From positions 1 through 34,709 of IMG/VR virus record IMGVR_UViG_3300028025_004839: a stretch of DNA of 34,709 nt; one strand, written 5' to 3'. Source of the stretch: a virus. This document shows positions 1 to 34,709 of this stretch, one piece after another (positions within the stretch are counted from its first letter, which is position 1; every line of letters starts with the position of its first letter). A program made the position numbers and the translations under genes. Below the pieces are notes generated by a model. It searched no databases and was not told the origin of the DNA. It saw only the letters and a program-made list of their open reading frames with translations.

Positions 1-226
1 CGTTATCTGTCCCTGATTCATCTTTTCCTTTTAGTGTAAATGTAAATGTTTGATCATCTGAATTATAATCAACTTTAAGCTCTTGGTCATCCGTTGCTGC
101 ATTCATAAATAAGTCTGTTGACACAGTGATTGTGCCAAGTGTTTCTAGGGCAGCAATCAAAATCTTTGGTACACTAAGTGCGCCAAATACATCTTCTGCT
201 GTACTTACTTTAATGTCTTCTGTCAT
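1..226 (-). CDS. Small unidentified protein, 3' end cut by the window edge
   Basis: An open frame starts with ATG at 226-224 and runs off the left end after 75 codons, so only the N-terminal part is visible. It overlaps the polymerase stop codon as ATGA and has a strong Shine-Dalgarno (AAGGAG, about 6 nt upstream) inside the last polymerase codons, which shows translational coupling. The visible part begins MTEDIKVSTAEDVFGALSV. It is acidic, and its second half (VDYNSDDQTFTFTLKG) looks like paired beta strands. There is no signal peptide or membrane segment. I do not recognise the family. Its position directly behind the polymerase suggests a replication-linked role, but that is inference only. 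Confidence 0.8.
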   Translation of the reverse strand, partial: MTEDIKVSTAEDVFGALSVPKILIAALETLGTITVSTDLFMNAATDDQELKVDYNSDDQTFTFTLKGKDESGTDN

Positions 227-3200
227 TTTATCTCCTTGATATTTAATGTCCCGTCATCTAGTTTAGCTAACGTCACTTTACATTTCATTCCTTCTCGCAT
301 TTTTGCTAAAGTCATTTTATACATTGCTGGGAAAGCAATAGCTCTTGTTAACTTTTTGTCTCTGTCCGATAAGACGATGTGGCTCATTTGCTTCCCAGCC
401 TTGGTTGTGTAAGGTGTAAAGTTTACCACAATGTACTCGTCTTCTTCAAGATCATACTTTTTTCTGTACAGATAATCAACAAATAGGTCACTAGAGTCTG
501 GGCTTATATCGGACACCTTTATATACCTAGCTATTCTGTTGTCTCCAACTAGAATAAAATACATCTGTCCTGTTTCAATTTGTGTTTGCTCAGTATGGAA
601 TAAACCAACAGAACCAGTCTCATCAACTAGCTCAACTCTAGCCCACCCATTTCCACGCTTGATGGACTTAGCCATTCCAAACATTACAAATGAACCAAGA
701 TCGTCAAACTCTTCAATTGGTCTTGCCTGAGCTTTAATCCTTGGAGGAATTCCTTCAAGATTAAATGTTGGAATACCTAAGTATTCATAGTAATTGTCTT
801 TTTCATTTCCTTGCCTTTTGTTATCAGTAAACGCAGCACCGCCGATGGAGTTAAGAGCAGCAATAGCACGGCTATTAATGCCAGAACCCTTTTTCGATGC
901 CTTATCAATAAAGTCAGCATAGTCACTGAACGGTCTTCTTTCTATTATCTTGTTTGCAATACTGTCTGAAATAAACTTTACTTCAGCCAATCCAAATCTA
1001 ATTGCATTATCTTGTAAAGAAAAATAAACCTGGGACTCATTGATATGAGGTAGCAGTACTTTTAGCCCAAGTCTTTTTGACTCAATTAAATATTCTGTTC
1101 TTGCGTCTTTATCATTTTCATTTTTAAGAATTGAAAACATGAACTCAAGCGGATAATAAAACTTAAGCCAAGCAGTATAATAACTAAGCATAGAGTAAGC
1201 AACAGCATGGGAACGGTTAAAAGAATAACCAGCATGCGCTTCAAAATCATGCCATAGCGCTTCGGCTTTTTTCTTAGTAATGTGTTCTGAAGCCCCAGCA
1301 ATAAACTTATCTTTGAACTGGTCAAACTCTTTTGCATCCTTTTTCTTTCCAATAATCTTGCGGACCTTATCAGCCTCTGCCCAAGTCATACCGCCCAAGT
1401 GTACGCATGCCTGCATAACTTGCTCTTGATATATAATAACACCATATGTATTCTCGGTAAAAGGCTTCATGATTGTGTGCATGTAGTCCACAGCTTCGTT
1501 GCCATTCTTGCGACTAATGTAGGCTGCACCCACTGTATTCATTGCGCCAGGGCGCACAAGTGCATTAGAAGCAGCAAGATCTTCAAACTTATCTATACCC
1601 ATCTTAATCAAAAGGTTTGTGTAAGGAGTTGCTTCTGCTTGGAATACACCCTTTGTATACCCATCGTTCAACATCTTGTAAACATTGGCGTCATCCATAG
1701 TCATTTCGGAAAGATTAATTGTCTTGCCGTGCCTATCTTTAATCGACTTCAATGTATCAGAGATCACAGACAAAGTCTTAAGACCTAGTGCATCTAGCTT
1801 AATAAGACCTATATCTGCAACCGTATCCATGTCGTATGCGACGACTGGAATTCTTCCCGATACTTTATCTTGAGAGTCTTCACGAGATTCAACTGGCGCA
1901 AACTTTCTTAAATCATCTTTTGCAACAACAACACCAGCAGCGTGTACGCCTACTGATCTGATTCTTCCACGAAGTCTATCGGCAAGCCAAACAACTTCTG
2001 GGTAGCGCATTCTAAATTCTTTTGTATTTGGAGAATCTATAAAGTCTTCAAATGTATCTACAGATTTTAGTGCACGATTAACTTCTTGAAGAGGAACCAT
2101 AAATACACGAGCAGCATCTCTAACAACACCCTTATCTTTAAAATAAGTGTATGTAGAAATAGAAGCAACGTGCTTGAACCTTTTCTTTAAATAATCTTTA
2201 ACTTCTTTTCTTCTGCGGTCTTCAAAGTCAGTATCAATATCTGGAAAGTCATTACGCTCTTCATTAATAAATCTAAAGAACAGTAGGTCGTACTTAATTG
2301 GATCCACATCAGTAATTCCTAATGTATAACAAACTAAAGATCCAGCGGCAGAACCACGCCCAGGCCCAACCATAATATTATTTTCTTTAGCCCAATTAAT
2401 CATATCTCCAACAACAAGGAAATACGAAGCAAAATTTTTCTTGGCAATAATCCCAAGCTCTTCGTTAAGCCTGTCCATATAAATAGGGTCTGAAGCCTTC
2501 TGAAGCCTCTGTAAGCCCTTTTCAGCCAACTCCCTTAGTCTTTCATCGGCATCAGTCTTCGGGACTGGCAGTAGGTCCAGGCCCTGGTAGAAGTCATAGT
2601 CTCCAACCTTATCTGCAATTTCCATTGTATTTTCATAGATGTCTGTTCGATTAATCCCAGCTTTATTAAAGTCTGCCTCTATCTCGGAACGGCTTTGAAT
2701 AAACAAATTCATATCCTGGAATGAGATTCTACGGTCAGGATAAAGATAGTTAAATCTATCTAACATATCCTTCATATTTCTGGAGATATCAAAGTCCATA
2801 TCTTTATCAGCCTTTGGAGATGTTGATAGAATGAGTAATGCTTCTTCTAGAATTCTGTCTTCTTCTTTAGCAAAATGGGCATCTCCTGTTGCCACCGCCT
2901 TAATTTTAAGTTCATCGGCTAATTCAAGAAGCTTTGAATTTATTTCTTCGGGATTGTGAGACTGCACTTCAATATAGAAATCCTCAGCAAAATTTTTCTT
3001 AAAATTTTGTAAGATAGACCTTGCTTCTTCGAACTCACCCTTTTCAATGCACTTCGAAATAAGACCATTAAGACATCCAGAAAGAACGATAATGCCTTCT
3101 TTGTACTCATTTAAAACCTCTCTATCAATGCGTGGCTTATGATAAAAGCCTTCGTTCCAAGCAAGCTCTTGCAGAATGTTTATGTTCTCCAGCCCCTTTT

Positions 3201-3492
3201 TATTTTTCGCTAGCAAAATAATATGGTTGTAGGCCTGAATAGACTTATCTGTTTTAGATGATCTGTCAAACCTATCGGTTGGAGAAATGTACGCCTCAAC
3301 ACCAAGAATTGGCTTAATGCCAGTTTCCTTTGCGGCAATTTGCATATCTCTGTGTGACGAGAGAGTACCATGGTCTGTAATTGCAATCGCAGTTTGCCCA
3401 GCATCTAACGCTGCTTGGCATAATTCTTTAGGTGAATTTAGTCCATCCATTAATGAATAGTATGAATGAACATGTAGGTGTGTAAAACTCAT
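223..3492 (-). CDS. dnaE: DNA polymerase III alpha subunit (DnaE type, PHP domain)
   Basis: Replicative C-family DNA polymerase; phage-encoded catalytic subunit of the fork. An N-terminal PHP domain starts with THLHVHSYYSLMDG, followed by AITDHG and ATGDAH, so its metal-binding residues look largely kept and proofreading by PHP is possible. The palm shows VGPGRGSAAGS (about residue 370), the catalytic aspartates in PDIDTDF (about 415-421) and the third in IKLDALGLKTL (about 566). HAAGVVV, a helix-hairpin-helix (about 870) and an OB fold (about 930-990) follow. At 1089 aa it is a little shorter than E. coli DnaE (1160 aa). I chose ATG 3492 because it overlaps the previous stop as TAATG and has a GGGCGG purine stretch upstream; an ATG at 3510 is possible. 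No clear Qxx(L/M)F clamp box follows the hairpin-helix. Confidence 0.96.
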   Translation of the reverse strand: MSFTHLHVHSYYSLMDGLNSPKELCQAALDAGQTAIAITDHGTLSSHRDMQIAAKETGIKPILGVEAYISPTDRFDRSSKTDKSIQAYNHIILLAKNKKGLENINILQELAWNEGFYHKPRIDREVLNEYKEGIIVLSGCLNGLISKCIEKGEFEEARSILQNFKKNFAEDFYIEVQSHNPEEINSKLLELADELKIKAVATGDAHFAKEEDRILEEALLILSTSPKADKDMDFDISRNMKDMLDRFNYLYPDRRISFQDMNLFIQSRSEIEADFNKAGINRTDIYENTMEIADKVGDYDFYQGLDLLPVPKTDADERLRELAEKGLQRLQKASDPIYMDRLNEELGIIAKKNFASYFLVVGDMINWAKENNIMVGPGRGSAAGSLVCYTLGITDVDPIKYDLLFFRFINEERNDFPDIDTDFEDRRRKEVKDYLKKRFKHVASISTYTYFKDKGVVRDAARVFMVPLQEVNRALKSVDTFEDFIDSPNTKEFRMRYPEVVWLADRLRGRIRSVGVHAAGVVVAKDDLRKFAPVESREDSQDKVSGRIPVVAYDMDTVADIGLIKLDALGLKTLSVISDTLKSIKDRHGKTINLSEMTMDDANVYKMLNDGYTKGVFQAEATPYTNLLIKMGIDKFEDLAASNALVRPGAMNTVGAAYISRKNGNEAVDYMHTIMKPFTENTYGVIIYQEQVMQACVHLGGMTWAEADKVRKIIGKKKDAKEFDQFKDKFIAGASEHITKKKAEALWHDFEAHAGYSFNRSHAVAYSMLSYYTAWLKFYYPLEFMFSILKNENDKDARTEYLIESKRLGLKVLLPHINESQVYFSLQDNAIRFGLAEVKFISDSIANKIIERRPFSDYADFIDKASKKGSGINSRAIAALNSIGGAAFTDNKRQGNEKDNYYEYLGIPTFNLEGIPPRIKAQARPIEEFDDLGSFVMFGMAKSIKRGNGWARVELVDETGSVGLFHTEQTQIETGQMYFILVGDNRIARYIKVSDISPDSSDLFVDYLYRKKYDLEEDEYIVVNFTPYTTKAGKQMSHIVLSDRDKKLTRAIAFPAMYKMTLAKMREGMKCKVTLAKLDDGTLNIKEIK

Positions 3493-3698
3493 TAATATCC
3501 GCCCATGCATTCGTTTCTAGTATGATAAAGTCTAATCTTTGTCATTGTTTTTTTATTTGGTGCATATAAATCTTCGCCACAACAAGCTGCCTTTAAATGC
3601 CATTCTTTTGCAAAGAAGTCATAGAGCATTCCCTTATAGTCTTTATACTTGTGCGCCACAAAAGTATCAAAAGGATCTGGTATTTCGTATGAGATCAT
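3492..3698 (-). CDS. Small cysteine-containing protein of unknown function, probably leaderless
   Basis: A 68-aa protein (MISYEIPDPFDTFVAHKYKD at the start) with a CC pair and one later Cys. The cysteine pattern does not match WhiB or a standard zinc ribbon, and I do not recognise the family. It sits between the ssDNA-binding protein and the polymerase, and its stop overlaps the polymerase ATG as TAATG, so the two are probably translated together. No Shine-Dalgarno is visible before ATG 3698. A near-consensus promoter ends only 6 nt upstream, placing the predicted transcript start at about the A of this ATG, which would give a leaderless message. It is the first gene of a small polymerase transcription unit. 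Confidence 0.8.
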   Translation of the reverse strand: MISYEIPDPFDTFVAHKYKDYKGMLYDFFAKEWHLKAACCGEDLYAPNKKTMTKIRLYHTRNECMGGY

Positions 3699-3704
3699 GT
3701 TGTC

Positions 3705-3733
3705 ATTCTACTAAATAATACAGGGGCAGTCAA
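3705..3733 (-). promoter_or_regulatory. Sigma-70-type promoter for the polymerase unit
   Basis: On the minus strand TTGACT (3733-3728) is followed by a 17-nt spacer and TAGAAT (3710-3705). This is close to consensus in both boxes with ideal spacing. The expected start of transcription, about 7 nt below the -10 box, falls at about 3698, the A of the next gene's ATG. The -35 box lies inside the hairpin at 3723-3744. Confidence 0.65.
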
Positions 3734-3744
3734 TAGACTGCCCC
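3723..3744 (-). terminator. Stem-loop after the ssDNA-binding protein gene, probable terminator
   Basis: A perfect 9-bp stem (GGGGCAGTC / GACTGCCCC) with a TATT loop lies 15 nt after the stop of the ssDNA-binding protein gene. On the minus strand it is followed by TGTATTATTT, a broken T tract, so termination is probably partial. It may also stabilise the 3' end of the upstream mRNA. The -35 box of the next promoter is built into its loop and 3' arm. Confidence 0.6.
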
Positions 3745-3758
3745 CGCTATTTAATTTT

Positions 3759-4430
3759 TTACCAGTCTAAGTTGCTGCTAGTTGCTGAAGGCTCATCTGC
3801 ATGAGTACTTTCGCCAGCAAAGAAAGCTTCTTGTTCTGTATAAGGCATGTCACGAACTGCTGCTGTTTCAAGCTCAAACAGTTCTAGTGATGAAGCATCA
3901 AAAGCAGCCTCATCTTTTGCTAAAGGAATGATTGTGTAACTTGTATCTGTCTTTGTTCCAGAACGCTTAACACGCCACATCAGATTAGTGATGCTTCCCA
4001 TTTCGCCAGCATATTCAATTAGTGTTGGGGTAATTGTTTTACCACTTGATCCCTGAGAAAGAATAGCCACGTATGGATCTTCCTTGCCATCGTCAACAAG
4101 AACATTAATGTAAAGTCGTGAACGACCCTTCCATCCCGCCTTGTAATCTTTACGGTGTTGCTCACATCCGTAGCACTTGCCTTGGTCTTCCATTGTGCAA
4201 AGACCCTTACGGCGATAATCTTTTGGATTTGTGTGCTCTACAGCAATAAATCCTAGACCAGCCTTTTCGTTGTATGTTGGTGAGTCTGGATCTAGTTCCT
4301 GCAAGAAGCGAATCTTTACGCTTTCTGCATCCTCTAACTTTACCCAGCGACCCTTTGTGCCTTCGCCACCACTTGATTGTGGTTTGTCCATAACTTTATT
4401 AAGATCTTTTAGACCTTTTACTATTCCCAT
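3759..4430 (-). CDS. Phage single-stranded DNA-binding protein (zinc-knuckle, gp32-like)
   Basis: A 223-aa protein predicted to coat single-stranded DNA at the phage fork. What is seen: a basic, glycine-rich N-terminus; a beta-rich core (VKIRFLQEL, GLGFIAVEH, RLYINVLV); a metal-binding cluster with C78, C86, C89 and H92 (KCYGCEQH); and an acidic C-terminal tail ending in NLDW. An acidic tail that contacts other replication proteins is typical of gp32-like and SSB proteins. The start ATG 4430 has a strong AAAGGAG Shine-Dalgarno. It lies between the primase and the polymerase, where such proteins are common, and is followed by a terminator-like hairpin that could let it be made in excess over the polymerase. 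The family call is by motif and context, not sequence comparison. Confidence 0.8.
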   Translation of the reverse strand: MGIVKGLKDLNKVMDKPQSSGGEGTKGRWVKLEDAESVKIRFLQELDPDSPTYNEKAGLGFIAVEHTNPKDYRRKGLCTMEDQGKCYGCEQHRKDYKAGWKGRSRLYINVLVDDGKEDPYVAILSQGSSGKTITPTLIEYAGEMGSITNLMWRVKRSGTKTDTSYTIIPLAKDEAAFDASSLELFELETAAVRDMPYTEQEAFFAGESTHADEPSATSSNLDW

Positions 4431-4472
4431 ATATTTCTCCTTTGTAGTTGATGGTATAAATCCATCTGTTTA

Positions 4473-5477
4473 TTATTTTTGATGGGTCCAAGATTGATAT
4501 TCAATATTGGAAACTGCGTTTTTAATACAGGCTTTAATTTCCTCTTCGGTCATATCGCCAGCATCTTTTGCATCATGTGGATATATCTTACCATATTCAT
4601 ACGAAGCCCACAAGAGGTCTTTATTGTTTAATCTAGAGACTATGCTATTGGCAAGCTCACGCCCAGCGTGGTCCGCATCAGTCATTAGAGTAACCTTATT
4701 AAAATATCTATTTATTAATGCCAAGTTTTCTGTGGATATATGGCCACCAAGTGTTGCAATAACATTGGGGAATCCAGCCTGATGCACACGGATTGCATCA
4801 AAGCTAGACTCTACAATAATAACATTGTCACCTATTTTTTTAGCACGGTGAATGTTAAACATAGTTTTACTTCTTGGTAAATTAGTACTGTTCTTAAATT
4901 TCTTTTCTGATATTGATCTGCCAACAATACCAACTGCAAGGCCGTCTGGGCTGTGTACTGGAACAGTAACCATGTCTTGCTTTGGGGAATAGCCTAAAGA
5001 AAAGTGCGCTATCGAAGACATATCAATGCCCCTAGACTTAAAATAATTTTGTGCCTCTGGACTGGCAATCAGGTCGTTATATAAATTCTTTAGTATCTCT
5101 TCTGGGAACTCTACAAAGTCTGGCTTGTCTTCTAACATATCGTTTAGAAGATCATCAAAGTTTTCTAGTGTCTCTGCCTCTTTTGAATATACGTATCTCA
5201 TAGCTTCAAAATCATTCTTATGCAAAACTCTTTTAACTATCTCTATCAGCGATCCAGTTTCACCACAGGATGGATTAAAGCATAGCCATGCACCAGTTGT
5301 TTTACTTATGCTGCAGCTAGCACTATGTCTATTGGAATGAAATGGGCAGTAGAAAGAGATCTCTATATCTGTTTCACCCGCTACCTGTAAGCCAAGGCTT
5401 TTTACAATCGCCTTTATATGCTGCTTAGAGTATTGCGTGGTATCAGCTTTCCTTGCGTAATTGCTTCGTGCCGCCAT
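4473..5477 (-). CDS. DnaG-like DNA primase (zinc finger plus Toprim)
   Basis: Makes RNA primers for the phage replisome. Using ATG 5477 (334 aa), an N-terminal CHCC zinc finger is seen with C44, H47, C66 and C71 (YCPFHSNRHSASC and CFNPSC). The Toprim core follows: IIVESSFDAIRVHQAG with the catalytic Glu, and LMTDADHAGREL with the DxD metal site. It is much shorter than E. coli DnaG (581 aa) and ends after Toprim plus a short helical tail, so it has no classical C-terminal helicase-binding domain. ATG 5477 is preferred because AGGAAAGAAG lies just upstream. The in-frame ATG at 5528 lacks a ribosome-binding site and would increase the overlap with the previous gene to 115 bp. Confidence 0.92.
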   Translation of the reverse strand: MAARSNYARKADTTQYSKQHIKAIVKSLGLQVAGETDIEISFYCPFHSNRHSASCSISKTTGAWLCFNPSCGETGSLIEIVKRVLHKNDFEAMRYVYSKEAETLENFDDLLNDMLEDKPDFVEFPEEILKNLYNDLIASPEAQNYFKSRGIDMSSIAHFSLGYSPKQDMVTVPVHSPDGLAVGIVGRSISEKKFKNSTNLPRSKTMFNIHRAKKIGDNVIIVESSFDAIRVHQAGFPNVIATLGGHISTENLALINRYFNKVTLMTDADHAGRELANSIVSRLNNKDLLWASYEYGKIYPHDAKDAGDMTEEEIKACIKNAVSNIEYQSWTHQK

Positions 5478-5725
5478 GCCGTCTTCTTTCCTACATAAGT
5501 GCCATAGAGTGTCATTAAGAACATCCATGTTGTGCCATCAAATTCTACCGAAAAGTTAGTGTCTATGTCAAGTACCCTAAGATACCCTTTGTCTCTCATT
5601 TGGTGCGTAAGCATGCTTTCATATTGATACTTAATGCGAACCATATCAGAGTCATCTAAAAATTCAACTCTAACCTGGAATCTTTTTATCGGTTTGTGAT
5701 TCATTATTTTGGAACGGATTCTCAT
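5414..5725 (-). CDS. Conserved-type small protein between helicase and primase
   Basis: A 103-aa protein that overlaps both neighbours, the helicase by 56 bp and the primase by 64 bp. It is mixed alpha/beta with strands such as FQVRVEFL, FSVEFDGTTWMFLMTLYG and a basic C-terminal part. It has no cysteines, signal peptide or membrane segment. ATG 5725 has AAAGAG about 5 nt upstream, while the alternative ATG 5704 has no clear site. I do not recognise the family. Its position inside the helicase-primase pair makes a helper role in priming possible, but that is only inference. Confidence 0.7.
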   Translation of the reverse strand: MRIRSKIMNHKPIKRFQVRVEFLDDSDMVRIKYQYESMLTHQMRDKGYLRVLDIDTNFSVEFDGTTWMFLMTLYGTYVGKKTAWRHEAITQGKLIPRNTLSSI

Positions 5726-6932
5726 AAATCTCTTTGACGATACCCCTGTTGATATCCCAATCTAAGTATAAACCAAATTCATGTCCATGTCGATTCTTGC
5801 GTGACACAATCTCAATCATGTTAGTCCCTGGATATCTGTGTACGGCCATAGCCATATCGGCATCGTACTCAATAGCTTTTGACCACGCAACCTGAGACAT
5901 CATCGGCGGATTGTCCTGATCAGATACATCATCTGCAGTGGCTGCTGTGATATCGATAATAGGAATATTGTTAGATACTGCTAGCATTTTAAATTCACGA
6001 GAAACATTTCGGTTTCTTTCAACTTCAGAATTGCTTCGCTTGTTATCATTAAATAATTGATGATAATCAAGGATAACTAAGTCTGGCTTATGCTGATCAA
6101 TCTTTCCTTGAATAGTTGCTGGTGTGACTTCCGTATTGCCCTCATTTGAAATAAGGATAAAGCTATTCTTATCAGCAAATTTCTTTGTTGACCATGAGCG
6201 GAAGTCATCTATATTAATATCTCCCTTTGAAAAATCGGAAGCCTTAAATAGTCCAGAGCCAAGCATTGTATAAATACGATCACGCATATTCTCTGGTGAC
6301 ATTTCAAGGGATACAATCATAGGCTTAAACCCTTGCTCCCACGCTTTACAGGCAAGGTAGGATGTAAACCATGTCTTACCACGTCCTGGCCAGCCAATAG
6401 CGACGATAAGGTGGCCTGGAGCCATACCTGTTGGGTATGCTAAATCTATGGCCTCAAAACCAGTCTTGATGCCTGGAGAACCGCCCATCTCGGCAGAGCG
6501 TACCTTTAATAATTCCATATATCTAATTGCTGCATCTGCATCCGTTATGTCTAGATCTCGAACATTGTTTGTGAACCTGCTGAGGCCAGCTAATTGAGAC
6601 TGCATGTTCTCAAGAACTCTTGAGGCAGCATCTTCTTTAAGTGATGATCCAGCACGGAGAATAATAGTCTTAAGTTTGTTTGAAATAAATTCATTCTTAA
6701 GCGTGTCTAGATAGTATCCAGTCTGGCCTTTAACATCTACTGGCTCAAAGTCTTTAAACTTTTCTTGAAGAATTCCAGCTTCTGGTACGGCTTTAAACTT
6801 ATAGTAGTATGACTTTAGGCCATCCCAGATATCTTTATGTGATGTAAATAAATCGTCTACGTTATCCGCAAGTAGCGTACTAATATCTTTATTTTTGCAT
6901 ACCGCTGAGATTAACTCTGCTTCTGTATTCAC
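5670..6932 (-). CDS. DnaB-like replicative DNA helicase
   Basis: A 420-aa hexameric-type helicase of the RecA-like DnaB family that would unwind DNA ahead of the phage polymerase. A helical N-terminal region of about 110 residues (MNTEAELISAVCKNKDISTL) precedes the ATPase. Walker A is GWPGRGKT (about residue 180). IVSLEMSPENMRDRI gives the catalytic Glu segment. Walker B is LVILDYHQL (about 288). The late motif ISRKNRHGHEFGLYLDWD (about 375) matches the conserved DnaB/gp41 arginine region. It starts within an ATGA overlap with the upstream gene. It is shorter than bacterial DnaB (about 470 aa), with a reduced N-terminal domain. Confidence 0.94.
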   Translation of the reverse strand: MNTEAELISAVCKNKDISTLLADNVDDLFTSHKDIWDGLKSYYYKFKAVPEAGILQEKFKDFEPVDVKGQTGYYLDTLKNEFISNKLKTIILRAGSSLKEDAASRVLENMQSQLAGLSRFTNNVRDLDITDADAAIRYMELLKVRSAEMGGSPGIKTGFEAIDLAYPTGMAPGHLIVAIGWPGRGKTWFTSYLACKAWEQGFKPMIVSLEMSPENMRDRIYTMLGSGLFKASDFSKGDINIDDFRSWSTKKFADKNSFILISNEGNTEVTPATIQGKIDQHKPDLVILDYHQLFNDNKRSNSEVERNRNVSREFKMLAVSNNIPIIDITAATADDVSDQDNPPMMSQVAWSKAIEYDADMAMAVHRYPGTNMIEIVSRKNRHGHEFGLYLDWDINRGIVKEIYENPFQNNESQTDKKIPG

Positions 6933-7252
6933 TCTAGTCCGCCTTGCTCTACCATCTTCTTCGTTTCCTCTAGTAACAAACGACGCTTTGCCTTATCCTT
7001 TTCAATCTCAGTCCTGACTGTATCCATCTTGTCAAAGTTGTATAAAAAAAACTGGATAGTATGTCCGTGCTTTGTTAGATTGAAATAGTATTCAAGCAAC
7101 TCTTTAGCACGATCAAATCCTACACTATCAATCACATCTTGCATAGCCCATTTTTCACGGAACTTGTTTATTGATGGGGCCTTACCATACTTCTCTTTGT
7201 AAAGGTTTTGATAGAGAGAGAGAAGGATATATGGCTCTTTACTATTTGCCAC
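6929..7252 (-). CDS. Helical protein upstream of the helicase, unknown function
   Basis: A 107-aa, almost entirely helical and strongly charged protein: a short N-terminal helix (PYILLSLYQNLYKEKYGK), a central segment (GFDRAKELLEYYFNL) and a Lys/Glu-rich C-terminal helix likely to form a coiled coil. No enzyme motif is seen. It overlaps the helicase start by 4 bp (ATGA) and the upstream gene by 11 bp, so the three are translationally coupled. A small helical protein directly before a DnaB-type helicase could be a helicase loader or modulator, but no sequence motif proves this. Confidence 0.78.
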   Translation of the reverse strand: MANSKEPYILLSLYQNLYKEKYGKAPSINKFREKWAMQDVIDSVGFDRAKELLEYYFNLTKHGHTIQFFLYNFDKMDTVRTEIEKDKAKRRLLLEETKKMVEQGGLE

Positions 7253-7445
7253 GCTTTAGCTCTTCCTCGACCTCTTCTGTTTTTTGAATTAGTTTGTTCT
7301 CAACAAAAGTATATACTCTTTCTGTTGCAGCTTCTACTGTCTCTCCCTGCCTTACATCATCTTCAATGCCTACGCCAATCTTAATGCTTTCATAGTTACC
7401 AAGATTTCTAGTAAAGGAAAGATCTACTTTTACTCTCGTTGTCAT
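7242..7445 (-). CDS. Small protein with beta N-terminus and helical C-terminus, unknown function
   Basis: A 67-aa protein. The N-terminal half is beta-like (VKVDLSFTRNLGNYESIKIG) and the second half is one long acidic helix (EAATERVYTFVENKLIQ). Short proteins of this shape, with the phrase R-N-L-G-N-Y, are familiar to me from phage replication regions, but I cannot give a function. It starts at an ATGA overlap with the previous tiny gene and its end overlaps the next gene by 11 bp. The even coupling on both sides supports it as a real gene. Confidence 0.75.
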   Translation of the reverse strand: MTTRVKVDLSFTRNLGNYESIKIGVGIEDDVRQGETVEAATERVYTFVENKLIQKTEEVEEELKRGK

Positions 7446-7555
7446 TTGTGTTCCGCCTTCTTGTGTCTACTAAGTGTATCGCTAGCAAATATGCCCCAAC
7501 GAACTTCTATGTCCCGCTTACAGATATCGCATGTCACGGCTCTACTTTTTTCCAT
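7442..7555 (-). CDS. 37-aa C2H2-like zinc-finger miniprotein
   Basis: Translation from ATG 7555 gives MEKSRAVTCDICKRDIEVRW and continues to a C-terminal RHKKAEHK. C9, C12, H31 and H36 form C-x2-C-x18-H-x4-H, close to a classical C2H2 finger but with a longer loop. AAGG lies about 7 nt upstream of the start. The gene overlaps the previous gene by 14 bp and the next by 4 bp (ATGA), as expected for a coupled operon member. It could bind DNA or protein as a single zinc finger. That role is inferred from the pattern only. Confidence 0.65.
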   Translation of the reverse strand: MEKSRAVTCDICKRDIEVRWGIFASDTLSRHKKAEHK

Positions 7556-7673
7556 CTTCTACCTTTTTTACTATCACAGGGCCGTTCTTAGAATTCCAAT
7601 ATTCAACTTCTGCTTCACGCTTGCGTTTTTTTGCAGCGCCTGTCTCTAGTGTGTACCGTGCCATTTCAGCCAT
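7542..7673 (-). CDS. 43-aa basic miniprotein of unknown function
   Basis: ATG 7673 overlaps the stop of the helix-turn-helix gene as TAATG, and GGAG lies close upstream. The product starts MAEMARYTLETGAAKKRKRE and ends in VEDGKK, with a basic cluster (KKRKR) in the middle. A second in-frame ATG at 7664 is also possible. No family is recognised. The frame has no obvious competing use on either strand and is joined to both neighbours by overlaps, which is the main support. Confidence 0.55.
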   Translation of the reverse strand: MAEMARYTLETGAAKKRKREAEVEYWNSKNGPVIVKKVEDGKK

Positions 7674-8158
7674 TACTCCGCCTTCCATACTGGAACAAAC
7701 TTTCCGTCTTCTGTCTTAGTATACAATACTAAGTTGTTTTTGAGAAGGGCCTGGACCTCTGCCTTTGAAGGAACTTCTTTTGAGTGCCCTGAGTCTAATA
7801 TATGTTGGTGTATATCTAATATGTTCTTTTGATTAAACATATACTGAGACCAATTTTCGCTATCTGGCTGTCCGATTGGATATATCTTTTGAGGGGTAGC
7901 AACCTTCTCATTCAATATATATTCTTGTATAGTTACCCTATGCTTATTAAGCATAGAGGCAACTTCTACAACAGTGTAAGCGGTTTCCATATTCTTTTTA
8001 ACCTGAGAATACGAATACATAACTCTTTTCTTGTCTGGATAACACCAGGCAACCATCTCATCCTTTGATCTGGATGCTTTTAAAACCTTATGTATCTTAT
8101 CGTTTAAGAAGAAATACCGTAAGCTTTTTGATTTGCCGTCTCTTTTGATTCCAGCCAT
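7673..8158 (-). CDS. Helix-turn-helix (MerR/excisionase-like) DNA-binding protein
   Basis: A 161-aa protein. Residues about 60-95 (AYTVVEVASMLNKHRVTIQE) have the form of a winged helix-turn-helix as in MerR-type and excisionase proteins, where the first helix reads 'VxEVAxxLxxxxxTIxxYI'. The N-terminal 50 residues are basic (GIKRDGKSKSLRYFF), and the C-terminal half carries a second short helical unit (SKAEVQALLKNNLV). It could regulate phage transcription or bind the origin. It overlaps the preceding zinc-ribbon gene by 55 bp. The start is ATG 8158 with only a weak GGA-type site upstream. An operator-like repeat lies about 1 kb upstream in the same unit, but no link can be shown from sequence. 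Confidence 0.75.
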   Translation of the reverse strand: MAGIKRDGKSKSLRYFFLNDKIHKVLKASRSKDEMVAWCYPDKKRVMYSYSQVKKNMETAYTVVEVASMLNKHRVTIQEYILNEKVATPQKIYPIGQPDSENWSQYMFNQKNILDIHQHILDSGHSKEVPSKAEVQALLKNNLVLYTKTEDGKFVPVWKAE

Positions 8159-8289
8159 TTTCCGAAAGCACTCGTTTCTTTATTGCACATCCAGCGTTTG
8201 CCGCACATGATACAGAATAATTCCATATGTAGTTTTTGAGAGAAGACTCTGTCTACAAAAACTCGTCCATTGCATTTTCCGCACCACAT
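8104..8289 (-). CDS. 61-aa zinc-ribbon miniprotein
   Basis: It starts MWCGKCNGRVFVDRVFSQKL; C3 and C6 pair with C26 and C29 (CxxC-x19-CxxC), the pattern of a zinc ribbon, and an extra C35 follows. It begins at a TAATG overlap with the metallophosphoesterase stop, so it is translationally coupled. Its last 55 bp overlap the helix-turn-helix gene in another frame. A role in binding nucleic acid or as an adaptor is plausible, but no partner is visible. It is too short for any enzyme domain. Confidence 0.75.
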   Translation of the reverse strand: MWCGKCNGRVFVDRVFSQKLHMELFCIMCGKRWMCNKETSAFGKWLESKETANQKAYGISS

Positions 8290-9089
8290 TATAAAGTAAA
8301 CAACTTCCCGTCAACGACACATGAATAATCAGGAGCGACGTGAATCATCTGAATATGTGGATAGTCATTAACGATGTGAGCAATTGCAAATCCCTTTTGC
8401 CAGTCATGGTGCTGCATGTACTTCATCCCTGGACCCTTTTCATCACACATATGGCCAAGCTCATAACCACGAAGTGTTTCTCCTTCGCCATTATTCCTTA
8501 ACTCGTATGTGACTAAATGTGAGGCAATTCTGTGTGAGTGTCCTCTAATTAATGATATCTGTAGGTCTTCCATATCTTTACGGACTGAGCCTGTTGCTGC
8601 AATTGAAAGGCCGTGGTGTACGTGAATATCTCCAAAGCGTCGTTTTGGCAATTCGTTGTAATGAATGTACTCGTATCCCAAGGAGTCAAGGCCCCATAAA
8701 GCTTCTGGAGTTACTTCGTTTATATAGTCTGGCAATTTTGCATCTACATAATTAAAAATTCTAACATCGTGATTACCAAGCGCTGAAAATAGCTGCGCTT
8801 CTGGGAGCATGTCTCTTGTCTTCGCATAAAAGTCTCTTGCGCCCTTTGCTTCGTGACGCATCATTGGAACAATAAGATCACGGCTATCTGTTTTGTGAAG
8901 ATTTAAAAACTCTGCTGATCTTCCTTCTGTGTACTTGCTATAGCATGCCTGATCATCTGTATCTCCAAGGTAGTCAACGACATCTGGCTTAAACCACTTC
9001 ATCACTTTAAACCAAAGTGCAATCATCTTGTCATCCTGATATGGAAACTGCTGGTCGGATGAAATCATCCACTTTAAATCGTTGCTCAT
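8289..9089 (-). CDS. Calcineurin-like metallophosphoesterase
   Basis: A 266-aa two-metal phosphoesterase with all signature motifs in order: SSDQQFP (residues 10-16, where the usual DxH is D12-x-Q14), LGDTDD (41-46), GNHD (105-108), HHG (158-160) and GHSH (183-186). The Q in place of the first-motif His is seen in some phage members and should alter one metal ligand. Substrate is unknown; nucleic-acid ends, cyclic nucleotides and phosphoproteins are all possible. It is the first gene after the promoter and operator-like region at 9133-9170, so it leads the replication transcription unit. The start ATG 9089 has AAGG about 8 nt upstream. Confidence 0.9.
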   Translation of the reverse strand: MSNDLKWMISSDQQFPYQDDKMIALWFKVMKWFKPDVVDYLGDTDDQACYSKYTEGRSAEFLNLHKTDSRDLIVPMMRHEAKGARDFYAKTRDMLPEAQLFSALGNHDVRIFNYVDAKLPDYINEVTPEALWGLDSLGYEYIHYNELPKRRFGDIHVHHGLSIAATGSVRKDMEDLQISLIRGHSHRIASHLVTYELRNNGEGETLRGYELGHMCDEKGPGMKYMQHHDWQKGFAIAHIVNDYPHIQMIHVAPDYSCVVDGKLFTL

Positions 9090-9105
9090 TATCTGCCTTC
9101 ATACG

Positions 9106-9130
9106 AAAAAAGTCACGGGTACGTGACTTT
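9106..9130 (-). terminator. Rho-independent terminator-type hairpin between tail and replication blocks
   Basis: On the minus strand, a perfect 9-bp stem (AAAGTCACG / CGTGACTTT, arms 9130-9122 and 9117-9109) with a TACC loop is followed by a T run (9111-9106). It lies 45 nt below the last tail gene. It would stop transcripts coming from the tail genes. For transcripts started at the promoter just upstream it would instead be a hairpin at the very 5' end. Confidence 0.75.
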
Positions 9131-9132
9131 GA

Positions 9133-9151
9133 TGTTACAGTAAGTGTAACA
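9133..9151. promoter_or_regulatory. Dyad operator-like repeat over the -10 box
   Basis: The inverted repeat TGTTAC-N7-GTAACA has perfect 6-bp arms. It covers the -10 box (9148-9143) and runs to the expected transcript start at about 9136. This is where a repressor would block initiation. No binding protein can be assigned; the helix-turn-helix protein at 7673-8158 is one candidate. Confidence 0.45.
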
Positions 9152-9170
9152 TATTGGTTAAGATTGTCAA
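9143..9170 (-). promoter_or_regulatory. Consensus promoter for the replication block
   Basis: On the minus strand TTGACA (9170-9165, perfect -35) is followed by a 16-nt spacer and TACACT (9148-9143) with an extended -10 TGT directly before it. The predicted start is at about 9136, giving a leader of about 47 nt before the metallophosphoesterase ATG. Confidence 0.7.
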
Positions 9171-9174
9171 TAGG

Positions 9175-9612
9175 TTAAGCGGATGCTGGTGTTCCAGTAG
9201 CAAATACAACTACTTTGATATTTGATTTAGTTGCTGATCTAAATAAAACAAATGCTGCGGTGGTTGTTACCTTGGAAACCTGTGTAAATATTTGAGACTG
9301 TGCCCATGTTGGCTGGCTAATACCCTCAATATAAAATTGAACCCATACTGTTGGCGCTGAAGCCCACTTTTGTGTGCCAAATTTAAATTCTTTTGGTTTG
9401 GGTGTACCTGATTCTACAGTGACTGAAACAGGGCCAGAATTCCACAGCATGGTTGTAACTTGATCTTTCTTTCCTTCTTCTTGAGCATTTTGTAATATGA
9501 TGCTTTGGGCTGTACTTTTTGCTTCTATTGCTCCTAGATCTATAATAAGATTATTAATGATCTCTGCTGTTACTGGATCTCCAGGAGTTATAGCTCTTGA
9601 TTTTATTGCCAT
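9175..9612 (-). CDS. Tail-associated protein, last gene of the tail block
   Basis: A 145-aa protein. The N-terminus (AIKSRAITPGDPVTAEIINN) followed by a short helix is of a type seen at the start of phage tail-fibre and appendage proteins. The rest is beta-rich with alternating hydrophobic residues (TVWVQFYIEG, NIKVVVFATG) and has no enzyme motif. A strong AAAGGAGT site precedes ATG 9612, inside the end of the coiled-coil gene. It follows the S74 fibre gene and ends just before a terminator hairpin. A minor fibre or fibre-tip protein is the best guess from context. Confidence 0.78.
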   Translation of the reverse strand: MAIKSRAITPGDPVTAEIINNLIIDLGAIEAKSTAQSIILQNAQEEGKKDQVTTMLWNSGPVSVTVESGTPKPKEFKFGTQKWASAPTVWVQFYIEGISQPTWAQSQIFTQVSKVTTTAAFVLFRSATKSNIKVVVFATGTPASA

Positions 9613-9615
9613 TCT

Positions 9616-9774
9616 TTACTCCTTTGGCTGTTCCGCTGGAACTTCCTGTGACTTATTTGCATCAGATAGTTGTGTTATCTCAGCACGAAGAATTGCTATA
9701 TGTGTCTCATATTGTGAGACTAGGTCACCAATTCTTTGCTGCAATGCTTGTATTACTAGTTCTGCTTTATCCAT
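9616..9774 (-). CDS. 52-aa coiled-coil protein in the tail block
   Basis: ATG 9774 overlaps the fibre stop as TAATG, with AAAGG upstream. The product begins MDKAELVIQALQQRIGDLVS and continues with QYETHIAILRAEITQL before a polar tail rich in Pro, Glu and Gln. Leu/Ile/Val fall at heptad positions over about 35 residues, which strongly suggests a coiled coil. Its stop lies 3 nt before the next ATG. A small oligomerising protein here may help assemble or attach the fibre, but the function is unknown. Confidence 0.8.
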   Translation of the reverse strand: MDKAELVIQALQQRIGDLVSQYETHIAILRAEITQLSDANKSQEVPAEQPKE

Positions 9775-12700
9775 TATATACCTTTCAGTGTATTTATTTC
9801 TTGTTGTAATGATTCTACCATATCCGATAGTTCTTGTACAGCCTTAACTAATGGAGATATAAATTCAGCATATCTTAGATTTTGTGTTGACTCTGGGTCC
9901 TCTAAGTTTTCTATAATCCAGCCAGCAAAATTATCCCCAATGCCAACTTGATCTAAGGCTTCTTTTACCTCTTGGGCTACAAACCCATAGTGATTTCTTG
10001 ATCCTTCTCTTGATGTTGTTTCAATAATATCCTGACCATTTTCATCAACACCGATTATCTTTGGAATTTTTTCAATTTCAATCACATCAATATTGCCTTG
10101 CTGATCTAAGTGCTCAATCTCTTTATCTATAAGAACTTCTTTAACGCCAGTCTTTTTCCATTTATAGGATACTGGTCTTAGTAAATTAATGAAGTTTAAT
10201 CCTAAGCTTGAATTAGTTATATCTTTTTTTAGCCTGATATCTGATGTATTAATAGTGCTGTCCACTGCCCAAACATCTTTCCACTTATGACCAGATATTC
10301 CAAGCGATTCGGTGCCATCTGTTCTTGGAGACCAGTCAGATGTAATTCCGTACCCTCCTGAAACACCATAACCGTTTAAATAAGCATCTCCCGTAGAGCC
10401 AATCTTATACGTAGTGCCATTAGCAAAATAAGCATTAGACCCAATATAAATTGCCCCCCAGCTAAAGCTATTGTATCCCAAGTTTGCAGAGTTATCTAAC
10501 CATGGATAAACATTGCTAACAAATCCTGAGTTTGATACTGACTCTAGGCCAATTGCTTTAATCTTTAAATAATTAACTGTGCCGTATCCACTAATAGTTT
10601 TAGTTGCTCCAGTGTCAATGAATCCAGTAGCATAGGTATCTGATCCAGCTTTTAATCTCTGTCCAGTAAGAGTTCCAACTTTAATTTTTTCTGCATCAAT
10701 ATATCCAGCATAAATCCAATCTGCAATTACTGAACCTGCAACAACAGTTCCAGCCTCAACAACTCCTCCTAATAAATTAGCACCATTTGTGCTTTCATTA
10801 ATAGCTTGAAGAATTGCTGATTTATTAAAACTGCCATATGGGACGGCAGCCTCTGCTTTGGTTACTGCTGCAACTGCTTTGTCATATGCCGTATCTGCCT
10901 TAGTTACTGCTGCGGCAATTGACGTGTCTCTAGATAAAACCCAGCTACCTGTACCTGCTGCTGTTGCAACATACAGCTTATTTTCATCATTAAAATTAAT
11001 CCATATGTCTCCAGCCTTTAAAGCACTTGGAGTAGAGGAAGATCTAAATATTGAATTTTTTCCACTTGCAGTTGTTAATGCATTTCCCGCAGTAGTATTT
11101 GCTAAACCTGCTGTGCTGTTTGCTGAATTTGCTGCATTTTGTGCAGCAACAATTGAGTCATATAGTCCGCCGCTAGTCGATGAAATAACAGCGTTGCTTG
11201 CATATAAGGTTCCATCTTTTGAAACTTTAAAAGCTGCATTTGAAGAAGTTTGGCTTCCAATCCATAATCTATAATCGTCGGTGGCGCTTAATCTAACTAT
11301 AGAGCCGAGTGTTCCTGTTATGTCTCCTAAAGTTATGGTTCCATTACTTTCAATTTTTGTGTTTGCACTTTGAATGTACCCTACTGTTTTATCTGTTGCA
11401 TTTAGAGTCCATCCGCCTATGTACCCTTTGCGGGCATCAATTAGTCCATCTGACGATTGAATGAAAACACTTTGTGCGCCTGCGGCATCATGTGCATATA
11501 AGCCGCCAGATTGCATAACAACTCTGGCTCCAGATACAGATCCATCTGCTGCAAATGTTCCACCAGCAATTATGCTTCCTGTAGTTACTCTGACGTTTCC
11601 AGTAAACGTTCCACCAGTTGCGTTTATTTTACCAGTTGTATATATATCAGACCCGTCCCAGTACAGGAATGAGCTTGAGCTTCCAACTCTAAATTGGCCA
11701 GTGTTTAGCCAGTAGTTGTGTCCAAAATTTGTTGTTGATCTGTCTAATATAATTCCGTTATATGTACCAGCTGTTTGTGTTGGAGTAATTGTTGTAGATG
11801 TATTTATAGATTGAGCTATACCAGTTCCTATTTTAAATAGGTCAGATGTTTTCCCGCCAATAGATAATATAGATCTTAATTGTAAATTTCCTGCTGGTGC
11901 ATTTGGGTCTGAAACTGGACCAAAACTTCCAGATGCTACTTGTCCAGATATTCCAGTATTCCAAGATATGCTGTTGAACGGGCTTTTTGCTGTAACCTGC
12001 CAGTAGTAAACTGTGTTTGGAGTTAACCCTGTTATAGAAAACTTTGTTGTTGCTTTTCCATCTACCTGCCCATATTCCCATAATGGATTTGTAACGGTTG
12101 CGGGATTATTAGGGGACCATCTAATTACATAGCCATTTGTATCTGCGTCTGTACTTGCTGTCCACGACACATCAATTTTTATACTAAACCCACTTTTATC
12201 TTCAGGATCAATTGAAGGAGTTACTGCAACTCCTGTAGGTGCCTTTGGAACTTTTGTTGTATCTATTTCAGAATTAAGAATCTCTACAGGCCCCGCCGTT
12301 ACTTCTGATATATTTAGATCATCCCACCTATCTCTTGATCTAACCTTTACCCATCTTGGGGCATAGCTAGAGGCTTGTATGGTAACGTTAGTTGAAGTTC
12401 CAACATAAACAATATTCTGGACAGCAAAATCACTTGTAAGACTTTCAAATATAACTACATCTTCTTGTACACTAAGCGGATCTAAATCAAATTTAACTCC
12501 ATAGGATTTAAATCCTGAAGTCAATGTTAGATTTTTAACTGGGAGTGTCTCGTTTTCTATAATATGCTTTACTAAATATGCAGGAGACCTTTCACTTTCA
12601 GTTATTAATTTAGTGTCTTCATCTTCATAGAGATAGGTGAAAAAAAACCTATAGTTATGATTTTTGTCTTTTACTGGCACCATTCTTATTGTTTTTGTAT

Positions 12701-12809
12701 ATGAGTTTGCAGATGTTGCGCCAGCTGCTTCTGCTGCGGCATCGGCGTCTTTTTCGAGATCGGCTGGAATTCCGCCGCCGTCAGTCATCATTGGGCCTGT
12801 GTATACCAT
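9774..12809 (-). CDS. Large tail fibre with FN3 domain and S74 (endosialidase-type) chaperone
   Basis: A 1011-aa fibre probably used for host binding. In order: an N-terminal beta region that would attach to the hub; a fibronectin type III domain (about 186-283, with VSWTASTDADTNGYVIRW and YYWQVTAKS); long repeats of short beta turns rich in Gly/Ser/Thr (about 380-560) that read as a trimeric shaft; an Ala-rich helical stretch (about 560-690); and a C-terminal intramolecular chaperone. The chaperone begins at Ser856 in TSDIRLKKDI, the self-cleavage signature of the S74 family, continues through GFVAQEVKEAL, and ends in a coiled coil (VQELSDMVESLQQEI). After folding it should cut itself before Ser856. 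It starts directly after the upstream stop. Confidence 0.92.
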   Translation of the reverse strand: MVYTGPMMTDGGGIPADLEKDADAAAEAAGATSANSYTKTIRMVPVKDKNHNYRFFFTYLYEDEDTKLITESERSPAYLVKHIIENETLPVKNLTLTSGFKSYGVKFDLDPLSVQEDVVIFESLTSDFAVQNIVYVGTSTNVTIQASSYAPRWVKVRSRDRWDDLNISEVTAGPVEILNSEIDTTKVPKAPTGVAVTPSIDPEDKSGFSIKIDVSWTASTDADTNGYVIRWSPNNPATVTNPLWEYGQVDGKATTKFSITGLTPNTVYYWQVTAKSPFNSISWNTGISGQVASGSFGPVSDPNAPAGNLQLRSILSIGGKTSDLFKIGTGIAQSINTSTTITPTQTAGTYNGIILDRSTTNFGHNYWLNTGQFRVGSSSSFLYWDGSDIYTTGKINATGGTFTGNVRVTTGSIIAGGTFAADGSVSGARVVMQSGGLYAHDAAGAQSVFIQSSDGLIDARKGYIGGWTLNATDKTVGYIQSANTKIESNGTITLGDITGTLGSIVRLSATDDYRLWIGSQTSSNAAFKVSKDGTLYASNAVISSTSGGLYDSIVAAQNAANSANSTAGLANTTAGNALTTASGKNSIFRSSSTPSALKAGDIWINFNDENKLYVATAAGTGSWVLSRDTSIAAAVTKADTAYDKAVAAVTKAEAAVPYGSFNKSAILQAINESTNGANLLGGVVEAGTVVAGSVIADWIYAGYIDAEKIKVGTLTGQRLKAGSDTYATGFIDTGATKTISGYGTVNYLKIKAIGLESVSNSGFVSNVYPWLDNSANLGYNSFSWGAIYIGSNAYFANGTTYKIGSTGDAYLNGYGVSGGYGITSDWSPRTDGTESLGISGHKWKDVWAVDSTINTSDIRLKKDITNSSLGLNFINLLRPVSYKWKKTGVKEVLIDKEIEHLDQQGNIDVIEIEKIPKIIGVDENGQDIIETTSREGSRNHYGFVAQEVKEALDQVGIGDNFAGWIIENLEDPESTQNLRYAEFISPLVKAVQELSDMVESLQQEINTLKGI

Positions 12810-13784
12810 TTAAAAGCCCAAGCCCAACCTATATTCAATATCCATCTGTTTGCCTAAAGTTTTTGTAATAACATCAGTAAGTACGGATCTACTTATCATT
12901 CCATAATCTGTTCTAAAAGAATCTTCATCGTTTATTCTAAGTCCGTCTAGCAAGACTGTTGTTGCTCCAGAGCTTTTTGCCTTAACTCCAATTGATATTT
13001 TAACTATTGATGATTTGTCTGGTGTGCCAGATGTAAAACCGCTAGTGTACAGATTGCTTAGCTTTAATGGCTTAACCTTATATCCTATTGCGGAATCTCC
13101 CGTATACTGTGTCGATGTCTCGCCAGGATATCTAATTTCATAGTAGTTGTTGTTTGAATCATATGCTCTTAAAAAAATGTAGTCTAAATTTAAATCGCTT
13201 TGATAATATGCTAAAGTCATGCTATCGTTTGCGCTATAGCCAGAAATATCTAAATTAAAATCATAAAAATACTCTTTTGTCTGTGACGATGAAGCGCCCA
13301 TTGACATATAGTACGGACCTATTTTAGGGGATGACACGGTAACTAAACTTGGGTAATTTCCAGAACTGTCAACCCAGGACTGATTGTCTTCAAATGAAGA
13401 TATGGACCTGCTTGCAAAGTCAGTTGTTCCAAGAGTTATGTTTGGGAATAAACCAATCTCATTTATTATTCCAGATACATCTACTGGGATTGTTGTTTTA
13501 TACACAACACCATATGTGCTTTGGCCAGTTATTTGGCTTGTTTGGATATCTACGCTTGTTATATTTACTTGTGATCTATAGAATTCAAAATTAAGCTGCG
13601 TGTCATTTACTGTTGCTGGTGTCGAGCCAATTCCCAAAGCAATGTCTTTTGCTGTGGTTACCGCCTGGCCAGCTAAGTATTCAGTTATATATCTTTTACC
13701 AAACTTAGTTAAAATATTTTTAGACCTTGCGATCTCTTTTCCATCTTCATAGAATACGTATTCTCCGTAAATATTACTGTCCAT
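12810..13784 (-). CDS. Minor tail/baseplate protein with jelly-roll-like C-terminal half
   Basis: About 324 aa. The N-terminal part contains KNILTKFGKRYITEYLAGQA, then ALGIGSTPATVNDTQL and IINEIGLFPN, a phrase order seen in phage appendage and tail-fibre base proteins. Residues about 140-290 are beta-rich (FYDFNLDISGYS, DYIFLRAYDSNNNYYEIRY), like a carbohydrate-binding jelly roll. Possible starts are ATG 13784, ATG 13790 and TTG 13802. ATG 13784 is preferred because GGGGG lies 9 nt upstream. It overlaps the previous gene by about 11 bp. Likely a receptor- or sugar-contacting tail component; exact role unknown. Confidence 0.8.
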   Translation of the reverse strand: MDSNIYGEYVFYEDGKEIARSKNILTKFGKRYITEYLAGQAVTTAKDIALGIGSTPATVNDTQLNFEFYRSQVNITSVDIQTSQITGQSTYGVVYKTTIPVDVSGIINEIGLFPNITLGTTDFASRSISSFEDNQSWVDSSGNYPSLVTVSSPKIGPYYMSMGASSSQTKEYFYDFNLDISGYSANDSMTLAYYQSDLNLDYIFLRAYDSNNNYYEIRYPGETSTQYTGDSAIGYKVKPLKLSNLYTSGFTSGTPDKSSIVKISIGVKAKSSGATTVLLDGLRINDEDSFRTDYGMISRSVLTDVITKTLGKQMDIEYRLGLGF

Positions 13785-14118
13785 ATACATTTGCCCCCAC
13801 AACTGAATCCCCTACGTGATTTTTAACATTAAAAACAAATTCAATATACTGATTTTTATTTTTATCGGTAACAAGCTTTTTGCTTACCAAGGTAATGTCT
13901 TCAAGGTTAGGTGGCTCAAATTCATTTGGTAGCGGTGGTGGATCTACAACTTCCCCGCCCTCGCCGCCTTCTCCGTCAGACACAACAACCTGCTCAAAAG
14001 AATATGGGTCAACTATAACATAGTAGTCTGGCTTAAGTGTTTTAATTAATGGGTCTCCTGGGAAAAGGAAAAGCTTTTGAGGCTTTGCCGAGGCTGAGGA
14101 GGGCTGTCTATTAGTCAT
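13774..14118 (-). CDS. Small tail protein with acidic proline-rich linker
   Basis: A 114-aa protein. It has a polar N-terminus (TNRQPSSASAKPQK), a short beta segment (DYYVIVDPYSFEQVVV), a Gly/Glu/Pro-rich linker (EGGEGGEVVDPPPLP) and a C-terminal beta segment (QYIEFVFNVKNHVGDSVVG) that may be half of an immunoglobulin-like fold. No family is recognised. It lies between the hub protein and the next tail protein. A linker-bearing connector of the tail tip fits the context but is unproven. Confidence 0.7.
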   Translation of the reverse strand: MTNRQPSSASAKPQKLFLFPGDPLIKTLKPDYYVIVDPYSFEQVVVSDGEGGEGGEVVDPPPLPNEFEPPNLEDITLVSKKLVTDKNKNQYIEFVFNVKNHVGDSVVGANVYGQ

Positions 14119-14135
14119 ATCTACATTCTACCATT

Positions 14136-17100
14136 TCATCCAGTATAAATCGATCTACAGACGATGCTTGTGGTTGGTGCAGAAGTAGAGTCATAAGTGT
14201 TGTCTAACGATAATATTACAAATTTGCTAGCCGAATATCCTGTAGGTATACCAACATCTTCTGTGGAATATATTTTATTCTCTGGATACGATATCTCAAT
14301 AACATCTCCGACCTGCAAAAGAGGGTTAATAAAAGTTTGAAGAGATAACACTTTCTGCTGTTTTGACCATTGGTCTGTCATCCATTTTGCAAGGGCTTTT
14401 GCCTCGTCCTCTCTCTGGATCCAAGTAGAGTCAAACGCCACCTGCTCCTTTTTATCCTCATCTGTTAGGTCTGGGTTAATATATTCAAACTGATCTGAAG
14501 GAGTTATAAAGTCCCCGACAACAATAAATTGTTTTTCTTCTCCGTTAGCAAGAGATGTAAACGCACCAGTGTTATTTAATACAAACGTATCCATGGTAAA
14601 TGGATCAAGGGATGCCCCGACAATCGTTACATCTTCATTATTTACCAGCTTCGTATATCTTGGAAATCCTGGCGTTGTGTATCTTGCCTTAATTCTTCTT
14701 AGTTCTCTTGCAACTGGCCCAAATTCTTTTAGCCATGAAACGGTAGATGTTGTTTCACCTTTATTGAATATGAAATCCCCAAAAGTTTTTATTACAGAGG
14801 AAGTTCCACCAACAAATCCTTTGTATAAACTATACTCATCTTTTGAAAGAAATTCTTCTTTTGAAATTGATGTTGTGTAAACATAGTCAAATGCTGACAC
14901 TCCTTGCAAAGACAACAGGCCAATTTTTTCTGTTATATTTATTGGGTCTGTGTCAATTACTGCGATGACAGCATTGTTAATTGATATTTTAAGGGCTAAA
15001 GCTTTTTTTGTTCCATTCGCTGGAATGGACCAGTTAGCCTTTATATCAATTCTATAAAGCTCTCCGCCATTAATGTTGGTTATAATTGTGCCGTCTGTTT
15101 CTTTTTGAGACGTTGTCATCTTGATAGGCTTGCCAGCAGTTATTTTATAAAAATTAACATCTCTATAGTTTTTGTCAACTGTTGCGTTCTGTGAAGTTCC
15201 TATTGTAAGCATATATCCACTTTTATTGTCTGGGCTTAAAGCAAATGCAATACCAGATATTGTTTTTTGATTTCCTGTGGCCTTTTGAGATACCTCATCA
15301 ACTAATAGCGGGAAATACATATTAGTTCCAATTGCAAAGCTGTTATTGCTGGTTGGTGTTACATTTCCTAAAAACTCTGCATCCTCTTTAGTTGTTACTA
15401 GCGAGTATACTGTGTTTGGTACAATTATGTTTGGTTTGGATGGATCTTCATTTGTTTTTTCTGTGTGCAGTGGGGCATTGATTGTCATCATTGATCTTGG
15501 TATAGAGTTTAAAAGGTTGTCTTTATTTTTTATAGGGTTGCCCTTTTCATCTCTTTTTACTTCTGTCTCTGTTAATTTAAAAATAGATTGATCTACATTG
15601 CTAAATGTTCCTTCGGCTGAGGTCCACTTTCTACCTTCCCATTCATTGGCAAGTGAATCTGTATCTACGTTATGGGTTAATGACGCTGTGTCTGTAGGCT
15701 TTACTACTTCAAAAACATTTCTAGCTTTTATTCTGTATATGCCAGTTGGCTTAAATGTGTTTGGTTGTGCCAAGCCTTGATATTTTTGAATATCGGTTTC
15801 AGATGTTATCCATTTAGATTCAGAGGCTTCTCCTCCAATTGGTATGTATTCATACAGGATGGCATCGTATTCAATAATTTCTTTTTCTACAACTAAGTAT
15901 CCAGTAAATGAATAGAATTGTTTTTCTTGTCCCGATATAACTACTGGCTGTAATCTTATTACACCGTCTTTTGCATAGAGCTCTGGTTTATCTTCATTCC
16001 ATTTTGGAGCTACTGGAAGCAATTCGTCCATCAATGCTGCCGCACCCAGTGTTACTACTGGGGAAGTATAAAGATTGTCAGCGTTTACTAAATAAGAAGA
16101 GCTTAGTTGTGGGCTATATAAAATTTTAATCGCCTTTACTGATGGTACGTTGTCAATAGATAAAGAAGCTATGTTTGCTAGGTTCGTAACGGAGCCAGAA
16201 TATTTTGGGGAATATCTAAACGATGCTCTTATGGGATTATCTTTTGAGAATATCTTATCTCTAGGATAAAACTGCAGGATGTCATTGTGATCAAATATTG
16301 CTACCATTTGTGTGTCTTTACATAAATCTTGTATGTGCTGCCATACAGTTTTTTCTTTATCTGTATACCAGTGGAAAGGAGTTATAGTAGAAGTATCGCT
16401 ATCGGCTAAATTAAATTGATAATTTGTAAATCCAATTGAATCTAAGAGCCTTCTGATTATTGCAACGGAAGACATGTCTGATGTTACTATGTCTGGTGGC
16501 TTTATGTATTGAAGTTCTCTAGCACCGTCCAAGGACATTATGTCTACCAAGCCAAATTCATCAACGCTATAAGAATCTATGTAGAATGTTCCAAGCTTTA
16601 CAATCTCCATATCAACTCTTACGTATGGCTTAAGGATAACATTTTTATATAAATTGATTTTATTTTTATTAAATGAATTTATCTTATCGTAGTTTTCATA
16701 TCCTTTGTCGTATGCATTTACTGAAATTCTCATTGAGTTTGCTGTTACATCTCCGACTGGGACTATGCCGTCAACTTTGTCAGATGAGTTTGCTGATATA
16801 TTAAAAGACTCTACCCTATCTCCTATATCAATAACATATCTTGCTGACAGCTCGACCATTCCGAGAAATCCTAATTTAGGCGCAGTGCTTGTATCTGGTT
16901 TGGTTGATATTGGAACACTTATCTTTTTTACTTCTAGCTTTAATTTATGAATGTCAATAGATTTTTGAGTATCTAAATCTGCCTCAACAGTTGTCCATGT
17001 TGGAAGTCCGTTATAGTATATGTTTATAACACCATTAACAATCCCAGCAGATGTTCCATTATAGATTGTTGTTTCGACCCCGTCCTTAGTTGTTGCTTTT

Positions 17101-17654
17101 AGGTTCCATTCTGTTGGAGTTGAGTGTGATGTTTCAAACTTAACAACTATTTTATTAGCCGCCGCTGTTTTTAAAATTGGGTACTCTACAGTTAATATGC
17201 AATTGGTTAGAGATGTATCTCCTGTTGGGCTAAGCACTACAGATGGGGATACCCAATATTTATATGGCAGCTGCATGCTTGAAAAGTATAATCTTTTATT
17301 AAAAGAACTTGACGATGCATATGACTGCTTTGACCCTATTCCACTTTCTAAGTTTGCCTTTACGCTTCTGTCTCCGTCAATGATATACTGAATGCCAGCC
17401 AGCTTTGGTCTTCTTGGATCTATTATGCTGGTTATTGGAAATAGCTTTTCAAATGGTCTATAAGTATTTCCATAAGCATCTGTTTTTGTTACCTGAAGAT
17501 CACCAGAAGGATTTGCGGCTGTTCCATTTGGGCCACGCATAGTAACGCCATCAATTAAATCATTCATGTTATATTCTACGAAGCACCCATTAGTCATTTT
17601 AAATGACTGTGACGTGTTTAAATATCCAAGTAAGCCTGGTGATCCTGTAATCAT
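14136..17654 (-). CDS. Tail hub / tip protein with concanavalin-like insert
   Basis: 1172 aa, beginning at a TAATG overlap with the distal-tail-like gene. The N-terminal third contains several beta-sandwich segments. A central part around residues 270-500 (DRVESFNISANS, then FTNYQFNLAD and WQHIQDLCKDTQMVAIFDHN) resembles the hub domains of Tal/gp27-type tail-tip proteins. Residues about 740-925 look like a concanavalin/laminin-G lectin domain (ISGIAFALSPDNKSGYMLTI, then ELYRIDIKA, LALKISINNAVIAVI and FDYVY). The C-terminus (LQTFINPLLQVGDVIEISYP) matches the usual end of hub proteins. The size and the lectin-like insert suggest it both caps the tail and touches cell-surface sugars. Family assignment is from pattern and gene order. 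Confidence 0.85.
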   Translation of the reverse strand: MITGSPGLLGYLNTSQSFKMTNGCFVEYNMNDLIDGVTMRGPNGTAANPSGDLQVTKTDAYGNTYRPFEKLFPITSIIDPRRPKLAGIQYIIDGDRSVKANLESGIGSKQSYASSSSFNKRLYFSSMQLPYKYWVSPSVVLSPTGDTSLTNCILTVEYPILKTAAANKIVVKFETSHSTPTEWNLKATTKDGVETTIYNGTSAGIVNGVINIYYNGLPTWTTVEADLDTQKSIDIHKLKLEVKKISVPISTKPDTSTAPKLGFLGMVELSARYVIDIGDRVESFNISANSSDKVDGIVPVGDVTANSMRISVNAYDKGYENYDKINSFNKNKINLYKNVILKPYVRVDMEIVKLGTFYIDSYSVDEFGLVDIMSLDGARELQYIKPPDIVTSDMSSVAIIRRLLDSIGFTNYQFNLADSDTSTITPFHWYTDKEKTVWQHIQDLCKDTQMVAIFDHNDILQFYPRDKIFSKDNPIRASFRYSPKYSGSVTNLANIASLSIDNVPSVKAIKILYSPQLSSSYLVNADNLYTSPVVTLGAAALMDELLPVAPKWNEDKPELYAKDGVIRLQPVVISGQEKQFYSFTGYLVVEKEIIEYDAILYEYIPIGGEASESKWITSETDIQKYQGLAQPNTFKPTGIYRIKARNVFEVVKPTDTASLTHNVDTDSLANEWEGRKWTSAEGTFSNVDQSIFKLTETEVKRDEKGNPIKNKDNLLNSIPRSMMTINAPLHTEKTNEDPSKPNIIVPNTVYSLVTTKEDAEFLGNVTPTSNNSFAIGTNMYFPLLVDEVSQKATGNQKTISGIAFALSPDNKSGYMLTIGTSQNATVDKNYRDVNFYKITAGKPIKMTTSQKETDGTIITNINGGELYRIDIKANWSIPANGTKKALALKISINNAVIAVIDTDPINITEKIGLLSLQGVSAFDYVYTTSISKEEFLSKDEYSLYKGFVGGTSSVIKTFGDFIFNKGETTSTVSWLKEFGPVARELRRIKARYTTPGFPRYTKLVNNEDVTIVGASLDPFTMDTFVLNNTGAFTSLANGEEKQFIVVGDFITPSDQFEYINPDLTDEDKKEQVAFDSTWIQREDEAKALAKWMTDQWSKQQKVLSLQTFINPLLQVGDVIEISYPENKIYSTEDVGIPTGYSASKFVILSLDNTYDSTSAPTTSIVCRSIYTG

Positions 17655-18340
17655 TAAACTTCTTCCAGTGCTATAGATACATCCCAGAATTCTTGCGCCT
17701 CTGGCAGAACCGTAACAGCAGATGCCGTTGATGAGGCAGGTGTTCCAGATATAGTTCCTGCAACAGTAAATGATGTTGGAGTTGCTGCGGTGATAGTAAA
17801 TACTCCGTTATATGCTGCAAATGTTGCTCCAGATACGCTAATCTTATTTCCAACTGCAAAACTATTTCTACCAGTATATGTTGTTACTCCAGCAGCATAC
17901 GATATAGCGGTTATGTTTGAATTTTTAAATACTCCACCCGTTTTTAAATTTCTTTTTGTAACAGTAAAACTACAAGATGTGAATGACATCATCATTGTTT
18001 TTTCTCTTGAGGCGGTTCCGTTTGGAGAAACTTTTACATTAAACGCACCCTGACCAGCAACTGACTCATAGAACTCTTTAATGTTCATAGCTCCCCAGGC
18101 TCCATCTACAGTCATAGAAGAATATGTTGGCAAGCCTACCCAACTAACTGAAAGCATGTCTTTATCAGCAATAAATATCTTTCTTAATGTTCCATTTGAC
18201 ATTCTCTGGGTTTTTTCAATTCTCTGTATATCCAATGTAGCACTTGCCCTATTGTGCTCGCTTAATGCCTGCCAGACTACAGGGGTAACCGATGTGTTTT
18301 CAAATGTTATAAGGGATCCAAGCGGAAGGGTTAGTGCCAT
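17654..18340 (-). CDS. Distal-tail-like / minor tail protein with a beta-domain insertion
   Basis: 228 aa, starting at a TAATG overlap with the tape measure stop, the position of distal tail proteins in siphoviruses. The first 140 residues and the last 15 (EFWDVSIALEEV) read as one tube-like beta domain. Between them sits a Gly/Ala/Thr-rich segment (about 145-212, with FAVGNKISVSGATFAAYNGV and FTITAATPTSFTVAG) typical of small Ig-like decorations in phage structural proteins. It probably forms the ring joining tail tube and hub. A second tail-tube-like protein is the alternative. Confidence 0.8.
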   Translation of the reverse strand: MALTLPLGSLITFENTSVTPVVWQALSEHNRASATLDIQRIEKTQRMSNGTLRKIFIADKDMLSVSWVGLPTYSSMTVDGAWGAMNIKEFYESVAGQGAFNVKVSPNGTASREKTMMMSFTSCSFTVTKRNLKTGGVFKNSNITAISYAAGVTTYTGRNSFAVGNKISVSGATFAAYNGVFTITAATPTSFTVAGTISGTPASSTASAVTVLPEAQEFWDVSIALEEV

Positions 18341-21300
18341 TATTTAACTCCTACTGTCATTGATGTGCCAGACATTTTAGAATTGCGGGAATCAAGAGTC
18401 TTGATTGCTGTGATAGTCTTCTGTGTTACTATATTTGACAATTGATTTATATCCCCATCGAATCCATTAATGTTATTTGTAATATTATATGTTGCTCCAC
18501 CCATTGTAGCATTATTAGCGTTTGGATTAAAGGGGTTCATGTTAGCAGGAACTACTGCTTCATTCTTATGAAGCATAGCAAGCATATCTACAGGAACACT
18601 ATTTATTCCAGTTTCAAATTTAGGAATAGAAATTTTTCCATTACTAACATATCCGCCTGTAGCAACGGCTGTTGAGTTATGTCTAGCTGGCCAGATTCCT
18701 TCTAGCAGTGGTTTAAAAGATTTTCCATATTTTGCATACTGCTCTATAAATCTTTCAAGAGTAGAAGGCAAAAATTCATCAAGAACTCCATGGCTTTTTA
18801 TAAGTTCTGTTTTTGGCAATATATTTTTTAATAATTTTATACGGTTTTCTGGGTCTAGAGTGGCAACAACGGCATGGAATGTGTCGGAATTTGTTAGTTT
18901 TCCACCAGTATGAACAATAGTGTCCATTAACCATTTTGGACCACCTTTTCCATTTACGGAAAATGCTTCGTTTAAATGTTCTCCCTGGAATAAAGATAGC
19001 CTGTCTATTAACGCTTTGCTAAGCCTTGCTACGCCTGGTACCCTTTCTCCAGCTAGCATCTCTCTTGCTTCTTCTCTTGACATTTTTAAAACATCAATAA
19101 AATATTTTTCTACAGCCGCATAACCTTTTTTGTTTTGTGACCATAGAGAAGGAGCTCCACCTCGCATATCCCATACCTTTGACATGTCTTCTGGGACTCT
19201 AAATAAAGTTTTCCATAACGATCCGCCACTTTCTGCATTTTTGCCTATTGCATACTCTCTTGCCATTATTTTTTCTACAGTAGCAAATAAATCAAAATTA
19301 AATATGTTTCCGTTTAAAGAAACATTTTTAGAAGATGGCGTTAATCTATTTAAAAGGTCTTCTGGTAAGCTTCCTCCATGATAAAAATCTTGTTTAAAAA
19401 GTTCTTCTAATGAAAGGTCTAGACCTAAGCCTGTGTCGGCTGTAGTTTTGCTCATATTCATCTTTTGTGTTGATCTTAGTGCCTGAATACTTCCTATGGG
19501 GGTGTATCTGTAAAGAAAATCAGATATCATTTTTGGTGAAAACTTTAAAAGTTTTTGTGAGATATTGTCTTTTGAGAACATTGAAGTTAATTTACCAACT
19601 CCATTTTTTAATGGAGTCATGACTGGGTTTATAAATTTATTTTTCATTGCCGCTGCGGCCTCTCCCAATGCTTGCATGGGATGTAGTGTAGATGGAGGCA
19701 AGTTTGCTAACCAATCATCAACCTCGCTTGTGGCGTCAGTTACAGGCCCTGGTGGGGCACCTGGTCCGCCGCGCCTTGGCGGTGGGGTTGGTTTATTAAT
19801 TATATCTTCAAAATAAGATTTTCCAGTTTTTGATGTATAGTCAAAAGCATTTTTAAACTTACGAATTAGACTATCTGGTTTAAAGCCTATTGCTTTATAT
19901 AAACTACTTTGAAGTGGCTTTACTTTACCTAAAGTGTTCCAGGTGCCTAACTTTAACAGATCCTTTCCAAGAGACGGTATTTTACTAAGCGCTCTAATTA
20001 AAGGTGCACCAACTGAAGATGCCTGTTTTGCTACATTTGCTGTCGGCTTTGCCAGTGCCGATTTGGCAGACCCCATTCCCATAAAGTTTAATGGGAAAAG
20101 TATTGAATTTAAAGTATCTCCTTTCTCGCCTTGTCCAGCTAAATTTCTTAATATGGACCCTGCACCTAAAGCATCTGCTTTACCATTCATTCTCATAAAA
20201 GACGGGAGCATCTTTCCTGCATCCTGTTGAGATTTTGTTAATTTAGAAACATAATTCTGAAACCAATTTTTCTTTTCTGGAACAGATCTTCCATGTCTGT
20301 GTCCTACTGCTCCACCCTTATGCAGTCTGCCAGGAATCTTTAAGTCTAATAATGACTTTATATTTCTTTCAAGTACAATACGAAGGACCTTTAGCTGACC
20401 CTCATCAGTTATTCCGCTCTTAGTTAAGATATCGTCTATAAATTTTTCTGGGCCCTGCTTTGCTATTGACTTTCTTACAGAAGCAAATCCTTTAGTAAAT
20501 TGAGAAGCTTGTTTTCCAACTAAAGTGCTGCCAGCCTTTAATGCTGTTTCAGCTGGGTTGGTTAAATTATCTATTATTCCCCAGTCAAATGCTCCAAGAG
20601 TTTTTTTGCCCTTAAGCAGTAGGTTTCCTGGATGCATGTCTCCGTGGCCTAGTATAGATGAAACTGCTCTCATCTTTCCAAAGCTCTTCATTGAAGCATT
20701 GGCTTTAAGCCAATCCATGTCAAGGAATCCATGTGGCAACATCGCACCAGCGTCTTCTAGTGTTTTCATTCCCTTTGATGCAAAATCTTTACTTAATATG
20801 ACAGATAAATTCTTCCACGTGCCCAAGATGTTGTCGGTACTTGGCATTTTAAATCTTTTAGCTATTGTAGAGCCAGTTACTTCAAATGCACCTTCCATTA
20901 CATCCTGCATAATCTTCATGTAATGTACAGATCCATCGGCTGCCTGCATTATAGACGGCCTTGACTTTCCTGCTGTGGACTTTCCTATATTTATTAGATC
21001 GTCAAAGTTTCCAGCCTTTAATTTTTGTCCAACTTTAATTGCTGTAGGTATTTGCTTAATTGTTTTTAGTGCTTTAGGAACTGCTTTTACTAATGATCCA
21101 AGTTTTCCAAATGGAATAAAGGTTAAGCCTGCATTTAACCAATCTCCCTTGGTTCCGCTTCCTGCAAATATTTCTTCAAATGGCTGCCCTAAAATTGAGT
21201 ACGCTGGATCTACCATAGAATTTGTTATATTTTTTGGCAAGAGATTAAGCAATGAAGATCCTGGCATTGCACTGGTAAGCATTAGTTTTATAAATGATTC

Positions 21301-24300
21301 GGTTAGATGTCTATTATTCCATTTATCCCCAGGTTGCATACCTGACGTGTTGCCATTTGGTGTCACAGCATTTGGAGAGCCAATGCCATTTTCTTCACGG
21401 TATTGATCTACTGTCTTATACTTACTCTTAGTCTTCGGCAGATTTCTTCCGTGACGATGACCCACTTCGCCGCCTGTGTGGAAACCAATAGCTTTTTTAA
21501 CTTTCTTAAATAGCTTGCCCCAGTCAATAACAGACTCCATAGATCCGCCAGAAACTAATGTACCATTTGGACCAATGCTTCCGCCGCTTGGACCAATGCT
21601 TCCGCCGCCTTCTATTTTGCCTTTACTTAAAAAGTTTTTATGCTTTTCTGGAATAAACTCTGGATAAATTGTTTTGTATTTATCAGGCAGGAATAATTCT
21701 GCTCTTCTGTTTCTGGCTCTGTTCTCGGCAGTTGTATTTGGAACAAGAGGTCTGTACTCCCCGTATCCCACTGGCGTAAATGCTGTACCAGGAACAAACT
21801 TTGACATATATTCTGCAATAGCATTTGCTCTATTTTGTGAAAGGATCTTGTTGTCTTTTCCTTTACCTACAGAGTCTGTGTGTCCTTGAACAACTATTGA
21901 TGCCAGCTTATGTTTAATAAGATCTTTAGCGATTGCCTGAAGTTCTAGTCTTTGCTCTTTATTTAATGTGTAAGAGTTTGTAGCAAAATTAGCTGTGATT
22001 GGTGGAACTTCAATTTTAATAACCTGCTTATTAGCATCTTGCCATGCCTCTATTGGGCCCATTAGCTTTCCGCCCTGCATGTTTACATTTATATTTGATG
22101 TGCCAGTTCCAAATGAGCTATTATGCTTAGATTGAGGGGTTGGATTTATAGGGCCACCTTGTGCATACTTGCCAGCATTTAATGCATCAAATGTGTCTAC
22201 TCCATACTTAGCTACGGAGTCTGCTTTAATTACATATTCACCATTTGATAAGTAGGCTGGGATAGAATCAGATGTTGCAGTTCCTGCTCCCCTAATATGT
22301 CCACCATCTGCTTTTTTGTAAGGATCAGTTACTTCAATTATCTGGCCCCTGTCGTCCATCTTGTATACAAATACTTTTTCATCTTTATCAGTTAATGAGA
22401 AAAATTGTCCAGGCAAAATTCCTCTTTCTTCTGCAATGTTCTTAACCTTTTGTCTAGTTCCTAACTTACCAAACCCGCCAAGACCTGACCAATCTGCCAA
22501 AGTTGTTTTACTGATCGTGTTTGTTCCGACACCAGCTTTTCCTAAATCATAAGGAGCATCTTTTGTTCCAGATCCTCTTCCACCAATTTCAAACTTTTTG
22601 CCATCGACATAGATGCTAACATTTCCTTTAACATCTATAGTGCTCATTGCGCCAAGCTTGCCTTCAAGGCTAGCAACCACTGCAGCGCCTAAGTCTAGAT
22701 CTTTTAATCCATTAAGTTTAACTCCAGCTTTTTCTGCTGCGTCAGCAACTGCTGCGAGCATCTTCTTTGATGCTTCGCTTGACTTCCAAGCGCCTCTTGT
22801 TGCTTCTGGCTGCTTTAGCAATTCAATTTGCCAATTAAGCATTGCAGTATTTATTGCTGAAATAGAACTTTCTGCATTAGTAATTTTGCCACTTAGATCC
22901 CCAAGCTTTTCTCCTGCTAATTGAGCATTGTCTGAGATTCCTTGCTGCTTGCTCTGTATGGCTTCAATTAGTTTTTGAAGTGGAACATTCTTTAGAATAT
23001 TTGAATCTTCAATTGATTTTTTCTGTGCGTTATATTGAAGCTCACTTTGGTATCCTTGTATATCAAGGCTTGCTTGTTGAGCACCAGCAATGTTTCCAGT
23101 TGCAAGTGCGGCATCATATTCTGCCTGCTTCTTTGCAATCTCTCTTCCTATATCGCCTTCTTGCTTTGCTGCATCTAGCGCCTTAAGTCTTGCATCTGCA
23201 AGCTTATTGTTTGCATCTATTTGTTTTTGAAGTGAAGCAATCTTATCTCTATCTGATATTTGATCTGCTACAGATTGTCCTCTTGCTGCCTTTTGATATT
23301 TTGCCTGAAGCTGTAACATTCTGTCTAGATCAGCATATTGCTTTTTCAATACGCCTTCTCTGTTGGCAGATTCAACTTTTTTACCTAAAGATATCTGAAG
23401 GTTATAAAGATCATTTGTCTGCTCTGCGTTAAGGGCTCTTAAGTCTCCCGTGTATCCCTTAACCTGAATTCTTGTTTTTTGCCATAAAGATAAAGCAGTT
23501 TCTTGCTCGTTAACTATTTGTCTAATTGATGGGTCAATTTTTGCCATCTCATCAACGACCTCTTTGGTTAAGTAAACTTGATCTTTAACTTGTCTATTAA
23601 TTTCGTCAATAGCAATTTTTTCTTGATCAAGCATTAATTGCTTTTCTTGACCACTTGAAAAGTATGTTCCATCCTTAGCTGCTTTTTTACGTGCTTCCTT
23701 TAAAGCTTTTGCTTGTCTAGACTCGACATCCGTAGACAAAGCCATCATTGCAGTATTTAGCTGATTTGCTTGTTCTGTGGCATTACGGTTAGTTGCCATT
23801 GCAGTAGTCAAACTATCAATTGCAGATGCTGCAGCAGACGCTGTATCCTTTATGTCATTAAATCCTTGTGATCGAACTGTGTAGGCAGCGGCATTTGCTG
23901 ACTGGTCTGATAATGCGTACATCGTATATATCTTTTTAGCCGCATCTTCTGCTGACATGCCCATAGCAATTAACTGTTCTTTAAGTCTTATGGCAAGCTC
24001 TCTTTGTTTTTGTGCTTGTTTTTCTGGATCTTTATCAACTGTTTGATTAATTAAATCTACTTGATCAGAATAATTAGTTTTAACTTCTTTTTTTAACTTT
24101 TTATACTCCTCAATAGTTACATCTATAGGTGTTCCAGACCCTTGCATGCTTTCGTATAAAAGAGTATTTCTTTCTTTCAATGCCTTTGCATTATTGATCG
24201 CTTCTTTGATTTTGTCATTAAAGTTTGTAAACTTAAGGCCTGCTTTTTCTGCAGCTTCTGCAGTCATGCCATATCCTAATGCATTTAGTCTAAGGGCTTC

Positions 24301-27300
24301 TTTGTGAGCCTGCCATCTATCCCACGCAATCTTTCCTACTGTAGCGACTGTGCCGAGTGCAAGATTAAATCGTGTAAATATACTTAATGATTTTCCGAGT
24401 GCTTTGCTGAAAAGGTTTGAGCTTCCAGTTAGCTTGCTTAACATTGTTCCGTATTTAGTTAACTGTGGTGTACCAAGAACTTTATTAGATCCAACTGCAA
24501 ACATTGGGGTTCTTGCTTTTATAAATTTATCGCCCATAACGCTTGCGCCTTTTCCTGCACCTGCATTCATCATATTTCCCATAGCCAAGTATGGAAGGAT
24601 GTTTCCAACTTGTTTAATTGCATCTCCGCTGGTTCCGCCAACTTTATCGCCAGCATAATTTGCACCTTGCTGTATTCCAAAAAATAATAATAGCTGCTTT
24701 AGCATTGGGATTATTCCACCAAACCTAAAGCCATTTGGAATAGATCCTCCAGCTTTATATCCATTTGGAATTATTCCACCAGCATTTCTTGGAACAAATA
24801 GTTCTGGCCCCTTCTCTCCAACAATGTATGGCTGGCCTGCATTAACTGGTCCGCCCATTTCTCTTTTTTCTATTCCGAAAACCAACTGTTTTAAAGTTTC
24901 TGTTAACGGTGTATCTTTTTTAGATTCCCAATTTGCAAACTTCTTTCTAAGTATTTCTCTATCTATAACAGAAAGAACCTTTCTTCCCTCTGGTGCAGAT
25001 AGAGTGGATGAGGCTGCGGATCTTATTACAGAGTCCATAATGTCTGGCTCTAATGCTTTTACTAAATGTCCTTGTGCATTCTTTGAGTATCCATACGGCA
25101 TTTCTTTAGCAAGCTCGGCTGCAAATTTATCGTATAGAATTTTTTGAGTTCTCTTAGTTAGTCCAGTAGACCCAAAAAGCTTTTCGGCCATTCCTATTTG
25201 CAAGGACGTTACTCCCCATCCGCCAGTAGAATCTTTTCCAAATCCTGCACCAATTTTATGCATTGCTTTGCCTTTTGTTAATGCTTCAAGCAATCCGCCA
25301 AATCTAAATCCGTTTGCATCAGTTTTAAATGCATTGTCTGAAAGACTTGCTGAATGACCAGTTTGTCTACGCTTTAGTTCATCTGCTGCTACCATCTTTG
25401 CTATAGCCGCTGGTGTCATTTGTTTTTCTGGTGACATCTGCAAACCAGAGTGTATTCCATGAAGCTCTTTCCAATTGACGCCTCTTGCATCAGACAGTCT
25501 TTTAATCATTGCCTCATAGACAACTTTTTCTTCTGGGTTTAAATCAAATCTTGAGACTGTCTGCTTAAGCTTTGGCAAAGCGCTTTCAATTTCTTTAAGC
25601 ATACGGCTATGATATTCATCTGCGGTCATACCTTTTGGTATTTGATGAGTTGACTCAGCAAAGAATTTCTTAGCTCCGCTGCCTTTTCTTCCTAATAGAT
25701 TTATATAAGCCTGATCTTTTACTGACGGCATGACAGCTGAATATCCTCTGAGGCCAGAAGCTGCTGAGAATACTCCAGCTGGCCCTACGTCTGAAAGTAT
25801 GTTTCCAGATAAATTACCTCTTGCTAAATCTTTATCTCCACGTAAAGCTGATGCAACTAGCTGTCTAAAGTATTCGTCTGTCGTAAACTTAGCATCTGTC
25901 GCTGCAATCTTTGGATCAAATTTAGATTCTAGTGCTAACAGCTTTCTTCTACCAGTTGGATCGGTAGGGTCTCTCATTACAACAACTTTTTGTGTTGGAG
26001 CATGTAATCCATGAACCTCACGAGCAATTTGTGTTGCTCTCATTTCTGCAACTGCCGCTCTTTCGTCTAACACTGGCTTTACAAATACTTTTTCATCGCC
26101 CTTCATATAGAGTCCGCCAACTCCTGGAACAGGGAAGCTGCGTCCTGAAGTAGGGGATAGCATCTCTCCGTATTGAGTTACTGGAGTCTTTGCAAATCTA
26201 GAATTGGTAACTGCCTCGTTTGCTTTTTCCATTGCAACTCTTTTTGCTCTTTGTTCTTCAACTTGTTTGATAGTTTTAGGCATACCAATAAAGAAAGGCT
26301 TACCGTATCCGTATCTTCCCTTTTCTACAGTTCCTCCAGGAATAGATCCTCCAGCATTTCTTTTAAGAAATGCTCTTGACATCATTATGGCAAGTCTTTG
26401 TCTGCTTGCATTAAATGAGCTTCCGCTGAATGTTCCAAGCATTCCTTTTGCAAGGCCAGCCAATTTTGAATTTTCAATTGTAGTTAAACCATTTCTGGAT
26501 TTAACAAGCGTTTCTAATGCCGCGATAGGCTTTCCATCTCTTGGCCCCATAGGCTGTAGCACTGAATTAAATATTGATCTAAAAGACCTGTCTCCAACTC
26601 TTATATCTTTAAATGATTTAGAACCAATTACTTCTTTTTCAAACCATTTTTCAAATGTCATTACTCCATTTTTACCGCCAAATACTCTTGTATCTTTTTC
26701 AAGATTTTTAAGCATTTCGTTAAATACTTTATTAAATTGAGCGTTATTTCTTGGATCTCCACCCAGCCCTTGGGCTGCAGTCATCCATGGCTCAAATGGG
26801 TGTCTTCCTGCTGCAATTGCTTTTCTAAATTCTTTTGCTAGCTGCGGTCCAGTCATTCCGCTGCCGACTGATCGAGTTTGTTGATTTGCATCTCTGCTCA
26901 TCCAAATCGGAATTCCTCTACCAACACTTACTGAATTAGCGTATCCTCTTGTTGCCCGTACTCTTTTTAGATCGGCAGCAGATGCTTCAGAAACGTGACT
27001 TCTTTCAAAAGCTGTTTCTCCACCAAATTCGTGCATACCGCTCCCAGATGTATTTCCTGGTCCGCCGTTTAGCTCGTACATTAAAGGCATATTTCTTTGT
27101 GCAATGTGCGCTGGTATTACTGCTTCTCCAGGTGTTAATACAACTGGGACCTGACCACCTTCTTGTGCATAATAAGATTTGCCTCCAAGAATATTTGTTA
27201 TTAATGGTAGATGCTTTTCAGTAGCAGCTTTATTGATTACAAATGATCCAGGCTCAGCTGTTGTATGGTATGTATCTGTGTCGCCAGTTCCTGGAACAAA

Positions 27301-30018
27301 ACCACCTTTTGCAAACTTTGGCTTTGTTGTTTCTATGTTGTATCCAGCACCAGAAGTTCTTACCCCGCCAAGAGCTCTTGCGATTCTATCAACCATTGCT
27401 TTTGTAGGTCCTTTATGAAACATCTCTTTCATATTAGACTTTCCTGTAACTGGATCTACTACTGGCTGAGAGGTTAGTGGTACTGTTCCTAGGTTTGCTG
27501 TTCTGCCCATTCCCGCTGCAGTTAGTCTTGTTGTTTCTGCAAGCATTGCTTCTACGGTTGCATTTAATGAAATAATTCTTGCTCTAGCTTGTTCTACTGT
27601 TATTTTACTTTGCTGAACTTGCTGAACAATTGCTGCAGTTTCTTTTGCTGCAAGGTCTGTTATCTGGCTAAACTCTGGCAACAATGCTTGGTAAGAATCA
27701 GATAAGCTTGATGTAACAGTTCCTGTTGCCATCACTTCCGCCTTTAGCATCTTAAGCTCTGCTTCAGATTGCATAGCAATAGCGGCTGTCATTGCATGCC
27801 ATTTTGCAGCTTCTGCTGCAACAATTCCTGTGGAGGTTCCTCCTATTGATGTTAGTCCAGGGATTTTTGGTAGATCACTGTCCATATAAGCCTGTGGATT
27901 TCTGCCAACTCTTATATTTACTGGCTTTGATCCTGGTACTGTTCCAAATATTGTTCCTGCCTGTGGATTTCCAGATGGAATTAAGTGAGACATATCTCTA
28001 GAATATGGTGCACCAACTAGTGGATTATTTTTATCTACCATTCTTCCAGCGGGTCCTGCTGCCATAATTACTCCGCCTGCTACTGTTGATACTGCTGGCT
28101 GAACAGATACTTTGGCTGCATTTGCTTTTGCTTCTAGATTTATAAATGATTCTGCAAGTGTATTTACTGCATTAGATAAAACAATAGTTGCTTCTGTATC
28201 CGAGTAGAACGATGTTGCAAGACCTTTAGCAGCAGCATCTGCGGCGATGATCTCTGGTGTTAATAATTTAAATCCTTGCCCACCCTTTGCTAATTGTCTT
28301 AGATGGAATATTCCCTTGATTACATATCCAATAAAGTTGCCCATAACACCAGCCAACATAATAAGAGGTCCAGCAATTGCTGTGAAACCTCCTAATACAT
28401 TTAATAATGTTTTAACTGGCTCTGGAAGCTTCTGGAAAAACTTTATAATTGAGTCGACAACTTTTAATACCTTTGTGCTTATTCTTAAGAATTGCTCTCC
28501 TGCGCCAGCTAGGTCTGCTTGAACTGATGCCCAAGCTCTCTTGAACTGCCCAGAGGCTGATTCTGTCATCATCTTTAATTCTCGATCTGAAATTGCTGCT
28601 AGGTCTGTTACGCTAGCCTTCATTAAGTCCATTACCTGAAGTGTTTGTGATCCAGACTTTCCTAGGTTTTCAAATAACGCCGACATTCTTGCAAACTGGA
28701 ACTTGCCAAATAGCTGTTCAATTGCTCTTGATTTATCTAGAGGATTAAGTTTGTCTAGAGCTCCTTGCAATTCTAATATTGTTGCAGTTAAGTCTCCAGC
28801 ATTACTATTTACAATTCCTTTTAGATCAATTCCAAATCCAGCAAACTGCTCTGTTGCAACTTTAGTTGGGTTAATAAGTGATGCCATTGCTGACTTAATT
28901 GCGTTTGCACCTTCTGATGCATTTACTCCGCCTTCTTTCATTGCAGTAAGGTAGAGAGCTAAATCTTTTACATCTCCGCCAAGAGATTTAATTACAGGCC
29001 CTGCCTTTGGAATAGCTTCTGTCAGGTCTGCAAGGCTTGTGGAAGTCTGGTTTTCAACTGCGTTAAGGAAATCGATTGATTGTGCGAGTTCATCTGTGTT
29101 TTGCTTAAATGCATTCTGAATAGCAAGAGTTGCTTTCATTGCATCTTGTCTATCAACTTCACCAAGAACTGCAAGTCTAGTTGTTTGCTGTGTGGCTGCG
29201 ATTAATTCATTACCCTGTTGTCCAGTTGCTGCTAGGTCTGCAGCGAGTGCAATTGTTTCTTTATAAGCAACACCGTAGGATCCAGCAATTTCCCTAGCTG
29301 TGGCTGTTACATCTTTTCTTACCTGTGCCAGATCTGCAGATGAAGTTGCTGCAAGCCCTCCATAAACTTTTGTTAATCTTACTAATTCTGCGTCTGCTTC
29401 TCTGAATGCTTTTTGTGCTGCCGCTCCGAACATAACCAAAGGAACAGTTAGTCCTACTGTAAGCTGACGACCAGCCCATTGAGTATTTTTACCCCAGTTA
29501 ATAAGACCTGTTGATCCGTCAAGCATTACCTTGTTCATTATTGCGGCTTCTTGTCGAGCAATAGCCATCTTGTTCTTTATTTCATCAAGACCTTTTGCAA
29601 CCATGACATTGTATTGCATTTGTCCTTGTGCATTTTTGCCTACAGGCTGAACTATAGCCTGTTGCAGCATTACCTGCTGCTTAGCTAAGTCTCTAATTAA
29701 ATTGCTTGTCTTCTTTGTATGGCCGCTCCAAGCGTTGTAATAATCGTTGAGCTTGAGACGGCCTCTATCTAAGTTCTTTCCGAACTTGTCTACGTCTGAT
29801 GATAGGGATACAAAGTGTTGCGAGAACTGTCCTGTTGATGTTAGCGTTGTTGCAAACGACTTGTTCATTACAGCAATTTGATTTGCTAGTTTTGCGTTTG
29901 TTCCCGCTGTTGTTTCTTGCAGTTTTATGAGTTGGGCAGTAACCGCAGCTAGCTGAGCTCTTAAGCTCGTGAAGTCTGCGTGGGCTGTAATATTGGTCGT
30001 TATTATATTATCTGCCAT
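18340..30018 (-). CDS. Giant tail tape measure protein with cargo-like domains
   Basis: 3892 aa; sets tail length and is ejected ahead of the DNA. The N-terminal 60 residues are helical, followed by the TP901/PhageMin_Tail core (about 190-480, with ATAREIAGSYGVAYKETIAL and LYLTAMKEGGVNASEG). A hydrophobic, membrane-active stretch spans about 541-570 (GGFTAIAGPLIMLAGVMGNF). Helical coiled-coil regions lie at about 1890-2420. Extra modules are kinase-like (about 1285-1560), OmpA-like (2670-2775), a second kinase-like one (3010-3230) and ADP-ribosyltransferase-like (3540-3680), separated by glycine-rich boxes. The C-terminus (GGATYNITNNINGFDGDINQ) is typical of tape measures. No peptidase or transglycosylase motif is seen. 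The start ATG 30018 has only a weak ribosome site, 9 nt after the chaperone fusion stop, so coupling is likely. A fully helical protein would span about 580 nm, but folded modules would reduce this. Confidence 0.95.
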   Translation of the reverse strand: MADNIITTNITAHADFTSLRAQLAAVTAQLIKLQETTAGTNAKLANQIAVMNKSFATTLTSTGQFSQHFVSLSSDVDKFGKNLDRGRLKLNDYYNAWSGHTKKTSNLIRDLAKQQVMLQQAIVQPVGKNAQGQMQYNVMVAKGLDEIKNKMAIARQEAAIMNKVMLDGSTGLINWGKNTQWAGRQLTVGLTVPLVMFGAAAQKAFREADAELVRLTKVYGGLAATSSADLAQVRKDVTATAREIAGSYGVAYKETIALAADLAATGQQGNELIAATQQTTRLAVLGEVDRQDAMKATLAIQNAFKQNTDELAQSIDFLNAVENQTSTSLADLTEAIPKAGPVIKSLGGDVKDLALYLTAMKEGGVNASEGANAIKSAMASLINPTKVATEQFAGFGIDLKGIVNSNAGDLTATILELQGALDKLNPLDKSRAIEQLFGKFQFARMSALFENLGKSGSQTLQVMDLMKASVTDLAAISDRELKMMTESASGQFKRAWASVQADLAGAGEQFLRISTKVLKVVDSIIKFFQKLPEPVKTLLNVLGGFTAIAGPLIMLAGVMGNFIGYVIKGIFHLRQLAKGGQGFKLLTPEIIAADAAAKGLATSFYSDTEATIVLSNAVNTLAESFINLEAKANAAKVSVQPAVSTVAGGVIMAAGPAGRMVDKNNPLVGAPYSRDMSHLIPSGNPQAGTIFGTVPGSKPVNIRVGRNPQAYMDSDLPKIPGLTSIGGTSTGIVAAEAAKWHAMTAAIAMQSEAELKMLKAEVMATGTVTSSLSDSYQALLPEFSQITDLAAKETAAIVQQVQQSKITVEQARARIISLNATVEAMLAETTRLTAAGMGRTANLGTVPLTSQPVVDPVTGKSNMKEMFHKGPTKAMVDRIARALGGVRTSGAGYNIETTKPKFAKGGFVPGTGDTDTYHTTAEPGSFVINKAATEKHLPLITNILGGKSYYAQEGGQVPVVLTPGEAVIPAHIAQRNMPLMYELNGGPGNTSGSGMHEFGGETAFERSHVSEASAADLKRVRATRGYANSVSVGRGIPIWMSRDANQQTRSVGSGMTGPQLAKEFRKAIAAGRHPFEPWMTAAQGLGGDPRNNAQFNKVFNEMLKNLEKDTRVFGGKNGVMTFEKWFEKEVIGSKSFKDIRVGDRSFRSIFNSVLQPMGPRDGKPIAALETLVKSRNGLTTIENSKLAGLAKGMLGTFSGSSFNASRQRLAIMMSRAFLKRNAGGSIPGGTVEKGRYGYGKPFFIGMPKTIKQVEEQRAKRVAMEKANEAVTNSRFAKTPVTQYGEMLSPTSGRSFPVPGVGGLYMKGDEKVFVKPVLDERAAVAEMRATQIAREVHGLHAPTQKVVVMRDPTDPTGRRKLLALESKFDPKIAATDAKFTTDEYFRQLVASALRGDKDLARGNLSGNILSDVGPAGVFSAASGLRGYSAVMPSVKDQAYINLLGRKGSGAKKFFAESTHQIPKGMTADEYHSRMLKEIESALPKLKQTVSRFDLNPEEKVVYEAMIKRLSDARGVNWKELHGIHSGLQMSPEKQMTPAAIAKMVAADELKRRQTGHSASLSDNAFKTDANGFRFGGLLEALTKGKAMHKIGAGFGKDSTGGWGVTSLQIGMAEKLFGSTGLTKRTQKILYDKFAAELAKEMPYGYSKNAQGHLVKALEPDIMDSVIRSAASSTLSAPEGRKVLSVIDREILRKKFANWESKKDTPLTETLKQLVFGIEKREMGGPVNAGQPYIVGEKGPELFVPRNAGGIIPNGYKAGGSIPNGFRFGGIIPMLKQLLLFFGIQQGANYAGDKVGGTSGDAIKQVGNILPYLAMGNMMNAGAGKGASVMGDKFIKARTPMFAVGSNKVLGTPQLTKYGTMLSKLTGSSNLFSKALGKSLSIFTRFNLALGTVATVGKIAWDRWQAHKEALRLNALGYGMTAEAAEKAGLKFTNFNDKIKEAINNAKALKERNTLLYESMQGSGTPIDVTIEEYKKLKKEVKTNYSDQVDLINQTVDKDPEKQAQKQRELAIRLKEQLIAMGMSAEDAAKKIYTMYALSDQSANAAAYTVRSQGFNDIKDTASAAASAIDSLTTAMATNRNATEQANQLNTAMMALSTDVESRQAKALKEARKKAAKDGTYFSSGQEKQLMLDQEKIAIDEINRQVKDQVYLTKEVVDEMAKIDPSIRQIVNEQETALSLWQKTRIQVKGYTGDLRALNAEQTNDLYNLQISLGKKVESANREGVLKKQYADLDRMLQLQAKYQKAARGQSVADQISDRDKIASLQKQIDANNKLADARLKALDAAKQEGDIGREIAKKQAEYDAALATGNIAGAQQASLDIQGYQSELQYNAQKKSIEDSNILKNVPLQKLIEAIQSKQQGISDNAQLAGEKLGDLSGKITNAESSISAINTAMLNWQIELLKQPEATRGAWKSSEASKKMLAAVADAAEKAGVKLNGLKDLDLGAAVVASLEGKLGAMSTIDVKGNVSIYVDGKKFEIGGRGSGTKDAPYDLGKAGVGTNTISKTTLADWSGLGGFGKLGTRQKVKNIAEERGILPGQFFSLTDKDEKVFVYKMDDRGQIIEVTDPYKKADGGHIRGAGTATSDSIPAYLSNGEYVIKADSVAKYGVDTFDALNAGKYAQGGPINPTPQSKHNSSFGTGTSNINVNMQGGKLMGPIEAWQDANKQVIKIEVPPITANFATNSYTLNKEQRLELQAIAKDLIKHKLASIVVQGHTDSVGKGKDNKILSQNRANAIAEYMSKFVPGTAFTPVGYGEYRPLVPNTTAENRARNRRAELFLPDKYKTIYPEFIPEKHKNFLSKGKIEGGGSIGPSGGSIGPNGTLVSGGSMESVIDWGKLFKKVKKAIGFHTGGEVGHRHGRNLPKTKSKYKTVDQYREENGIGSPNAVTPNGNTSGMQPGDKWNNRHLTESFIKLMLTSAMPGSSLLNLLPKNITNSMVDPAYSILGQPFEEIFAGSGTKGDWLNAGLTFIPFGKLGSLVKAVPKALKTIKQIPTAIKVGQKLKAGNFDDLINIGKSTAGKSRPSIMQAADGSVHYMKIMQDVMEGAFEVTGSTIAKRFKMPSTDNILGTWKNLSVILSKDFASKGMKTLEDAGAMLPHGFLDMDWLKANASMKSFGKMRAVSSILGHGDMHPGNLLLKGKKTLGAFDWGIIDNLTNPAETALKAGSTLVGKQASQFTKGFASVRKSIAKQGPEKFIDDILTKSGITDEGQLKVLRIVLERNIKSLLDLKIPGRLHKGGAVGHRHGRSVPEKKNWFQNYVSKLTKSQQDAGKMLPSFMRMNGKADALGAGSILRNLAGQGEKGDTLNSILFPLNFMGMGSAKSALAKPTANVAKQASSVGAPLIRALSKIPSLGKDLLKLGTWNTLGKVKPLQSSLYKAIGFKPDSLIRKFKNAFDYTSKTGKSYFEDIINKPTPPPRRGGPGAPPGPVTDATSEVDDWLANLPPSTLHPMQALGEAAAAMKNKFINPVMTPLKNGVGKLTSMFSKDNISQKLLKFSPKMISDFLYRYTPIGSIQALRSTQKMNMSKTTADTGLGLDLSLEELFKQDFYHGGSLPEDLLNRLTPSSKNVSLNGNIFNFDLFATVEKIMAREYAIGKNAESGGSLWKTLFRVPEDMSKVWDMRGGAPSLWSQNKKGYAAVEKYFIDVLKMSREEAREMLAGERVPGVARLSKALIDRLSLFQGEHLNEAFSVNGKGGPKWLMDTIVHTGGKLTNSDTFHAVVATLDPENRIKLLKNILPKTELIKSHGVLDEFLPSTLERFIEQYAKYGKSFKPLLEGIWPARHNSTAVATGGYVSNGKISIPKFETGINSVPVDMLAMLHKNEAVVPANMNPFNPNANNATMGGATYNITNNINGFDGDINQLSNIVTQKTITAIKTLDSRNSKMSGTSMTVGVK
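18990..19400 (-). other. ADP-ribosyltransferase-like domain inside the tape measure
   Basis: Residues about 3540-3680. YHGGS places a Tyr-His pair at 3546-3547, followed by NFDLFATVEKIMAREYA (Tyr3589) and LWKTLFRVPEDMSKVWDMRG. This order (Y-H-G-x-S, then F-x-T with a helix ending x-Y-A, then two strands) is that of many phage and toxin ADP-ribosyltransferases. A clear catalytic Glu is not identified by eye, so activity is uncertain. Confidence 0.4.
20285..21486 (-). repeat. Repeated GG-x-VGHRHGR motif in the tape measure
   Basis: Two copies of H-(T/K)-GG-(E/A)-VGHRHGR-x-x-P start at residues 2847 (DNA 21440-21486) and 3233 (DNA 20285-20328). They flank the second kinase-like domain. The DNA differs at many third positions, so the repeat is kept at protein level. 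Confidence 0.75.
20330..20990 (-). other. Aminoglycoside/choline-kinase-like domain inside the tape measure
   Basis: Residues about 3010-3230. A candidate ATP-binding lysine is K3035 in VHYMKIM, followed by a helix with Glu (EGAFEVTGSTIAKRF). The catalytic loop GHGDMHPGNLLL places H3125, D3127 and N3132, and the metal-binding FDWG has D3145. H-G-D-x-H-x-x-N followed by D-W is the signature of the APH/choline kinase branch of the kinase-like fold. All expected active residues are present, so the domain may be catalytically competent. Confidence 0.7.
21567..21608. repeat. Tandem 21-bp direct repeat
   Basis: Two exact adjacent copies of a 21-bp unit (21567-21587 and 21588-21608) encode a duplicated GGSIGP-type linker just below the OmpA-like domain. 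The exact DNA identity suggests a recent slippage duplication. Confidence 0.85.
21690..22010 (-). other. OmpA-type peptidoglycan-binding domain inside the tape measure
   Basis: Residues about 2670-2775. ANFATNSYTLNKEQRLELQ is followed by VVQGHTDSVGKG, LSQNRANAIAEYM, VGYGEYRP and NRARNRRAELFLP, in the exact order of the OmpA C-terminal family. D2715 and R2730 match the two residues that hold diaminopimelate in OmpA (D271 and R286 in A. baumannii) and have the same 15-residue spacing. Confidence 0.88.
25340..26165 (-). other. Second, divergent kinase-like domain inside the tape measure
   Basis: Residues about 1285-1560. GGLYMKGDEKVFVKPVLDE gives a nucleotide-loop-like turn with K1314, followed by a helix containing Glu (VAEMRATQIAREVHGL), a strand (KKVVVM-type) and a loop DKDLARGNLSGNIL with D1395, D1397 and N1402 or N1406. 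This order resembles HipA or PI-kinase-type folds. The match is weaker than for the domain at 20330-20990. Confidence 0.4.
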
Positions 30019-30027
30019 ATATATATG

Positions 30028-30692
30028 TTACTCTATAGAGTATCCTAATCCCGCTCCGACACCAAATCCAGCTTCCGCTGCAAAGCCACCTTGTAATGAA
30101 ACAACATCATCTGCTGATGCGTTAATACCAAGTGCTCTTCTTCTAACGTCTTCGAAGGTTGATCCCTCCCCATTTTGATTACTGCTTTCATTTAATTCAA
30201 CACCCTGAATTAAAGCTAAGAACTTTCTTTTCTCTTCTTCAGTTTTTTGCATTGACTTAAAAGTCTGGACCATCTCTGGCATTGAAAGACTATCTTCTAG
30301 TTCTTCGTAATTTTTCCAATTACCTAAAAGAAATACTTCCCCTTCTAAAGCGGCTAAATCTAGTTCTGACCAGCCAGTACTGTTGCCGCTAGTAGGTTTG
30401 GGTCGTCCATCTTAATTCCTCCGCATACTTCAAGAATGCGATTGATTGTTGGAACGTCAAGTGTGTCTTCAAATGCGTCAATATCTTTAACTAGCTCTGG
30501 GAGTTGCTTTTCTAAAGCCACTGCACATGCTTCAATTAAAATTGTTAGTGTTTCGTCTTCTGATGTTACTTCTGCTGTCTTTTGAATGACTATCATAAAC
30601 TTACGAAGCTCTTTAATTGTTAAAGGCTTAAGTTTAACTGTTGCGCCATTTGCTAGTTGAATTTCTTCAACATCATATACTGTACTTGCCAT
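30028..30692 (-). CDS. Tail assembly chaperone fusion made by -1 frameshift (GT form)
   Basis: A 221-aa product: 99 residues in the frame of the short chaperone, then 122 residues in the -1 frame. The -1 frame is open from 30411 down to the stop at 30030-30028. It has no good start of its own: the first ATG is 30282, far inside the conserved part and with no ribosome site. The region before that ATG reads GWSELDLAALEGEVFLLGNW, then NYEELEDSLS and FLALIQGVELNES, typical of the T half of lambda G/GT-type chaperones. The shift site is CCCAAAC at 30402-30396. The fusion should bind the tape measure and bring tail-tube subunits. It ends 9 nt before the tape measure start. Confidence 0.88.
30360..30692 (-). 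CDS. Tail assembly chaperone, short (G) form
   Basis: A 110-aa acidic, helical protein (STVYDVEEIQLANGATVKLK at the start, then TIKELRKFMIVIQKT) with the short beta start and helical body usual for tail assembly chaperones that lie between major tail protein and tape measure. A strong AGGAGG site precedes ATG 30692. Most ribosomes should stop at 30360, making this form in excess over the frameshift fusion. It is not expected in the mature virion. Confidence 0.9.
   Translation of the reverse strand: MASTVYDVEEIQLANGATVKLKPLTIKELRKFMIVIQKTAEVTSEDETLTILIEACAVALEKQLPELVKDIDAFEDTLDVPTINRILEVCGGIKMDDPNLLAATVLAGQN
30396..30422 (-). promoter_or_regulatory. Programmed -1 ribosomal frameshift site
   Basis: The heptamer CCCAAAC (30402-30396) is read in the zero frame as xxC CCA AAC, a perfect X-XXY-YYZ site. 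An internal Shine-Dalgarno-like GGAGGA (30422-30417) lies 14 nt upstream. AGCGGC (30390-30385) can pair with GCCGCT (30354-30349) beginning 5 nt downstream. Both flanking elements are of the kind that raise -1 shifting. Confidence 0.85.
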
Positions 30693-30721
30693 TTTAATCC
30701 TCCTAGGATCTTGTCTTAATT

Positions 30722-30750
30722 ATTGTATCATATTCAAAATACAAGAGCAA
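30722..30750 (-). promoter_or_regulatory. Promoter for chaperone-tape measure unit
   Basis: On the minus strand TTGCTC (30750-30745) is followed by a 17-nt spacer and TACAAT (30727-30722) with an extended TGA directly before the -10 box. It lies immediately below the terminator of the major tail gene. Predicted transcript start is at about 30715, 23 nt above the chaperone ATG. Confidence 0.65.
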
Positions 30751-30752
30751 TA

Positions 30753-30777
30753 GAAAACCCCCCAATTTCTTGGGGGG
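30753..30777 (-). terminator. Rho-independent terminator after the major tail protein
   Basis: On the minus strand CCCCCCAA-GAAA-TTGGGGGG is a perfect 8-bp stem closed by a GAAA tetraloop and followed by TTTTC. It begins 25 nt below the major tail stop. It is one of the clearest terminators in the window. Confidence 0.9.
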
Positions 30778-30802
30778 CAATCTATTAATTAATTAATATT
30801 AA

Positions 30803-31498
30803 TTATAGTGCTACTAGGGTACGATCAACGATAATACCGTATTCAGCGCCAGACTTTGCCTCTACTGGTAGTAGACGGAAGGTTACTGGGAATGTTGTTG
30901 CTGCGTTACGTGATAGTGAGAACTGTGACTGTTGTACAGAAAGAACACGACGTGCATAGTATACACGCTCTGCTTTTGTTGCATCTTCTGTAGGTGCCTG
31001 TCCAACTGCTACTAGCTGGCGCTCTGTTGGTGCAATACCAAGAGCTCCTGCTTCTAGACCAATTGTAGACTTCTTTGAGTCTCCAGTGCCTGTTACTGCT
31101 GCTGATCCTGACTGACCGAATACTGCAAGAACGTTCTCAAGAGTACCTTCTGCAAGCTCTGTTGCGATCATAACTTCCATTGACTCTTTGAAAAGCTTTG
31201 CTGAGTCAAGAAGCTGATCTACTGTTACTGAACCGTATGATGGGTTGTAAGTAATTTGAAGACCGTTATTTGTGAAACCTACGTTTCTCCACTTTGCTGC
31301 ATTTGCTGCTGCGTTAAGTGTGTCTGCGTATGAAACTGTTGCTGGAACTGGTGGTGTTGCTGCTGCGTTCTTTGTAACGAATGCTACACCGTCGGTTGAA
31401 CCTGGCTCCATGTCTGCCTTGTAGCCCTGTGATGTTGAATCAAGTGCTGACAAGAATAGTGGAGAAGCTCCAACTAGAATATTTTTGGCTGATGCCAT
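30803..31498 (-). CDS. Major tail (tube) protein
   Basis: 231 aa; polymerises into the tail tube. It lies between the tail terminator and the chaperones, the normal place for the tube protein. ATG 31498 is chosen because GGAGGT ends 7 nt upstream; an in-frame ATG at 31513 would put this ribosome site inside the gene. The sequence is rich in Ala, Thr and Val with strand patterns (WRNVGFTNNGLQITYNPSYG, RRVLSVQQSQFSLS, FPVTFRLLPV). It has no Cys. The DNA uses more C at third positions (for example TACGAC-type codons) than its neighbours, as expected for a highly expressed gene. Its own promoter and terminator support strong separate expression. Confidence 0.88.
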   Translation of the reverse strand: MASAKNILVGASPLFLSALDSTSQGYKADMEPGSTDGVAFVTKNAAATPPVPATVSYADTLNAAANAAKWRNVGFTNNGLQITYNPSYGSVTVDQLLDSAKLFKESMEVMIATELAEGTLENVLAVFGQSGSAAVTGTGDSKKSTIGLEAGALGIAPTERQLVAVGQAPTEDATKAERVYYARRVLSVQQSQFSLSRNAATTFPVTFRLLPVEAKSGAEYGIIVDRTLVAL

Positions 31499-31587
31499 TT
31501 GTATTACCTCCATTAAATAAATATATATATTGACTTACTTTTAAATCTAAATCAAAGCTGGCTAGGCTCTCTTTTTCCTCTTGCCTA

Positions 31588-31616
31588 ATTTTACTGGATA
31601 ACTATACTAAAAGCAA
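31588..31616 (-). promoter_or_regulatory. Candidate promoter for the major tail gene
   Basis: On the minus strand TTGCTT (31616-31611) starts on the base after the tail terminator stop codon. A 17-nt spacer and TAAAAT (31593-31588) follow. The leader to the ATG would be about 80 nt, A-rich, and holds the strong GGAGGT site. The -35 box resembles that of the promoter at 30750. Confidence 0.5.
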
Positions 31617-32126
31617 CTAGTTGAATCTGCCGCTTTTGTCTGTGGTCCTTGAATACTTGACTTCTAGGATCACATCTGTGGACATAAAGCCCTTTAGCTC
31701 CATGGACGGATCTATGGGGGATGTCTCTACAATATGGATGCTGTGAAACTTTAGCTTGCTAGGCCTATTTTGATCATTTACATCTACTGCCGATTCGTCC
31801 ATTCTTCTAAATAGATCAGTCATGAGGTTTCTAATCTCATATATTTCCGTGACGTCTGTGGAGTATATTGTAAATAGGATCTTCTCGCAGCATATTAACC
31901 AGTTCTCTTCATATGACATCCCTATCTTGTCATAGATTATATGCTTCTTGCCGTTTAAAAATTGATCCATTTCTGGGGATTGCTGTACTGGGATTATGGG
32001 TATTATTTCCGTACCAAGATTATCTGAATAATAGTCGTAGGCATCAAATATAAAAGAATCTTTTAGTTCTTTCCACAAAAATTTACGGAGCTCAAACATT
32101 GCGTCTATTTTATAGTCTACGGTCAT
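31617..32126 (-). CDS. Tail terminator / tail completion protein
   Basis: A 169-aa protein with an N-terminal helix (AMFELRKFLWKELKDSFIFD), a central strand-helix pattern (ENWLICCEKILFTIYSTDVT, YEIRNLMTDLFRRMDES) and a C-terminal strand (GFMSTDVILEVKYS). This layout and its position just before the major tail protein fit the gp17/gpU-type tail terminator that caps the tube at the head side. It starts at an ATGA overlap with the previous gene. Identification rests on gene order and shape, not on a catalytic motif. Confidence 0.8.
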   Translation of the reverse strand: MTVDYKIDAMFELRKFLWKELKDSFIFDAYDYYSDNLGTEIIPIIPVQQSPEMDQFLNGKKHIIYDKIGMSYEENWLICCEKILFTIYSTDVTEIYEIRNLMTDLFRRMDESAVDVNDQNRPSKLKFHSIHIVETSPIDPSMELKGFMSTDVILEVKYSRTTDKSGRFN

Positions 32127-32959
32127 AGTGAGCCTCCAAATGCTGCATCCAAGGATGCGTCTGCCTGTATCCTTATTTTACCAGGGGTAAAGCTATATTG
32201 CACCTTTTTAATATTCATGGGTACGTCCAAAGCCTTTGCCATTTTTAAATTAAATATTCTTTGTAGGCCTGATGATTTTATTGAAGAGTTTACTAATTGC
32301 CCGCCAAAAAATCTTCCATAAGATAGTGAGAACTGATGGGATGCTTGTGCTCCACCAGGCTTCCTAACGGTCACTGAGGTGCCTTTGGGCATAAAGACTG
32401 TTTCACCATCCATCTCGAATACAAGGCGCTCAGCGGACCTTGGGCGGATTACTATGGGCATTCCAGCTTCCATCACGTCAGCCTTGTTTCCAAATACATA
32501 TTTTTTCTTTTGTTTTTTATTTTTGGTGGGTACAGATGATTTTGATAATTTAAAATTATAGTTTATTCTAAATGACAAGCCTTCCATTTCAATTGCATAA
32601 AGTTTAAATAGTCTAGCAGAAGGCATGCCTGTTTTATTCCATTCATAAACATGGTGCAAGGACCTAGGCTTTGTTCTTGCTTGTGAATCCATATATAGTC
32701 CAAAATCTTTTTCTATCTGATTAAAGATAGTTGTTTTAAATAAATTCTTGAATGATTCATTTGTAGTCAATTTAGATATTACTGCTGCTTCATAATATAG
32801 GAATGCGGATATCTGTGCAACAGTACTGTCCTTGATAACTCCTGGAACTGAGCCTGCCATTAATCTTTCTAGGCCGCTTGCTGTTTGAATTAAGGCTACG
32901 CTAGAATCCAATTTCCTGATTCTCCGATCTCTTTGCAATAGAGTTGTATGCAAGGACAT
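32123..32959 (-). CDS. Neck-region structural protein
   Basis: A 278-aa protein in the position of the HK97 gp10-type neck protein, between head closure and tail terminator. It has a helical first half (KDSTVAQISAFLYYEAAVIS) and a basic, beta-rich second half with KNKKQKKKYVFG and ERLVFEMDGETVFMPKG; it ends DASLDAAFGGSL. The start is uncertain: ATG 32959 gives a 59-bp overlap with the previous gene, a TTG at 32965 is possible, and ATG 32860 has an AAAGA stretch upstream and no overlap. It is longer than the usual gp10 protein (about 130-150 aa). The function is assigned by gene order only. Confidence 0.7.
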   Translation of the reverse strand: MSLHTTLLQRDRRIRKLDSSVALIQTASGLERLMAGSVPGVIKDSTVAQISAFLYYEAAVISKLTTNESFKNLFKTTIFNQIEKDFGLYMDSQARTKPRSLHHVYEWNKTGMPSARLFKLYAIEMEGLSFRINYNFKLSKSSVPTKNKKQKKKYVFGNKADVMEAGMPIVIRPRSAERLVFEMDGETVFMPKGTSVTVRKPGGAQASHQFSLSYGRFFGGQLVNSSIKSSGLQRIFNLKMAKALDVPMNIKKVQYSFTPGKIRIQADASLDAAFGGSL

Positions 32960-33326
32960 TACCAAATGGATCGGTAATCGGGGTAGAGCTTATAACTTCA
33001 AATACTGTTGGAGTGTTATTTGGATAGTTTATTTCTTTCCATACTACATTGCCATTCATATCTCTAACGTTAGTAATTTTTTCTCTATACGTTATTGGGT
33101 CTGGCGTTCTTATCTCAAGCATCTGCTCATTCATATACTTGTTGTTAAACGTTTGCTTGTCCCCGCCTCTTCCTGTACCAGAATTTGAAATCATTCCTTT
33201 TGCAGAACATGGAACAGACCTAGTGAATATCCATTCTTTTTTAATAGCACCAGTATTTTCATCTTGGGTGTCTAATTGAAGATAGATGTCTAGCTTCATT
33301 GGCATTAATGAAGTTGCCAGGCTCAT
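32901..33326 (-). CDS. Head closure (head-tail joining) protein
   Basis: A 141-aa beta-rich protein. KLDIYLQLDTQDENTGAIKK, then VPCSAKGMISN, MLEIRTPDPITYREKITNVR and TVFEVISSTPITDPFGN have the barrel-like pattern of SPP1 gp16-type closure proteins, which plug the connector until the tail joins. It directly follows the adaptor stop and overlaps the next gene. The single Cys (PCSAKG) is not part of a visible metal site. Identification is by pattern and gene order. Confidence 0.75.
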   Translation of the reverse strand: MSLATSLMPMKLDIYLQLDTQDENTGAIKKEWIFTRSVPCSAKGMISNSGTGRGGDKQTFNNKYMNEQMLEIRTPDPITYREKITNVRDMNGNVVWKEINYPNNTPTVFEVISSTPITDPFGNVLAYNSIAKRSENQEIGF

Positions 33327-34295
33327 TTAGAATACGACCATGCCATTTGTTACATATGGCGCAAGCAGTTGATCCGCGTATAAGTTTCCAGTTCCTCTGT
33401 GTGCGTCTTCCATGAACTCAAACTTCCAGTCAAATGTGCTTATGTTTTTTACGTATTTATCTTTCCATGCACGGTCTTGCTCGAAGTATTGTTTCATTAA
33501 AATTTTACAGGCCTCTTTAACATTGTCTGGCACATAGTTCCAGCCAAATAAGCCTTCAACCTGATATCTCAAGTCTTTCTTAAATGTTCCAGAATGGCCC
33601 CTGCTATTAACTGATGGGGTAACCATTCCGTTTGCCGAGTATATTGTGTCGTCTTGAAGATCTTGTAGATTAACTCTGACTCCATAATTTGATTCAGAAA
33701 CTATTGGTATATAAAACCAGTTGTTTACGGAAAGTTCAGAATCAAATACTTTAACGTCTTGCTCATAAAGTTTTGTAATTTGCTCTATTCTAATTGGAAG
33801 TGGGAGAATGTCTGACCCATGTCCTTGTGCAATTTGTGTACCAATATAACTATGAAAAAATTGATTTGTATACGCTTCAATTAATTTTCTAGCATACTTC
33901 TCTGCTTGCTGTAGATCATTGTATGTTCTATGATTCGGGTCAGAAGGGTCTGTCCCAATATTTAAATCGTCAATTACATCGTATATATTTACATACGGCA
34001 TAACAATATCTACCATTTGAATGTTTGAAGAGGATACGCCAGATACTGAGTAAGTCCATTCAATTCTAAGCTTTTTAGGTTGGCTTGCAATTGTATGTGG
34101 AATTATAATCTCATAAGTTCCAATATCTGTATCTAGTTTTGTGGCAGTATAAGTTGCTATTGTAGCGCTTAGAGTACCAGATGGCAATGCTTCTTTTACT
34201 ACTGCAGTTACATTACCAGTTGCATCTGTTATTTCTCCACCCCAGTATAATTTAAATCTTACTGGTGAAGCTTGCTTTACATATATTTCTGCCAT
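33327..34295 (-). CDS. Head-tail adaptor with N-terminal beta-sandwich domain
   Basis: 322 aa. Residues 1-105 form an Ig-like beta domain (VRFKLYWGGEITDATGNVTA, GTYEIIIPHTI, KKLRIEWTYSV). From about 107 a helical adaptor domain follows (VIDDLNIGTDPSDPNHRTYN, then EKYARKLIEAYTNQFF) and a late helix (VKEACKILMKQYFEQDRAWK). The second part has the helix-then-beta layout of SPP1 gp15/HK97 gp6-type adaptors that sit below the portal. These are usually about 100-200 aa, so the beta domain looks like an added module. It lies between the SAP-like gene and the closure gene, as expected. Confidence 0.78.
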   Translation of the reverse strand: MAEIYVKQASPVRFKLYWGGEITDATGNVTAVVKEALPSGTLSATIATYTATKLDTDIGTYEIIIPHTIASQPKKLRIEWTYSVSGVSSSNIQMVDIVMPYVNIYDVIDDLNIGTDPSDPNHRTYNDLQQAEKYARKLIEAYTNQFFHSYIGTQIAQGHGSDILPLPIRIEQITKLYEQDVKVFDSELSVNNWFYIPIVSESNYGVRVNLQDLQDDTIYSANGMVTPSVNSRGHSGTFKKDLRYQVEGLFGWNYVPDNVKEACKILMKQYFEQDRAWKDKYVKNISTFDWKFEFMEDAHRGTGNLYADQLLAPYVTNGMVVF

Positions 34296-34311
34296 TAGCT
34301 TATGTTAACGT

Positions 34312-34704
34312 TTAGTTGTAGAAGTCTTGAACTTCCTTTGGTGTCGCTAAACGAAAACCCTCCTCTGTATCAAAGATTTTTTGAGCATCATCTTCAGACA
34401 TTGCTATAAAAGGATGATCTTTTGTAAAGGTATATCCGTGGATATCGTATCTGTGATTATCTCTTGTCATTCTTACAAGCAGGGTATCTTCTGGTTGCGC
34501 TTTTGGATCAAACTTTGGAAGAATTTCAATTTCTTCTGTGTCTCTTTCAATTGCCTCTACCGTACTTTGATATACACTCCAGGTAACGCCTTCTTCTGCT
34601 AGAGCTGCAATAATGTCTTTTTTATTCTTTAGGCCTTCTGTATCAACTGCAAAATCTGTTGCAATTACTTTTAATTCAGCCACCTTTAATGTGTCAAACG
34701 ACAT
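34312..34704 (-). CDS. Small protein with SAP/HeH-like N-terminus, head region
   Basis: 130 aa. Residues 1-37 (SFDTLKVAELKVIATDFAVD, then LKNKKDIIAALAEEG) have the two-helix pattern of SAP/HeH or Rho-N type nucleic-acid-binding motifs. The rest is beta-rich (EDTLLVRMTRDNHRYDIHGY) and ends with an acidic helical segment (EDDAQKIFDTEEGFRLATPK). Small proteins of this form often stand between the capsid and connector genes of phages. A DNA-contacting head-completion role is possible, but unproven. The window begins 5 nt before its ATG, so its regulation cannot be seen. Confidence 0.8.
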   Translation of the reverse strand: MSFDTLKVAELKVIATDFAVDTEGLKNKKDIIAALAEEGVTWSVYQSTVEAIERDTEEIEILPKFDPKAQPEDTLLVRMTRDNHRYDIHGYTFTKDHPFIAMSEDDAQKIFDTEEGFRLATPKEVQDFYN

Positions 34705-34709
34705 ATTTT

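Follow-up and report, generated by a model that had tools for sequence, protein, structure and literature searches.

A conserved promoter–hairpin element between the tail and replication genes of phages related to actinobacterial phages

At the junction between the tail and replication genes of a phage genome, a consensus-like promoter and an RNA hairpin are packed together within positions 9106–9170 on the minus strand. We lean towards the reading that the replication operon is transcribed from this promoter, that its RNA folds into a hairpin within the first ~30 bases, and that in most members of the group the same hairpin would also stop read-through from the tail genes. The DNA analyzed, here called the window, is IMG/VR record IMGVR_UViG_3300028025_004839 over its whole length (positions 1–34,709; 34.7 kb). 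It is 100% identical to positions 24991–59699 of a 116-kb contig, which served as the genome in what follows.

Read along the minus strand, the element consists of TTGACA, 16 nt, TACACT, TACTGTAACATC, the hairpin AAAGTCACG-TACC-CGTGACTTT, TTT and CGTATGAAGGCAGATA, and then the ATG of a metallophosphoesterase (MPE) gene at 9089. The −35 hexamer (9165–9170) begins four bases past the stop codon (9177–9175) of a 145-aa gene with no family match (9175–9612), the last gene of the tail block. The 16-nt spacer ends in TGT, giving an extended −10 at 9143–9151 (TG at 9151–9150, TACACT at 9148–9143), and transcription is predicted, from the −10 spacing, to start at an A 7–8 nt below it (9135–9136). The hairpin (9109–9130) has a folding energy of about −10.7 kcal/mol, and a T tract (9106–9108, TTT after the stem, with the T run reaching 9106) gives it the shape of an intrinsic terminator for transcripts arriving from the tail genes. 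A Shine-Dalgarno-like GAAGG for MPE was recognized by eye at 9096–9100. Across the −10 and the start region lies a perfect TGTTAC-N7-GTAACA dyad (9133–9151), which extends to 8-bp arms, ATGTTACA-CTTAC-TGTAACAT, over 9132–9152. Promoter, dyad and hairpin are thus all located as a preliminary description of this sequence had claimed.

The same description placed the element between tail and replication genes, and gene content bears this out. Tail fibre/spike-type genes (phrog_4636, Peptidase_S74) lie upstream of the promoter. Downstream on the minus strand are MPE (8289–9089; phrog_221, E 4.3e-52), the first gene of the replication operon, then a 161-aa protein of unknown function (7673–8158; phrog_9440), the next large gene, homologous to annotated helix-turn-helix (HTH) DNA-binding proteins (35% identity to Circinus gp49, 1.3e-39), a DnaB-like replicative helicase (5670–6932), a DNA primase (4473–5528), an SSB and a DnaE-type polymerase. 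The 161-aa protein is far more variable between relatives than MPE. The MPE gene opens with ~22 bases (9068–9089, minus strand; GAGYAACGATTTAAARTGGATG) that are near-invariant as DNA, Rhodococcus phages included. Nucleotide similarity to named phages was confined to the MPE coding region of Rhodococcus phages, which are without the promoter–hairpin element, and an Rfam search of the window matched no known RNA family. From phage kinship alone, the host is likely to be actinobacterial.

The window by itself does not suffice for the claim, because promoter-like sites (54 versus 54.3 in shuffles) and terminator-like sites (13 versus 10.4) were about as frequent as expected by chance in a scan of half the window, and perfect 8-bp dyads with loops of 4–7 nt are common (42 in the 116-kb genome). 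Comparison was decisive. MPE searches of IMG/VR with group seeds returned 535–577 relatives apiece, of which the best 80 of each were retained; scans with Rhodococcus-phage seeds returned 9 and 3. Removal of duplicates left 109 distinct upstream regions, drawn from the best 80 of 535–577 per seed and largely from fragmentary contigs. TTGACA, exactly 16 bp, the TA of the −10 and a start-proximal hairpin are kept together in 104 of these 109, whereas the five exceptions without the element (L203, L204, L210, L212 and L213) are Rhodococcus-phage relatives. Among the 104, the hairpin begins ~11–16 nt below the −10 (less where outer pairs lengthen the stem), and its midpoint falls 23.1 ± 1.3 nt beyond the −10, leaving 30.7 ± 1.5 nt to the start codon. 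A −35/−10 pair in the 16–18 bp range of sigma-70-type promoters is therefore conserved, as the claim of a replication-operon promoter had implied. By sequence conservation the promoter–hairpin element is real: a fixed 16-bp spacer and an extended −10 define a promoter pattern of sigma-70 type, which is locked to a structured RNA at a near-fixed distance. The phages that carry it are a widespread group related to actinobacterial phages.

In essentially all related loci, a co-directional open reading frame, mostly of 132–175 aa, ends between −20 and +1 relative to TTGACA. Phages whose MPE is almost identical can carry very different genes immediately above the promoter, so the several thousand surrounding bases are unnecessary for the element. 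With a variable gene on one side and a nearly identical MPE on the other, the promoter seems to mark where an exchangeable tail module ends.

An alignment of 69 distinct sequences was used for the hairpin, T-tract and dyad counts. The eight pairs of the hairpin are paired in 98.4% of its cells, and two-sided changes occur at five of the eight (for example A-U to G-C, U-A to C-G and C-G to U-A). At one position of the inner stem, the four non-Watson-Crick cells are all U-G in the sense RNA, which would be A-C in the antisense; this strand preference is limited to the inner stem, because the outermost pair is A-C in the sense strand in seven relatives. RNAalifold recovers the identical helix unaided. 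On a tree of the MPE gene, relative to which the upstream element may have recombined, two pairs each co-changed about five times on independent branches, with no change in the opposite sense; sign tests reach only about p = 0.06, given the small number of independent pairs. On this covariation, the predicted hairpin is an RNA stem-loop under selection, as would also be expected of a terminator.

The T tract behaves differently from the stem. At least five Ts in the 8 nt after the stem are found in 55 of the 69 relatives, eight of these in the interrupted form TTATATAT, and 14 have fewer than five. In the window, the T tract follows the stem directly, as in an intrinsic terminator, but it is not conserved across relatives. 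One relative (L058) has AATATATA after the stem, with the T tract lost and the hairpin kept, and in the group of L142, L170, L196, L202 and L221 the stem persists above a palindrome, AGGCCATGAATATTCATGGCCT, with no T run. Judged by this alignment, the T tract is dispensable and the stem outlives the terminator signature. The preliminary description had treated the hairpin as foremost a terminator; its terminator shape stands in the window, but the emphasis does not, as the relatives in which the hairpin survives loss of the T tract suggest a role in the leader of the promoter itself. Since the T tract is lost while the hairpin persists, the shared role of the hairpin is probably that of a leader in the promoter's own mRNA, with the read-through stop probably an added role in most members. 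The steady features (the promoter, its distance to the hairpin, the RNA stem and the distance to the start codon) are those that a leader hairpin of this kind needs.

The same observations bear on two accounts that make termination the main function. If the hairpin were solely the intrinsic terminator of the tail operon, its position in the leader would be a by-product of tight packing. The 55 relatives with T-rich tails fit this, as do the constant placement behind a co-directional tail gene and a second compact hairpin–promoter junction in the window (3705–3747), but persistence of the stem without a T tract in a whole clade and in L058, the poor T tracts of Streptomyces phages and the constant distance from hairpin to −10 speak against it, and we regard this account as possible though rather unlikely. 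Alternatively, the hairpin could act as an attenuator, ending most transcripts from its own promoter at ~31 nt until antitermination opens the operon. Its position in the leader together with a T tract is what such a device would look like, yet the tract is lost in several relatives and folding of the leader gave no alternative pairing partner for the stem, making attenuation very unlikely. In phage phiC31 and in mycobacteria, hairpins without T tracts reportedly may still terminate, so loss of the T tract does not exclude termination as the shared role in actinobacterial phages.

Under the leader-hairpin reading, RNA polymerase would start near 9136 and the mRNA would open with AACAUC followed directly by the hairpin, in agreement with the earlier claim that transcripts begun here would carry a 5′ hairpin. 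The hairpin, which is fixed near the transcript start relative to its predicted position, may shield the 5′ end and keep the leader from other pairings, in the manner of 5′ stem-loop stabilizers. The ~6 unpaired 5′ nucleotides are slightly far for the tightest known 5′ protection, which counts against this, as does the lack of a strong hairpin behind the promoter in phages of the Boydwoodruffvirinae. In the window and most relatives, late read-through transcripts would meet the hairpin and its T tract ~40–60 nt past the last tail stop codon and be stopped there, again as had been proposed, and the promoter would occupy the obligatory gap that termination needs behind the tail gene. In Escherichia coli, terminators more than 30 bp past a stop codon work at full efficiency with no hindrance from ribosomes (PMC4824070); in the window 44 nt separate the stop codon from the stem, which makes read-through termination plausible wherever the T tract exists. 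Transcripts born at the promoter would be no more than ~31 nt long on reaching the T tract, and it is assumed, as in the preliminary description, that most of them escape.

An operator role for the dyad found no such support. Its left arm is held by the promoter itself and its right arm covers the start site. The 8-bp-arm dyad is perfect in 31 of the 69 relatives, the inner spacer varies from 5 to 7 among well-formed cases, and the dyad is missing in the L138, L142, L145, L146, L205 and L035 lineages. Some changes are coupled: T-A becomes C-G in both arms in L125, L249 and L283 (TGTTAC/GTAACA to TGCTAC/GTAGCA type), and C-G becomes T-A in L303. The phylogenetic signal is weak (2.1 same, 0.5 opposite, 3.4 no change). 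A search of the 116-kb genome for further TGTTAC-N7-GTAACA copies, proposed in the preliminary description, gave no second perfect site and one other with a single mismatch, and membership of a regulon was rejected on this single perfect copy; because single operators exist, the lack of copies lowers the operator claim but does not dismiss it. The HTH protein of the operon was likewise rejected as reader of the dyad: its residues do not track the dyad (30 of 69 loci could be read automatically), and L035 and L046 have the HTH sequence of the window with the dyad absent, a result that concerns this operon's HTH protein only. A divergent promoter arising from the dyad symmetry was rejected by inspection, as the last T of the antisense −10 is not kept.

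These results weigh on the proposal that the locus is an early/late switch, in which, at the late stage, a repressor on the dyad would shut the promoter and the hairpin would stop read-through. The overlap of the dyad with −10 and +1, where a repressor would act, the perfect arms in many relatives and their coupled changes all suit such a switch, but the lineage losses, the variable arm spacing, the single perfect copy, the weak phylogenetic signal and the dyad-free loci with an unchanged HTH sequence make it unlikely. The variable spacer makes a rigid dimer operator less likely. The dyad is better described as a secondary, lineage-dependent feature, one that might be an operator or might form an additional hairpin in read-through RNA. 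The earlier interpretation as a whole was thus half right.

The second junction, at 3705–3747 on the minus strand, has the order reversed. A strong hairpin, GGGGCAGTC-TATT-GACTGCCCC, contains the −35 (TTGACT) within its descending arm and is followed by a −10 (TAGAAT) and an ATG 7 nt below, and the overlay is conserved, with stem changes, in relatives. Tight hairpin–promoter packing therefore recurs in the window. The two sites could be two builds of one reusable hand-over device, in which polymerases that finish the tail operon are released and begin again, within tens of bp, on the replication operon, with the hairpin also capping the mRNA so begun, although we consider this quite unlikely. 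One-dimensional recycling of bacterial RNA polymerase after intrinsic termination, as described in two published reports (PMC6978380, PMC7957599), makes such a function conceivable. Under recycling, a polymerase released at the hairpin would slide back and restart some tens of bp upstream, so that late traffic passes into the replication operon. The geometry and the presence of two overlays fit, but recycling is hard to reconcile with the relatives whose hairpins have no T tract, and we see it as extremely unlikely.

The same layout, which speaks for the leader role, was found in eight Streptomyces phages of the Loccivirinae (Comrade, Karp, Gilson, Moab, Beuffert, Annadreamy, Sham and TunaTartare), whose MPE is ~40–42% identical to that of the window. 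Their promoter, TTGAC(A/T)-17-TANNNT, leads into a long stem that adjoins the MPE ribosome site and in several of them carries a GAAA loop; the stem sequences are unrelated to those of the window and the T tracts are poor. The shared layout could reflect either common descent or convergence. In NootNoot, Jay2Jay and Wofford a promoter is present but no strong hairpin follows it, and neither promoter nor hairpin was found at the corresponding place in Grayson, Trina, NiceHouse, Faust and Wakanda. In L214, a dyad in the promoter spacer is combined with a leader hairpin. Dyads in the spacers of MPE-upstream promoters were seen there (L214:2930–2990) and in Streptomyces phages (L344, L348–L359), namely GGCGC-GTATT-GCGCC, CACAA-C-TTGTG and, in Gilson, CTCAA-CTCGT-TTGAG.

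Across four contigs of 115–117 kb, many strong promoter matches, which are matches rather than mapped starts, lead to leaderless or short-leader genes. At the promoter of an Hsp20-like gene, the predicted transcript opens with a hairpin at +1 or +2 that is kept through several stem sequences with no T tract, in line with the leader role proposed for the hairpin of the window. This leader hairpin (L102:8750–9231 and relatives L360–L439) covaries around an invariant GCC-N3/5-GGG core, and a second, weak hairpin lies over the Shine-Dalgarno sequence; from its predicted structure, the leader is possibly an RNA thermometer.

As a natural part, the promoter–hairpin element is compact and abundant, a single hairpin can serve two transcripts, and its layout recurs across very different phage sequences. 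It offers a way to compare the effect of a terminator-shaped hairpin at about +6 on newly initiated polymerases with its effect on polymerases coming from upstream, and to learn how tail and replication genes are kept apart in such phages. Among known systems, it resembles the 5′ stem-loop mRNA stabilizers of the ompA leader type (PMC7148126, PMC7509114), in which a hairpin lies near the 5′ end, upstream of the Shine-Dalgarno sequence, and pairing is kept rather than sequence. Unlike these, the hairpin described here stands at the start of a phage replication operon, is terminator-shaped as well in most members and is predicted to leave ~6 unpaired 5′ nucleotides. With intrinsic (Rho-independent) terminators it shares a GC-containing stem, a 4-nt loop, a T run and a position 44 nt past a stop codon, whereas it differs in lying downstream of a promoter, within the next leader, and in having a T run that relatives dispense with. 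The early region of actinophage phiC31 reportedly has terminators without poly-U tails, and the element is like these in being an actinophage hairpin near a promoter that can lack a T tract. The inverted repeat over the −10 and start site recalls lambda-type operator–promoter overlaps, but here the dyad is single copy, variable in spacing and not generally conserved. A search for overlapping promoter–terminators in phages found no direct precedent in the literature covered. Each component is thus known, while one conserved hairpin that opens one message and, in most members, possibly closes the previous one is, to our knowledge, a new arrangement.
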